A stretch of DNA of 64,000 nt. It comes from Clostridia bacterium. GTDB lineage: Bacteria; Bacillota; Clostridia; Oscillospirales; Acutalibacteraceae. A program made the position numbers and the translations under genes. Of the stretch, positions 1 to 64,000 are shown piece after piece (position 1 is the stretch's first letter; every line of letters starts with the position of its first letter). The notes under the pieces are model-generated. The model did no database searches. It had not been told where the DNA came from and saw nothing but the letters and a program-made list of their open reading frames with translations. Location: the NCBI GenBank assembly GCA_029226955.1, contig JAQXZA010000034.1:1-64000 (forward strand), written 5' to 3'.

Positions 1-21
1 TAAAGAATTTGCGATAACATT

Positions 22-159
22 ATGTGTGACAACAAAACGGAAGTTGAACCCGACAAAGCTGTCATAAAAGAGTTTATGAAGAAGGTATATCCTGTATATA
101 ATGATAACCCAAGAAAGGATATTTTAATTAACAACACGGATTTTGGAGTGGGTGACTGA
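22..159 (+). CDS. small ORF (about 45 aa), possibly the end of an upstream gene; function unknown
   Basis: ATG at 22, reads MCDNKTEVEPDKAVIKEFMKKVYPVYNDNPRKDILINNTDFGVGD, TGA at 157-159, 1 nt before the ATG of the next gene. Confidence 0.3.
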   Translation: MCDNKTEVEPDKAVIKEFMKKVYPVYNDNPRKDILINNTDFGVGD

Positions 160-160
160 T

Positions 161-859
161 ATGATTAATGAACTTTTACTTATATTCTCTGTAGTATTTA
201 TCTACGGAGCGGCAATTTTGGGATATGCGCTTTTCGGAAAAGCGGGACTTTACTGCGTTTCAGCCGTAGCAACAATTCTTGCGAACATTGAGGCTTTAAT
301 CCTTGTAAACGCTTTTTCAATGGAACAGACTCTCGGTAATGTGCTTTTTGCGGTAACATTTTTGATTACGGACATTCTCTCGGAATGTGAGGGCAAAAAA
401 GCCGCCAACAAGGCGGTTCTTACGGGAATACTCTCATCGGTATTTTTTCTTGTGCTTTCACAAAGCTGGATGCTTTACAATCCGTCAGAATCCGACTGGG
501 TTATGCCGTCAATAAGTGCAGTATTTTCAAACACTCCCCGAATGATGATTTCAAGCCTCGTTGTTTACGCAATATCACAGTTTATTGATGTTCGCCTTTA
601 TCACTTATGGTGGAAATTCACTGATAAAAAATGCGGCGACAACAAAAAATTCCTTTGGGTACGCAATAATGGTTCAACACTTCTGTCACAGCTTATAAAT
701 ACAGTATTGTTCACATTATTTGCATTTTACGGCACTTATGATTTTGGTACACTCATAAGCATAATGCTTTCAAGCTACATCATTTTTGTAATTACAAGTC
801 TTTGTGACACACCGTTCGTTTATATCGCAAGACGAATGAAAGACAGTGTGGAGTGTTGA
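161..859 (+). CDS. yhhQ: queuosine precursor transporter (YhhQ/VUT, DUF165 family)
   Basis: Multi-TM protein with family-like ITDILSECEGKKAANKAV segment; ATG at 161 preferred over the TTG at 143. Confidence 0.8.
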   Translation: MINELLLIFSVVFIYGAAILGYALFGKAGLYCVSAVATILANIEALILVNAFSMEQTLGNVLFAVTFLITDILSECEGKKAANKAVLTGILSSVFFLVLSQSWMLYNPSESDWVMPSISAVFSNTPRMMISSLVVYAISQFIDVRLYHLWWKFTDKKCGDNKKFLWVRNNGSTLLSQLINTVLFTLFAFYGTYDFGTLISIMLSSYIIFVITSLCDTPFVYIARRMKDSVEC

Positions 860-873
860 GAGTGGAGTGTGGA
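846..873 (+). repeat. GTGGAGT-type heptamer array overlapping the yhhQ stop codon
   Basis: gtgtggagtgttgagagtggagtgtgg; 7-bp periodicity. Confidence 0.8.
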
Positions 874-980
874 ATTATGCAAACTTCTGCTTTCATACAA
901 AAACATAAATTATTCGTAATGCGTAATTATTGCGAATGGTTACTTTATCCGCTGAGATAAATTAAAAAAACTATAATAAA

Positions 981-1014
981 AATACCCATGACAATTAAGT
1001 CACGGGTATTTTTT
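981..1014. terminator. hairpin terminator between convergent genes
   Basis: tacccatgac-aattaa-gtcacgggta followed by TTTTTT. Confidence 0.75.
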
Positions 1015-1090
1015 GTGGCAAAAAAGTTTCCACAACAAAGTTATCTTTATCAATAACTAATCTGAATGTATAAAGTGGCGGTCATAACAA

Positions 1091-1122
1091 CTCCACACTC
1101 CACTCTCCACACTCCACTCTCA
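1091..1122 (-). repeat. GTGGAGT-type heptamer array abutting the valS stop codon
   Basis: ctccacactccactctccacactccactctca. Confidence 0.85.
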
Positions 1123-3741
1123 TTTAAGTGCTTCTATGGCGGCTTTAATCATTGAGATTTTTTCGGCGAATTTCTTAGCGTTGGCTTTAACGTTTTCAAC
1201 GACTTTTTCAGGTGCTTTTGCCATAAAGCCCTGATTGTTGAGTTTCTTTTCGTTGATTGCAAGGTCGTTTTCAGCGGTTGCAAGTTCCTTTTCAAGACGT
1301 TTGAGTTCAGCCTCTTTGTCAACAAGTTCGTCCATAGGAATGTAGATTTTAGCGTCGGCAGTAACAACCGTAACTGCACCGTCAATGTCGAAACTTTCGG
1401 CAACATTAACCTCACTTGCACTTGCAAGACGTGAGAAGAATACAGAGCCGTTTATGAATGGCTGACAATCCTTTGCGGCAATATAAACCTTTGCTTTTCT
1501 TGACGGCGGAACATTCATTTCTGAACGGCGGTTACGGATAGCCTTAATTGCGTCCATAACCATTGTCATTTCCTTTGCAGCCTCAGGGAAATTGTGTGCC
1601 TCGTCATATTCAGGATATTTTTGCAGCATAATAGTTTCGTCTTTATGGGGGAGTGACTGCCATATTTCTTCTGTGATGAACGGCATAAACGGGTGCAACA
1701 GCAAAAGCGTCTGTGTCATAACCCAAACAAGTACCTGACGGACATTCTGTGCTGAATTGTCGTTTGCTTGCAGTCTTGTCTTTGAAAGTTCAATGTACCA
1801 GTCGCACAGGCAGTCCCAAATAAAGTCATACAGTTTTTGTACGGCAATACCGAGTTCAAATTTTTCAAGATTTTCGGTAACTTCCTTTGCAACGGTATTG
1901 AGTGTTGAAATAATCCACTTGTCCTCAGTTGTGAGTTCTGACGGCAATTCGTTCTTTACGTCATAATCGTCAATATTCATATGAATAAATCTTGCGGCAT
2001 TCCACAGCTTGTTTGCAAAGTTACGGCTTGCCTCGACTTTTTCAGGAATATAACGCATATCATTTCCCGGACTGTTGCCTGTAACAAGGAAAAATCTTAA
2101 TGCGTCAGCACCTTTTTCTTTTATTACAACAAGCGGGTCAATGCCGTTTCCGAGTGATTTTGACATTTTTACACCGTTAGCGTCACGGACAATACCGTGA
2201 ATGAATACCGTATCAAACGGCTGTGAGCCTGTCTGTTCAACGGCTGAGAATATCATTCTTGAAACCCAGAAGAAAATAATGTCATAACCTGTTACAAGAG
2301 TATTAGTCGGGTAGAAGTATTCAAATTCGGGAGTTTTCTCAGGCCAGCCGAGAGTAGAGAACGGCCATAATGCCGAACTGAACCAGGTGTCGAGAGTGTC
2401 GGGGTCTTGCGTAAGATGTGTTTTTTTGCACTTTGGACATACTGTAGGAGTTTCCTTTGAAACGATTGTTTCTCCGCAATCGTCACAATACCACGCTGGA
2501 ATACGGTGTCCCCACCAAAGCTGACGTGAAATACACCAGTCTTTTATGTTTTCCATCCAGTGATAGAAAATTTTGTCAAAACGCTCAGGAATAAATTTTG
2601 TTTTTCCGCTCTTAACACATTCAATAGCCGGCTCAGCAAGCGGTTTCATCTTTACAAACCACTGTTTTGAAACACGTGGTTCAACTATTGTCTTACAGCG
2701 GTAGCAAGAACCAACATTGTGTTTAAGCGGTTCTGTCTTTACAAGATAGCCGCCTTCTTCAAGGTCTTTTACAATAGCTTTTCTTGCGTCATATCTGTCC
2801 ATACCCTGATATTTTCCGCCGTTTTCGTTCATAACACCCTTTTCGTCCATTACATTGATAACAGGGAGATTATGCCTTAAACCAACCTCAAAGTCATTCG
2901 GGTCGTGTGCCGGAGTAATTTTAACAACACCTGTACCGAAATCCATTTCAACATAAGTGTCGGCAACAACAGGAATTTCACGGTTTACAAGCGGCAGAAT
3001 AACATTCTTGCCGATAATGTCCTTGTATCTTTCGTCGTCGGGGTGAACGGCAATAGCTGTATCACCAAGAAGTGTTTCCGGTCTTGTTGTAGCAAGCTGT
3101 ACATAACCACTGCCGTCAGCAAGCGGATAGCGTAAATGCCAGAAAAATCCGTCCTGTTCGGTGAATACAACCTCAGCATCAGAAATTGAAGTACAGCACT
3201 TAGGACACCAGTTAATTATTCTTTCACCACGATAAATAAGTCCCTTGTCATAAAGACGTACAAAAACATCTTTAACAGCCTTTGAACAGCCCTCGTCAAG
3301 TGTAAAACGCTGACGTTCCCAGTCGCAAGAACAGCCAAGTTTTTTAAGCTGACCTGTGATTGTATTTCCGTATTGTTCTTTCCAATCCCAAGCACGTTCA
3401 AGGAATTTTTCACGACCGAGGTCTTCCTTTGTAAGACCCTCTTTTCTCATAGCCTCAACGATTTTAGCCTCAGTAGCTATTGAAGCGTGGTCTGTACCCG
3501 GAAGCCATAATGCAGAATAACCTTGCATACGCTTGAATCTGATAATAATATCCTGTAAAGTTTCGTCAAGTGCGTGTCCCATATGCAGTTGACCTGTAAT
3601 GTTCGGCGGCGGCATTACGATTGTGTAAGGTTTTTTGTTTTTGTCAACTTCGGCGTGGAAATAGCCGTTGTCCTCCCAGAATTTATAAATTCTGTCCTCA
3701 ACCTCACTCGGATCATAAGCCTTTGCGAGTTCCTTTGCCAT
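1120..3741 (-). CDS. valS: valyl-tRNA synthetase
   Basis: Class I aaRS motifs [16 protein letters not shown] and KMSKSLGN, C-terminal coiled coil. Confidence 0.97.
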
Positions 3742-3854
3742 AATAATCCTCCAAAAACCTGAATTTTATACATAAAATTTTGTCTTTATACAGATTTATA
3801 TTATCCCACTTATTACACTTTTTGTCAACCGAGAGAAAGTCAATTTGAAAATAA

Positions 3855-4784
3855 AAATTTAACAGATTATTTAAAGATAATGATAATTTTCAAAATTACT
3901 ACGAAACAATTTATTCTTTTTTTGCAACTACAAATACTAAGGACAAATTGGTATCAGATGAAGAATTTTATGATTCTTTGATTCATAAAAATCTTTACTC
4001 TAAGAAAAAAGTATGCAAATTTTTACTAACTTCTATTGAAAATGAATTATCAAATGAAACAATAAACACAGAATTGTTATCAATAGAACACATTCTTCCT
4101 CAAAAGAAAAATGCAGTAGTATGGCAAAAAGAAGTAGGAGAAAGTTATGCTGATGTATATGATACTTATCTTCATACTTTAGGAAATCTTACAATAACCG
4201 GATACAATAGTGAGTTAGGAACTAAGAGTTTTAGTGAAAAGAAAAAAATGATTGAAGAACTTTCAAAAGCTAAAATTCTTAATGAAATGATTTTATCATC
4301 TGAAAAGTGGAATGGGGAATCCATTTTAAAAAGAGCTAAAAAACTTGCAAAATATGCTTTAAATATTTTTAAGATTGATAAAGTTGAAACATTAAATGTA
4401 ACAAAGCACACTGATAATGCTAATATATATAATCTTGATGACCAAAATATAGTATCAGGAACTACTCCTGTTTCCTATACTTTCTATGGAGAAAATATCA
4501 ATGTAAAAAGTTATGTGGCAATGTTAGTTTCAGTAGCAAATTTACTATATGATTTAGAACCCTCAGTGTTTGAAAATTTAGCAAAAGAAAAATACAAACT
4601 TACAACAAGTGGTAGAGTATATGTTACAACAGAAGAAACAGAATTACGCAAGGGAAAAGAAATAGGAAATACAGGTTTATACTTTGAAACTAATCTTAGT
4701 GCAAGCGTAATTCTTCAATTTATAAAAAGTTTAATAAAAAAACATGATATGGATCCAGACGAATTTGAATTTGTTTGTGAATGA
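3855..4784 (+). pseudogene. C-terminal remnant of a GmrSD-type (DUF262/DUF1524) restriction protein
   Basis: HNH/DUF1524-like LLSIEHILPQKKN...LHTLGNLTITGYNSELGTKSFSEKKKMI; frame stays open upstream to a TAA at 3852-3854 with family-like sequence (NFQNYYETIYSFFATTNTKDKLVSDEEFYDSL) but no N-terminal DUF262 domain. Confidence 0.7.
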
Positions 4785-4907
4785 TAATAGTAATATGGTA
4801 AGAACTGTTAAAAATCTATAAAATATGACGATTGACTTTTGTGTTAAAGTGGTATATATTATTCTATAATAGCAAAGCTATAAAATTTTAAGAAAGAGGG
4901 CATATTT

Positions 4908-5636
4908 ATGAATTATAACTATAACAACAATAGTTATCCGCAAAATTCATATCAGCAGTACGAACAGACAAACGGTCTTGCAGAGTACAGCAAGCGAGTA
5001 TTTTCGTGGATGTTTCTCGGGCTCGGCATTACATTTATTATAGGCTTTGTAATGCTGATGAATGCAGATAAGGTTATTTTCTTCCTTGCAGAAAACATCG
5101 CACTGTATTACATTGCCGCACTTGTTGAAGTTGTTGCAGTATTTATTCTCGGATTTTTTGTAGGCAAACTTTCCCCGACAGCCTGTAAGGCGATTTTTAT
5201 TATCTATTCCGTAGTCAATGGCTTTACAATTACTCCGGCACTTATCGTTTATGGTGCACAGTCAGCATTTTATGCTTTTGCCGCAACAGCATTGATTTTT
5301 GGTGCTATGACGCTTTACGGAATGGTAACAAAGAGAGATCTCACAAAGCTTGGAACAGTTCTTTTCATAGGACTTATCGGACTTCTTATCTATTCAGTTA
5401 TCGCAATGCTGTTCCATATGCCTATGAGTGATTTAATTATCAGCATTATCGGTATTGTACTTTTCGTTGGCTTTACAGCTTATGACACACAGAAAATCAA
5501 GAGATATTATATGTCTTTCAGCGGCGATGAAGTATCACTGCAAAAAACAGCAATTATTGCTGCTCTTGACCTTTACCTTGACTTCATCAACCTTTTCCTC
5601 TACATTCTCCGTCTTTTCGCAAGAAACAACAACTGA
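4908..5636 (+). CDS. Bax inhibitor-1/YccA family membrane protein
   Basis: 7-TM protein with characteristic YDTQKIKRYY and ALDLYLDFINLFLYILRLF C-terminus. Confidence 0.92.
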   Translation: MNYNYNNNSYPQNSYQQYEQTNGLAEYSKRVFSWMFLGLGITFIIGFVMLMNADKVIFFLAENIALYYIAALVEVVAVFILGFFVGKLSPTACKAIFIIYSVVNGFTITPALIVYGAQSAFYAFAATALIFGAMTLYGMVTKRDLTKLGTVLFIGLIGLLIYSVIAMLFHMPMSDLIISIIGIVLFVGFTAYDTQKIKRYYMSFSGDEVSLQKTAIIAALDLYLDFINLFLYILRLFARNNN

Positions 5637-5642
5637 TTATCA

Positions 5643-5676
5643 GTGTGGAGTGTGGAGAGTGGAGTGTGGAGTTGTG
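5643..5676 (+). repeat. GTGGAGT-type heptamer array just after the Bax-inhibitor stop codon
   Basis: gtgtggagtgtggagagtggagtgtggagttgtg. Confidence 0.85.
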
Positions 5677-5731
5677 TAAGCCTACAATTTACACGCTTAG
5701 ATTAAATTATCTGAACCGTAACTATAATAAA

Positions 5732-5770
5732 AATGCCCGTGACAATTTACTGTCACGGGTGTTTTTTATT
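5732..5770. terminator. bidirectional-type hairpin terminator
   Basis: atgcccgtgaca-atttac-tgtcacgggtgtTTTTTatt, between convergent genes. Confidence 0.8.
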
Positions 5771-5773
5771 ATA

Positions 5774-6463
5774 TCAGGATAGTTCAAATTCTTTTTGTGT
5801 GAGGATAATATTAAGGTTGCCGTTTACTGTTCTGAGTTCGTCAATAAAGTCTTTTTTGCTGACTTTGTCGCTGATTTTAATTTTGTATGAAATTTCAAAC
5901 AATGAGCCGAAATCACAGGTTCTGACTTTTTGCAAAGAATATTCGTCAGTGTATTTTTTGAGAATATCATCAAAAGCACCCTCAAAGTTGAGGTCTTCGG
6001 GAACAGTAATTTTAAGCAGCATAGGCTTTTTAAGCGGTGTTGCAAAACGGAAAAGTTTAAGCATAAAGAGTACAATTACCATAAGAACCGTAAAGATAAT
6101 TCCGATATAGATATATCCAAGTCCGCACGAAAGACCTGCCGCAAGGGCAAACGCAACATAGGCGACATCTTTCGGGTCAGCCGGCATACTTCTGAACCGT
6201 ATTATCGTGAATACTCCGGCGATTGAAAACGCACTTGCAAGGTTGTTTCCAACGATTGGAACAACAAGGGCAACAATCATTGCAATGACAGGGGTGAGCA
6301 TTACAAGTGTTAATGTGTGGCTTTTTGAGTAAAATTCCCTGTCTTGCGTCAACATATAAGTTGTTGCTATTGCAAGACCAAGAACTAATGCGATTAAAAA
6401 TGCAATAATCAATGTGCCGATTTCAAATGTACCCGAAAAAATTGTTTGTGTTAAAAATTCCAT
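5774..6463 (-). CDS. DUF4956 domain-containing membrane protein
   Basis: Multi-TM N-terminus with FTIIRFRSMPADPKDVAYVAFALAAGLSCGLGY, typical of the family. Confidence 0.85.
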   Translation of the reverse strand: MEFLTQTIFSGTFEIGTLIIAFLIALVLGLAIATTYMLTQDREFYSKSHTLTLVMLTPVIAMIVALVVPIVGNNLASAFSIAGVFTIIRFRSMPADPKDVAYVAFALAAGLSCGLGYIYIGIIFTVLMVIVLFMLKLFRFATPLKKPMLLKITVPEDLNFEGAFDDILKKYTDEYSLQKVRTCDFGSLFEISYKIKISDKVSKKDFIDELRTVNGNLNIILTQKEFELS

Positions 6464-6487
6464 AATATCAGTCCTGTCTTTTTAATT

Positions 6488-7258
6488 TTATGAGTTTAAT
6501 GCTGTGCAAGCCACAGTTTTTTCGTCAGTGATTTTTGAATAGAGAACAGTGCGTTTTGTTTCATTCTGAAAGTTTCGTCCGAATTTTGAAAAACTGCCGC
6601 TGTAAATTTTGTTTTGAGTGAGTAATTCCGATAACCACAAGGGCATAGAACCGTTTATTTTAATTTCCATAATTCTTGTTTCGGGGCTGACGATAAATTT
6701 TCCATAATTGTCGGTTCTGAGAATATCGGTGTTTTCCTCTGATGTAAGATTGCGGTCAAATGTAATTCTCAGGGAATTGTCGTCCTTGCCGAAAAGTGCC
6801 GTTCGGTCATAATGTATCAGCACGGATTTTTCAATCGGGTGCAGTTTTACATAATAGCAAATTTCGCTCATAATCTGTTTTTGAATACCGTCAAGCAGTG
6901 GAACTTTTTTGTATTTTATAAAATCGACCGCCTGTTTATAAGTAAGAACCACACGTCTTTTGTTCACGATACCGCCAATTTTCTTTTTTATTTCAAGAAA
7001 AACCATATCATTGTCATCAGGGTTGAGTTTGTAACTCCTCAGACGGAGTTTTTCCTTGTAATAGGGTTTTTGCACTGAACGTCTGACAACATCATTGTTT
7101 TTTGTGTCAAGATAAAGACTGTAAATAGAATAATCCTTGTCGCCAATGCAGTATTTGTCAAAATCCATATATTCAAGCAGAACAGGGAGGAGGTTGTCTT
7201 TTTGCTTGTCAGTAATTACATATTTATTTTCGTACCGCATAAATGTCTGTATCGGCAT
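6488..7258 (-). CDS. VTC-domain polyphosphate polymerase-like protein
   Basis: RYENKYVIT start, YSLYLDT, KLRLRSY, FLEIKKK; VTC/CYTH-like motifs. Confidence 0.85.
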   Translation of the reverse strand: MPIQTFMRYENKYVITDKQKDNLLPVLLEYMDFDKYCIGDKDYSIYSLYLDTKNNDVVRRSVQKPYYKEKLRLRSYKLNPDDNDMVFLEIKKKIGGIVNKRRVVLTYKQAVDFIKYKKVPLLDGIQKQIMSEICYYVKLHPIEKSVLIHYDRTALFGKDDNSLRITFDRNLTSEENTDILRTDNYGKFIVSPETRIMEIKINGSMPLWLSELLTQNKIYSGSFSKFGRNFQNETKRTVLYSKITDEKTVACTALNS

Positions 7259-7389
7259 TGTTATTACCTCCGTTTCTTTTGGTTTAAGTTTATCAGTAAA
7301 AAATTAAATATTTATTAAGTCACTATAAATACAGAATAAAATAAAACTTTAAATTTTTCAAGAGAAATGTAAAAACTATGTAAAATAAA

Positions 7390-7424
7390 ATTCCTGTCGC
7401 CATAAAAAATACAGCGACAGGAAT
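7390..7424. terminator. hairpin downstream of lysC
   Basis: attcctgtcgc-cataaaaaatac-agcgacaggaat perfect stem. Confidence 0.7.
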
Positions 7425-7480
7425 TAAAATAAATATTATTTTTAAGTTAAATGTTCAGATGAAGTGTCGGACATAAAAAC

Positions 7481-7510
7481 TCCACACTCCACTCTCCACA
7501 CTCCACACTG
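7481..7510 (-). repeat. GTGGAGT-type heptamer array downstream of the lysC stop codon
   Basis: ctccacactccactctccacactccacact. Confidence 0.85.
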
Positions 7511-7512
7511 AA

Positions 7513-8724
7513 TCAGTGTTCGTCGAAAAATTTTGAGTGGATTGCACTAACGGCAGAGTCAGCGTCCTTAGAGTCAATAAGAACGGAAACTTTAATTTCG
7601 CTTGTTGAAATCATCTGAATGTTAATTTGTGCGTCATAGAGTGCCTCAAACATCTTTGTAGCAACACCGGCGTGACTCTCCATACCAGCACCTACAATAG
7701 AGATTTTTGCAACGTTTTCATCAATAGAAACAGACTTGCCGCCTACAACATTAACAAAATCGTTAAGAACCTCAGCAGCCTCTTTGCCGTTTTCCTTTGC
7801 AACTGTGAAAGCTATATCCTTTGTGCCGTCACGACCGATTGATTGAAGAATAATATCAACATTGATACCCTTAGATGAGAGTTTAGAGAACATTTTGAAA
7901 GCAAGACCCGGAACGTCGGGTAAACCTACAACTGAAATTCTTGCTACATTAGTATCCTTTGCTACACCGCTGATTAACATTTTTTCCATTTTTGCTGCCT
8001 CCTTGACGATAGTACCGGGTGCGTTTGTAAGACTTGAAAGCACCTCAAGTTCGATATTGTATTTCTTTGCCATTTCAACACTTCTGTTGTTAAGAACCTG
8101 TGCACCGAGAGTTGCGAGTTCAAGCATTTCATCATAAGAAATGGCTTTGAGCTTTTGTGCATTTTTGACTTTGCGAGGGTCAGCCGTATAAACGCCCTCA
8201 ACGTCTGTATAAATCTGACAGAGGTCTGCATTCATTGCCGCCGCAATAGCAACAGCACTTGTATCAGAACCGCCACGACCGAGTGTTGTTACGTCTTCAT
8301 AGCGGTTAAGTCCCTGAAATCCCGCAACAACAACAATGTTGTTCTTGTCAAGTTCTTTTTCAATTCTGTCTGTTTTAATGCGTTTGATTCTTGCTGATGT
8401 ATAGGCTGATGATGTCTGAAAACCTGCCTGCCAGCCAAGCAGAGAAACAACAGGAAAACCGAGTTTTTCAATAGCCATTGCAAGCAGTGCTATTGAAATT
8501 TGCTCACCGGCGGCAAGAAGCATATCCCTTTCTCTTTTTGAAGCGTCAGGATTGATTTCATTTGCCTTTTCGATAAGGTCATCTGTTGTGTCACCCTGTG
8601 CCGATACAACAACGACAACTTTGTTGCCTTTTTTGTATGTGTCTGTTACAATTCTTGCGACGTTAAAAACTCTTTCTGCATCTGCAACAGAGCTTCCGCC
8701 AAATTTTTGTACGATAAGACTCAT
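7513..8724 (-). CDS. lysC: aspartate kinase
   Basis: VQKFGGSSVAD, GFQGLNRYEDVTTLGRGGSDTSAVAIAAAM, two ACT regions. Confidence 0.97.
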   Translation of the reverse strand: MSLIVQKFGGSSVADAERVFNVARIVTDTYKKGNKVVVVVSAQGDTTDDLIEKANEINPDASKRERDMLLAAGEQISIALLAMAIEKLGFPVVSLLGWQAGFQTSSAYTSARIKRIKTDRIEKELDKNNIVVVAGFQGLNRYEDVTTLGRGGSDTSAVAIAAAMNADLCQIYTDVEGVYTADPRKVKNAQKLKAISYDEMLELATLGAQVLNNRSVEMAKKYNIELEVLSSLTNAPGTIVKEAAKMEKMLISGVAKDTNVARISVVGLPDVPGLAFKMFSKLSSKGINVDIILQSIGRDGTKDIAFTVAKENGKEAAEVLNDFVNVVGGKSVSIDENVAKISIVGAGMESHAGVATKMFEALYDAQINIQMISTSEIKVSVLIDSKDADSAVSAIHSKFFDEH

Positions 8725-8754
8725 TTTTTCTCCCCCAAAAAATTTTCTTTTTTA

Positions 8755-9999
8755 TTATAAATCCGCAATACGGATTTTTGACTTGATTACAGCACCATAT
8801 TCGGCAAGTGCTTTGAGTGCTTTTTCCTGTTGTGAAACAGTCATAGCGTCCGTTACAAAAGCAAGCTCATTTTCAGGAGCATTTGCTCTTACTATTGCAC
8901 GTGAATTTGAGAAAAGTTCCATAGCTTTGTTGAAAACATCAACTTTATTTTCTGCCTCAGCTCTTACATATATAGCATAAGATGTATCTTCATAAGGAGT
9001 TACATAATCGTTTGTACCGTCAGCCCAGTAGAGATACTTTCTTGCTTTAAGATGTTTTACGCAGTCGATAATGTCGGCTACAACAGCACTTGCGGTAGGA
9101 AGTTTTCCTGCACCCTTGCCGTAGAATACAACATCACCTGTTGCGTCGCCACGAACAAGAATACCATTGAATACATCATCAACATTTGCAAGCTGACTTG
9201 ACTTTTCAATGAACATAGGTTCAACGCTGATGTCAAGTTTGCCGTTTTCAAGACGTTTAACCTGACCTATAAGTTTGATTACGCCGCCCCACGACGACGC
9301 ATAGGCAACGTCTTCAAGAGTAATTTCCGTAATACCCTGAGTATGTACGCTCTCAGGATAAACGTGCTTGCCGTAAGCAAGGGAAGCCAAAATACATATT
9401 TTGCGGCAAGCGTCTGCACCCTCAACATCAGCGGCGGGGTTGCGTTCTGCATAGCCAAGCTGCTGTGCCATTTTGAGTGCGTCCTCAAAGGACATATGGT
9501 CACGAATCATTTTTGTGAGAATAAAGTTTGTTGTACCGTTGAGAATACCGGCAATTTCTATTACTTCATTTGCGGCAAGGCACTGGCTGATAGGTCTTAT
9601 AATAGGAATACCGCCGCCAACGCTTGCCTCAAAAAGGTAGTTTACATTGCTCTGTCTTGCAATTTCAAGAAGTTCAGCACCTTTTGTCGCAACAAGTTCC
9701 TTATTTGATGTAACAACACTTTTGCCGCTCATAAGGCACTTTTTTGTAAATTCGTAGGCGGGGTTTGTGCCGCCCATAACTTCCGCTACAACCTTAACTT
9801 CTTCATCATTAAGAATGTCGTTGAAATCCTTTGTGAATTTGTCACTGAAAGGACTTCCGGGGAAATCTCTTATATCAAGAATATACTTGATGTTTATTTC
9901 CTCTTTTGCACGTTTTGCAATGCTGTCGTGGTGTTCGGTAAGAACCTCAACAACACCTGAGCCTACAACACCGTATCCCATTACTGCTACTTGTACCAT
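8755..9999 (-). CDS. hom: homoserine dehydrogenase
   Basis: VAVMGYGVVGSGVVEVL, GILNGTTNFIL, GYAERNPAADVEGADACRK; start set to 9999 because the longer ORF overlaps the PBP gene. Confidence 0.95.
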   Translation of the reverse strand: MVQVAVMGYGVVGSGVVEVLTEHHDSIAKRAKEEINIKYILDIRDFPGSPFSDKFTKDFNDILNDEEVKVVAEVMGGTNPAYEFTKKCLMSGKSVVTSNKELVATKGAELLEIARQSNVNYLFEASVGGGIPIIRPISQCLAANEVIEIAGILNGTTNFILTKMIRDHMSFEDALKMAQQLGYAERNPAADVEGADACRKICILASLAYGKHVYPESVHTQGITEITLEDVAYASSWGGVIKLIGQVKRLENGKLDISVEPMFIEKSSQLANVDDVFNGILVRGDATGDVVFYGKGAGKLPTASAVVADIIDCVKHLKARKYLYWADGTNDYVTPYEDTSYAIYVRAEAENKVDVFNKAMELFSNSRAIVRANAPENELAFVTDAMTVSQQEKALKALAEYGAVIKSKIRIADL

Positions 10000-10042
10000 A
10001 AACCAAAACTCCTTAATATTTGTAATTTTTATCTTGCTGATT

Positions 10043-12481
10043 TTATGCTGCCGCAGAAGTTTCTGCGGCACTTTCCTGAGTGATGACACTTTCCGATTCT
10101 TCTGAACCCGGTTCGTCCTCAGCCGACGGTTCAGGAATTTCCGTTTCGGAACTTTCCTGTTCTGACGGTATATCTGTAACTTCCGTGATTTCCTCACTTT
10201 CGGTACTTTCGGTACTTATTTCGGAACTTGTATCGTCAGATACATAGGACTCGTCGCTGCTTTCGGTATTTTCGGAATTTTCGCTGCTTTCATCGGAATT
10301 GCTGTTATCAGTATTATTATTGTTTGACGGCTTATTATAAGTTGGTTTGAAATAAGTCGGCATATTGTCGCTTGTGTAATATCCTGTGCCTATGTTTTCA
10401 CCGACAGGGTTGTTTGTAAGCAGACCTGATGATTTGTAGAAATTGTGCTGTTCAACATCAGGTGAGAGGGTAAAGGATTTGCTCTCCTTGTTTTTCAGCC
10501 ATTCCTTCATAATGTCACGCCACAAATAACCACATTTGCTTTGTTCGTCTATTGCGATAGGTGAACTTGTAGAGTGACCTGTCCATATTCCCGCAACAGC
10601 GTATGGGGAAGCACCTACAAACCAGTTGTCGCACGAACTATCGGTTGTACCTGTCTTGCCGATAATATCCCAGCCGTCTATCTTTGCACGGTAGCCGAGA
10701 GCCTCACCGCCGGAATTTACGACATCATAAAGAAGTCTGTTCATAATCGTTGCTGTTTCGCTTGAAATAACCTGATCAGGTTTGCCTCTGTCCCTGTTGT
10801 CAAGAATTACGTTTCCGTCGTTGTCGGTTACGTAATAATAAGTGTAGGGTTCATAGTAATATCCGCCATTACAGAACATCTGATATGAGGCTGTCATTTC
10901 CTGTACGGTAGCACCGCCATAGAAACCGCCGATTGAAAGACCTGAAAGATTTTTCTTGTCCTGTTCGGGATCAAGATTTTTGAAGTTGAGTTTTTCTGTC
11001 AGAAATTCGTAACTTCTGTCAAGTCCGACCATTTTAAGAACATTAACGGTTGCGGCATTTGACGAGATGTTCAACGCTCTTGTTACCGTGATATTGCCGT
11101 AATACTGTTCATACCAGTTATGAGGACCTGAAACAATATTTCCGTCAACATAACCCCAGTCTGATGTAGGAGTATCCGAAACCATTGACGAATAGTTTAA
11201 CTTTTTGTCTTCGATTGCAAGAACATAGGAAGAAACAGGTTTGATTGTTGAACCCGGCTGTAAAACTGACTGAGTTGCATTATCCCACAAAAGCCGTCCG
11301 TCCTTTTCCTGTCTGCCGCCGACAGTTGCAAGAATACGTCCTTCCAGATCCATCATCATATAACCGACCTGAATGGTTTTGTCAGTAGGTGTTTCCCATT
11401 CTCTGACCTTTTTCTCGGCAATTTCCTGTGCGTTTTTGTCCATTGCACAGTAGATTTTAAGACCTTCCTTATATATCTTGTCTTCCGCATAATCAATACC
11501 GATATTGAGTTCCTTTTCAAGTCCGTGAACAACATCACGGAAAAGTCTGTCAATATACCAGTTCCATTCGCTCTGATCGTCGTCGTCCTCTTCCATAACA
11601 AATCCGATGAATTTCATATTTGCGGATTCTTTCATAGCCTCGTCATACTGTTCCTTGCTGATTTTTTCCTGATCATACATTGCCTGAATAACAGTTTCAC
11701 GGCGTTCCTTGTTGTTTTCAGGATAAACCAACGGATCGTATGCGGCAGGGTTTTGCGTTATTCCGGCAATAGCCGCACATTCAGCGATTGTGCAGTCCTG
11801 AATATCCTTGTTGAAATAAAGGTTTGCCGCCGACTGAACACCACGACATCCGCTACCGAAATTGACTATATTAAGATAAGCCTCTATTATTTCGTCTTTT
11901 GTATATTCCTTTTCAAGTTTCAATGCTCTGAAAATTTCACGCAATTTTCTTGTTATGCTTACCTCATTGTCGTCTGTGATATTTTTGATAAGCTGCTGAG
12001 TTATGGTAGAACCGCCATATTCCGCCTTACCGCTGACAAGACTGAGTACAGCACCTGTTGTTCTGTACCAGTCAACACCGCTGTGATCCCAGAAACGCTT
12101 GTCCTCAATAGCAACCTGAGCGTCAATCATTATCTTTGGAATATCCTGATAATCGACCCATACTCTGTTTTCGGAGGAATAAAGCTGCTGATATTCTTCC
12201 CATTCGTCTTTATCGTTCTGAACATATATAAAACTTGTCAGATTAAGTTTTGTTTTGTGCAGGTCAATATTAAGCGGTTCGTTTGATATGTCGATAATAT
12301 AGAATATCAATGAAACACCGATAACAATGCCCGTTATAATTATAACCATAAGTCCCGTCAAAAGAAATTTTCCTATTATGGAAAATATTCTTTTTGCGAC
12401 TGATGAAGCGGACACAGAGCCTGAGGCACCGTTTTCATCAGTGTATTTGCTTATATCGGTTTTTCTCATATATTTTAACAA
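10043..12481 (-). CDS. class A penicillin-binding protein (transglycosylase/transpeptidase) with acidic Ser/Glu-rich C-terminal tail
   Basis: GGSTITQQLIKN glycosyltransferase motif; transpeptidase GSTIKP, SSN and KTGTT motifs. Confidence 0.95.
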   Translation of the reverse strand: MLKYMRKTDISKYTDENGASGSVSASSVAKRIFSIIGKFLLTGLMVIIITGIVIGVSLIFYIIDISNEPLNIDLHKTKLNLTSFIYVQNDKDEWEEYQQLYSSENRVWVDYQDIPKIMIDAQVAIEDKRFWDHSGVDWYRTTGAVLSLVSGKAEYGGSTITQQLIKNITDDNEVSITRKLREIFRALKLEKEYTKDEIIEAYLNIVNFGSGCRGVQSAANLYFNKDIQDCTIAECAAIAGITQNPAAYDPLVYPENNKERRETVIQAMYDQEKISKEQYDEAMKESANMKFIGFVMEEDDDDQSEWNWYIDRLFRDVVHGLEKELNIGIDYAEDKIYKEGLKIYCAMDKNAQEIAEKKVREWETPTDKTIQVGYMMMDLEGRILATVGGRQEKDGRLLWDNATQSVLQPGSTIKPVSSYVLAIEDKKLNYSSMVSDTPTSDWGYVDGNIVSGPHNWYEQYYGNITVTRALNISSNAATVNVLKMVGLDRSYEFLTEKLNFKNLDPEQDKKNLSGLSIGGFYGGATVQEMTASYQMFCNGGYYYEPYTYYYVTDNDGNVILDNRDRGKPDQVISSETATIMNRLLYDVVNSGGEALGYRAKIDGWDIIGKTGTTDSSCDNWFVGASPYAVAGIWTGHSTSSPIAIDEQSKCGYLWRDIMKEWLKNKESKSFTLSPDVEQHNFYKSSGLLTNNPVGENIGTGYYTSDNMPTYFKPTYNKPSNNNNTDNSNSDESSENSENTESSDESYVSDDTSSEISTESTESEEITEVTDIPSEQESSETEIPEPSAEDEPGSEESESVITQESAAETSAAA

Positions 12482-12762
12482 CCTCCCGGAATAAAACGGA
12501 GCAATGCCCCGATGTTAAGTTTGTGAATCATTGCTGAACGTCAGAGAATAAAGGACGATATACGAGTTATTGAGAAAAAGCTTATATATTAAGTTTTTAT
12601 AGATTATCTATGTTATTATACCATAAAATTAAAAAAATGGAACAAAATTTTAAAAAATTGAAATTTTGATGTTCAATATCTATATTTTGTTGAAAAAATT
12701 ATTATTTATTATGAATAATTGCGTAATTATTTCCAAAAAATACAGACAGAGGTGGTGTTAAA

Positions 12763-13113
12763 ATGAAAAAATTAGTAACTGTTACGGGGTGTTTTTTGTT
12801 TATGTGCATAATCATAACATCAGTAATTCTTCCGTCAATGCCGAAAACTATGGCAAAAGATAACATAGACGCTGACGCACAGTCGGTCGTACAGAATGAA
12901 AGTGAAGTTTCAGAAGATGACAGCGAAAGCTATATAATATCGGAATATGAGGGTAAAATTGCCGTGTTCAGAAAATCATCATCAGAACCGCTGTTTGTAA
13001 GTGATGTTTATATCAGCAGTCTTCCTCAGACAGATATGGAAATGCTGAAAAAGGGGATAGAAGTCAGAACAAAAAAAGAACTTAACAGACTTATTGAAGA
13101 CTATTGCAGTTAA
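12763..13113 (+). CDS. membrane-anchored small protein with BofC C-terminal-like domain
   Basis: N-terminal TM then YIISEYEGKIAVFRKSSSEPLFVSDVYISSLPQTDMEMLKKGIEV. Confidence 0.65.
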   Translation: MKKLVTVTGCFLFMCIIITSVILPSMPKTMAKDNIDADAQSVVQNESEVSEDDSESYIISEYEGKIAVFRKSSSEPLFVSDVYISSLPQTDMEMLKKGIEVRTKKELNRLIEDYCS

Positions 13114-13534
13114 ATTTTTATATTGTGATAAAAAAAGAATATTTTTAAGGTGATTCGTTTATATAGGATAATTTTTTATTTTATGAAAGAATTTTATATT
13201 CACGGTTTTACAAAATAATCCCAAAATATTTGGAAAGTAATAATATATAATGGTAAAAATTTCACCGTTTTCAGATTATCCGAGAGAAAATATAATATTA
13301 TTTATGTGATATATGATAGAAAATTATTTTTTTAGAAATCAAAATTGAATTTTTCTCCGTTTTATTTTATAAAATATCAACAAAAAACGACATAAAAATA
13401 GTTAAAATAACGATTTTATTCATAATATTGTGAACTTTTTGTGAAATTTTTTAAAAGTGCGTGACTAAATGAAAAATATGTTATATAATATAGATACAAG
13501 ATTATTTTATATAAAAAAACGGAGGCATAAAATT

Positions 13535-13936
13535 ATGTACAGTATGATTTCTTATTGGTTGAAGTATTACAGACACGAGTGTGGACTCACTCAGCAGCAG
13601 GTAGCTGACCGTTTGAAGATTGAGCGTTCAACCTACACCTACTACGAAACAGGTAAGACAAAGCCAGACATCAACACTCTTATCAAGATTGCTAAGGTTT
13701 TCAACATCAACTACACACAACTTCTTGAAGGCGTTGAGGACGAGCTTGAAGCTGCTGTTGCTGACATTCATTCAGGTGCTGCTGACGAGGACGAGGGACT
13801 CAAATATCGTACACACGCAACAACAAAGTACGAAGTAGAACTCCTTTTCGTTGTTCGTAACCTTACACCAAAGCAGAGAAAAGAAGTTATGAACCTTGCT
13901 AAAAAGCTTGTAAACGAATCAGAGGCAAACAAGTAA
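13535..13936 (+). CDS. XRE-family HTH transcriptional regulator
   Basis: LTQQQVADRLKIERSTYTYYETGKTKPDINTLIKIAKVF; GGAGG RBS at 13521; ATG at 13535. Confidence 0.9.
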   Translation: MYSMISYWLKYYRHECGLTQQQVADRLKIERSTYTYYETGKTKPDINTLIKIAKVFNINYTQLLEGVEDELEAAVADIHSGAADEDEGLKYRTHATTKYEVELLFVVRNLTPKQRKEVMNLAKKLVNESEANK

Positions 13937-13969
13937 TTTACGCTTAAAACTTAACAGCAAAAAAGAGGA

Positions 13970-14012
13970 CATACAGGGAAATCGTTTTGTGCGGTTTCTC
14001 TGTTTTTTTAAT
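13970..14012 (+). terminator. Rho-independent terminator after the XRE gene
   Basis: acagggaaatcg-ttttgtg-cggtttctctgt followed by T7. Confidence 0.7.
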
Positions 14013-14104
14013 ACTTGTATTGTATTGCTTATGTGAGTATATTATAATGTATATAAAGTGATTGTGTAAAGCATTTAATATACAGATAAAGAGGTACAAG
14101 CAAT

Positions 14105-14983
14105 ATGAAAGCAATATTATTTCCGTCAGATTATTTTAACATAAATAAAGCAGATACAAATTACAGCGGAGAATATGAGGCTGTAAAAGAAAATAATTCT
14201 TTTGATGTTTTTCTGTTTTCTTATGATGATTTTATTCAGGACGGCAAAATCAGATTAAACAAAAAATCAGAACAGCCTGTGTCAGCAATATACAGGGGTT
14301 GGATGATGAAACCAAATGTATATGCCGATTTTTATTATAAACTTCAAAGCAAAAATATATACCTTATTACTAAGCCTGAGGAATACGAAAAAATGCACTC
14401 GTTTCCGAATATATATCCTGAACTGAAAGACGATACAGCGAAAATGATAGTTTATGATAATCCTGATGAAATAGATTATTCAGAGATAAAAAAGCATTTC
14501 AGCAGATTTATGATAAAGGATTATGTCAAATCAGTAAAAGGCACGGATTTTCCGAAATGTATCAGTACAGATATCAGTGAAGATACATTCAGACAGCTTA
14601 TAGCCAAATTTCTTGAATATAGGGGCAGTTTATATACGGGAGGAATTTGTATAAAAGAATTTCTTGACCTTAAAAAGTACGGTGATAAAACCAACGAATA
14701 CAGGGTATTTTATATGAATAACAATGTTGCAACAGTCAGCAGAAATTCTGGACAGCCTGTTTATGCACCTGAACCGCCGAAAAATCTTATTGAAAAATAC
14801 AAATGTCTTTCAAGTCCGTTTTATACAGTTGACTATGCTCAACTAAAAGATGACAGTTGGAAGATTATTGAGGCGGGTGACGGTCAGGTTTCGGGACTTT
14901 CGGATTTTCAGGATACCCGTGCTTTTTACAGACTGTTGAATATATTGTTTGATGAAAATGAACAGGAGGATATTTATGGATAA
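14105..14983 (+). CDS. ATP-grasp domain-containing protein
   Basis: FMIKDYVKSVKGTDFP ... GGICIKEFLDLKKYG ... NEYRVFYMNN ... YTVDYAQLKDDSWKIIEAGDGQVSGL, matching small ATP-grasp proteins. Confidence 0.75.
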   Translation: MKAILFPSDYFNINKADTNYSGEYEAVKENNSFDVFLFSYDDFIQDGKIRLNKKSEQPVSAIYRGWMMKPNVYADFYYKLQSKNIYLITKPEEYEKMHSFPNIYPELKDDTAKMIVYDNPDEIDYSEIKKHFSRFMIKDYVKSVKGTDFPKCISTDISEDTFRQLIAKFLEYRGSLYTGGICIKEFLDLKKYGDKTNEYRVFYMNNNVATVSRNSGQPVYAPEPPKNLIEKYKCLSSPFYTVDYAQLKDDSWKIIEAGDGQVSGLSDFQDTRAFYRLLNILFDENEQEDIYG

Positions 14984-15494
14984 TCAAAAAGCCAAAAAAA
15001 TTATCAGACCAAATTGCCCTTATTGTTTATCGGATAATGTAGCCTGGATATTATGGGGCAGACCTTCTTAGAATGATGAACTTGAAAAGAAAGTGCAACA
15101 TAGGGAATATGTACTTGGTGGTTGTTTTATTTCAAAAGAGAGCGAAAGATGGGAATGTAATGATTGCGGAAAACGCTTTGGAAAAATTATTTATCCGAAT
15201 CCGGTAACAAGAAGTACAAAAATTTATAAGGTTGCAGCACAGGCAGTATTCAATGAAAAAAGTATAAGCCAAAGTAAAATTTGCGGTTGCTATTATTGCA
15301 GAAAATTATTCAGTCCGTCCGAAATAAAAGACTGGATTTCTGATATTGGTGACGAAAAGACCGCATTGTGTCCTAATTGCAGTATGGATAATGTTATAGG
15401 TGACGGAAGTGGCTTTTCTGTAACTGAGGATTTGCTTGATGAAATGTACAATTATTTTTATAGCACAGAGAATAAGAACACAAAAAAACAATAG
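14976..15494 (+). pseudogene. two-domain zinc-ribbon cytoplasmic protein interrupted by an in-frame TAG at 15069-15071
   Basis: MDNQKAKKIIRPNCPYCLSDNVAWILWGRPS-TAG-NDELEKKVQHREYVLGGCFISKESERWECNDCGKRFGKI... same frame on both sides; two CxxC pairs of one zinc ribbon split by the stop; downstream domain CGCYYCRKLFSPSEIKDWI...TALCPNC. Confidence 0.7.
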
Positions 15495-15708
15495 AAAACA
15501 AAAAAATATTTTATTATATAAAAATTTTTGTCAAAATATCTTCGTTTTGTTCACAATGTATTGACAAAAACAGAATAAAGTTATAAAATATTTCTAACGC
15601 CATTGTTATATATTGGTATATTATTGTACAGAATTTTAATGACGTGTTAATATGTTCCTGTGTATAAAAATAAGGCGTGTAATTAATTTTTGGAGTGAAG
15701 AAAAAACT

Positions 15709-18426
15709 ATGAAAACCTTTGGTCTGACTGATGAGCAAGTAAGGCTCTCAAAAGAAAAGCACGGCGACAACCGTCTGACCGAGCAAAAGCGGGAGTCATT
15801 CTGGCAAAAGCTGCTTGGCAATTTCGGAGATCCTATGATTAAGATTCTCTGTGTTGCACTTTTGCTGAATGTCATATTTATGTGCTTGCACTATTTTGCC
15901 GGTATAGGCGATACCGAATGGTATGAAACAGTAGGTATTGCGGCGGCGGTAATCATCGCAACATTCGTTTCCACTTATTCCGAATATAATAATGAAAACG
16001 CTTTCCAAAAATTACAGGAGGAAGCCTCGCTCATTAAATGTAAGATTTACCGTAACGGTGAAATTACAGAGGTTTCAATCAATGATATAGTTGTAGGCGA
16101 CTGTATTCTTCTTCAAAGCGGTGACAAGATTCCGGCTGACGGTATTATCGTTGACGGAACTGTTTCCGTTGACCAGTCGGTGCTTAACGGCGAAAGCAAA
16201 GAGGCAAAAAAAGTTGCCGTTCCCGAAAATTATGTCGATAAAGACGAGGCAATGGACTTTCTCAATGAATATAAGGTATTCAGAGGTGCTGTTGTATGTT
16301 CGGGCAACGCTGTAATGGAAGTTACAACAGTCGGCGACAAGTCGGTTTACGGACAGATTGCAAGCGAACTTCAAATTAACGACGACAGAGAGTCACCGTT
16401 ACAGGTAAAACTTGCAAAACTTGCAAAGGGTATCAGTAAATTCGGTTATATTGGCGGTATCGCAATAGCTGTTGCATATCTTGTACAGGCAATGCTGATA
16501 AACGGCGGTGCTGGCCCGGCTGCATATTTCGCACAGACTGACCTTATTCTTAACATATTCAAAGACCTTGTACAAGCCGTAATGTTTGCGGTAGTAATTA
16601 TCGTTATGGCTGTTCCTGAGGGACTTCCGCTTATGGTCGCAATAGTTTCCTCAATCAATATGAAGAAAATGCTCAAAGACAACGTTCTTGTACGTAAGAT
16701 AAACGGTCTTGAAACAGCCGGAAGTCTTAACATTCTTTTCAGTGATAAGACAGGTACAATCACAAAGGGCAAACTTGAAGCAGTAGTATTCCTTGACGGT
16801 GAAGGCACTGAGGCTAAAACTCACGCAGACATCAAGGGCAAGGCAAAGGATATGCTTTCTCTTGCACTCAAACACAACACAAACGCAATAGTTACAGGCA
16901 CAGGCGACAAGATGAAAGTTGTCGGCGGTAACCCGACAGAAAGAGCTGTTCTTGCTTATGTTGCAGATTCTGAGGATAAATTTGATGTAACACCTGTTGC
17001 GTCTGTTCCGTTTAACAGCACAAACAAATACAGTGCAACAAGCGTAAAGGGCAGTCATAATATGACTCTCATAAAAGGTGCTCCTGAAAAAATTCTTCAA
17101 AAATGTAAATATTATTATGACCAGAACGGCAATAAGGCAAAGTTTGACGGAAAGGTTCTCAATCAGAAAATTGACGAGCTTGCAAACAAGGCAATCCGTG
17201 TTCTTGCCGTTGCAACTGCTGACGAAATGCTTGAAGACGATAAACTCCCTGAGGGCGAATGGACTCTTATAGGTGTTATCGGTATTCGTGACGAGGTTCG
17301 TCCTGAATCAATCACAGCTATAAAGGAAGTTCGTGGTGCTGGTGTTCAGGTTGTAATGATTACAGGCGACAGAAAAGAAACCGCTGTTGCAATCGCAAAG
17401 GACGCAGGACTTCTCACAGAAGACACAGACCTTGTGTTCACATCTGATGAGCTTGCAAAGATGAGCGACGACGAAATCAAGAAAGTTATTCCGAATATCC
17501 GTGTTGTTGCAAGAGCATTGCCGACAGACAAGAGCCGTCTTGTAAGACTTGCACAGGAACTCAACCTTGTTGTAGGTATGACGGGCGACGGTGTAAACGA
17601 CTCTCCGGCACTCAAAAAAGCCGACGTTGGTTTTGCAATGGGCGGCGGTACAGAAGTAGCAAAGGAAGCCAGCGACATAGTTATTCTTGATGATAACTTC
17701 AATTCTATCGATAAGGCTATTCTTTACGGACGTACAATCTTTAACAACATAAGAAAATTCATTGTATTCCAGCTTTCAATCAATATTTCAGCGGTACTTA
17801 TTTCGTTTGTAATGCCGCTGCTCGAACTCTCAAATCCGCTTTCAATCACACAGATTCTCTGGGTAAATCTTGTAATGGACACACTTGCAGCACTTGCACT
17901 CGGTGGAGAACCGGCACTCAAACGCTATATGCACGAAAAGCCGAAACGCCGTGACGAAAGCATTATCAGCAAGAAGATGAAATCCCAGCTTGCCGTTGGT
18001 ACAGTATGGACATTTATTCTTAGTTTCTTTATGCTTATTTCACAGCTCTGGACAGACAGTCCTATCTGGAACTTTATCAGAAATGACTTTGATGTCAAAG
18101 GTGGAGGACAGCATTATTATTACTTCCTTATGACAGCATATTTCTGTATGTTTATATTTATTGCAGTATTCAACTCACTGAACGTAAGAACCGACAGACT
18201 GAATGTATTTGAACATATCGGCGAAAATAAAGGCTATTTCAAGATTATGGGAGCGATTGTTGTTATACAGGTTGCACTCACATATATCGGAGGAGAAATA
18301 TTCTCCTGTCACGGTCTTAACCTGACTGAATGGGCAGTTGTTCTTCTTATGGCAGTTTCGATTATTCCTGTCGATATGATAAGAAAGGCAATAGTCAACG
18401 CAATCGAAAAAAAGAACGATAAATAA
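15709..18426 (+). CDS. calcium-translocating P-type ATPase (PMCA/SERCA-like)
   Basis: SDKTGTITKG phosphorylation motif, PEGLPLMVAIV in TM4, MTGDGVNDSPALKKADVGFAMG; ATG at 15709. Confidence 0.93.
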   Translation: MKTFGLTDEQVRLSKEKHGDNRLTEQKRESFWQKLLGNFGDPMIKILCVALLLNVIFMCLHYFAGIGDTEWYETVGIAAAVIIATFVSTYSEYNNENAFQKLQEEASLIKCKIYRNGEITEVSINDIVVGDCILLQSGDKIPADGIIVDGTVSVDQSVLNGESKEAKKVAVPENYVDKDEAMDFLNEYKVFRGAVVCSGNAVMEVTTVGDKSVYGQIASELQINDDRESPLQVKLAKLAKGISKFGYIGGIAIAVAYLVQAMLINGGAGPAAYFAQTDLILNIFKDLVQAVMFAVVIIVMAVPEGLPLMVAIVSSINMKKMLKDNVLVRKINGLETAGSLNILFSDKTGTITKGKLEAVVFLDGEGTEAKTHADIKGKAKDMLSLALKHNTNAIVTGTGDKMKVVGGNPTERAVLAYVADSEDKFDVTPVASVPFNSTNKYSATSVKGSHNMTLIKGAPEKILQKCKYYYDQNGNKAKFDGKVLNQKIDELANKAIRVLAVATADEMLEDDKLPEGEWTLIGVIGIRDEVRPESITAIKEVRGAGVQVVMITGDRKETAVAIAKDAGLLTEDTDLVFTSDELAKMSDDEIKKVIPNIRVVARALPTDKSRLVRLAQELNLVVGMTGDGVNDSPALKKADVGFAMGGGTEVAKEASDIVILDDNFNSIDKAILYGRTIFNNIRKFIVFQLSINISAVLISFVMPLLELSNPLSITQILWVNLVMDTLAALALGGEPALKRYMHEKPKRRDESIISKKMKSQLAVGTVWTFILSFFMLISQLWTDSPIWNFIRNDFDVKGGGQHYYYFLMTAYFCMFIFIAVFNSLNVRTDRLNVFEHIGENKGYFKIMGAIVVIQVALTYIGGEIFSCHGLNLTEWAVVLLMAVSIIPVDMIRKAIVNAIEKKNDK

Positions 18427-18486
18427 AATTCCTGACTGAAAGTTAATATTACGGCTGGCGGAGTCAATCCGTCAGCCCTGATATTA

Positions 18487-18560
18487 CTTCATAATTCATA
18501 GTTGATAATGTAGATTTATACATTATGAATTATGCATTATGAATTGAATTTTGCATTATC
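18487..18560. repeat. ATTCATA/GAATTAT-type heptamer arrays in inverted orientation
   Basis: cataattcatagttgataatg...cattatgaattatgcattatgaatt. Confidence 0.6.
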
Positions 18561-18585
18561 AGACATTCGGAGGTGTTTTTTTAAA

Positions 18586-19182
18586 ATGTCAGTAAATCTT
18601 CAAAAAGGTCAGAAAGTTGACCTCACAAAAGGAAACAGTTCGCTTAAATGGATTCGTATAGGTCTTGGCTGGGACGAGGCACAAAAGCAAAGTCCACTTC
18701 TTCAGAAACACGAGGAATACGATTTTGACTGTGACGCAAGTGCGTTTCTTCTTGACCAGAGCGGCACAATCTCCAAAAAGGAAGACATAGTTTACTTTGG
18801 CAATCTCAGACATATAAGTGGTTGTGTTTCACATCAGGGCGATAATCTCACAGGCGGCGGCGACGGCGACGACGAACAAATTCTTGTAAATCTGCGTGAT
18901 ATGCCCGAAAAATATCAGAAAATCGTCTTTGTTGTAAATATCTATAAGGCAAAGGAAAGAAATCAGCATTTCGGTATGATTGAAAATGCGTTTATCCGCC
19001 TTGTTGACGCTGAAACAAACAAAGAACTCTGTATCTATAATCTTTCAGAAAATTATGACGGAATGACCGCAATGGTATTCGGTGAAGTTTACCGCAGAAA
19101 CGGCGAATGGAAATTCAACGCAATAGGTCAGCCTACAAAAGATAACACTATAACAGAACTTGCACACAGATTTGGCTTTTAA
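18586..19182 (+). CDS. TerD family protein (paralog 1)
   Basis: VNLQKGQKVDLTK, GLGWDE, FDCDASAFLL, HQGDNLTGGGDGDDEQI. Confidence 0.93.
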   Translation: MSVNLQKGQKVDLTKGNSSLKWIRIGLGWDEAQKQSPLLQKHEEYDFDCDASAFLLDQSGTISKKEDIVYFGNLRHISGCVSHQGDNLTGGGDGDDEQILVNLRDMPEKYQKIVFVVNIYKAKERNQHFGMIENAFIRLVDAETNKELCIYNLSENYDGMTAMVFGEVYRRNGEWKFNAIGQPTKDNTITELAHRFGF

Positions 19183-19229
19183 TTTCAAAATTAAAATAAA
19201 AACAATTTCAACACAGGGGGCATTTTAAA

Positions 19230-19814
19230 ATGGCAGTAAGCTTGACAAAAGGACAAAGAGTAGCAATTGACAATTCACTTAAACTCGGACTTATCGGACT
19301 CGGCTGGGATACAAACAAGTATGACGGCGGTTATGATTTTGACCTTGACGCATCAGTATTTCTTCTTGGTGCAAACGGCAAGGTTCGCCGTGATGAAGAC
19401 TTTGTATTCTACAACAATCTTGTAGGTGCAGACGGTGCTGTTGTACATCAGGGCGACAACCTTACAGGTAGCGGCAACGGCGACGATGAGGTTATTGTTA
19501 TTGACTTCACAAAAATTCCACAGGACGTTGAGAAAATTGCCGTTGCTGTTACAATTTTTGAGGCAGACCAGAGAAGACAGAATTTCGGACAGGTTTCAAA
19601 CGCTTATGTTCGTCTTGCAAGAATGAAAGATGAATTTGACCTTCAAGGCGAAACACTTCTTCAATTTGACCTTGAAGAAGAATTTTCAATCGAAACAAGC
19701 CTTGTAGTATGCGAAATTTACCGCAGAAACGGTGAATGGAAGTTCAACGCTGTTGCATCAGGCTTTAAGGGCGGACTTGAAGCACTTTGCCGTAACTATG
19801 GCGTAAATGTTTAA
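19230..19814 (+). CDS. TerD family protein (paralog 2)
   Basis: VSLTKGQRVAID, GLGWDTNKYDGGYDFDLDASVFLL, HQGDNLTGSGNGDDEVI. Confidence 0.95.
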   Translation: MAVSLTKGQRVAIDNSLKLGLIGLGWDTNKYDGGYDFDLDASVFLLGANGKVRRDEDFVFYNNLVGADGAVVHQGDNLTGSGNGDDEVIVIDFTKIPQDVEKIAVAVTIFEADQRRQNFGQVSNAYVRLARMKDEFDLQGETLLQFDLEEEFSIETSLVVCEIYRRNGEWKFNAVASGFKGGLEALCRNYGVNV

Positions 19815-19832
19815 TCCTTAAAAATAACCAAA

Positions 19833-19878
19833 AAGAAATCGGGGATTTTAAGTTTCTTAAAATTCCCGATTTTATATT
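19833..19878. terminator. hairpin terminator
   Basis: aatcggggattttaag-tttc-ttaaaattcccgatttTatattttt. Confidence 0.75.
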
Positions 19879-19901
19879 TTTGTAAATAAAGCTGTACACT
19901 G

Positions 19902-20345
19902 TTAAATCACATAATTATCGTTGTTGTCGGGGGTGTTGTTTTTGTGGTCGAGTAAATCCTGAATTGTAATTGTATCGACAACATCATTGACAGCCTCATA
20001 AATTTTTTCCCATACATAAAGAGAAATGCAGTCGTTGCTGCGTGGACACTTGTTTTTTTCGTCTTCAAGACACGAAACAGGTGCAAGACTGCCCTCAACA
20101 CTTCTTAAAACCATACCGACAGTGTATTCAACAGGTGATTTTACAAGTTTGTATCCGCCCATTGCACCACGTGTGCTTTTTACTATACCGGCACGATTCA
20201 GTGATGAAATTATCTGTTCAAGGTATTTTTCGGATATGTTCTGATGTTGGGATATGGTTTTTGCTGAAATATATTTTTCACTGTCTGATGATGCAAGTTC
20301 AATCATAACACGCAGTGCATATCTGCCTTTTGTAGAAATTTTCAT
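19902..20345 (-). CDS. Rrf2 family transcriptional regulator
   Basis: MKISTKGRYALRVMIELA, ISEKYLEQIISSLNRAGIVKSTRGAMGGYKL; CLEDEKNKCPRSNDC cysteine cluster. Confidence 0.93.
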   Translation of the reverse strand: MKISTKGRYALRVMIELASSDSEKYISAKTISQHQNISEKYLEQIISSLNRAGIVKSTRGAMGGYKLVKSPVEYTVGMVLRSVEGSLAPVSCLEDEKNKCPRSNDCISLYVWEKIYEAVNDVVDTITIQDLLDHKNNTPDNNDNYVI

Positions 20346-20517
20346 TTTGTTACGCCTTTCAGTAATCTTTTAATATTATTATATAGTTGCTTTTTTCTTA
20401 TGTCAACTATTGTGAGAGCGTTTTTGAATGTAAAAAAACGCATAAATGTAAAATTATATATATTTTATATGCTGAATGTGTGCTATAATTATAATAATCA
20501 AATATAATCAGAAAGGA

Positions 20518-21240
20518 ATGGCTGTTATGTATGATGAACTCAAAAAAGTAATAGACAAAAGCAATAATATTGTCTTTTTCGGCGGTGCGGGTGTTTCAAC
20601 AGAAAGCGGAATACCTGATTTCAGAAGTGTTGACGGGCTTTATAATCAGAAATATAAATTTCCGCCTGAAACAATCCTCAGCCATACATTTTTTATGAAC
20701 AGGACAGAGGATTTTTACGATTTTTACCGTGACAAAATGATATGTCTTTCCGCAAAGCCGAACAAGGCACATATCGCACTTGCAAAACTTGAACAGCAAG
20801 ACAAGCTGAAAGCCGTTATAACACAAAATATTGACGGACTTCATCAGCTTGCCGGAAGTAAAAATGTATTTGAACTTCACGGTTCTGTCCACAGAAACTA
20901 CTGTATGAATTGTCATAAATTCTATGATGTTACGGCTATAACCGAAAGCAAGGGTGTTCCGAAATGCAGTTGCGGCGGAATTATCAAGCCTGATGTCGTG
21001 CTTTATGAGGAAGGTCTTGACGATGAAACAGTAAGAAATGCAATAAGATATATTTCAAATGCTGAGGTTCTTATTGTCGGTGGAACATCACTTAATGTAT
21101 ATCCGGCGGCAAGTTTTCTTGATTATTTCAGGGGTAAAACTATAATTCTTCTGAATAAATCAAGAACTTCATTTGACAGCCGTGCTGATATTGTCATACA
21201 CGACCCGATAGGACAGGTTCTTTCAGCAGTAGTGGATTAA
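20518..21240 (+). CDS. SIR2-family NAD-dependent protein deacylase
   Basis: FFGGAGVSTESGIPDFRS, TQNIDGLHQLAGS, ELHGS, CxxC pairs, GGTSLNVYPA. Confidence 0.95.
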   Translation: MAVMYDELKKVIDKSNNIVFFGGAGVSTESGIPDFRSVDGLYNQKYKFPPETILSHTFFMNRTEDFYDFYRDKMICLSAKPNKAHIALAKLEQQDKLKAVITQNIDGLHQLAGSKNVFELHGSVHRNYCMNCHKFYDVTAITESKGVPKCSCGGIIKPDVVLYEEGLDDETVRNAIRYISNAEVLIVGGTSLNVYPAASFLDYFRGKTIILLNKSRTSFDSRADIVIHDPIGQVLSAVVD

Positions 21241-21325
21241 CACCGTCTTGACTAATCGTTAAAAGCGAATTATAATTTATTTTGGAAAAAGCGGTTATAC
21301 CGCAAAAAAATAAGGAGAATTTATT

Positions 21326-22396
21326 ATGAAAAACTACAATATCGTGTTGCTTAAAGGCGACGGAATAGGCCCTGAAATCGTAAACGAGGCTGTAAAGGTA
21401 CTTGACAGAACTGCCGATAAATTCGGTTTTACGGTAACTTATGACGAGGCACTTCTCGGCGGTTGTGCAATAGACGCAACAGGAGTTCCGCTGCCTGAGG
21501 AAACAATAACAAAGTGTAAAGCGTCAGATTCAGTTCTTCTTGGTGCTGTCGGCGGTCCTAAGTGGGACAATCAGCCGGGTAACAATCGTCCCGAGGCTGG
21601 CTTGCTCGGAATAAGAGGTGCTTTGGGACTGTTTGCAAATCTCCGTCCGGCTGTAATATTTGAACCGTTGCGTAACGCATCACCGCTTAAACCAGAAATT
21701 ATCGGCGACGCTATGGACATAATGATTGTAAGAGAGCTTACAGGCGGAATTTATTTCGGCAAAAGAGGAAATTTTGACGAGGACGGAGTTCCGGCGGCTT
21801 ACGATACCGAAAAATATAACGTAAACGAAATTGAACGTATTGCAAGAGTTGCTTTCGATATGGCAATGAAAAGAAACAAAAAGCTGACAAGCGTTGACAA
21901 AGCAAACGTCCTTGATTCTTCACGTCTGTGGAGAAAAACAATTATAAAAATTTCAGAGGAATATCCTGAGGTTGAACTCAATCATCTTTATGTTGACAAC
22001 TGTGCAATGCAGCTTGTAAGAGATCCTAAGCAGTTTGACGTTATTGTTACATCAAATATTTTCGGTGACATTCTTTCCGACGAGGCGTCAATGATAAGCG
22101 GTTCAATCGGAATGTTGGCATCAGCAAGCCTTAACAGCACAAAATGCGGTATGTATGAGCCAATTCACGGTTCAGCACCTGACATTGCCGGCAAGGGTAT
22201 CGCAAATCCACTTGCAACTATTCTTTCCGTTGCAATGATGTTGCGTTATTCACTTGATGAGCCTGAGGCTGCCGACGCAATCGAAAAGGCTGTTTCAGAG
22301 GTTCTCAAAACCACAAGAACCCCCGACATTTACACCGAAGGCACAACAAAGGTTTCCTGTTCCGAAATGGGCAACGCCGTCTGCTCCCTTATATGA
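21326..22396 (+). CDS. leuB: 3-isopropylmalate dehydrogenase
   Basis: [60 protein letters not shown]. Confidence 0.97.
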
Positions 22397-22414
22397 GAGT
22401 GGAGTGTGGAGTTG
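22394..22414 (+). repeat. GTGGAGT-type heptamer array starting at the leuB stop codon
   Basis: tgagagtggagtgtggagttg. Confidence 0.8.
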
Positions 22415-22574
22415 TTATGACCGCCACTGTTTGCACTGAGTTTAGTTATTAAAAATTTAAAATTCGTATGTTTTTTGCATTGAAAAATTTGCGGAATTAA
22501 GTTATAATAATAAAAGTTATTGCTTGTTTGTAAAATCTTTGCGAACAGGTATAAAATAAAAAGGGGGATTGGAA

Positions 22575-22964
22575 ATGGAAAATATTAATCTTGCACTGAC
22601 ATTGCTGCTTGCCGGCTTTATTATTGTATTTGCCGTATTGGTGCTTTTGATAATTATTATCACAATATACGGCAAGATAATTCAGGCAGTTCAGAAGAAA
22701 TCAGCTGAACGCAAGCAGAAAAAAGCAGAGCAAAAGGCTCAGGAAACACCTGTTAAAGCCGCTGAAACCGTTACACCTGTTGAAGAAAGTACAACTACGG
22801 ACAATGACGGCGGTATTCCTGATGAGATTATTGCTGTTATTGCAGCAGCTGTTGACGCTGTTTACGGCGGAAAATCGCACAAGATTAAATCCGTAAAACG
22901 CTCACGCAACGCACGTTCAGCCTGGGGAAATGCCGGTGTTGTCGAAAACACCAGACCTTTCTGA
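22575..22964 (+). CDS. OadG-family sodium pump decarboxylase gamma subunit-like protein
   Basis: Single N-terminal TM, charged linker, small size, IIAVIAAAVDAVYG; immediately upstream of the beta subunit. Confidence 0.75.
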   Translation: MENINLALTLLLAGFIIVFAVLVLLIIIITIYGKIIQAVQKKSAERKQKKAEQKAQETPVKAAETVTPVEESTTTDNDGGIPDEIIAVIAAAVDAVYGGKSHKIKSVKRSRNARSAWGNAGVVENTRPF

Positions 22965-23035
22965 CATACAGTCGGAATTACGCATTTTTTAAAAGCTGAA
23001 AATCGGCAATAATAAATCAGAAAGGAAGTTAATTG

Positions 23036-24274
23036 ATGGATATTTTTAATCAGCTTGGCAATGTTATTGTAAGCCTTTTTCAGAGTTCGGGCTTATGTTC
23101 TCTTACGTGGGAAAACTACGTAATGATGGCAATATCATTTGTACTTATGTTTCTTGCTATCAAAAAGCAGTATGAACCGCTTTTGCTTTTGCCTATTGCA
23201 TTCGGTATGCTGCTCGTAAACATTTTTCCGGGCATTATGGCAGACCCTGTACACAAAATGCTTACAGAGTCGGAAATTATCGCAATGGGTCTTGACCCGG
23301 CGTCATACACCACAACGGTTCTTAACGGTGTAACCTATTATAACTACACCGAAAATGGCGGTCTGTTCTATTATCTGTATCAGGGCGTACACCTTGGTAT
23401 ATTCCCGCCGCTTATATTCCTCGGAATCGGTGCTATGACGGACTTTGGCCCTCTTATCGCAAACCCGAAAAGCTTTATTCTCGGTGCTGCTGCACAGATT
23501 GGTATCTTTATTACCTTTATCGGTGCAATACTTCTTGGATTCGCTCCGAATGAGGCTGGTTCAATCGCAATTATCGGTGGTGCAGACGGCCCTACAGCTA
23601 TTTTCGTAACATCAAAACTTGCACCTCAACTTCTCGGACCTATCGCCGTTGCCGCATATTCATATATGGCACTCGTACCGATTATTCAGCCACCTATTAT
23701 GCGACTTCTCACAACAAAGAAAGAGCGTTCAATCGTTATGGGACAGCTCCGTCCTGTATCAAAGCTCGAAAAGATACTTTTCCCGATTATCGTTGTTGTA
23801 CTTGTTGCAATTCTTCTTCCTGACGCTGCTCCGCTTGTTGGTATGCTTATGCTCGGTAACCTGTTCAAAGAAAGCGGTGTTGTTGAAAGAATCGCAAAGA
23901 CAGCACAGAACGAACTTATGAACATTGTAACAATATTCCTCGGTGTTACAGTCGGTGCAACCGCAACAGGTCAGCTGTTCCTCACACCAAAGACACTCGG
24001 AATTATTGCTCTCGGACTTATTGCATTCTGTCTTGGTTCAGCTTGCGGTGTATTGTTCGGAAAGATTATGTGTTGGGCAACTCACGGTAAGGTTAACCCT
24101 CTTATCGGTTCAGCCGGTGTTTCAGCCGTTCCTATGGCTGCCCGTATTTCACAGAAAGTCGGTCAGGAAGAAAATCCGGCAAACTTCCTTCTTATGCACG
24201 CAATGGGACCGAACGTAGCCGGTGTTATCGGTTCAGCAGTTGCTGCCGGTGTTCTCATCAGCGTCCTCAAATGA
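23036..24274 (+). CDS. sodium ion-translocating decarboxylase subunit beta
   Basis: IFLGIGAMTDFGPLIANPKS, IIGGADGPTAIFVTSKLAP, MHAMGPNVAGVIGSAVAAGVL. Confidence 0.95.
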   Translation: MDIFNQLGNVIVSLFQSSGLCSLTWENYVMMAISFVLMFLAIKKQYEPLLLLPIAFGMLLVNIFPGIMADPVHKMLTESEIIAMGLDPASYTTTVLNGVTYYNYTENGGLFYYLYQGVHLGIFPPLIFLGIGAMTDFGPLIANPKSFILGAAAQIGIFITFIGAILLGFAPNEAGSIAIIGGADGPTAIFVTSKLAPQLLGPIAVAAYSYMALVPIIQPPIMRLLTTKKERSIVMGQLRPVSKLEKILFPIIVVVLVAILLPDAAPLVGMLMLGNLFKESGVVERIAKTAQNELMNIVTIFLGVTVGATATGQLFLTPKTLGIIALGLIAFCLGSACGVLFGKIMCWATHGKVNPLIGSAGVSAVPMAARISQKVGQEENPANFLLMHAMGPNVAGVIGSAVAAGVLISVLK

Positions 24275-24346
24275 GCAGAGTGCCTCCGCTGTCAAGCGGC
24301 AAGTTGCCGCACCCAAATTGCATAAACAAAGTTATAGAATAAAATC

Positions 24347-24380
24347 AAAGCGGATACAGTGCAATACTGTATCCGCTTTA
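24347..24380. terminator. hairpin terminator after oadB
   Basis: aaagcggatacagt-gcaat-actgtatccgcttt. Confidence 0.8.
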
Positions 24381-24429
24381 ATATTTTTATTAAATTTATC
24401 TCAGAATAAAAACTAACGGTTCTTAAATA

Positions 24430-24462
24430 ATTATGAATTGTGAATTGTGAATTATGAATTAT
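24430..24462 (-). repeat. GAATTAT/GAATTGT heptamer array directly after the stop codon of the 24462-25355 gene
   Basis: attatgaattgtgaattgtgaattatgaattat. Confidence 0.8.
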
Positions 24463-25355
24463 CAAAATGAATTTATAAAGTTGTCTATTGAGCGTTCATC
24501 AGTAGGGGTACAAATATAATTTGCATTCGGGAAAATCCAGTTTTCAACGTGTCTTGCAATTTCAAGCGGTTCAATCCTGTAAAACGGACTTGATGTCTGA
24601 ATACTCACATATTTGTCGTTTGCCGTTGCGTATGTTGAACACTGACAAAACGGATAAAGTGCTGTTCTGTTGTGAACATAGCGTTTGATGAAAGAGTTTA
24701 TGCCGCTGATATATCCGCACCAACCGGCTGTGTTGTTTGAACCGATTTTCAGCCTTGACGGATTATGACTTCCCTGTACGGTAACATACTGATTGCCTAT
24801 GTAAAGTCTGTTGTCCGTCCATTTTGAATTATCCCAAAGAGTGAGTATGCGGCTCGGTTTGTCGTGCTCGTTGATGTTGCTTTGCGGTACAAATACAAAA
24901 CCCTCGTGTCTGAACGGTGTTTCGGTGTAAATGGAAAGTTTGACAGGTTCTTTTGATTTGTTTACAACACTGTGTACAATCATAAGATTGCCGCTTTCTG
25001 TGCCGGGTACAATATCCATTGAAATTTCAAGCGGCAAAGGTTCGGTTATTGTCTGAGTGAATTTAATTCCGTCATCAAGAAGTGAATACATAACTGGCGA
25101 GTTGTCACAATAGAGCGTGTTTGACGGACGGTCAATAGTCAATCTCATTTTGTGACCGTGACAGCGGTGATATTCATTATCACGCTCGTGATAAATAAGG
25201 TTAGGTGCTGAATTTTCGCTTATGCTTACAATTCTTGGACCATAGTCAATCGTCACGATAATTTGCAGATTAGTGTCCGAAATCATAACGCAGTGTCCAA
25301 ATTCTTCCGTAGTTATTTCTTTAATGGTTAATGCCAAAATAATCATTCCTATCAT
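24462..25355 (-). CDS. hypothetical protein, aldose-epimerase-like beta-sandwich (tentative)
   Basis: ~297 aa ORF; beta-rich sequence with DYGPRIVSISENSAPNLIY... and ...TETPFRHEGFVFVPQ, reminiscent of galactose-mutarotase-like folds. Confidence 0.5.
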   Translation of the reverse strand: MIGMIILALTIKEITTEEFGHCVMISDTNLQIIVTIDYGPRIVSISENSAPNLIYHERDNEYHRCHGHKMRLTIDRPSNTLYCDNSPVMYSLLDDGIKFTQTITEPLPLEISMDIVPGTESGNLMIVHSVVNKSKEPVKLSIYTETPFRHEGFVFVPQSNINEHDKPSRILTLWDNSKWTDNRLYIGNQYVTVQGSHNPSRLKIGSNNTAGWCGYISGINSFIKRYVHNRTALYPFCQCSTYATANDKYVSIQTSSPFYRIEPLEIARHVENWIFPNANYICTPTDERSIDNFINSF

Positions 25356-25391
25356 AGATTTAATGCTTTGTTTTAATTTATAAGTATTATA

Positions 25392-26585
25392 TCATATTCT
25401 TATAATATTTTCAGTATAATTTTTTCCACATTTGAGAATATTTTTTTCGGATAAAGAATAAATATCATCACACTGACTTTCAAATGCAAATGTATTCTGA
25501 CATTCATCAGAAAGACTTCCTACATCAGCATAACGCATTATCACAGGCAGAGAGGCACTTTTACGCATAATACGTAGTATTTCACGACCTTTTTCGTTAA
25601 AACCAAGTACACGGATATATGGCGGAAATTCAGGACTGTTTTGTTTTGTAATGCCTAAAAAAGCGTGAAGAATACATCTTCTTATTCTTGCAAGTGTGTA
25701 GCGTTTGCATTTAGTCGTTTGCATAATTTCATCATAAGAAACGGAATTTCTGACGGCTGACATCAGTCTGTTTTCAAGTCCCTCGCTTATATCGGGCAGA
25801 TTTGCAAAATGATTTTTATTCATTGTACGCAAACGATAAAGCACAGCATTTTCAAGTTTTTTTATCCGCTGACAGTCGGGCAGAGAGGTCATTGAATTAT
25901 TTACCGTGTCAAAAGTATTTTCAGGAATATATGTTAAAAATTCTCTGTTTTTTTCATATATAAGCTGACGGACAAATGAGGCAGAGGCAATTTCGTCAGA
26001 CGTTTCACTGCTGTCGTGTTCGGCACCGACTCTTGATATTGTTGACGGGGTTATTGTGCTGTCAATTTTTTTGAGTGCTTTGAGGTATTCAACCGCAAGA
26101 ATATTGTTCGGCTGAGAGAGAATATCGGAAATTTCACTGCCGTAAATATCACATACGGCTTTTTCACGGGCGGCGGCAAAGGTCATTCCGCACGAAGAAT
26201 ATTTCTTTATGCTGTCTGAAATTCCGCTGTCGGTTATGGCATTACAGGCTTTTGTTAAAAGTTCAGTATTGCCACATTCACTGCCGAAACATATTTCATC
26301 AACACAGCCGAGTGCATTAAGAATATAAACACCACCGAGTGCAAACCTTTCGGCATTGGCACACGAAAAGGAAACAGGAAGTTCAACAACAAGGTCAGCA
26401 CCGTTTAAAAGAGCCGTTTTTGTTCTCTGCCACTTGCTGAATATTGCAAAATCCCCACGTTGAGTGAAATTTCCACTCATACAGGCGACAATGTGTGTTG
26501 CACCGTTTTTTCGCATATATTCAAGCATAAGTTTATGACCGTTATGAAACGGATTGTATTCGCATATTACAGATGATATTTTCAT
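25392..26585 (-). CDS. tmcAL: tRNA(Met) cytidine acetate ligase
   Basis: SVICEYNPFHNGHKLMLEYMR, CMSGNFTQRGDFAIFSKWQRTKTALLNGADLVVELP. Confidence 0.95.
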   Translation of the reverse strand: MKISSVICEYNPFHNGHKLMLEYMRKNGATHIVACMSGNFTQRGDFAIFSKWQRTKTALLNGADLVVELPVSFSCANAERFALGGVYILNALGCVDEICFGSECGNTELLTKACNAITDSGISDSIKKYSSCGMTFAAAREKAVCDIYGSEISDILSQPNNILAVEYLKALKKIDSTITPSTISRVGAEHDSSETSDEIASASFVRQLIYEKNREFLTYIPENTFDTVNNSMTSLPDCQRIKKLENAVLYRLRTMNKNHFANLPDISEGLENRLMSAVRNSVSYDEIMQTTKCKRYTLARIRRCILHAFLGITKQNSPEFPPYIRVLGFNEKGREILRIMRKSASLPVIMRYADVGSLSDECQNTFAFESQCDDIYSLSEKNILKCGKNYTENIIRI

Positions 26586-26742
26586 CTCAACACTTCACAC
26601 TCCACTCTACACACTTATTTTTCCTTGTTCTTAAAAATTTACGCATTATTGACAAAAAAATATTGAATTTATTTTGTCTTTGTATTATGATTATAAATGT
26701 AAAACGCATTTTTTGCAATAAAAACAGGAGGACTATCATAAA

Positions 26743-27948
26743 ATGAAAGTATTGGTAATCAATGCGGGAAGTTCATCAATGAAATATCAGCTTATTGATA
26801 TGACAGATGAAAGCGTTCTTGCAAAGGGAATATGTGAAAGAATAGGTGCCGGCGGACATTTCAAGCATAAGACAGGCGACGGCAGGTCTTATGAAACAGA
26901 TGTCGTTATGGATAATCATACAGAGGCATTTATTCAGATTAAAAATGCACTGCTTGACGAGAAATACGGCGTAATCAAAGACTTGTCGGAAGTTTCGGCA
27001 GTAGGTCACCGTATCGTACAGGGCGGTTCACTTTTCAGCCAGTCAACACTTATCGACGAAAAGGTTATCGAGGGAATAGAAAGCCTTATTCCGCTTGCAC
27101 CGCTTCACAATCAGGCTCACGTTCAGGGTATCAGAGCGTGTATGGAAGTATTCGGCAAAGATGTTCCTGAGGTTGCAGTATTTGACACAGCATTCCATTC
27201 AACAATGCCGCAAAAGGCTTATATGTATCCTATTCCTTATGAATATTACGAAAAATACGCTATCCGCAGATACGGTTTCCACGGAACATCACACAGATAT
27301 GTTTCAAACCGTTGTGCAGAACTTATGGGCAAGGATATAAAAGACCTTAAAATTATCACCTGTCATCTTGGCAACGGTTCTTCAATCACTGCTATTGACG
27401 GTGGAAAGGTAATCGACACAAGTATGGGACTTACACCGCTTGACGGTTTCCTTATGGGAACAAGAACAGGTAGTCTTGACCCGTCAATCGTTACATTTAT
27501 TGCGGAAAAAGAAAAACTTTCTCCGGCTGAAATGGACTATATGCTCAACAAGAAGTCAGGTTTCCTCGGAATTTCAGGTGTTTCATCAGATGACCGTGAT
27601 GTTTCTGCCGCTGCCGAACAGGGCAACGAAAGAGCAAAACTTGCTATTGAAATGCTTGAATATGAAATTCTTAAATTTATCGGTAGTTATATAGCAGCAC
27701 TCGGCGGCTGTGACGCACTTGTATTTACTGCCGGTATCGGTGAAAACCAGTATTCACACAGAGAAAAAGTATGCCATCAGATGAAATATTACGGTGTTGA
27801 GATTGACGACGAACTCAACAAAAAGACAATTCACGGTGCTGAGGCAAAAATTTCAACCCCGAACTCAAAGATTGATGTTTTCGTTATTCCTACAAATGAA
27901 GAACTTGTAATTGCAAGAGATACAAAGGCACTTGTAGAAAACAAATAA
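26743..27948 (+). CDS. ackA: acetate kinase
   Basis: VLVINAGSSSMKYQL, VGHRIVQGG, FDTAFHSTMP, RRYGFHGTSHRYV, CHLGNGSSITAI. Confidence 0.98.
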   Translation: MKVLVINAGSSSMKYQLIDMTDESVLAKGICERIGAGGHFKHKTGDGRSYETDVVMDNHTEAFIQIKNALLDEKYGVIKDLSEVSAVGHRIVQGGSLFSQSTLIDEKVIEGIESLIPLAPLHNQAHVQGIRACMEVFGKDVPEVAVFDTAFHSTMPQKAYMYPIPYEYYEKYAIRRYGFHGTSHRYVSNRCAELMGKDIKDLKIITCHLGNGSSITAIDGGKVIDTSMGLTPLDGFLMGTRTGSLDPSIVTFIAEKEKLSPAEMDYMLNKKSGFLGISGVSSDDRDVSAAAEQGNERAKLAIEMLEYEILKFIGSYIAALGGCDALVFTAGIGENQYSHREKVCHQMKYYGVEIDDELNKKTIHGAEAKISTPNSKIDVFVIPTNEELVIARDTKALVENK

Positions 27949-27975
27949 TTCAATCTTAAAATTATACATAAAAAT

Positions 27976-28014
27976 TCCGCAGAGAAGTCATTAAAAACTC
28001 TCTGCGGTTTTTTA
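27976..28014. terminator. hairpin terminator after ackA
   Basis: ccgcagaga-n-tctctgcgg followed by TTTTTT. Confidence 0.8.
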
Positions 28015-28044
28015 TTTAATCAAAGCTATGTTTCACACAACTTC

Positions 28045-28091
28045 TAACTCCTAATTTACAACAACTCCTCACTCCTCACTCCTAACTCCTA
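28045..28091 (-). repeat. GGAGTTA/GGAGTGA-type heptamer array beginning at the stop codon of the cation efflux gene
   Basis: Minus strand: TAGGAGTTAGGAGTGAGGAGTGAGGAGTTG...AGGAGTTAG. Confidence 0.75.
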
Positions 28092-29003
28092 ACTGTTTTT
28101 CGGGTTTACGTGAACCATACAGTGCTTGACGGTGGGGAAGGCTTGTTCAATGGAGGTATGTACGTTTTCGGCAATCTGATGTGCCTGTGTAAGCGTAATG
28201 TTGCCGTCAGCGGAAATGTCAACATCAACATAGATTTTTGTGCCGAAAAGACGTGTTTTGAGGTCGTCAATTCCCTCAACACCGTTCTGTTCACGAATTA
28301 CAGCGGCTATCTTGTCAACGGTTTCTTTGTCACAGGATTTATCAATCATCTTGTCTATTGCGTCCTTGAAAATATCAAATGCGGCTTTAACAATAAACAG
28401 GCAGATAACAACGCTTGCGATAGGGTCAAGAATAGGGAATCCGAGTCTTGCACCAAGAATACCGATAAATGCACCGATTGATGAAAGTGCGTCCGAGCGG
28501 TGATGCCAGGCATCAGCCATCAATGCACCCGAATTTATTTTTTTTGCGGCGGCTCTTGTGTACCAGAACATCCATTCTTTTACGGCTATTGACACTATTG
28601 CGGCGATAAGTGCAAGCAAGCCCGGAATTTCAAGACTTTCATAATTTCCGGCAAATATTTTGTTCAGACCGCTTATGCCTATTCCTATGCCTGTTTCGGC
28701 AAGAATTACGGCAAGAATGATTGAGGCGACACATTCCAGTCTTTCGTGACCATACTGATGTTCGTTGTCGGCTTTTTTTGCAGAAATGTTTACACCGATT
28801 ATGACAATGAATGTACTGAAAACATCTGACGCAGAATGAATAGCGTCAGAAATCATTGCACCTGATGCGGCAAAAATACCAGCAATAAGCTTGAATAATG
28901 ACAAAGCCACATTTACAATAATGCTTACCACTGATACACGCATTGCGATTTTTTTGTCTTTTTTTGTAATTTCATCAATTACAGCGGTGTTATTGTTGTT
29001 CAT
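28089..29003 (-). CDS. cation diffusion facilitator family transporter
   Basis: SDAIHSASDVFSTFIV, HQYGHERLE, DAWHHRSDALSS, C-terminal cytoplasmic domain. Confidence 0.95.
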   Translation of the reverse strand: MNNNNTAVIDEITKKDKKIAMRVSVVSIIVNVALSLFKLIAGIFAASGAMISDAIHSASDVFSTFIVIIGVNISAKKADNEHQYGHERLECVASIILAVILAETGIGIGISGLNKIFAGNYESLEIPGLLALIAAIVSIAVKEWMFWYTRAAAKKINSGALMADAWHHRSDALSSIGAFIGILGARLGFPILDPIASVVICLFIVKAAFDIFKDAIDKMIDKSCDKETVDKIAAVIREQNGVEGIDDLKTRLFGTKIYVDVDISADGNITLTQAHQIAENVHTSIEQAFPTVKHCMVHVNPKNS

Positions 29004-29195
29004 AAAAAAATCTCTCCCGTAGTTTATTGTTTTAAGGTAAAAAAATACATCTGCGGAGCAGTTTTAAAATCTCTGTCCCGCAGATGTAAATATTCACCCG
29101 CTGCCAAAAGGCCCGACATAAAAATGTCTGTATAAGTTTTGTTTCAGATATTTTAATATATTCATATCTGTTTGTCAATAAAAAATTCAAAAAAA

Positions 29196-31028
29196 TCAGA
29201 ATGAAATAATATCACCTGAAATAATATTTCCGTAAAGCTGTAATTGCGGAGTCTTTCCGAAAGGATTTGTTACAGTAAGCAGTGAATTTTTCCCTTCAAC
29301 TGTTGTTTTCAGCGGTTCTATTGATATTATTTTTGCACATTTATTCCAGGTTGCGTGACCTTGCGGGTGTTCAAGAACGTAAATCATATCTTTTTCGATT
29401 TTGTATTTGCCTGTTTTGGTGATGGTCTGATTGTGGTTATTGCATTTCATTTCCAATGAATAATTGCCGTCTGTACCAAACGCAAAACAATATTCTGCTG
29501 AATCTTTTTTGTGGCATACAGGACATTCAAGTTCATCACAGCCCCATACCGCCGGAGTGCTGGTGTCGGTTGCGGCACTTATAATATCCGCTAAATTTTT
29601 GAGGTCTTTGAGTATTGTAGGAACGTCTTTATAGTCTTTTATTTCGGCATATTGATTAAGTGCGTTTTTGTACTCATAATTTTCATAGTAGTTTTGTGCA
29701 TATTTGTAATGACACTCTTTAAGCATTGTCTGAGAATCGGAATAATCACCGAGATATTGAAATTCACTGTATGCCTCGTCGATTTTTTTGTGGTTCATTT
29801 TTTCGACAGCGTCATTGTAAATATTTTCGTATGCCGCTTCAAGCCTTTTTCCGCTGTCAAGATATTCTGAAATCTGAAAATAAATATCAGCGGCACCCAT
29901 ATAATTCTTTTCTTTGTAATATTCTTTGGCAACTTCATATTGCGTTTCATAGTATTTTTGTTTTGAGTCAGAATAATTTTCAATGCTTTTGTACAGCTTT
30001 GCAGCCTGAGATTTTTGGTTACTGTCATAAAGATAGGTTGCCTTGCTGTATATTGCACGGTTAAGAAGTTCCTTACTGTCGAGAAAATCACCAACTTCCG
30101 TAAATCTGCTTATTGCGGTGTCATAGTCTGAATTATCGAGAGCCTGTTTTGCCTGAAAATATGAAAAATAACTTCCGCTGAATGTGTAGCAAAGAAAAAC
30201 CAGTACCGCCGTAACAACAAGAATAGATGTAATAATAATAATTGTTTTTGTTTTTTTGCGATTTTTTTGTTTTTGAATTTGTTTTTCGTATTCAAGATGA
30301 CGATTTTTAAATTCTTCTTTTTGTTTTTCTTTGTCAAGTTTCAGTTTTTTTTCTGATTCCTGTCTTGCTTTTTGCATAGCTTCACTGCGGAGTTTTTCAC
30401 GGGCTATAAGTTTTTCCTGAGAAACGTTTTCTTTCAGCCATTGTTTTGAAATTCCACAGCCTGAACATTTGTCCTCATCATTCCAGTTAAGACAGCCACA
30501 GGCACACATCCAGTGAGAGTCCTGAAAAACCGGCTGAAAAACCAGTTTTGAACCATCAATATTGTTCTCGGCACATAATTCCATAAAATCAGCATTAAGA
30601 TTTTTCTGAACAGAAAAGATGTTTTCCTGTTCAAGACTGACGTTGAATTTTTTTACATCAGTGTTGTACCATACTTCGTTGCCGGTAGTTGTTGCAGATT
30701 TAAGCACAAATTCAATGTTTCTGGTTTCCTGATTTTTTATCGGAATTTTGTATGTCAGACCAAAATCTTTGTTACGTTCTATGTCCAGACCTGAGTATTT
30801 GTAGTCTATTATGTAATCAATCGGATTGTGAATAGTGTCATAGCAAATTATATCAACGGTAATTTCTTTTATAGGTTCGGGCTGAACGTTAAGAAATTTT
30901 GCAGAGGCAAAAAGTTCGCCTGTTTTAGTGTTGAGAATAAGCTGAGTTGAACATAATGTGACCGGTGAACCATAGAACCAAAGGTGTATGTTTTTTTCTT
31001 CGAGTATTTTGTTTATTTCTTCCTGCAT
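29196..31028 (-). CDS. membrane protein with cysteine-rich zinc-ribbon-like motif, coiled coil, one TM and TPR-like repeats
   Basis: WMCACGCLNWNDEDKCSGCG; TKTIIIITSILVVTAVLVFLCY; repeated ...A...Y.....Y.DS... units; C-terminal CPVCHKK. Confidence 0.6.
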   Translation of the reverse strand: MQEEINKILEEKNIHLWFYGSPVTLCSTQLILNTKTGELFASAKFLNVQPEPIKEITVDIICYDTIHNPIDYIIDYKYSGLDIERNKDFGLTYKIPIKNQETRNIEFVLKSATTTGNEVWYNTDVKKFNVSLEQENIFSVQKNLNADFMELCAENNIDGSKLVFQPVFQDSHWMCACGCLNWNDEDKCSGCGISKQWLKENVSQEKLIAREKLRSEAMQKARQESEKKLKLDKEKQKEEFKNRHLEYEKQIQKQKNRKKTKTIIIITSILVVTAVLVFLCYTFSGSYFSYFQAKQALDNSDYDTAISRFTEVGDFLDSKELLNRAIYSKATYLYDSNQKSQAAKLYKSIENYSDSKQKYYETQYEVAKEYYKEKNYMGAADIYFQISEYLDSGKRLEAAYENIYNDAVEKMNHKKIDEAYSEFQYLGDYSDSQTMLKECHYKYAQNYYENYEYKNALNQYAEIKDYKDVPTILKDLKNLADIISAATDTSTPAVWGCDELECPVCHKKDSAEYCFAFGTDGNYSLEMKCNNHNQTITKTGKYKIEKDMIYVLEHPQGHATWNKCAKIISIEPLKTTVEGKNSLLTVTNPFGKTPQLQLYGNIISGDIISF

Positions 31029-31226
31029 AATTCCACCTGTTTTAATAATTTGTTAATAATATTTTAATACTAATTAACATTTGTGTCAAGTAAAATAATA
31101 ATATAGGAAAAATATGAATAATTTTGAGTGCTTTTTTCAAAAAAGCAAGTTGAAAAATTAAGTATATTTATTTATAATGTAATGAGAAGAAATTTTTGAA
31201 AGGTGGAAGGGTAGTATCCCGTAAAA

Positions 31227-32078
31227 ATGGAGATAAGAAAAATTAAATCACAGCAAATTACAGACGCTGTAAAAAAGCTGTATATGGATATGAATTATTT
31301 TATCGGAGAAGATATTCTCAACGCACTTAAAAAGGCTGAACAGAACGAAACTTCACCCACAGGCAAAAGCGTTCTGTCACAGCTTATCGAAAATCATAAA
31401 ATTGCCGCTGAGGAGGAAGTGCCGATTTGTCAGGATACGGGAATGGCGGTGCTTTTTGTCGAATACGGCGACAAGGTTGTAATAGAGGACGGAAGTTTTG
31501 ACGACGCAGTTCAGGAGGGAGTAAGACGTGCATACATTGACGGCTATCTCCGCAAGTCCGTTGTAAGCGACCCTGTTTTTGACAGAATAAACACAAAGGA
31601 TAATACTCCGGCAATTATTTATACTGAAATCGTCAGCGGCGACAAAATAAAAATTCTCGGCGGCTGTAAAGGCTTTGGCAGTGAGAATATGTCATCAATA
31701 AAAATGCTCACGCCGTCGGCAAGTATAGAGGGCGTAAAGAAGTTTATACTCGATACCGTAAAATATGCCGGCCCTAATCCGTGTCCGCCGATTGTTGTAG
31801 GTGTAGGAATAGGCGGCACTTTTGAAAAAGCCGCTATGCTTGCAAAAAAAGCAACTCTCCGCCCGATTGATACAAAAAATCCCGACCCACGTTATGCACA
31901 GCTTGAAGATGAAATGCTTGAAGAAATCAACAAAATGGGATTCGGCCCCGCCGGACTTGGCGGAACAAATACCGCACTTGGTGTAAATATAGAAACTTTC
32001 CCGACGCATATTGCCGGAATGCCTGTTGCCGTTAATATATGCTGTCACGCAGCAAGGCACAAGGAAATTACAATATGA
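31227..32078 (+). CDS. fumarate hydratase alpha subunit (class I, N-terminal)
   Basis: PICQDTGMAVLFVEYG, SENMSSIKMLTPS, GPNPCPPIVVGVGIGGTFEKA. Confidence 0.95.
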   Translation: MEIRKIKSQQITDAVKKLYMDMNYFIGEDILNALKKAEQNETSPTGKSVLSQLIENHKIAAEEEVPICQDTGMAVLFVEYGDKVVIEDGSFDDAVQEGVRRAYIDGYLRKSVVSDPVFDRINTKDNTPAIIYTEIVSGDKIKILGGCKGFGSENMSSIKMLTPSASIEGVKKFILDTVKYAGPNPCPPIVVGVGIGGTFEKAAMLAKKATLRPIDTKNPDPRYAQLEDEMLEEINKMGFGPAGLGGTNTALGVNIETFPTHIAGMPVAVNICCHAARHKEITI

Positions 32079-32089
32079 GGTGACGAAAA

Positions 32090-32614
32090 ATGAAAAGAAT
32101 AACACTTCCGCTTACTGATGAAACAATAAAGGATTTACACGCCGGCGACAGCGTACTTATAACAGGTTCAATGCTTACAGGTCGTGACGCTGCACACAAG
32201 CGTCTGTATGAACTTATCGAAAAGGGAGAGCCGCTTCCTGTTGACATAGACGGTGAAGTTATATATTATGTAGGTCCTGCACCGGCAAAACCCGGACATA
32301 TTGTTGGCCCTGCTGGCCCTACTTCAAGCTATCGTATGGACAAATATACTCCGGCACTGCTTGACAGAGGTCTTAAAGGTATGATAGGTAAGGGTGCAAG
32401 AAGTCAGGAAGTAATAGATTCAATGGTTAAAAACGGTGTTGTATATTTCGGTGCAATAGGCGGTGCGGCGGCACTTATTTCAAAAAGCATAAAAAAGACA
32501 GAAACTCTTGCTTATGAAGATTTAGGCACAGAGGCTATTTATCGTTTTTATGTTGAGGATTTTCCGGCAATAGTTGTTATCGACTCTTACGGAAAAAGCG
32601 TTCTTGTCAAATGA
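32090..32614 (+). CDS. fumarate hydratase beta subunit (class I, C-terminal)
   Basis: GDSVLITGSMLTGRDAAHKRL, YVGPAPAKPGHIVGPAGPTSSYRMD, MIGKG. Confidence 0.95.
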   Translation: MKRITLPLTDETIKDLHAGDSVLITGSMLTGRDAAHKRLYELIEKGEPLPVDIDGEVIYYVGPAPAKPGHIVGPAGPTSSYRMDKYTPALLDRGLKGMIGKGARSQEVIDSMVKNGVVYFGAIGGAAALISKSIKKTETLAYEDLGTEAIYRFYVEDFPAIVVIDSYGKSVLVK

Positions 32615-32788
32615 ATAATCACAAAAATTTCCTCCGTGTTTTACGGGGGAAATTTCATTTAACAGAAATTTTTTTAAAATTAGTTCAAATGACTTTTTTT
32701 AAAGAAATTTTTATGCTATAATAAATAATTGGTTCGGAATTGACCGAAACATAATTCTGATAAAATAAACCGAATAGGGTGAAGATAA

Positions 32789-33556
32789 TTGAAAGAGGAA
32801 AAATACGAAAAAGGCAGTGATGTAATTGCAGGAAGAAATCCTGTAAGTGAGGCATTGCGTTCAGGTCGGGCAATCGAGTCAGTTCTTGTTGCAAAGGGCG
32901 AGCTTTCAGGCTCAATAAAGGTCATTGTTGCAAAGGCTAAGGAAAAACATATCCCGATAAAAGAAGTTGACTCAAAAAAACTCGATTTTCTTTGCGGCGG
33001 TGCAGTTCATCAGGGAGTGGCGGCTCTTGCGGCTGTTAAGGAATATTCAACTGTTGACGATATTTTTGCACTTGCAGAGAGCCGTAACGAAAAGCCGTTT
33101 ATAATTGTTCTTGACGAAATAGAAGACCCACACAATCTTGGTGCAATAATCCGTACAGCTGAATGTGCCGGTGCACACGGAATTATAATCCCGAAACGTC
33201 GTGCCGCCGGACTCAGCTATGCGGTAGGAAAAGCCTCAGCCGGTGCTTATGAATATATGCCCGTTGCAAGAGTGACGAATATTCCTAACGCAATAGACGA
33301 ACTGAAAGAACGTGGCTGTTGGATTTACGGTGCAGATATGAACGGCGAAACATATTGCACAAACGATTTAAGCGGAGCGTGTGCGTTGGTTATAGGTTCT
33401 GAGGGAAACGGTCTTGGCAGACTTGTGCGTGAAAAATGTGATGTAATTCTTTCCGTGCCAATGTGTGGCAAGATAAATTCACTCAATGCGTCAGTTGCCG
33501 CCGGTATATTGATGTATGAGTTTACACGTCAGCGTCTTGGAATCAAAGCAAAGTAA
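32789..33556 (+). CDS. rlmB: 23S rRNA (guanosine-2'-O)-methyltransferase RlmB
   Basis: GRNPVSEAL, LDEIEDPHNLGAIIRTAECAGAHGIIIPKR, GSEGNGLGRLVREKCD, SLNASVAAGI. Confidence 0.95.
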   Translation: MKEEKYEKGSDVIAGRNPVSEALRSGRAIESVLVAKGELSGSIKVIVAKAKEKHIPIKEVDSKKLDFLCGGAVHQGVAALAAVKEYSTVDDIFALAESRNEKPFIIVLDEIEDPHNLGAIIRTAECAGAHGIIIPKRRAAGLSYAVGKASAGAYEYMPVARVTNIPNAIDELKERGCWIYGADMNGETYCTNDLSGACALVIGSEGNGLGRLVREKCDVILSVPMCGKINSLNASVAAGILMYEFTRQRLGIKAK

Positions 33557-33573
33557 ACGGGAGGTTAAGAAAT

Positions 33574-36500
33574 ATGTCCGAAAATAACTCACAAAAATCT
33601 CCGGTAACAAACACAGAAGTATCGCCTATACGAAATCTTTTCCGCAAAAACGATACAGCCGACGTTAATGCCGCCAGTGTTTCAAAACAAACCGAAAACA
33701 AAGCGGAAAATAAGGCTGAACCGTCAAATCCCGAAAAGGTATCGGATAATAAGAATAAGGCAAAAACGTCAGACGCTGAAAAACAAAAGCCGACATCTGA
33801 ATCTGAAAATAAACCCGAACCAAAAGCCGAGCCAAAAGCCGAACAAAAACAGGAAATAAAACCTGAAACAAAACAAAATCCTGAACCAAAACAGGAAACA
33901 AAATCTGATGAAGAAAAACCAAAAACAGAAGAAAAAACAGAAGAAAAAACGGCGGAAAAAAACGAAAATGAAACTTCCAAAAAAGAAAATTCTGACGACA
34001 AAGACAAAAAAGATGATGTAAAATCTGAAAAAGAACCCGAACCGCCGAAAACATTATCTGAAAAAGAAGAAATAAAATCTGATGAAAATTCTGATGAAGA
34101 AAAATCCGAAAATGACAATAAAAAATCGTTTTTCGGAAAAATTAAATCAAAAATCACTGACATCATTATGTCAATGAACCAGCCTGAGGAAGAATCAGAA
34201 CCACAAATTGAGGATATTTTTTCTTCGAGCGGAAATTTCGTGCGTGAAAAAAACGCTGACCCGTTGGACGCTGACGCAGAATTTAAAGAGAACGTAATTT
34301 ATACTGCACCAAAAGAGGAAGAAAAGCAACCCGACAAAAGTGTTGTTTCAGTCAGCGACGTTATAAAGGCGGCAAGCAAAAACAACGAACCTAAGAAATC
34401 CGAAAATTACAAAAAGGACACGAATGACAAGGATATTACCGAAATTCTTAATGCGGAAAGGGCAGAGAAAAACACAGCAAAACCCGAAAAAAATAAATCG
34501 GAAACTCACGAAAAAATAACATCTCAACCCGAAAACAAACCGCAAAAAACAGAAAATCCACAGCCTGTAAAATCTTCCGAACAGAAAACCAATGCCACAA
34601 AACCACAACAAAATAATATCAATGACAAAAACACCGTTCAGAAAACTGAACCTGTAAAACCGCACAATAACGACACAGCCGCTAAAAAAGAAACAGTGGA
34701 AAAGACCGTTCCTCAGCCTGTTAAATCCGATAAACAGGTAATTTCCGAAAATAAGCCACAGAATATCAAAAAGCCTGTTGAGGTTCATTCGGCTGAAACT
34801 CCTGTTGAAAACATTAAGCCAGCAACTCCGAAAGCTGTTGCCGAACATTCAGCGGAAAACAAAAAAATATCCGAAAATAAAAACATTGAACAGCCGAAAC
34901 CGACTCAGCCGCAGTCAAAAAATGTCGGAAAACATTCGGATAATACGGCAAAAATCATAAATGAAAAGCCGAAAAATACTGATACTCAAAAACCGCCAAA
35001 AACAGATGTTCCAAAGACAACTGAACAGGTATCACAGAAAAATAATACACCAAAAATTGACGGTGACGACGGCATAAAAATTCTTCCGTGGACTCCGAAA
35101 AAAGATGTTCCCGAAAAAAAGCCGAATGTTAAAGCACCCGACACAAAGGGCAAGAATTTGTCAGAAGGCAGTACGGATATTTTAGTCTATCATTATAACA
35201 GAACCGAACCTTTTGTCGTTATGGCGGGAAAATTCACCAAAACGGTCAAAAGCGAGTATGAGGAAGTGCGGAAATTCAACAGTATTCCGCTTGATGACAG
35301 TGCGTCCGAAAAGCCGAAAAATTTATCTTCACCTGTTGTTGAAAAATCAGTTCCGAAAATCAATCAGCCTGTTAAATCCGTCCTGAACAATAATACAACA
35401 AGCGACAGAACTACCGACATTAAGCTGATTGATAACGGCAAAAAGCAGTCGGACGAAAAGCACAGTGCAGTATCTTCAAAAAATACACAAAAGCCTGTTA
35501 AAAGTGAAAATATTCCGTCACAAAATCGCAGTGTAAAATCCGTACCGCAAATTTCAGAGGTTAAAAAGCCTGTTGATGACGATAAAAAACAACCAGAACA
35601 AAATAAAGTCAAAAAATCCACAGCTAAAAAGCCACAAAAACAAAAAAAGCCAAAGAAAAATTATAATTTCAGAAATATTTTCAGCAGTGAGGAAGAATAC
35701 GACCCCGAGGACATTGAAAAAATTTATGTACAAAAACCACAGCTTGACGATTATACAAACGAAAAGGACAGCGAAACAATAAAAACCGAGATTGCTGAAA
35801 ACTTCCGTCACGTATTTACAAGAACGGGTATTCTTTTTGCCACAACGATTATATCCGTTGTAATTGCGATTATTGCACAGTGCATACCGTCACTTTTTAC
35901 TCAGACAATCCGCAATGGCTGGCTTGTCTATGCAATAATAAATTTCCTGTTGTTCAGTGTGTCGGTTGTTGTCAGCCGTGTGCCTATTGTGAACGGTATA
36001 ATGCCGCTGAGGCATTTTAAGGGTAATTCTGATACGGCAATAGCTGTTGCGTCCTTTGCGGCGGCAATACAGTCAATAGTCGCACTGTTTTCACCAAATG
36101 TTTTTGTCAACGGAACACTTTACATATATTCATCTCTTGTAATTCTTGCGTTGTTCCTCAACAGTCTTGGCAAAATGCTGATAATTCTCAGAACCTACAA
36201 TAACTTCCGTTTTCTGTCAAAACCTCGTCCGAAATATGCCGGAAAAATTTATACTGATATAAGAAATGCCGAGAAAATTTCCTCAGGACTTCCGTCAAAA
36301 AAGCCGATAATTGCTTATACAAAACAGTCAAAATTTATGAGTAATTTCTTACAGCTTTCTTATGCACCAGACCCGAGTGAAGATGCCGCCGCAAAAATTG
36401 CACCTTATGCAACAATATTGTCGATTGTATGCGGAATTTTGTACGGTGTAATGACACGTGATTTTGTAGGTGCTGTTTCGTCGTTTGCACTTTCAGCCTG

Positions 36501-37470
36501 TATAACAATACCTGTATGTTCACTTCTTGCGGTGAATATTCCGCTGAAAAGACTTTGCCACAACTCAATAAAGGGCGGTGCAATGGTAACAAGCTATGAA
36601 ACCGTAAAGCAGTTCTGTGACACAAACGTTGTAATGATTGATTCATCACAGCTTTATCCGCCGGGAACTGTAACCCTCAGCGGCATAAAAGCATTCAAGG
36701 AAAGCAAAATAAATGACGCAATAACAGCCGGTGCGGCAATTATGTTTGCTGTTGACGGCACAATGAGTTATATTTTTGAAAATATCATTCAGGACAGAAA
36801 GGACATTCTCCCGAAAGTTGAAAGCGTAATTTATGAGGACGGTCTTGGACTTGTCGGCTGGATTAACGGTCAGCGTGTTCTTATCGGTAACCGCCGTCTG
36901 CTTGAAACACACAACATCACTCCGCCCGAAAAATCAATCGAGGAAAAATATCTCAATATGGGCAATCAGGTAATGTACATTTCAATGAGCGGTGAACTTG
37001 TAGCAATGTTTATTCTGTCATACACTGCCGACAGGGAGATAATGCACGAGCTGAGAAATCTTGAAGACAACGGTGTCAGCTTTGCCGTAAGAACGGTTGA
37101 CCCGAACATAACTCAGGACTCTATCGCCGAAAAATTCTGTCTGTTCTTCCGCTGTATAAAGATACTCCCGACAAATCTCGGCAATATATGCCACAATGCA
37201 ACATCATCTGTTGACGAGAAATCAAGAGCATATCTTGTAACACGTGGAAAAATTTCATCATTTGCAAGAGCCGTTTCGGGCTGTATAAGAATAAAATCCA
37301 ACATCACGCTGTCAATTATAATTCAGTATATAGCGATAATTCTTGGCTTGCTTATTGTAACCTTAATTTCGTTTATTTCAGGATTTGAAAAGCTTGGCTG
37401 TCTTGAAATGCTTTTGTATATAGGTTTTTGGGCGGCGGCTACAATAATTATTCCGCTTATCAAAAAATAA
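33574..37470 (+). CDS. large protein: ~700-aa disordered Lys/Glu/Pro/Asn-rich N-terminus fused to a catalytically degenerate P1B-type ATPase-like membrane core
   Basis: C-terminal ~560 aa matches the P-type layout: IKGGAMVTSYETVKQFCDTNVVMIDSSQLYPPGTVTLSGIKAF (DKTGTLT site altered), EDGLGLVGWINGQRVLIGNRRLLETHNI (N-domain), GNQVMYISMSGELVAMFILSYTADREIMHELRNLEDNGVSFAVRT (P-domain). Confidence 0.75.
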   Translation: MSENNSQKSPVTNTEVSPIRNLFRKNDTADVNAASVSKQTENKAENKAEPSNPEKVSDNKNKAKTSDAEKQKPTSESENKPEPKAEPKAEQKQEIKPETKQNPEPKQETKSDEEKPKTEEKTEEKTAEKNENETSKKENSDDKDKKDDVKSEKEPEPPKTLSEKEEIKSDENSDEEKSENDNKKSFFGKIKSKITDIIMSMNQPEEESEPQIEDIFSSSGNFVREKNADPLDADAEFKENVIYTAPKEEEKQPDKSVVSVSDVIKAASKNNEPKKSENYKKDTNDKDITEILNAERAEKNTAKPEKNKSETHEKITSQPENKPQKTENPQPVKSSEQKTNATKPQQNNINDKNTVQKTEPVKPHNNDTAAKKETVEKTVPQPVKSDKQVISENKPQNIKKPVEVHSAETPVENIKPATPKAVAEHSAENKKISENKNIEQPKPTQPQSKNVGKHSDNTAKIINEKPKNTDTQKPPKTDVPKTTEQVSQKNNTPKIDGDDGIKILPWTPKKDVPEKKPNVKAPDTKGKNLSEGSTDILVYHYNRTEPFVVMAGKFTKTVKSEYEEVRKFNSIPLDDSASEKPKNLSSPVVEKSVPKINQPVKSVLNNNTTSDRTTDIKLIDNGKKQSDEKHSAVSSKNTQKPVKSENIPSQNRSVKSVPQISEVKKPVDDDKKQPEQNKVKKSTAKKPQKQKKPKKNYNFRNIFSSEEEYDPEDIEKIYVQKPQLDDYTNEKDSETIKTEIAENFRHVFTRTGILFATTIISVVIAIIAQCIPSLFTQTIRNGWLVYAIINFLLFSVSVVVSRVPIVNGIMPLRHFKGNSDTAIAVASFAAAIQSIVALFSPNVFVNGTLYIYSSLVILALFLNSLGKMLIILRTYNNFRFLSKPRPKYAGKIYTDIRNAEKISSGLPSKKPIIAYTKQSKFMSNFLQLSYAPDPSEDAAAKIAPYATILSIVCGILYGVMTRDFVGAVSSFALSACITIPVCSLLAVNIPLKRLCHNSIKGGAMVTSYETVKQFCDTNVVMIDSSQLYPPGTVTLSGIKAFKESKINDAITAGAAIMFAVDGTMSYIFENIIQDRKDILPKVESVIYEDGLGLVGWINGQRVLIGNRRLLETHNITPPEKSIEEKYLNMGNQVMYISMSGELVAMFILSYTADREIMHELRNLEDNGVSFAVRTVDPNITQDSIAEKFCLFFRCIKILPTNLGNICHNATSSVDEKSRAYLVTRGKISSFARAVSGCIRIKSNITLSIIIQYIAIILGLLIVTLISFISGFEKLGCLEMLLYIGFWAAATIIIPLIKK

Positions 37471-37489
37471 AGTGAAAGGAAAATCAACA

Positions 37490-38134
37490 ATGAAAATTGC
37501 ACCATCACTTCTTGCCTGTGACTTCTCAAAAATGGGGGAGGAAATCCAGAAAATCGACAAAGCCGGAGCAGATATGGTTCACCTTGATGTAATGGACGGA
37601 CACTTTGTGCCTAACCTTACAATAGGACCCGCAATAATAAAGGCTGTACGTCCATATACAAAACTCCCCTTTGACGTACACCTTATGATAGACTATCCGC
37701 TTGACTATATAGACGCATTTGCCGATGCCGGTGCGGATATTATCACATTCCACATTGAATCAATGTCCGAACCGAATATGACAATTCAGAAAATCCACGA
37801 CAGAGGACTTAAAGCCGGTCTTGTAATCAAACCCGGAACACCAGCCGAAATGGTTTATCCTTATCTTGACAAACTCTATATGGTTCTTGTAATGACCGTT
37901 GAACCTGGTTTTGGCGGACAGGAATTTATGGAAGATATGATGCCGAAAGTCACCGCCATAAAATCCGAATGTAAAAAACGTGGACTTGATGTTCTCGTTG
38001 AAGTTGACGGCGGAATTTCCGAAAAAACAATCTCAGCCGCCGCAAAAGCCGGTGTTGACATAAGCGTTTCAGGCACAGGCGTATTCAAAGCCCCCGACAC
38101 CGCCGCCGCCATAAAAACACTTAAAAACAGTTGA
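37490..38134 (+). CDS. rpe: ribulose-phosphate 3-epimerase
   Basis: IAPSLLACDFSKMG, HLDVMDGHFVPNLTIGP, VEPGFGGQEFM, VDGGIS; ATG at 37490. Confidence 0.97.
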   Translation: MKIAPSLLACDFSKMGEEIQKIDKAGADMVHLDVMDGHFVPNLTIGPAIIKAVRPYTKLPFDVHLMIDYPLDYIDAFADAGADIITFHIESMSEPNMTIQKIHDRGLKAGLVIKPGTPAEMVYPYLDKLYMVLVMTVEPGFGGQEFMEDMMPKVTAIKSECKKRGLDVLVEVDGGISEKTISAAAKAGVDISVSGTGVFKAPDTAAAIKTLKNS

Positions 38135-38165
38135 GAGTGGAGTGTGGAGAGTGGAGTGTGGAGTT
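38133..38165 (+). repeat. GTGGAGT-type heptamer array overlapping the rpe stop codon
   Basis: gagagtggagtgtggagagtggagtgtggagtt. Confidence 0.85.
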
Positions 38166-38194
38166 GTGTAAGCCACAAACATATACGCTGATTT

Positions 38195-38233
38195 TCAGTT
38201 TATTAAAACAATAAATTGCTGTTCGTGATAAAT
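38195..38233. repeat. 39-bp direct repeat, copy 1
   Basis: tcagtttattaaaacaataaattgctgttcgtgataaat; copy 2 at 38301-38339 differs at one base. Confidence 0.85.
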
Positions 38234-38255
38234 CCGTCACGGGCAGCTTTTTTAT
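38218..38255 (+). terminator. hairpin terminator of rpe
   Basis: gctgttcgtga-taaat-ccgtcacgggcagc followed by TTTTTT. Confidence 0.65.
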
Positions 38256-38290
38256 AATTCGTAATTCGTAATGCGTAATTCGTAATTATT
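38256..38290 (+). repeat. CGTAATT-type heptamer array
   Basis: aattcgtaattcgtaatgcgtaattcgtaattatt. Confidence 0.85.
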
Positions 38291-38300
38291 TTTCAGACTG

Positions 38301-38339
38301 TCAGTTTATTAAAACAATAAATTGCTGTCCGTGATAAAT
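38301..38339. repeat. 39-bp direct repeat, copy 2
   Basis: tcagtttattaaaacaataaattgctgtccgtgataaat. Confidence 0.85.
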
Positions 38340-38679
38340 ATGAATTGTGACACTTTTTAATGAAATATGACACTTCTTTTTCAAAAGTGTCATATAAAAA
38401 AGTCAGTGTTTATGCGGCTTTTAGCTATATTATGACATTATTACATTTTATAAATATATATTATAATATAAGAAAAATATAAAACAATAATATATATATA
38501 AGATAAACAAAAAATAAGTGTCATAGTGTCATTTTAATAAAGAAACTCAGTATTTATGCGGCTTTGAGCTATGACACATTTGTTTTTAATATATCAGAAA
38601 ATTGATATAAAATCGTCACAGCAAAAAATTACTTACTAACGGGGCAGAAAATAACTTCCCGTCAGCAATAACTCTGAAC

Positions 38680-38716
38680 GCAATTACGCATTACGAATTA
38701 CGAATTACGCATTATA
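38680..38716 (-). repeat. AATTACG-type heptamer array, inverted relative to 38256-38290
   Basis: caattacgcattacgaattacgaattacgcattataa. Confidence 0.85.
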
Positions 38717-38766
38717 ATATTATGCATTATTATTATTCACGGTGCGGCAAAGGACTGACGGCTATA

Positions 38767-39357
38767 TTAGCTTTGAACGCAATTTGACAGCGGAGGCACT
38801 CCGCCTATGCTTTCTGTGGCGGTTTTGTCGCAAAGGAGAGTTGCGTGTTCTCTGAGTGCCGCAAGACAAATGTCACCACGCTTTGTTTGTGTTGAAAATT
38901 CCGATATTGTATTGAGATATTTGGATTTAAGGGCAGAGGCAGACTGTATTGCAAGATAGTAAATGCCGTTATCAACAAAAGCCGAACTGAAAAATTTGTT
39001 GTTCTTTATGTTATATAAGGCTTTCATACAGGCAAGAAAATTCTCAACTGTATCAAAAGTGAAAATATATGAATCGGTATAGCTTTTTATACGGTAAATT
39101 TTACGCTTTTTGTTCTTGTCGCTTATGGTTATAAGCAAAAGACAGCCGTGTTCATACTGCATAGCCTCAATGAGAATTTTTTTATTTTTAAAGCTGATAC
39201 CTGTTTTTACTGACGCATAATAAAGCAGTTCTCTAAGAACCTCACGTGAATGAAATTCGTCAAGGCTGAGCGTTTCAAAACTGACAGAGAATTTCTCCAT
39301 ATCTTTATCGGCAAGCGAAATAATAATTCTTGAAGTGTCAATCTGTTCTATATTCAT
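38767..39357 (-). CDS. mecA: adaptor protein MecA-like
   Basis: MNIEQIDTSRIIISLADKDMEKF ... LRELLYYASVKTGISFKNKKILIEAMQYEHGCLLLIT; start set to 39357. Confidence 0.75.
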   Translation of the reverse strand: MNIEQIDTSRIIISLADKDMEKFSVSFETLSLDEFHSREVLRELLYYASVKTGISFKNKKILIEAMQYEHGCLLLITISDKNKKRKIYRIKSYTDSYIFTFDTVENFLACMKALYNIKNNKFFSSAFVDNGIYYLAIQSASALKSKYLNTISEFSTQTKRGDICLAALREHATLLCDKTATESIGGVPPLSNCVQS

Positions 39358-39547
39358 ATAAGGTTCCCTCCCGAACAGCAAAAAATACATTAACCTACTA
39401 TTATAATATTAGAATTATGCTTGTTTTGCAATCGGAGATTTTTGGTTATGAAATTTTACGTTGTTTTTGAATTAAATCCGTTGAAACGTGACACACAGTA
39501 TGTTATTATTATTGCAACAGATATTTCAACGAAAAGAGGTAAACAAA

Positions 39548-40351
39548 ATGGCAGACATAGACAGACTTATTTCGGAACTTTCATCATTAAAGACGACAAG
39601 TGCGGTTGTTATCGGCGGTTCAAGAGCATACGGAGTAAATGACGAATTATCAGACTATGACCTTTATGTTTACAGTGATGTCAAACCCGACAAGGCTTTT
39701 GATAACGAGCGTGGAAAAGTAATCGAGCCTTTGTGTTCTTATGCTGAAATCGGCAACGAATACTGGGAACACGAGGATAACATTATTCTCAAAGACGGAA
39801 CGCACGTTGACATCATTTACCGTGAGTTTGAAATGATTGAACATCTTATGGATTTACAGCTTAACAAAGGCTTTGCGTTCAACAATTATACGACTTGCTT
39901 TTGGTTCAATCTTCTTAACACGAAAATAATGTACGACAGGGACGGAACATACAAAGAATTACAGGAAAAATTCAATGTTCCTTATCCCGAATTATTGAGG
40001 AAAAATATTATCACACGCAGTAAAGCACTTATCTTTGAAAAACTTCCTGCATTTGACGCACAAATCGAAAAGGCTTATGCACGAAATGACATCATAAGCG
40101 TAAATCATCGCACAGCGGAATTTCTTGCGTCATACAGCGATATGATTTTTGCTTTGAACAGAATTGCTCACCCCGGTGAAAAGCGTATTATTGCTTATGC
40201 ACTTAAATACTGTAAAATACTTCCAAAGGATTTTGCGGAAAATATAACGGAACTGCTCTCGGATTTTTCCGACAAAGAAAAAACACTTAATGCAATGCAC
40301 AATATTGTAAATAATCTCAAAGACCTGTTGACAGAACAGGGCGAAATGTAA
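39548..40351 (+). CDS. nucleotidyltransferase-domain protein (DUF4037-like)
   Basis: VVIGGSRAYGVNDELSDYDLYVYSD nucleotidyltransferase signature; THVDIIYREFE. Confidence 0.8.
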   Translation: MADIDRLISELSSLKTTSAVVIGGSRAYGVNDELSDYDLYVYSDVKPDKAFDNERGKVIEPLCSYAEIGNEYWEHEDNIILKDGTHVDIIYREFEMIEHLMDLQLNKGFAFNNYTTCFWFNLLNTKIMYDRDGTYKELQEKFNVPYPELLRKNIITRSKALIFEKLPAFDAQIEKAYARNDIISVNHRTAEFLASYSDMIFALNRIAHPGEKRIIAYALKYCKILPKDFAENITELLSDFSDKEKTLNAMHNIVNNLKDLLTEQGEM

Positions 40352-41466
40352 TGAACAAACAAAAAATAAAACAAAAGCTGAAATCAGTATTGCATATAAA
40401 AAGATTGTGGTTTATTATTTTAATTCCGCTTTCGCTTATAATTACTGAAATCGCAAAAAACAATCCGTCATTTGCGGAATTTTATGCTGAAAATATATAC
40501 AGGTATATTTCGCTTTTATTTAATAATATTTCGGGAATATTGCCGTTTTCACTTGCGGAAATAACGGTAATACTTTTGGTACTTGGTGCGGTTGTTTACA
40601 TAGTATATCTTATTGTAATGCTTATAAAGAAAAAAGGACACAGGCTGAAAGTAATCGGAAATTTTGTGCTTAATATTATATGTGTTGTTTGTGTGACGGC
40701 TTTTCTGTTTACGGCAAATTGCGGAATAAACTATTACCGTATGACGTTTTCTGAATTAAGCAATATTGAGGTTCGGAAGTCGTCGGAAGATACACTGTAT
40801 AATTTATGTGTTATTCTTGCACAAAACGCAACAAAAGCCCGTGAAAAAGTACAGGAAAACAGCGGCATTATGTGTCTTAATCAAGCCGAAATCTCAACAG
40901 CCGAAACCGCAAAAAACGCAATGAATAATCTTTCTGAAACTTATCCGTATATTACATCAGGTTACAGTGTGCCAAAAGGAGTAATGCTTTCACGCTGTAT
41001 GTCCTACGCAAACATAACAGGTGTGTTTTTTCCGTTTACCTTTGAGGCAAATGTAAATACTGATATTCCCGACTATTCCATTCCGTCAACTATGTGTCAC
41101 GAACTCACGCATTTGAGGGGATTTATGCGTGAGGACGAGGCAAATTTTGTGTCATTTCTTGCGTGTATAAAATCCAATTCGGCTGATTTTCAGTATTCAG
41201 GCTATATGCTCGGATATATTTATGCGTCAAATGCACTTTATTCTGAAAATCGTGATAAATGTAATTCTCTGTCGGAATATATCAGTGACGGAGTTTTAAG
41301 AGATTTAAACAACAATTCTGAATACTGGCGGCAGTTTGAAACACCTGTCGCACAGGTTGCGTCAAATATCAATGACAGCTATCTTAAATCTAATTCGCAA
41401 ATTGACGGAATAAAAAGCTACGGGCGAATGGTAGATTTGCTTATTGCCTATTATAATTTACAATAA
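40351..41466 (+). CDS. DUF3810-like membrane protein with HExxH metallopeptidase motif
   Basis: N-terminal TMs; STMCHELTHLRGFMREDEANFVSFLA; TAATG overlap with the upstream gene. Confidence 0.8.
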   Translation: MNKQKIKQKLKSVLHIKRLWFIILIPLSLIITEIAKNNPSFAEFYAENIYRYISLLFNNISGILPFSLAEITVILLVLGAVVYIVYLIVMLIKKKGHRLKVIGNFVLNIICVVCVTAFLFTANCGINYYRMTFSELSNIEVRKSSEDTLYNLCVILAQNATKAREKVQENSGIMCLNQAEISTAETAKNAMNNLSETYPYITSGYSVPKGVMLSRCMSYANITGVFFPFTFEANVNTDIPDYSIPSTMCHELTHLRGFMREDEANFVSFLACIKSNSADFQYSGYMLGYIYASNALYSENRDKCNSLSEYISDGVLRDLNNNSEYWRQFETPVAQVASNINDSYLKSNSQIDGIKSYGRMVDLLIAYYNLQ

Positions 41467-41680
41467 TTATTTTATAATGTCTTTTTCTCTGTTCAGGTGA
41501 GGAAAAGACATTATTTTGTTATAACTGACTCTGATAATTTTACATAATGACTAAAATTTTTAATTCAATTTTTTCATACGTTTGAGGAAAAAATATCAAA
41601 AACTTATGTACAAACAGGTAAATATTATGTATAATATACTAAGAAATAGAAATTGTTTTGTTATACAGAAGGAAGTGTAT

Positions 41681-44600
41681 ATGATGGAAAAAATGCTTGT
41701 TGTCGATAATACAAACATAAATAATCTTATACTGCACGAAATTTTTGATTCAAAATATGAAATTATTGAAACCGACAGCAGTGAAATTGCATTTAAATTT
41801 ATAAATGAGTACAAAGACGAAATTAAGGTTATTATAATTATGGAAAGCATTGCCGCTGATTTTACGGACGATATGCTGAAAACTCTCAAAGATTCAGATG
41901 TGCTTGAATATATTCCTGTCATTATGATAATCGACAATAATTATCTGAACGGAAAAACCAAAGTTAAGAATTTTCCGTACAGTGACGTTATAAATTCGCC
42001 TGTAAATCCTTACATAATAAAAACCCGTGTTTCAAATCTTACTGAACTCTTTTCAAACAAAAAAGAGCTTGAATCAACAGTTCAGAGCCAGACGGAAAAG
42101 ATAATTTCTCAGGATAATCTTCTGAAAAAGCAAGAAAGAAAAATGAACACGGACGATATGCTTGAAATTCTCGGAGAGATTGTCAATTACAGAGATGTTG
42201 AGTCGGGCAATCATCTTTTGCGTATAAGAAAATATACGGAAATTCTTCTGAGGATTCTTGCGGAAAAATATCCGAAATACGACATCACAGAGGACAAAAT
42301 AACTCTTATAACATCAGCAGCGGCACTCCACGATATAGGAAAAATTGCCATTCCTGACGCAATTCTTCTCAACCCACGCCGACTTACAAGCGAAGAATTT
42401 AATATTATGAAACAGCATACTGTACAGGGCTGTAAAATGCTTGATGAGCTTGATTCAGTCCAGCACGACGAATGTTATATATACTGCTATCAGATATGCC
42501 GTTATCATCACGAAAAGTACGACGGCAAAGGCTATCCTGACGGACTTGTCGGTGATGAAATTCCGATTTGTGCACAGGTTGTGTCGGTTGCAGACTGCTA
42601 TGACGCACTCACAAATGAACGTCCGTACAAGCCGGCATTTTCTCACGAACAGGCTTCTGAAATGATTAAAACAGGGGCTTGCGGTGCTTTTTCGGACGAA
42701 ATGATGGATTGTTTTGAAAGTGCATTACCACAGTTCAAAGAGCTTGCGGAACAATATCAAAACTCTGATGAGGTGCATAACACAAGTGAAAAATACATAA
42801 AAACAAATGAAAATACCCGTTTGAAAAAAATATACAGCAAAATGGACAAAAAGGACTTAATCGCCGTTATTGAACGTCAGAAAAAGAATATAACTGACGA
42901 ACGCAAATACTGCTCAAAAGTTCTTTACAGTATTGCCGATTTTGTTATGGAATTTGACATTCGTCAGGACGCTATGATTGAGTGTAAAGGTTCAATCACA
43001 AAGGTTCTTGGTTATATGCCGAAAAACTACTATGAGGCAGTAACCGTTTTGTCGGATTTATGTTCAGATGAATGTAAACAGACATTTAAAGATACGTTCA
43101 GTATGAATAATATTTATGATGCGGCAAAAAAGGGCAAAAAGCGTATTTCTCTTGAATGTATGATGAAAACAGGCAAAAGGAATTATTCACGTGTTCAGTT
43201 CTATGCTGTTCCGAATCTTGAAAACGGTGAACTGGTTTCGATTTATTGTGTTGCACTCATTCTGAAAAACAGAAACGAAATCAAACACCACGACAGCGAC
43301 GAAACAAATCACAGTTTTAGCCTTGAAAAATATTCGGCAATGGTCAAAGAGGAAGAAAAGGCAAATCTCATAGATTTTGAAAAGCGTTTTGTGCCTGTTG
43401 TCAACTCAAAGACAGGAAAAATTATTTCTTATGATTTTATCGAAATATCAAAGGAAAACAGTACAAAATTCAGCTTTGACGAGATGTATGAATCGCTTTA
43501 TTACACCACAAATGTAACAGCATTCAGCCTTAACAGTATGAAACGTATAATTTCTTCTGTTTATGCACTCGAACAGGAGGGAATAAATTTCCCGCAGATT
43601 TCAGTTATGACAATGTTTGGCGGTCTTGATACCGAAAAAGTCATAAAGGCAATAGGTGAGATTTTCCTTGAATTTCCGATAAACTGCCATAAAATATGTA
43701 TAAATATCACTCAGGATATGCTCAAAACTCTCAACCTTAAAGGTCTGGAAAAATTCATTGACTCTATGCGTAACTATGGCTTTAAAGTCGGTGTGTATAA
43801 TGTCGGAATGAACTCGATAAACACAAAGTGCTTTACTCAAAGACTTTTTGACAGGGTTATTTTTGCGAATGAGTTTCTCGACAATATCGACAACGGAACA
43901 TATCCGCTTGAACTTGTCACATATATGATTGAATATTTTTCCCGTCTTGGAACGGAAGTCTATATGCCTATGGGTGTAAATGAAAAACTGGTTGAAAGAA
44001 TCGAGGCGAATACATCAGTTCCGTTCGGTATTCCTCAGCGTGAACTCATATCATTTGATACATTCAGAAAAGATATGCGTATGGCGACGATAACACCTGT
44101 TTATCCCATACTCAGCCACGAAAATACACACCCTGTTCTCAGCGAAAAAATGTATGACGAAATTCTTGTACAGACAAAATCGTTTATACTTGAACTGAAT
44201 ATAAACGCTGATATGGCGGTATTTTCAAAATCCTTTGAAACACTGTACGGCTATGTACCGGCTCAGAACGAATTTGTGAAAAGTATCAGAACATCTGAAT
44301 TTCTGCATACAGATGATATAAACAAATTCATAAAAAGAATAAATCAGCCACGCAATAAAGACGATGACTCGGAATTTTTTGTACGTGTTTACAGCCATAA
44401 AACAGACTCTTATTTATGGAATAAAATGCGTCTTATTTCCGAAAGAACCTCATCAGGCGAGGCAGTAAAAACGGTGGCAATATGTACCGATATATCCGAC
44501 AGACAGGCTGATGTGGATTTTGACATATTACGCAATAAGCGTACAGCCTATATAACAAATTTATACCGCAAACATTCCGCAGAAAACATCATAAAAACTT

Positions 44601-44992
44601 TTCTTGACGGAGAGGGTGCAAACGGCAGTCACGCACTGATAATTGCCGAAGTTAAGGGCTTTGATACGCTTGAAAAAACTCTCGGAACGGCTTTTGCAAA
44701 TGCCGTTATAAAAGAATTTTCGGTTAAAATCAGAGAACTGTTCTGTGATTTTGATATTATAGGCAGTCACAGCGGAAATCAGTTTTTGATTTTTGTAAAA
44801 AATACAGATGATATTCAGAAACTGACGGAAAAATCCGCACAGATTTGTTCGATTATAAACAATAAATATAATTCAGACTCAGATGAAATTACTGTTTCAG
44901 GAAAAACGGGAATAAGTCTTTATTCCGAAAACGGAAAATCATACGCAGAACTTTATCACAATGCACTTGATAAACTAAAAGCTGAAAATTGA
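41681..44992 (+). CDS. multidomain signalling protein: degenerate receiver - HD-GYP - PAS - degenerate EAL - PAS - degenerate GGDEF
   Basis: ALHDIGKIAIPDAILLNP and RYHHEKYDGKGYPDGL intact HD-GYP motifs; receiver, EAL and GGDEF catalytic residues not recognisable. Confidence 0.85.
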   Translation: MMEKMLVVDNTNINNLILHEIFDSKYEIIETDSSEIAFKFINEYKDEIKVIIIMESIAADFTDDMLKTLKDSDVLEYIPVIMIIDNNYLNGKTKVKNFPYSDVINSPVNPYIIKTRVSNLTELFSNKKELESTVQSQTEKIISQDNLLKKQERKMNTDDMLEILGEIVNYRDVESGNHLLRIRKYTEILLRILAEKYPKYDITEDKITLITSAAALHDIGKIAIPDAILLNPRRLTSEEFNIMKQHTVQGCKMLDELDSVQHDECYIYCYQICRYHHEKYDGKGYPDGLVGDEIPICAQVVSVADCYDALTNERPYKPAFSHEQASEMIKTGACGAFSDEMMDCFESALPQFKELAEQYQNSDEVHNTSEKYIKTNENTRLKKIYSKMDKKDLIAVIERQKKNITDERKYCSKVLYSIADFVMEFDIRQDAMIECKGSITKVLGYMPKNYYEAVTVLSDLCSDECKQTFKDTFSMNNIYDAAKKGKKRISLECMMKTGKRNYSRVQFYAVPNLENGELVSIYCVALILKNRNEIKHHDSDETNHSFSLEKYSAMVKEEEKANLIDFEKRFVPVVNSKTGKIISYDFIEISKENSTKFSFDEMYESLYYTTNVTAFSLNSMKRIISSVYALEQEGINFPQISVMTMFGGLDTEKVIKAIGEIFLEFPINCHKICINITQDMLKTLNLKGLEKFIDSMRNYGFKVGVYNVGMNSINTKCFTQRLFDRVIFANEFLDNIDNGTYPLELVTYMIEYFSRLGTEVYMPMGVNEKLVERIEANTSVPFGIPQRELISFDTFRKDMRMATITPVYPILSHENTHPVLSEKMYDEILVQTKSFILELNINADMAVFSKSFETLYGYVPAQNEFVKSIRTSEFLHTDDINKFIKRINQPRNKDDDSEFFVRVYSHKTDSYLWNKMRLISERTSSGEAVKTVAICTDISDRQADVDFDILRNKRTAYITNLYRKHSAENIIKTFLDGEGANGSHALIIAEVKGFDTLEKTLGTAFANAVIKEFSVKIRELFCDFDIIGSHSGNQFLIFVKNTDDIQKLTEKSAQICSIINNKYNSDSDEITVSGKTGISLYSENGKSYAELYHNALDKLKAEN

Positions 44993-45001
44993 GATTAAAA
45001 A

Positions 45002-45040
45002 TACCGACGCTGTTAAAATTACAGTGTCGGTTTTATTTTG
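45002..45040. terminator. hairpin terminator
   Basis: accgacgctgt-taaaatt-acagtgtcggttttatttt. Confidence 0.75.
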
Positions 45041-45136
45041 TATATAAAGAAACGGACAGCGATTTGTTATTATCGCTGTCCGTAACTTATTTTCGGAATT
45101 TTCCGATAGTGTGTTTGTCGGGAAATTATTTATGTA

Positions 45137-48100
45137 TTATTTCTTGTATGATTTTCTTTTGCCCGTGAAACACAGTGCTGCCAGACCGGCTGCCGCAAGT
45201 ACAGTGATGAACAGAGGGAACAGAGGTGTTGCGTCACCTGTATTTGTTGTACCTGATGACTGACTGTTTGATGTATTTTCTGAAACATCTGAGTTTGTCG
45301 GTTCAGTTGAACTTGTCGGAGTATCTGAACTTGTTGGTTCAGATTGTGACGGTTCGATTGAAGGTTCAGTTGAAGGTTCGGTTGAAGGTTCTGTTGAAGG
45401 TTCAGTCGAAGGTTCTGATGGTTCAACAGATGGTTCGTCAGGAGTTACAGCGTCAGTTACTTCAACTGTTAATGTTTTTGTTTTGATAAGTGAGGACGGA
45501 ATTTCGTTCCAGTTATCAATAGTTACTGAGTTTTTATCATCAATACAAACTATGCTGTCTGATTTCGGGGCATACATTACAGTAATTGTAGCCTTACCCT
45601 TTGAAACAGGTCTTACAAAATTATTTATCAATTTTACAACCGATTCGTCAGAGGATACATATCTTACATCAATTCCGTTTTCTGTGTCACTGTTGAATAT
45701 TCCGTTTGTGTCTAATTCAAGCAGTGAATCAGTGCCGAGCTTAATATCAGTGTCGAGCTTTTCACCGCTTGCAAAGTCTGAAAATTCAATATCCTTGATG
45801 TTTGCGGCTGCGTCAACCAATTCTTTTGACGCACTTCTTATAACTGCGACGTCAACATCATTAGCACTGCTCTTTACGGTTATTGTGGCTTTTTCCTGAA
45901 CAGAACCGTCATCAAGTGTTGAAACTTCAAAGTCGCTGTCTTTTACAGGAACAGTCCATACAACAGTTTTTGTTTCGCCGATTTCAAGGTCAAACGGTTC
46001 GCTGTCTGTTGTTTCTTTGCCGTTAAGTTCGGTGTGAAGTACAAGTCCGCTTGATTTTTCTTCGCCGTTGTTGTAAACGTTTGCGGTAAGTTTAACGGTA
46101 TTTCTGTCAACAAATTCTGTATCAACGCTTTCAATAGCCCAGTTATCAGCATAGGCGAGAGTTTCCTCAGTGCTGCATATTTCCTTACCGTCAACGACAA
46201 CAACTGCTTTAAGTTTCTTGCCGTCTATATTTTCAGGAATATCACAGTTAATATATACTGTTTCTGTTACACCGCCGTTAATTGAAGAAATTGTATTGCT
46301 GCCGAGTTTTTCATTATCGCAGTAGAGCTGAATTTCAACATCTCTGCCGAATGAAGCGTTTTTGTTTGTGACATTTACAGCAACATTTGTGTTGGTCTGT
46401 CCTGAAATAATGTTGTCCAGGTTGTCAATTTCAACACTGTATTTTGGCTGACTTAGGTCAAAATCACGAACACAGAGTGTCGGATTATCTTCATCAAGAC
46501 CACGGTATTTGTTGCCGTTTTGTTCGTCGGTAAGTATTGTGCTTGGTGCGTTGAGATACACAAATCTCAGAATGTTGTCATCTGTAACTGTTGCGTCTAT
46601 GCCTGAATGGTTTGCGTCCTGTTCGTCAGTAATCTGAATATCGTCTGTCCAGTGTTCAGATTTTACATATTTTATCATCTGGTCGCCTGCATTAACAATG
46701 CCTGTCAGTCCGTTTATATCCTTGACGGTTTTGTAGTCGATTGTGTTGCCGTCGTTGTCTTTTTCAGGATAGATAAGCGGCTGATTGTTTTCATCATAAA
46801 GCGGTACTGCATTAACATCTATATTGTTTGTAATAAGATGAATCTGATGTTCTATGTACTGATGTTCAGGCTTTGTAGCCTCATCTGAATTATGGTCAAT
46901 ACCGTCTTTGTATGAAACGCCGTATTCTGTCCAGGTGATATAAATATTGACATCATCTGTAAGAGTTGCAGAAAATGAAGTTACAGGATTGTTTTCATCA
47001 GCCTGATGAATAATTTTCGGCTGATTGTAGTTTGCAAAAGATTTGTCAAATATCAGAACTTCTGTGCCGTCCTGAGCTTTCATTGTCAGACCGTTGTCAA
47101 TAAGCTGTGCTACATCATATTCGGCTATATTACCGTTGTCAAGATAGAACAGATTTATTCCGCCCAGTCCGTCAGATACAAGAGATACATTACTCTGCTG
47201 AGTATTGTCATTTGTAACACGGATTGCAGGATATTCTTTGTTAAGAGTGCGGTCATAGACTTTAAGGAATACATCTTGGTCTTCTGTTGTTTCGGCATTT
47301 CCGTCAACATCAATACAGAAAGCAAATATAGCCTTGTCATCATAGCCTATTGTATCAAATGACCTTATTGCATAATCTTTGCCGATACCTGTAAGTTTAA
47401 CATCTTCTGAATTTGGTTTTTCAGTCCAGCCGCCGTTGCCGTCGGATATATTGCTTTCGTCAACATATACATACTTAGAGAAATCAACAAAGTGCTGTCC
47501 GTACCAGTTCTTTTCAAAATCTGCCTTTTGAGCCTTTGTAAGAACACTGAGTTTATCGGCTGTGTCGCCTGAGTATGTGTCAACCCATTCTTCCTTGTCG
47601 AAATCATAGAAACGGTATGCTATTGTCTGATAAGGATTGATAAGGTCGCCGACTGTTACTTCTTCATCGCTGACTGCCTTTTTGTATTCGTCCTTGCAGT
47701 AGCTTACCATAAGATATTTCTTATCGTTCACAACTGAATATGCAACCTTTGGTGAATAGTCAGCAACTATATCTGCCGCCGTACTCTTTGTTACCTGTGT
47801 AATCTTGCTGAATGTGTTTGTAGTTGCGTCAAAGAAACAAGCTTTAATGCAGCTGCTGTTGGCTGTTTCTACCGGGTCATCTTCTGCGAGTGAAATATCA
47901 GACCAGAGAATAAGCAGTCTGTCGTCGTCTATTTTGTACAGATAAGGTGTAACATCAAATGTTGATGTTTCATCAATCATCTTTGGTTCTGACCATACGC
48001 CGTCTTTGCATATTGAGTATGCGACAGATGTGTTGTTATAGCTTTCTTCATCTACACCTGCCAGACTGTCGTCAATCCATAACATAAACTGTCTGTTGCC

Positions 48101-51100
48101 TGAAATGTTTTCGATATAAGGTTCAGCGTCAGGATATACAGGTGTTTCAAGGACTGTTTCACCGTTTGCATTAACCTTTCCGTTCCATTTAATAGTATTG
48201 ATGTCGTTTGCATTGTCTGAAACTTTGTTTGTATAATCATCAGCGGTTACAACATCATATCTTGCGTCATTGTTATTTTGTCTGAGGAGATTATTTGCTC
48301 TTGAATATGTAGCACCGTCTGCTCTCAGGCTCATAACCTGACTGTTATCAAACATATTGTATTTGTACTTACCAAGGTTGTATTCCTTTTTTATAAGTCC
48401 GCCGATAAGTTCAAGCATAACTTTACCTGAAAGTGTAACATCACCCTTGCTTGTACCTCGTGTATCGAAGGTCATATCAAAAGCCGCTGTTCCGTTAATT
48501 TCCAGTGACGCAATACCGAGCGGTACCTCTGCACCAACACCGATTGTGATAGAAGGGCGAACTTTTAAACCGCCATAGAAAGTAAGTTTGCGGTTCGGGT
48601 CAGTCATACCTGTATAAGCTGTCAGGTCTATTTTCGGGTCTTCTTTTGAATCAGGGTCATTTACAAAATATAATTTGTGGTTTCGGTATTTTTCAACACC
48701 GATTATACCTGTAATGTCACCGTTGATTTTGCCCTTGACAAATACAGAAACACCGATAGGTGTCGGGTATGAATATTTAGCACCTGCATCGCTGCTTAAT
48801 GTTGCGGTAAGTACCATATCTTCAAAATACCAGTGTTCACCTTTGTCAGAGGATCTCATTGTGATTGAAAAGGCAAATTTAAGGTCAATCTTATAGTTCG
48901 CTGTAAGTTTGCCCGACTTTTTGTTTTGGTTACTTTCTTTGTCAACAAGTTCTTTTGCTTCATTTTCCTTGTCTTTATCTGTAACGTCTGCCGGAGGTGC
49001 AGCGGGTTCATCACCGGAGTTTTCTGCTTCCGGAGGTGCAGCGGGTTCGTCACCGGAGTCTTCTGCTGCCGGAGGTGCAGCAGGTTCGTCTTTTACAAGA
49101 GCCTTTGCTTCGTCCTCAGGTTTTTCCTTCTTTTTCTTTGAATCTTTATATTTACCTTTCCAGTTCGTGTTCCAGCCACAGCTTATAGTTTTGACAAGTT
49201 CGCCTGTTTCTTTATCTTCTGTGGTGGGAGAAAGTGTTTCGTCATCGACTCTTGTAAATATTCCAAGATCAAAAAATGTATCGGCTTTACCTAAATACTC
49301 TATTACGCCATTATAAGGAGCTTCAAAAGAGTTAATAACCGCAATAGCTCCAAGATATTGACGGAATATAATACCTGATTTATGCTCAACATATCCTACG
49401 TCATTCTGGTCAAAAACACGAATAGTAAGATAATCGCCTGCTGATACGCCTTCTTTTGCCGGATTAAAGCTGTAATATCCCTTTTCCGGTTTGCCTTTTT
49501 CGTCGTCGTTGAGTGTAGGAGAAATTGCGTATGTATCCTGACTGTCCTTTACAAGTTCCGTATTAAAGGTCTTTTTGAGCTTTCCGTCTTTGGAATAAAG
49601 ATATGCCTCTACTTTTCCTACGCTATATAATGATGACAGAGAATTAACTTTAAATGTAAAATAATATCTCTGGTCATTATTATTGACATTTATATCAGGA
49701 TTTTCGATTGGATTTGATATATATTGATAGTCGTTCAAAACTTTCTTATCAATTCTTATTTTGGACGCTTTTAAATCCGTAACATTAAATGTATTGTACT
49801 CTTCATACACAATCTCAGCAGGACAACCTACCTGAATATTTGCTGTCCAGTTAGCACTGCCGTTATTGAAAAGGACATTATAAAATTCATTATTTCCAAA
49901 ATCTGTGCTTGTAAATTCAAAACGTCCGTTTTCATCGGTAACCGTTGTCATTCCGTTTACAACAACTTCAACGCTTGATGCAGGGGTTTTTTTGCTTTTT
50001 TCGCCTTTTGTGTTTTCGAGTACGGTTTTGCCGTCGTAGTAAACAGTTCCTGATATAACTCCTTCATTACGTGATGACGGTTTTGCCTCAACATAATAGT
50101 ACAGTTGTCTGTCAATAGGAATATTCGAGATAAAATTAAGGAAATTTCCATACATAGGCTTTGTATCTATATTTTTATAGTATTCGCCGAGTGCGTCCAC
50201 TTCAGCCTGGCTGTAATAACCGTCTTGGTTTGTGTCGCCTGTACGGTCATTCCATATAATTTTATATTTTTTGCCGTCAATTTCATTCTTGAATACAGAA
50301 ATGAAGTCATATCTTGTATTCAAAGAATATCCGTCAATTTTTATTACATCACCCTCGCAAAGAGTCTTTACCTTACCGTTGATTACTTTTTTGTATGTTC
50401 TCTTATATTTTGCTGTAAGTATGTTGCCTGCATTGTTAGGGTCTGCCGTTGTTACAATAACCTTGTTCTGATACTGAGGAGATTCAGCGGCGGGGTTTAC
50501 AGTCATACTTATGACAGAATTTCTTGACGTTACATTGATATTTATTATACCGACGCTGTTGTTTCCGCCTGTACCGCCTGACTTATTTTTTACATAAAGT
50601 TTAGACGGAGTGACTGAGAGGTTGCCCTGTATATTGTGTTCAAAGCCCCATACTCTTGGTTTGTCCTTGATTGTGTCTTCATAATTTTTATACAGTGCTT
50701 TTTGTATATCTGTATTTACAACGTTTATATTTCCGCTTGAAATGTAAAGTTTTGAGTAAAGCTCTTTTTCAAGCCGTTCAGATGTTGCAGAAACATTGTT
50801 GTAGTTAATGGCACTCCATTCGTAACCAAGAATAACCTTTGTATCTGTCGGAACAACATTGTACTTGACTGTATCAAGTTTACCCATTGTTATAATATCG
50901 CCGTTTTTGAATGTATTGTTCTGAATTTTGATATTGTCCTCGCTGTCAACATTGAACTTGACTATTGCCGTTTTCTGACGGTAAACGGGGCGTATCTCAA
51001 AGAAAGGTGCCTCGTGACCCTGAATTTGTGAAGAGTTCTTAAAAATATTTAAAGGTATGCGTCCGTATGATATGTTTCCGTTTGTCGGGTTAACATAATA

Positions 51101-53206
51101 GCCTGTAAGAGTACCTTTGTAAAGGTCGTTTACGGAAATATCCGTTCCTTCTACATAGAAGTAGCCATTCTGTGTGTTTTTAGGTTTGATTTTTACACCC
51201 CAGAGATAAACATTTTCCTGTTCTTCTTTGGTAAGCTGACTGTTTTTAAGGTCGCTTTTAACAGAAATTATATCATCTCTATAGAAAATATTTTCTGAAA
51301 TAGTGTCTTTTTCGCCTTTTTTGGTATATGTAACACCACTGCCGTCTGCAAAATTAAGTCCGCCTATGTATTTAGCGTCCTTTTGTTTTGTTTTTTCGTA
51401 CTTTGTCGGACTTATGTAGGTTTTAGTGTACAGCCACGAGTCTTCATCACTTTTTTCCATAAAGTCCGACTCTTTACCATCATACGAGAGTCCGCTTACA
51501 AGTCGTACTTTTATCGGCAGTGCATACAGAGCCATATCACTGAAATGAGCCTTAGTATCTTTTGTATCATTTTCATAATAGGTTCCATAATGTATATACG
51601 GTACTTTGCGGTCACTGTCTTTCATATAATACTCCTGACTCCAATAACCCCACGAACCGCCTTTTTTATTAACAAGATAGTTATGGTCACCGAGTGCAAG
51701 ATATGTATAAAAGTCCGTATTGTAACCCGAATTCCAAAGAATACCTAAGAATCGTGTTTCAAAATATGTACCTCTGCACCAGTTTTCAACATCGTATCCC
51801 AACATACCGCTCATAGAGAGTATATCGGTATTATTATACGATTTCATTCTACAACTTGTCATTGTTGTGCCTGTACTGTTTTCAAGCTCAGCAAGTTTTT
51901 TGTATTTCCAGTAATTTATTTCATTTATTGTCGCTGTGTCAGCAGTCTTTGCATTAGCATTTGTCAATGCAAACAAAACCGGAACTTCTGAATTTATGAT
52001 AATGTCTGCCGTGTCGCTTGATGTAGAGTTGCTGTCCTCAACACGAACCTTGAAAGATACAGTACCGTTTTCGGGACGTTGGAGAATAGGAATTTCTACT
52101 TTTCTGTATTCCTGGTCGGCACTGAAAGAAAGTGATTCCGAAAAAGGATTATAGTATATTCCGCTTTCGGCTGTGCCTGAAATTGTGCTGATAACAGCCT
52201 CGCCCTGATGTGATATACCTTTTGTGCGGTGTATTGTAACAGTTACTTTATCCTCATTAGGATTTAAAATTATGCTGTCCTCGTCAATCACAAATTCCGA
52301 TTTGTCGTATTCGTCATTGTCCTTGATTACTACAAGTCCTGACGGGTTGTCCACAAGGTCAGCACCCTTTGCGTCGGTAAGCAAAAGCATTGCTATTTCG
52401 TCATCTTCGGCTTTGTCATCATCATTAACGATGAATTTCAGCTTTTTGTAGGTTTCACCCGGTGCAAAGGTAAGTTCACATTCAGCACCCGGCATTTCAG
52501 AATAGGCTTGGTTGTAGTATTCGGAAAGTTCCTCGTTTGTGAGTTCCGATTCCTCACCGCTGAGAGTTTTGTCTGTCCACGGTGTTTTGTCGGCTTTCTC
52601 GTCTGTGAGAAGTTCCTTTGCCGAACCCAAGTCAGTACCTACTTCATCTGTCGGAGAAAGTACGCTTTCCTCTGTTGATGTTTCGTCGTCAGTGTCGGGA
52701 TTTGCCTTGTTCGGTGTATCAGCTTCTGTTTCTGCTGATGTTTCGGCTGTTGAATTTTCGTCGTTGTTGATTACAGTTTCATTGCCGTCAAAAACAACAG
52801 GAACGTCCTGTGCCTCTTTAAGCTGTTCCTTGTAAAATCCCGAACCGTCTTCGGTTTTGAGTTCATCATCACCGAACCAACCCGGAATGGCTACTTTGTA
52901 GTCGTCGCCATAGTCGGCAGAGATGTCAACGGCTTTGAATTTTACAGTTGCCTCTTTGTCGGTATTTCCGGCACGGATAATGGCAAATTCAATACTGTCT
53001 GTGCCTTCCTGAACTTCAAGTCGTGGTTCAAGGAACGCAAAGACACCGTTTGGATAGGTTTCACTGTCCGCAAGGGATTTCAACGCACTTGCAATTCTTT
53101 CATCTGTGATTGAATCGCTGGCAAGAACTGTTGTCGGAACCGCTCCCGCAAGTATGCACGATGCAAGTACAACTGCTGTGGCTCGTTTGAAGATTTTAGA
53201 CTTCAT
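45137..53206 (-). CDS. 2689-aa secreted, wall-anchored-type surface protein with Calx-beta-like, CARDB-like and carboxypeptidase-regulatory-like domains
   Basis: Signal peptide MKSKIFKRATAVVLASCILAGAVPTTVLA; Calx-beta-like RLEVQEGTDSIEFAIIRAG...; C-terminal EPST repeats then TTNTGDATPLFPLFITVLAAAGLAALCFTGKRKSYKK. Confidence 0.85.
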   Translation of the reverse strand: MKSKIFKRATAVVLASCILAGAVPTTVLASDSITDERIASALKSLADSETYPNGVFAFLEPRLEVQEGTDSIEFAIIRAGNTDKEATVKFKAVDISADYGDDYKVAIPGWFGDDELKTEDGSGFYKEQLKEAQDVPVVFDGNETVINNDENSTAETSAETEADTPNKANPDTDDETSTEESVLSPTDEVGTDLGSAKELLTDEKADKTPWTDKTLSGEESELTNEELSEYYNQAYSEMPGAECELTFAPGETYKKLKFIVNDDDKAEDDEIAMLLLTDAKGADLVDNPSGLVVIKDNDEYDKSEFVIDEDSIILNPNEDKVTVTIHRTKGISHQGEAVISTISGTAESGIYYNPFSESLSFSADQEYRKVEIPILQRPENGTVSFKVRVEDSNSTSSDTADIIINSEVPVLFALTNANAKTADTATINEINYWKYKKLAELENSTGTTMTSCRMKSYNNTDILSMSGMLGYDVENWCRGTYFETRFLGILWNSGYNTDFYTYLALGDHNYLVNKKGGSWGYWSQEYYMKDSDRKVPYIHYGTYYENDTKDTKAHFSDMALYALPIKVRLVSGLSYDGKESDFMEKSDEDSWLYTKTYISPTKYEKTKQKDAKYIGGLNFADGSGVTYTKKGEKDTISENIFYRDDIISVKSDLKNSQLTKEEQENVYLWGVKIKPKNTQNGYFYVEGTDISVNDLYKGTLTGYYVNPTNGNISYGRIPLNIFKNSSQIQGHEAPFFEIRPVYRQKTAIVKFNVDSEDNIKIQNNTFKNGDIITMGKLDTVKYNVVPTDTKVILGYEWSAINYNNVSATSERLEKELYSKLYISSGNINVVNTDIQKALYKNYEDTIKDKPRVWGFEHNIQGNLSVTPSKLYVKNKSGGTGGNNSVGIININVTSRNSVISMTVNPAAESPQYQNKVIVTTADPNNAGNILTAKYKRTYKKVINGKVKTLCEGDVIKIDGYSLNTRYDFISVFKNEIDGKKYKIIWNDRTGDTNQDGYYSQAEVDALGEYYKNIDTKPMYGNFLNFISNIPIDRQLYYYVEAKPSSRNEGVISGTVYYDGKTVLENTKGEKSKKTPASSVEVVVNGMTTVTDENGRFEFTSTDFGNNEFYNVLFNNGSANWTANIQVGCPAEIVYEEYNTFNVTDLKASKIRIDKKVLNDYQYISNPIENPDINVNNNDQRYYFTFKVNSLSSLYSVGKVEAYLYSKDGKLKKTFNTELVKDSQDTYAISPTLNDDEKGKPEKGYYSFNPAKEGVSAGDYLTIRVFDQNDVGYVEHKSGIIFRQYLGAIAVINSFEAPYNGVIEYLGKADTFFDLGIFTRVDDETLSPTTEDKETGELVKTISCGWNTNWKGKYKDSKKKKEKPEDEAKALVKDEPAAPPAAEDSGDEPAAPPEAENSGDEPAAPPADVTDKDKENEAKELVDKESNQNKKSGKLTANYKIDLKFAFSITMRSSDKGEHWYFEDMVLTATLSSDAGAKYSYPTPIGVSVFVKGKINGDITGIIGVEKYRNHKLYFVNDPDSKEDPKIDLTAYTGMTDPNRKLTFYGGLKVRPSITIGVGAEVPLGIASLEINGTAAFDMTFDTRGTSKGDVTLSGKVMLELIGGLIKKEYNLGKYKYNMFDNSQVMSLRADGATYSRANNLLRQNNNDARYDVVTADDYTNKVSDNANDINTIKWNGKVNANGETVLETPVYPDAEPYIENISGNRQFMLWIDDSLAGVDEESYNNTSVAYSICKDGVWSEPKMIDETSTFDVTPYLYKIDDDRLLILWSDISLAEDDPVETANSSCIKACFFDATTNTFSKITQVTKSTAADIVADYSPKVAYSVVNDKKYLMVSYCKDEYKKAVSDEEVTVGDLINPYQTIAYRFYDFDKEEWVDTYSGDTADKLSVLTKAQKADFEKNWYGQHFVDFSKYVYVDESNISDGNGGWTEKPNSEDVKLTGIGKDYAIRSFDTIGYDDKAIFAFCIDVDGNAETTEDQDVFLKVYDRTLNKEYPAIRVTNDNTQQSNVSLVSDGLGGINLFYLDNGNIAEYDVAQLIDNGLTMKAQDGTEVLIFDKSFANYNQPKIIHQADENNPVTSFSATLTDDVNIYITWTEYGVSYKDGIDHNSDEATKPEHQYIEHQIHLITNNIDVNAVPLYDENNQPLIYPEKDNDGNTIDYKTVKDINGLTGIVNAGDQMIKYVKSEHWTDDIQITDEQDANHSGIDATVTDDNILRFVYLNAPSTILTDEQNGNKYRGLDEDNPTLCVRDFDLSQPKYSVEIDNLDNIISGQTNTNVAVNVTNKNASFGRDVEIQLYCDNEKLGSNTISSINGGVTETVYINCDIPENIDGKKLKAVVVVDGKEICSTEETLAYADNWAIESVDTEFVDRNTVKLTANVYNNGEEKSSGLVLHTELNGKETTDSEPFDLEIGETKTVVWTVPVKDSDFEVSTLDDGSVQEKATITVKSSANDVDVAVIRSASKELVDAAANIKDIEFSDFASGEKLDTDIKLGTDSLLELDTNGIFNSDTENGIDVRYVSSDESVVKLINNFVRPVSKGKATITVMYAPKSDSIVCIDDKNSVTIDNWNEIPSSLIKTKTLTVEVTDAVTPDEPSVEPSEPSTEPSTEPSTEPSTEPSIEPSQSEPTSSDTPTSSTEPTNSDVSENTSNSQSSGTTNTGDATPLFPLFITVLAAAGLAALCFTGKRKSYKK
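45350..45417 (-). repeat. 12-bp tandem repeat encoding EPST units
   Basis: ggttcggttgaa-type units repeated about six times. Confidence 0.85.
48985..49090 (-). repeat. 36-bp tandem repeat (about 3 copies) encoding DEPAAPPAAEDSG-like units
   Basis: tctgctgccggaggtgcagcgggttcgtcaccggag repeats. Confidence 0.85.
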
Positions 53207-53483
53207 TGTTTTTCCTCCTTGTTTTTAAGATTTATATATATAAAAAACGTGCAAACTTTCAAAAAATCATAGATAAGTTTAAAACTTTTATGATTTTTTG
53301 TATTTGCTTGTTTAACATAAATATTATACCAACAGAAGTGCAACAGAAGTGCAACAAAATAAAAACTTTTTTCAAAAATATTACATAAATTATGCCTGAA
53401 ATTATATAAAAATCCTTTGCGTATTGCTGAAAAATGTGATAATATAAACTAAAAATTACGATAACGGAACAGGAGGTCAAAAA

Positions 53484-54257
53484 ATGTCGGAAAAGAAAAA
53501 AATAATCGGTACAATATTCAGAATTTTGCTTATATGTGTTTCTTTTTTTATGATAGGCTGGTACATAATTTCCGCAATAGTTACAATCGGCAGTATATCA
53601 GGAATAATATTTTTTACCTGTACAGCATTGAGCGGTATTTTTTCAAAACAGTTTTTTATGCTTACGGATAAAATAAAATCCAACAAAATCGGAAAAATAA
53701 TATTCAGAGTGGTAACGGCTCTTTTTGCGGCGGCAATGATTTTTGTTGCTGTTGAACTTGGTGCAATGGTTTATGGTGCTTGTCGTACTCCTGATGAAAA
53801 TTCAACGCTTGTTGTGCTTGGCTGTCAGGTAAACGGCACAAATCCGAGCAAAATGCTGAGAATAAGACTTGAAACGGCTTATGACTATCTTGTTGAAAAT
53901 CCCGACACAAAATGTATTGTTTCGGGCGGAAAAGGCTCAAACGAGAGAATAAGCGAGGCACAGTGTATGTATAACTGGCTTACGGCAAAGGGAATTTCTG
54001 CCGACAGAATTTATATGGAGGACAAATCCACAAACACTGACGAAAATATTGAATTTTCAAAACAAATTATCGAACAGGAAAATCTCAATAAAAGTCTTGC
54101 AATAGTGACGGACGGTTTTCACGAGTTCCGTGCGTCGATTATAGCATTAAAGCACGGTTGTTCAAGCGGAGCGGTTTCTGCACCTACACCGTTTTATCTT
54201 GCGGCGAATTTCACCACAAGGGAATTGTTTGCATTTGCCGCAGAAATACTGCTGTAA
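53484..54257 (+). CDS. YdcF/ElyC/SanA (DUF218) family protein
   Basis: N-terminal TMs; LVVLGCQVNGTNPSKMLRIRLETAYDYL, IVSGGKGSNERISEAQCMYNWL, STNTDENIEFSKQII. Confidence 0.92.
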   Translation: MSEKKKIIGTIFRILLICVSFFMIGWYIISAIVTIGSISGIIFFTCTALSGIFSKQFFMLTDKIKSNKIGKIIFRVVTALFAAAMIFVAVELGAMVYGACRTPDENSTLVVLGCQVNGTNPSKMLRIRLETAYDYLVENPDTKCIVSGGKGSNERISEAQCMYNWLTAKGISADRIYMEDKSTNTDENIEFSKQIIEQENLNKSLAIVTDGFHEFRASIIALKHGCSSGAVSAPTPFYLAANFTTRELFAFAAEILL

Positions 54258-54373
54258 AACGGCAGAATCTTCACTTTTTGCAAAAATATTACGATTGAAA
54301 TTTGCACAATAATGTGTTAAAATTAAATTTCAGCCGAAAAACATACGCTATAACCGAAAGAAGTGTAATAAAG

Positions 54374-55300
54374 ATGCCTATAAGAATACAGAGCGAACTT
54401 CCGGCATTCAAGACGCTTGAATCCGAAAATATATTTGTAATGACACCCGAAAGGGCTATGTCACAGGACATAAGACCGCTTAAAATTATAATTTTAAATC
54501 TTATGCCCACAAAAATTGCAACCGAAACACAGCTTTTAAGACTTCTGGGAAACAGTCCTTTACAGGTTGATGTTGAACTTTTGCAAACGGTCACACACGT
54601 TTCAAAAAATACACCACAGGAACATCTCACGACATTTTACAAAACCTTTGATGAAGTCAAAGACCAGTTTTTTGACGGAATGATAATAACTGGTGCACCT
54701 GTTGAACTTATGCCTTATGAAGAAGTTGACTACTGGGACGAATTGTGCGAAATTATGGAGTGGTCAACTCACAATGTTTACAGCACACTGCATATATGCT
54801 GGGGAGCACAGGCAGGTCTTTATTATCATTACGGTATTCCGAAATATAACCTTGATGAAAAACTTTCGGGTGTTTATGTTCACAGAATACACGACGTGTT
54901 TCACCCTCTTATGCGTGGCTTTGACGACAAGATACTTATGCCACATTCACGCTATACGGGTGTTCACCGTTCCGAAATACGAAAACACGATGATTTGCTT
55001 ATTCTTGCGTCGTCAAACATTGCCGGTGTTGCGATTGTTGCCAACAAAAACGGCAGACAGTTCTTTGTGATGGGACACGCTGAATATGACCGCAACACGC
55101 TTGCAAACGAATATTTCCGTGACAGAAACAAAGGCTTGAAACCGCAACTTCCTTATAATTATTTTCCCGGAAACGACCCGGCGTCAATTCCTATGCTCAC
55201 TTGGCGTAGCTATGCGACAATACTATATTCAAACTGGCTGAATTATTATGTTTATCAGCAGACGCCGTATAATCTTTCTGACATTAAATCTTTCAAATAA
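54374..55300 (+). CDS. metA: homoserine O-acyltransferase (MetA family)
   Basis: [65 protein letters not shown]; start set to 54374. Confidence 0.97.
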
Positions 55301-55369
55301 AATTTTCCGTTCATAAAACCCCTTTTCAATCTAATACTAATACTATATATAAAAAGGGGGTTGGTCTGT

Positions 55370-55555
55370 ATGAAAAAGCCACTGCACAGTTATGGCGGTT
55401 ACGAAAATTTTTATACTTCCGACAATTCAGATACAGTCGGGGAGGACGATTTTTACGGTGTAGATGATTATGTTTATTTTCTTTCAAACGGAATGTCCGA
55501 CAACGAAAAAATAGACGCATATAATTATTTCTGTGAATATCCTGACGAACAGTAA
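55370..55555 (+). CDS. small acidic Tyr-rich hypothetical protein (61 aa)
   Basis: ORF with AAAAGGGGG upstream; MKKPLHSYGGYENFYTSDNSDTVGEDDFYGVDDYVYFLSNGMSDNEKIDAYNYFCEYPDEQ. Confidence 0.55.
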   Translation: MKKPLHSYGGYENFYTSDNSDTVGEDDFYGVDDYVYFLSNGMSDNEKIDAYNYFCEYPDEQ

Positions 55556-55604
55556 AATACAGCAGACACCTACACTTTGTATTTATACTTCACTTAAAAA
55601 TTTC

Positions 55605-55633
55605 TTGACAAGCATTGACAATTATGTTATTAT
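55605..55633 (+). promoter_or_regulatory. sigma-A-like promoter for rplU
   Basis: TTGACA (55605-55610), 17 bp, TATTAT (55628-55633). Confidence 0.6.
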
Positions 55634-55639
55634 AATTAA

Positions 55640-55716
55640 GCCGCTTATTGTGGGCTTGTGTAAGTGAGAATTTCTCCGCCCGTCAGTAGCGAGTTTAATA
55701 ACAGGTAGGTGCCGAA
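55640..55716 (+). ncRNA. candidate ribosomal protein L21 leader
   Basis: Structured-looking leader between promoter and rplU: ccgcttattgtgggcttgtgtaagtgagaatttctccgcccgtcagtagcgag...aggtaggtgccgaa. Confidence 0.6.
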
Positions 55717-56025
55717 ATGTACGCAGTAATTGAAACAGGCGGAAAGCAGTACAAGGTTTCTAACGGTGACGTTGTATTTGTTGAAAAGCTTGACGCAGAA
55801 AATGATTCATCAGTTGACTTCAAGGTTGTTGCAGTCAGCACAGATGACGGCTTCAAGGTAGGTGCTCCTTACGTTGAGGGTGCAAAGGTAACAGGTAAGG
55901 TTATCAAAACAGCTAAATCAAAGAAGATCACAGTATTTACTTACAAGCCTAAAAAGAGCGAGAAACGCAAAATGGGTCACAGACAGTATTATACTAAGGT
56001 TCAGATCGAATCAATTCAGGCATAA
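55717..56025 (+). CDS. rplU: 50S ribosomal protein L21
   Basis: [25 protein letters not shown] ... [16 protein letters not shown]. Confidence 0.98.
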
Positions 56026-56345
56026 TGATAAACGCAGAATTTTTTGTTGACAAAAACAAAAACTTTCTCGGTTTTCATATAAGCGGTCATTCCGGAATGG
56101 CTGAGTCGGGCAGTGACATAATATGTGCGTTTGTATCTTCCGCAGCATATATGGCGGCGAATACAATTACCGACATTATTCACGCAAAGGCAACGGCTGA
56201 GGACAGTGACGGCGATATGTACGTTATGGTTGACAAAAATGACGCAGACTTGTGTCAGGATATTCTCGCAGGATTAAAGCTCCATCTCGTCAATACAGAG
56301 GAGCAGTATCCGCAGTATTTACAGGTAAATTTTACGGAGGTGTAA
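56025..56345 (+). CDS. prp: ribosomal-processing cysteine protease Prp
   Basis: [32 protein letters not shown]; between rplU and rpmA. Confidence 0.95.
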
Positions 56346-56349
56346 AGTA

Positions 56350-56634
56350 ATGCTTAAAATCAATGTTCAGTTGTTTGCTCATAAAAAGGGCGGCGGTTCT
56401 ACAAAAAACGGTCGTGATTCAGAATCAAAGCGTCTTGGTGCAAAACGTGCAGACGGTCAGTTTGTTCTTGCAGGAAACATTCTTGTAAAACAGCGTGGAA
56501 CACACATTCATCCGGGCAACAATGTAGGTCGTGGATCAGATGATACACTTTTTGCTCTTGTTGATGGTAACGTTAAGTATGAGCGTGTAGGTCGTGATCG
56601 CAAACAGGTTTCAGTTTACGCTGTTGAACAGTAA
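56350..56634 (+). CDS. rpmA: 50S ribosomal protein L27 with cleavable N-terminal extension
   Basis: [24 protein letters not shown]. Confidence 0.98.
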
Positions 56635-56650
56635 TAACAAAAAACCATTC

Positions 56651-56684
56651 AGAGCTTCGGTGTTCTTGCCGAGGCTCTTTTTAA
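56651..56684 (+). terminator. Rho-independent terminator after rpmA
   Basis: agagcttcggtgttcttgccgaggctctTTTTaat. Confidence 0.75.
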
Positions 56685-56710
56685 TGCGTAATTCGTAATG
56701 CGTAATTATT
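56682..56710 (+). repeat. CGTAATT-type heptamer array
   Basis: taatgcgtaattcgtaatgcgtaattatt. Confidence 0.85.
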
Positions 56711-56876
56711 ATGACCGTAAGTGTATATGTTAAGTTTGGTTTATGATAAATTCGGTTATGTTGTGGAAATATTATAATGAATGATGACTATTGAATAATT
56801 TTTGTTATCACAGGTGTGTAGCACTTATGAATTTATGGGGCGGAAACAGACTAACGACTGACATTAACTGTAAACG

Positions 56877-56910
56877 CAATTACGAATTACGAATTACGCA
56901 TTACGAATTT
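56877..56910 (-). repeat. AATTACG-type heptamer array, inverted relative to 56682-56710
   Basis: caattacgaattacgaattacgcattacgaattt. Confidence 0.85.
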
Positions 56911-56928
56911 TAAAAAGGGGTGTTTAAG

Positions 56929-58200
56929 ATGTTTGTTGATATTGCGAAAATTTCAATAAAAGCGGGGGACGGCGGCGACGGTGCTGTGGCATTCCACAGG
57001 GAAAAATACGTTGCGTCGGGAGGTCCTGACGGTGGTGACGGCGGAAAAGGCGGAGATATTGTCTTTGTCGCTGACGATAACCTTTCAACGCTTGCGGATT
57101 TCAGATATAAAAGAAAATATGCGGCACAAAAGGGCGAAAACGGCAAGGGCGGTCGCTGTTACGGAAAAAAAGCTCCCGACCTTGTTATCAGAGTGCCGAG
57201 AGGTACGGTTATACGTGAGATTTCAAGCGGCAGAATACTTGCGGATATTTCCGACGATAAGCCTGTTGTTGTCGCAAAAGGCGGCAAGGGCGGCTGGGGA
57301 AATATCCACTTTGCAACACCTACACGTCAGACTCCACGTTTTGCAAAACCGGGACTTCCGGGTGAATCATACGATGTACAGCTTGAATTAAAACTTCTTG
57401 CTGATGTCGGTCTTATCGGTTATCCAAACGTTGGAAAATCCACGCTTATTTCTGTTGTGAGTGAGGCAAAACCTGTTATCGCAAACTATCACTTTACAAC
57501 GATAACTCCCGTATTGGGCGTTGTGAGAATGGGCGAGGAGTCGTCGTTTGTAATGGCGGATATTCCCGGACTTATCGAAGGTGCGGGCGAGGGAGTAGGA
57601 CTCGGACATCAGTTTTTGCGTCACGTTGAACGCTGTCGCCTGTTGGTGCATATTGTTGACGTTTCGGGCAGTGAGGGACGAGATCCGAAACAGGATTTCA
57701 GAACCATAAACGAGGAACTTAAAAAATTCAATCCCGAACTTGCAAAACGTCCTATGATTGTTGCCGGAAACAAATGCGACCTTACAGACGATGAAACAGT
57801 TGAGGATTTCAGAAAATTCATTGAAGAACAGGGATATGAATTTTTTCCGATTATGGCGGCTATTGCGTATGAAGTTGAACCGCTGCTGAAATGTATTCAG
57901 GAAAAACTCTCAAAATTGCCGCCTATTGTACGTTATGAGGCTGAACCTGTACCCGTACTTTCAGAAAATGAAATAGGCAAACAGGAAGTTAAAATCACAA
58001 ACAATGACGGTGTGTTCTTTGTTGAGGGAGAATGGCTGTACAGATTTTTACGCACAATCAATTTTGATGATTCGGAGTCATTACAGTATTTTCAGCGTGT
58101 ACTCATCAGTTCGGGAGTAATTGACGCATTGCGTAAAGCCGGAATACACGAGGGCGACACCGTAAGTATGTATGATGTCGAGTTTGATTTTGTCGAATAA
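56929..58200 (+). CDS. obgE: GTPase ObgE
   Basis: Gly-rich Obg fold (GGPDGGDGGKGGDIVFVAD), GYPNVGKSTLISVVS, ADIPGLIEGA, C-terminal OCT domain. Confidence 0.98.
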   Translation: MFVDIAKISIKAGDGGDGAVAFHREKYVASGGPDGGDGGKGGDIVFVADDNLSTLADFRYKRKYAAQKGENGKGGRCYGKKAPDLVIRVPRGTVIREISSGRILADISDDKPVVVAKGGKGGWGNIHFATPTRQTPRFAKPGLPGESYDVQLELKLLADVGLIGYPNVGKSTLISVVSEAKPVIANYHFTTITPVLGVVRMGEESSFVMADIPGLIEGAGEGVGLGHQFLRHVERCRLLVHIVDVSGSEGRDPKQDFRTINEELKKFNPELAKRPMIVAGNKCDLTDDETVEDFRKFIEEQGYEFFPIMAAIAYEVEPLLKCIQEKLSKLPPIVRYEAEPVPVLSENEIGKQEVKITNNDGVFFVEGEWLYRFLRTINFDDSESLQYFQRVLISSGVIDALRKAGIHEGDTVSMYDVEFDFVE

Positions 58201-58214
58201 CGGAGGTTGAAAAT

Positions 58215-58637
58215 TTGGCACGTTTATCATTGTCAGAGTGTAATCCAAAAGAATTGAGTCCATTAACGCTTGCATTTGTCGGCGACGGAGTATATGACTT
58301 GCTTGTCCGTGAAGAACTTGTATGCAGTGCAAACCGTCCTGTCGGTCAGCTTAACAGGCTTAAAGTTGAAATTGTACGCTGTCAGGCACAGGCAAAGATG
58401 TATAATACTATTGAACCGTTTCTGACTGAGGAAGAAAAAGATGTCTTTAAGCGTGGACGAAATGCACACACCGCACACACTCCTAAAAATGCCTCGTCGG
58501 CTGAATATCATCTTGCAACAGGACTTGAAACACTTTTCGGTTATCTTTATCTTTCGGACAGAACAGACAGAATAAGAGAACTTTTTAAAATATACGGCGA
58601 AAACGGCGGATTTTTTACTGACAAAGAAACAAAATAA
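58215..58637 (+). CDS. mrnC: Mini-ribonuclease 3
   Basis: LAFVGDGVYDLLVREELV, KRGRNAHTAHTPKNASSAEYHLATGLETLFGYLYL; TTG start. Confidence 0.93.
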   Translation: MARLSLSECNPKELSPLTLAFVGDGVYDLLVREELVCSANRPVGQLNRLKVEIVRCQAQAKMYNTIEPFLTEEEKDVFKRGRNAHTAHTPKNASSAEYHLATGLETLFGYLYLSDRTDRIRELFKIYGENGGFFTDKETK

Positions 58638-58690
58638 TAACACAAACTAAAATTTTCGTGTTATGTTTTGGGAGGAAATTTTAAATTTAT

Positions 58691-59998
58691 ATGCAGAAAA
58701 ACAACACACTCAGAAATTTTATAAAATATGTCAGTATGAATATTCTTGGAATGATAGGCTTTTCGGTCTATGTTCTTGCCGATACATTTTTTATAGCCGA
58801 TAAACTCGGTTCTCTCGGACTTGCGGCACTCAATATTGCAATTCCGGCTTTCAGCATTATGCAGGCACTCGGACTTATGCTCGGAATAGGCGGTGCAACA
58901 AAATATTCCGTTTACAGAGAACAAAAAAATATCACAGCCGCACGGAAAATGTTTTCGGACACGCTTTTTGTCGGACTGGCTGTTTCAACTGTGCTTATGA
59001 TTTCGGGAATATTCTTTTCAAATGGAATTGCGGCAGTTCTCGGTGCTGACGGGGAAATTATCGGCGATACGTCAATATATATAAAAACGTTTCTCAGTTT
59101 TGCACCTGTATTTATCACAAATAATATATTTCTTGCCTTTGTGAGAAATGACGGTTCGCCGTCAATTTCAATGATTGCAATGCTTACAAGCAGTTTTTCA
59201 AATGTTGTGCTTGATTATGTATTTATTTTTCCGTTTAATCTCGGAATGTTCGGTGCGGCTTTTGCAACTTGTGTTTCAGCTCTTGCAAGTTTTGCGGTTT
59301 TGCTGATTTATACCGTCACAAAATCAGAAACACTGAAAATAAAGCTGACAATCCCGAAAATATCAGCAATACAAAATATAATAAAACTCGGTTTGTCGTC
59401 CTTTATAACTGAAATTTCGTCAGCGGTTGTCATTATTGCGTTTAACCTTGTAATAGCTGAAATTTCGGGCAACACAGGAATTGCGGCTTACGGAATTATC
59501 GTGAATACTGCACTTGTTGTAATTTCAATTTTTACAGGAATAGCACAGGGAATACAGCCGCTTATAAGCACTGCTTATGCACATTCCGAAAAAGCTGTAA
59601 TGAAACGCACATTTATTTATGCGTTGATACTGGAAATAATTATTTCACTGTCGGTTTATGCTTTTGTGTTCGTTTTTTCGGACGGAATAATCTCAATATT
59701 CAACAGTGAAAATAATACCGAACTTATTCCTATTGCAAAAACAGGCTTTGAAATTTATTTTGCCGGATTTTTCTTTGCCGGTTTCAATATTATTTCAGCG
59801 GCTTATCTCAGTGCAAAAGAAATGGCGGTCAATGCTTTTCTTATTTCAATTATGCGTGGACTTGTGCTGATATTGCCGTCAGTAATAATAATGGCTTTGA
59901 TTTTCGGAATGAACGGAGTATGGCTTTCATTTGTTGTTGCCGAAATGCTTACATCAGTAATAGCAATAATATGTATGACCGTCCGAAAAAATAAATGA
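58691..59998 (+). CDS. MATE family efflux transporter
   Basis: 12-TM MATE layout: YVLADTFFIADKLGSLGLAALNIAIPAFSIMQALGLMLGIGGATKYS. Confidence 0.93.
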   Translation: MQKNNTLRNFIKYVSMNILGMIGFSVYVLADTFFIADKLGSLGLAALNIAIPAFSIMQALGLMLGIGGATKYSVYREQKNITAARKMFSDTLFVGLAVSTVLMISGIFFSNGIAAVLGADGEIIGDTSIYIKTFLSFAPVFITNNIFLAFVRNDGSPSISMIAMLTSSFSNVVLDYVFIFPFNLGMFGAAFATCVSALASFAVLLIYTVTKSETLKIKLTIPKISAIQNIIKLGLSSFITEISSAVVIIAFNLVIAEISGNTGIAAYGIIVNTALVVISIFTGIAQGIQPLISTAYAHSEKAVMKRTFIYALILEIIISLSVYAFVFVFSDGIISIFNSENNTELIPIAKTGFEIYFAGFFFAGFNIISAAYLSAKEMAVNAFLISIMRGLVLILPSVIIMALIFGMNGVWLSFVVAEMLTSVIAIICMTVRKNK

Positions 59999-60125
59999 CG
60001 GAAATTTTTTTAAAAAATTCATTATTATTCATAATTTGTTTACCGAAAATGCTACAATATGTATTATAATATTTATGTGCATTTTTGAACAAAAGTATTT
60101 TTTCTTGTCTGGGGTGAAACAAATT

Positions 60126-60983
60126 ATGTCTGTCGGACTCATACTTGAAGGTGGAGGAAACAGAGGTACATATACAGCCGGAGTGCTTGATGTACTTATG
60201 GATAACAATATATTTTTTCCTGTAACCTATGCAATATCTGCCGGTGCGTGTAATGCACTCTCTTATATTTCAAAACAGCGTGGACGAAATTATGAGATTA
60301 TAACAAAATATACGGCTGACAAGCGTTATCTCAGCTTTAAGCTGATGAGAAAAACAGGTTCAATATACGGTTTTGACTTTATTTTCGGGGAACTGTCAAA
60401 AACTCTTATACCGTTTGATTATGATGAATTTTTCAAAAGCGGTATGCAGATTTGCGTTGGGACAACCGATTGTGAAACAGGCGAAACAGTCTTTTTTGAT
60501 AAATCACAAATGAAAGACAGCTTTACTTCCGTTATTGCGTCGTCATCAATGCCGATAGTATCGAATATAGTTGAATATCAGGGGCATAAACTTCTTGACG
60601 GCGGAATAACATCACCTATACCGCTTGAAAAGGCTATGTCTGACGGCATACAAAAAAATGTTGTCATTCTTACACGTGATAAATCATATATTAAAAAACA
60701 AAAACCCGATTTTCCTGTTGGTATGCTGAAAAAGAAATACAAGGAATATCCGGCACTCATTGAGGCGATGAAAAACCGTCCTGAAATTTATAACAATGAA
60801 CGCAAATTATGCTATGAAATGCAGGATAAGGGCAACGCACTTGTAATTCAGCCGTCAAAGCCGATAACAATAGGAAAATATTGCAAAAACTCCGATAAAC
60901 TCAAAGAATTATATAATATGGGTGTGAATGACGCAAAGGAAAATTTAGTAAATATAAGACGTTTTATAGCTCTTAACAGTTAA
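60126..60983 (+). CDS. patatin-like phospholipase family protein
   Basis: LILEGGGNRGTYTAGVLDVL, GXSXG-like SAGACNALSY, ASSSMPIVSNIVEYQGHKLLDGGI catalytic DGG. Confidence 0.92.
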   Translation: MSVGLILEGGGNRGTYTAGVLDVLMDNNIFFPVTYAISAGACNALSYISKQRGRNYEIITKYTADKRYLSFKLMRKTGSIYGFDFIFGELSKTLIPFDYDEFFKSGMQICVGTTDCETGETVFFDKSQMKDSFTSVIASSSMPIVSNIVEYQGHKLLDGGITSPIPLEKAMSDGIQKNVVILTRDKSYIKKQKPDFPVGMLKKKYKEYPALIEAMKNRPEIYNNERKLCYEMQDKGNALVIQPSKPITIGKYCKNSDKLKELYNMGVNDAKENLVNIRRFIALNS

Positions 60984-61033
60984 AATTATGCACTAATGGT
61001 TCTTGATAAGAATTATTAGTGCATAATTTTTTC
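60983..61033. terminator. long hairpin terminator
   Basis: aaattatgcactaat-n-attagtgcataattt followed by T-rich. Confidence 0.75.
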
Positions 61034-61061
61034 TTTTTGGGATATTTTTTATCTTTAATGC

Positions 61062-61090
61062 TTGACAAGGATTGTAAAAAGGTGTATATT
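61062..61090 (+). promoter_or_regulatory. sigma-A-like promoter for the cysteine synthase operon
   Basis: TTGACA (61062-61067), 17 bp, TATATT (61085-61090). Confidence 0.65.
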
Positions 61091-61159
61091 AAGGTCATAA
61101 AACTTACAATTCCTATCAATTAAGTATGTTTATAGTAATGGCAAGGTGCTGATATTTTT

Positions 61160-62056
61160 ATGATTCTTGATTCAATAGGAAATACACCGCTTATCGAAAT
61201 AAAAAGTATTTCTGACTCCGAAAGAAATGTCCGTGTATATGCAAAGGCGGAATTTCTGAATCTGAGCGGTTCGGTTAAGGACAGAGCCGCAAAAGCAATG
61301 GTGCTTGACGGAATAAAGTCGGGAAAACTTACAAAAGATAAAATCATTCTTGATGCCACAAGCGGAAATACAGGTATAGCCTATGCAATGCTCGGTTCAA
61401 TACTGGGGTATAAGGTGCTTTTATGTATGCCGTCAAATGTAACATCTGAACGAAAAAAAATTATGAAAGCTTATGGTGCAGAAATAATTGAAACAAACGC
61501 TCTTGAAGGTATTGACGGTGCTTACAACGAGGCAAGACATCTTGCAGAGGAAAATCCCGATATGTATTTCTATCCTGACCAGTACAGCAACGAGGCAAAC
61601 TGGAAAGCACATTACTACACAACAGCGGAAGAAATATGGAATCAGACAAAACACAGAATAACGCATTTTGTATGCGGAACGGGTACATCAGGAACTTTTA
61701 CAGGCTGTACAAGAAAACTTAAAGAATTAAAACCCGATATTTGCAGTTTTATTATGTGTCCCGACTCGATTTTTCACGGTATTGAGGGAGTAAAGCATAC
61801 ATCAGCTATATCAAAAGGCAGTTTTTTTGATGAGTCATTAGCTGACGGAACAATCGAAATTTCTACCGAAACCGCATATAAAATGACTGAACAGCTTGCG
61901 AAAAAAGATGGACTGTTTGTCGGGATAAGTTCGGGTGCAAATGTTGCCGCTGCGGCGAAAATTGTCGGTTTTGCACCGTCTGACTCGGTAATTGTAACAG
62001 TATTGTGCGACAGCGGTTGCAGATATTTTTCAAGTCCTGTGTTTAAGAATTTGTGA
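61160..62056 (+). CDS. PLP-dependent cysteine synthase family protein (CysM/CysK-like)
   Basis: IGNTPLIEI, SGSVKDRAAKAM, ATSGNTGIAYA, CGTGTSGTFTG, GISSGANVAAA. Confidence 0.93.
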   Translation: MILDSIGNTPLIEIKSISDSERNVRVYAKAEFLNLSGSVKDRAAKAMVLDGIKSGKLTKDKIILDATSGNTGIAYAMLGSILGYKVLLCMPSNVTSERKKIMKAYGAEIIETNALEGIDGAYNEARHLAEENPDMYFYPDQYSNEANWKAHYYTTAEEIWNQTKHRITHFVCGTGTSGTFTGCTRKLKELKPDICSFIMCPDSIFHGIEGVKHTSAISKGSFFDESLADGTIEISTETAYKMTEQLAKKDGLFVGISSGANVAAAAKIVGFAPSDSVIVTVLCDSGCRYFSSPVFKNL

Positions 62057-62073
62057 TAAAGGGGTGATGAAAA

Positions 62074-62508
62074 ATGATATTTATGCCTTACAATATTTTT
62101 GTACAGATTAAATCAGAGGGAGAAAAAAGTTATCCGAATGAATGTTGCGGTATCATATACGGAAACATAAGTAAAGACGGAAAAAAATACATTGAAAAAA
62201 TAGAACCTGTGTCAAATTCCTTTGATGAAAACAAAAGACAATATCGTTTTTTAATCACACCCGAAACAATGCTTAAAGCTGAACTTTATGCAAGAAAAAA
62301 CAAAACGGATATACTGGGCTTTTATCATTCTCACCCGAATTGTATGGCTGTTCCGTCAGAATATGACAGACAACACGCACTGCCTGTTTATTCATACATA
62401 ATAACATCAGTCGTGGGCAAAAGTGCTATGGATTTAACAAGCTGGGAACTTTTCAATAACAATAACGGAAGTACACATTTCTGTGAAGAAGTAATAAATA
62501 TAGAATAG
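62074..62508 (+). CDS. M67/JAMM family metallopeptidase (Mec+-like)
   Basis: NECCGIIYG and FYHSHPNCMAVPSEYD JAMM motif. Confidence 0.9.
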   Translation: MIFMPYNIFVQIKSEGEKSYPNECCGIIYGNISKDGKKYIEKIEPVSNSFDENKRQYRFLITPETMLKAELYARKNKTDILGFYHSHPNCMAVPSEYDRQHALPVYSYIITSVVGKSAMDLTSWELFNNNNGSTHFCEEVINIE

Positions 62509-62522
62509 AGGAGAGAAATAAT

Positions 62523-63980
62523 ATGGCTGTAACAGTGTTTATTCCAACTACATTGAGAGCATTTACAAATCACCGCTCGGAGATTATTCTTGAAGGCAAA
62601 AATGTTTCGGAGGTAATACAGGCTCTTTCTGACGAATATCCTGATACAAAAAAGGCTTTGTTCGACAGTGAGGGAAATCTCAGGGATTTTGTAAATGTGT
62701 TTGTAGGTTCTGAAAATATAAAAAATCTTGACGGTTTTGATACGGAACTCAAAGACGGTGATGAAGTCACGCTTATTCCGGCTATTGCCGGAGGAACGGT
62801 TGAGGACAGCGTTCTCGGAGATAACAAGGGCGAAAAACTTACAAATGCCGAAATAACAAGATACAGCCGTCACCTGTTATTACAGGAAGTCGGTGTAAAG
62901 GGACAGAAAAAATTAAAAGCCGCAAAGGTGCTTATAGTAGGCTTGGGAGGACTTGGAGCACCGCTTGCAATGTATCTTGCGGCGGCAGGTGTAGGAACTA
63001 TCGGTCTTATTGATTTTGATGAGGTTGAGGAGTCAAATCTTCAAAGACAGGTTATACACAGAACACGTGATGTCGGCAGACCGAAAGTAGCCTCAGCAAA
63101 GGACGCAATAAAAAACATAAATCCGCTTGTAAAGGTAGAAACATATAATCTTTTGCTTAATGCTGAAAATGCCGTTGATATTATAAGCGAGTATGACGTT
63201 GTTGCAGACGCAACAGACAATTATCAGGCAAGGTATCTTGTGAATGATGCGTGTGTACTTCTCGGAAAGCCTGATGTTTTCGGTGCAATGTATCAGTTCG
63301 AGGGACAGACAACTGTTTATTACGCAAAAGAAGGTCCGTGTTACAGGTGTGTTTATCCATCTCCGCCGCCGGCTGGTCTTGTGCCGTCCTGTGCAATGGG
63401 CGGAGTTGTCGGTGTTTTGCCCGGAATTATCGGAACAATTCAGGCTAATGAAGTAATCAAGCTGATAGTGGGCGGTGCTGAACCGCTTATAAGCAGACTG
63501 CTTACGCTTGATGCGTGGAAAATGAAATTCCGTGAACTTCATATAACAAAAAATCCGAACTGTCCGATATGTAGCAAAAATCCCACAATAACCGAACTTG
63601 TCGATTTTGACTACGAGGATTTTTGCGGAATTAAAAAGCAACAGGAAGAGGAAGAACCTGTTGAGGCTATTGAGGCAAAAACTCTTAAACAACGTCTTGA
63701 CAACGGCGAAAAAATTACAATTATTGATGTACGTGAACCGCACGAAAGAGCCATAGTTAAATTCCCCGACGCAAAGGTTATACCGATAGGTCAGCTTGCA
63801 CGAAGACAAAACGAACTTGACCCTGATGTCGATACGGTATTTATATGCAAGGAGGGCAAAAGAAGTATTCTTGCTGTCAATACACTCCGTGAAGCCGGAT
63901 ATAAAGGAAAAATGTATAACCTCAAAGACGGTATTAATGCCTGGGCAAGAGATGTTGACCCGTCTTTCCCACAATATTAA
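62523..63980 (+). CDS. ubiquitin-like (MoaD/ThiS) - E1-like (ThiF/MoeB) - rhodanese fusion protein
   Basis: N-terminal beta-grasp VTVFIPTTLRAFTNH...VTLIPAIAGG; E1: VLIVGLGGLGAPLAMYLAAAGVGTIGLIDFDEVEESNLQRQV, CYRC/CPIC, PSCAMGGVVGVLPGIIG; C-terminal rhodanese FICKEGKRS. Confidence 0.95.
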   Translation: MAVTVFIPTTLRAFTNHRSEIILEGKNVSEVIQALSDEYPDTKKALFDSEGNLRDFVNVFVGSENIKNLDGFDTELKDGDEVTLIPAIAGGTVEDSVLGDNKGEKLTNAEITRYSRHLLLQEVGVKGQKKLKAAKVLIVGLGGLGAPLAMYLAAAGVGTIGLIDFDEVEESNLQRQVIHRTRDVGRPKVASAKDAIKNINPLVKVETYNLLLNAENAVDIISEYDVVADATDNYQARYLVNDACVLLGKPDVFGAMYQFEGQTTVYYAKEGPCYRCVYPSPPPAGLVPSCAMGGVVGVLPGIIGTIQANEVIKLIVGGAEPLISRLLTLDAWKMKFRELHITKNPNCPICSKNPTITELVDFDYEDFCGIKKQQEEEEPVEAIEAKTLKQRLDNGEKITIIDVREPHERAIVKFPDAKVIPIGQLARRQNELDPDVDTVFICKEGKRSILAVNTLREAGYKGKMYNLKDGINAWARDVDPSFPQY

Positions 63981-64000
63981 TATAAATAATTTTTAAAATG

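Follow-up and report, generated by a model that had tools for sequence, protein, structure and literature searches.

The window, namely the whole 64,000-nucleotide stretch of DNA analysed here, encodes a protein of 1298 amino acids that is referred to below as the pseudo-ATPase. Its ORF begins at an ATG (position 33574) preceded by a GGGAGG ribosome-binding site, and is flanked by rlmB and rpe. The protein combines a long N-terminal tail of low complexity with a C-terminal core predicted to adopt the fold of P1B (heavy-metal) ATPases:

32789-33556, + strand: rlmB, encoding a 23S rRNA 2'-O-methyltransferase of the SpoU family, the directly upstream partner (Pfam SpoU_methylase; synteny)
33574-37470, + strand: pseudo-P1B ATPase gene, 1298 amino acids (ORF; ribosome-binding site GGGAGG; homologs in 294/299 genomes of the order)
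33574-35709, + strand: cytosolic N-terminal tail of low complexity, about 712 amino acids (K 18%, E 12%, rich in N, S, P and T), recognized by composition and pLDDT
35710-37467, + strand: core of 586 amino acids with predicted P1B fold, comprising membrane helices, P and N domains and the remnant of an A domain (AF2, Foldseek, hhalign)
37472-38134, + strand: rpe, encoding a ribulose-phosphate 3-epimerase (Pfam), a neighbor among close relatives only

The coordinates of the ORF and the peptides quoted from it in an earlier reading of the sequence alone (hereafter the original prediction) were rechecked on the sequence and held. So did the location of the gene between rlmB and rpe, with the refinement that rlmB is kept throughout the order and rpe in close relatives only. 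A MecA-like adaptor protein is also encoded near the pseudo-ATPase gene (38767-39390, - strand), and its relatives adjoin rpe in several close relatives.

No Pfam family was matched by the core in a Pfam search. The NCBIfam models for CopA (E 5e-12) and for the heavy-metal ATPase subfamily (E 1.7e-8) match it, both far below their curated cut-offs. As a single sequence, the core is related to the structure of Legionella CopA (LpCopA, 3rfu) with an E-value of 1.6e-9, which reaches 1.2e-30 with a profile of 26 homologs, and all 53 PDB matches (53/53) correspond to P-type ATPases. Comparison of the family with the canonical P1B pumps of the same genomes by hhalign gave a probability of 99.8% and an E-value of 1.9e-27 over 445 columns, extending through M5. 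The AlphaFold2 model of the core, built from 80 sequences, has a pLDDT of 90.5 and a pTM of 0.85, and its top Foldseek match in the PDB is CopA 4bbj (E 2.1e-18, TM 0.51). Foldseek TM-scores remain modest (about 0.5), as expected, because the domain arrangements differ and the A domain is reduced. The core has the features that define the fold of the P-type ATPase superfamily, namely membrane helices, a P domain and an N domain; this fold is predicted by a model and no structure has been solved. The likeness of the C-terminal half to P1B ATPases, which the original prediction had drawn by eye, is thus statistical as well (sequence, profile, hhalign and fold), and structure prediction with AlphaFold2 and Foldseek, proposed at that time as a check, did return a P-type fold.

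Compared with the CopA-group P1B ATPases (4bbj, 3rfu, 7r0g), the pseudo-ATPase harbors the same membrane helix plan and the same P and N domain fold, and remains in register with them through M4, the P domain and M5. By contrast, it lacks every signature motif, the GDGxND segment being deleted, its A domain is about 60 residues shorter, and it carries a long disordered tail but no metal-binding domain. The regions concerned are, in order along the gene:

36199-36396, + strand: shortened actuator-domain region, with the TGE segment deleted (hhalign gap over LTGES)
36502-36543, + strand: M4 region, with ITIPVCSL replacing the CPC metal-binding motif (alignments)
36622-36666, + strand: pseudo-active site, VVMIDSSQLYPPG replacing VVFDKTGTLTEG (alignments)
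36721-36906, + strand: N domain, with SEHP lost, GxG partly lost and GNRRLL kept (alignments)
37090-37137, + strand: RTVDPNITQDSIAEKF replacing LTGDNxxTAxAIA, with the Asp kept in at least 90% of the order-wide alignment (D464 nearly invariant; hhalign)
37156-37281, + strand: deletion of the GDGxND hinge segment (hhalign gap opposite GDGINDAP)

In the window protein, alignments show that DKTGT reads DSSQL (MIDSSQL) and that TGDN reads TVDPN. The residues at the CPC/CPx site of M4, IPVCS in this protein, are varied across the order. In the N domain, alignments indicate that replacement of SEHP, partial loss of GxG and conservation of GN are family-wide features. In M5/M6, the metal ligands YN and MxxSS were not seen in the sequence or in the alignments. 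Among 190 homologous loci, some species being represented twice, neither DKTGT (0/190) nor GDGxND (0/190) was found, whereas the canonical pump loci of the same genomes retain them in 31/32 and 32/32 cases, respectively. The pattern TGE[SP] matches in 2/190 of these loci, by regular expression only and without verification. A survey of homologs, suggested together with the original prediction, detected DKTGT in none of them, close or distant. The position of the catalytic Asp is occupied by D in the window protein and most of its close relatives, and elsewhere by E, N, S, R, T, K or other residues. Since DKTGT and GDGxND are missing throughout and the catalytic position is varied, the loss of the motifs is old and complete. 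The genome that harbors the pseudo-ATPase also encodes two ordinary pumps with DKTGT, L263 and L264, and, within the window, a canonical cation ATPase of the P2 type that has both DKTGT and GDGVND (15652-18426, + strand), a useful internal control.

The original prediction had reported that KTGT was replaced by SSQL and that TGDN and GDGxND could not be found. These observations held, and CPC and TGE proved to be lost as well. Its statement that the Asp is kept holds for the window protein, but homologs vary at that position. Its proposal of a non-transporting protein is strongly supported, the elements for phosphorylation, dephosphorylation and metal binding and the GDGxND element all being missing. 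Because every catalytic element is absent, the window protein and its family are in all probability dead as classical pumps; the loss of all pumping is inferred from sequence and models. Automatic annotation may misname these genes as metal transporters.

Loss of motifs could also reflect a decayed copy or pseudogene. This was ruled out by open frames, low dN/dS, the consistency of the motif loss and the absence of any relative with intact motifs. The frame is open in 80/80 loci of a contig scan and in nearly all other loci, the exceptions being L031, interrupted by a single in-frame TGA, and the split L042. Between close species, dN/dS amounts to 0.013-0.11 for the core and 0.035-0.2 for the tail (Nei-Gojobori, NG86, a method that saturates at high dS). 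That the low-complexity region is a coding artefact was likewise excluded, as the frame runs into the conserved core and has its own RBS, and the tail is under purifying selection.

The family is not a genus-specific oddity either, as established by an order-wide profile search that detected it in 294/299 sampled genomes from 145 genera (E <= 1e-43), many of them metagenome assemblies. In a sample of the class, all nine genomes of the order carry it (9/9), and none of the 187 genomes from other orders has a full-length match (0/187); the partial matches obtained there (about 288-576, E >= 1e-37) correspond to ordinary pumps. In a sample of the phylum (250 genomes), matches were restricted to its three members of the order. 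The records closest to the window come from rumen and gut assemblies of Ruminococcus/Oscillospiraceae, from which it is inferred that the order carrying the family is most likely the Oscillospirales of GTDB. In a maximum-likelihood tree, the family forms one clade separate from the Cu and Zn pumps (SH-aLRT 100), the exact placement of which is unsure due to long branches.

The genetic context is equally stable on one side. rlmB is the immediate upstream gene, in the same orientation, in 78/80 loci covering 23 families of the order, and contig ends account for the remaining two. What lies downstream differs between loci: rpe within the genus, and elsewhere an EF-G paralog, Era, LCP, a nitroreductase, an isocitrate dehydrogenase-like protein and others; the downstream gene was dropped as a functional clue, being too variable. 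In 22 loci an EF-G paralog is close by, and in one locus Era. The EF-G paralog often lies directly downstream of the pseudo-ATPase gene, for instance at L150:1639-3711 (- strand) and L180:7725-9803 (+ strand). From conservation, synteny and selection taken together, it is concluded that the protein has a function. The whole catalytic apparatus has been lost, and yet the family persists in almost all members of a major order of gut and rumen bacteria, which implies an important unknown function; its fixed operon position and strong purifying selection point in the same direction.

Pseudoenzymes are known to serve as scaffolds or regulators, and the pseudo-ATPase shares with them a dead enzyme fold under purifying selection. 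A degenerate P4-ATPase domain, in which most signature residues are unidentifiable, is present in Plasmodium guanylate cyclase beta (PMC6592433). Whereas that domain is eukaryotic, P4-type and fused to a cyclase, the pseudo-ATPase is a stand-alone bacterial protein, derived from P1B ATPases and nearly universal in its order. A bacterial family of pseudo-P-type ATPases was not found in the open-access literature searched, which also yielded nothing direct on the link with rlmB or on the tail peptide described below; most subscription journals were not covered, so this is no proof of novelty. The family would offer a model for a transporter fold reused without transport.

The N-terminus is of low complexity, as originally predicted, with the qualification that it is no single fixed domain: its length varies across the family from less than 100 to more than 1,000 residues, and conserved peptides lie within it. 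In the window protein, three segments are of interest:

33616-33651, + strand: conserved N-terminal peptide EVSPIRNLFRKN, present in 8/81 tails of close relatives and 0 in shuffles
34429-34470, + strand: KDITEILNAERAEK, a weak and uncertain candidate for the docking peptide of the order, picked by eye and failing the strict pattern
35164-35271, + strand: conserved tail block (...FVVMAGKFTKTVKSEYEEVR), in 76/81 tails versus 0.1 expected in shuffles, with a short helix of moderate confidence

A docking-like peptide, [FY]S[LIV][DE][DE]ILxE (with [ST] at position 2 in a looser form), is located near the N-terminus in many families of the order. Its strict pattern matches 41/75 tails, against a mean of 0.64 and a maximum of 3 in 50 shuffles, and an order-wide search with the corresponding DNA pattern returned about 100 sites in 249 genomes versus 12 for the reversed control. 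The window's tail lacks the strict form, of which its relatives have variants only. These relatives share a second block, FxVMAG[KR]F[ST]xT[LV][RK]xEYE, also written AG[KR]F[ST]..EYE, which a short regular expression matched in 76/81 tails; the window's tail carries this AG[KR]F block, whereas its version of the first peptide is weak. Folding of a tail block onto the core was considered and rejected: a second AF2 model, which covered the 3' part of the tail, left it disordered, with pLDDT mostly under 50 and only the short helix.

The first peptide is almost confined to the pseudo-ATPase gene among 2875 ORFs, a sample biased to the loci fetched. It was rejected as a general motif of many proteins, given the few convincing carriers, namely a sortase (L283, L284), an ABC-2 exporter permease (L260) and a single-pass protein that bears it at its C-terminus (L262). 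The sortases (L283:1756-3825 and L284:1360-3960, both - strand) possess very long acidic cytosolic N-terminal tails opening with YTVDEILAEF and FTVDDIIAEF, respectively. The permease, a polysaccharide exporter (L260:3427-4749, - strand), has a low-complexity N-terminal tail of about 180 amino acids opening with FSIDDILAEI. Matches in EF-Ts, RsmB, MurC, a CofE-like protein and cellulases were judged to be due to chance, lying inside globular proteins or at the C-terminus.

The best explanation, which is as likely to be wrong as right, is that an ancient pump turned into an order-wide membrane scaffold. The change from a P1B-type metal pump to a membrane protein without catalytic activity would date to the base of a single clostridial order, most likely Oscillospirales, and vertical inheritance would have followed, with the gene staying at its fixed operon position downstream of rlmB. 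The protein would have retained its membrane helices as well as the folds of the P and N domains; no cycle of phosphorylation, dephosphorylation or transport is expected, and the metal-binding motif is gone. The core would be seated in the membrane, and the conserved short peptides of the long cytosolic tail would dock to a cytosolic partner, perhaps common to a few cell-envelope proteins. The fold, motif loss, deletions, purifying selection, order-wide presence, synteny and recurring tail peptides on which this proposal builds are shown from sequence and models, whereas the scaffold role and the docking of the peptides are inferred, and no partner is known. A scaffold is the most economical function because the tail carries conserved peptides. 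The original prediction had left the choice between scaffold and sensor; this is still a matter of inference, which the docking-like peptides tilt toward the scaffold, neither a partner nor a ligand having been identified. A link to envelope assembly is an inferred possibility. Against both the scaffold and the envelope readings, no partner has been identified, the strict peptide is missing from the tail of the window protein, and few other proteins carry it; furthermore, the neighbors rlmB, EF-G paralog and Era suggest translation no less than the envelope. The short peptide provides a testable lead to an order-specific cytosolic partner.

A bolder form of the scaffold hypothesis, conceivable at this stage, holds that the dead P1B pump is the membrane anchor of an order-specific scaffold whose peptide recruits a cytosolic hub organising cell-envelope assembly; it draws on the N-terminal docking peptide common to the pseudo-ATPase, the sortase and the polysaccharide exporter permease. 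It is also possible that the dead pump became a sensor, the core binding a metal, nucleotide or lipid without turnover and thereby altering the action of the tail. The invariant G380 and G393 of the N domain, the nearly invariant Asp 464 of the former TGD and the confidently predicted fold would fit such a role. However, CPC, the metal motif, has been lost along with SEHP, which contacts ATP, and no new conserved cluster of Cys or His was seen in the order-wide alignment.

Other alternatives carry less weight. A membrane-linked factor for translation or ribosome biogenesis working with RlmB is suggested by the immediate proximity of rlmB (78/80 loci) and by the nearby EF-G paralogs and Era; it is considered unlikely, as the downstream gene is variable and tight synteny can mean shared expression only. 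Even less probable is a role in regulating the canonical P1B pumps that the cell also has, such as that of an inactive partner subunit: such pumps are present in the same genomes and the folds match, but there is no gene linkage to them, and P1B pumps are not generally known to need inactive partners of this kind. Least likely of all is that the protein forms a passive channel or a transporter with some other driving force. Its membrane helices are retained and well modelled, but the metal ligands of M4 (CPC) and M5/M6 (YN, MxxSS) were not seen, and the membrane part drifts strongly in sequence between families.

Two other genes of the window, both on the - strand, deserve mention. One encodes a 610-amino acid protein without Pfam match that displays a zinc-ribbon-like motif, a membrane helix and repeats (29196-31028), and the other is a giant ORF of 2689 amino acids with Calx-beta domains (45137-53206), probably a surface protein.
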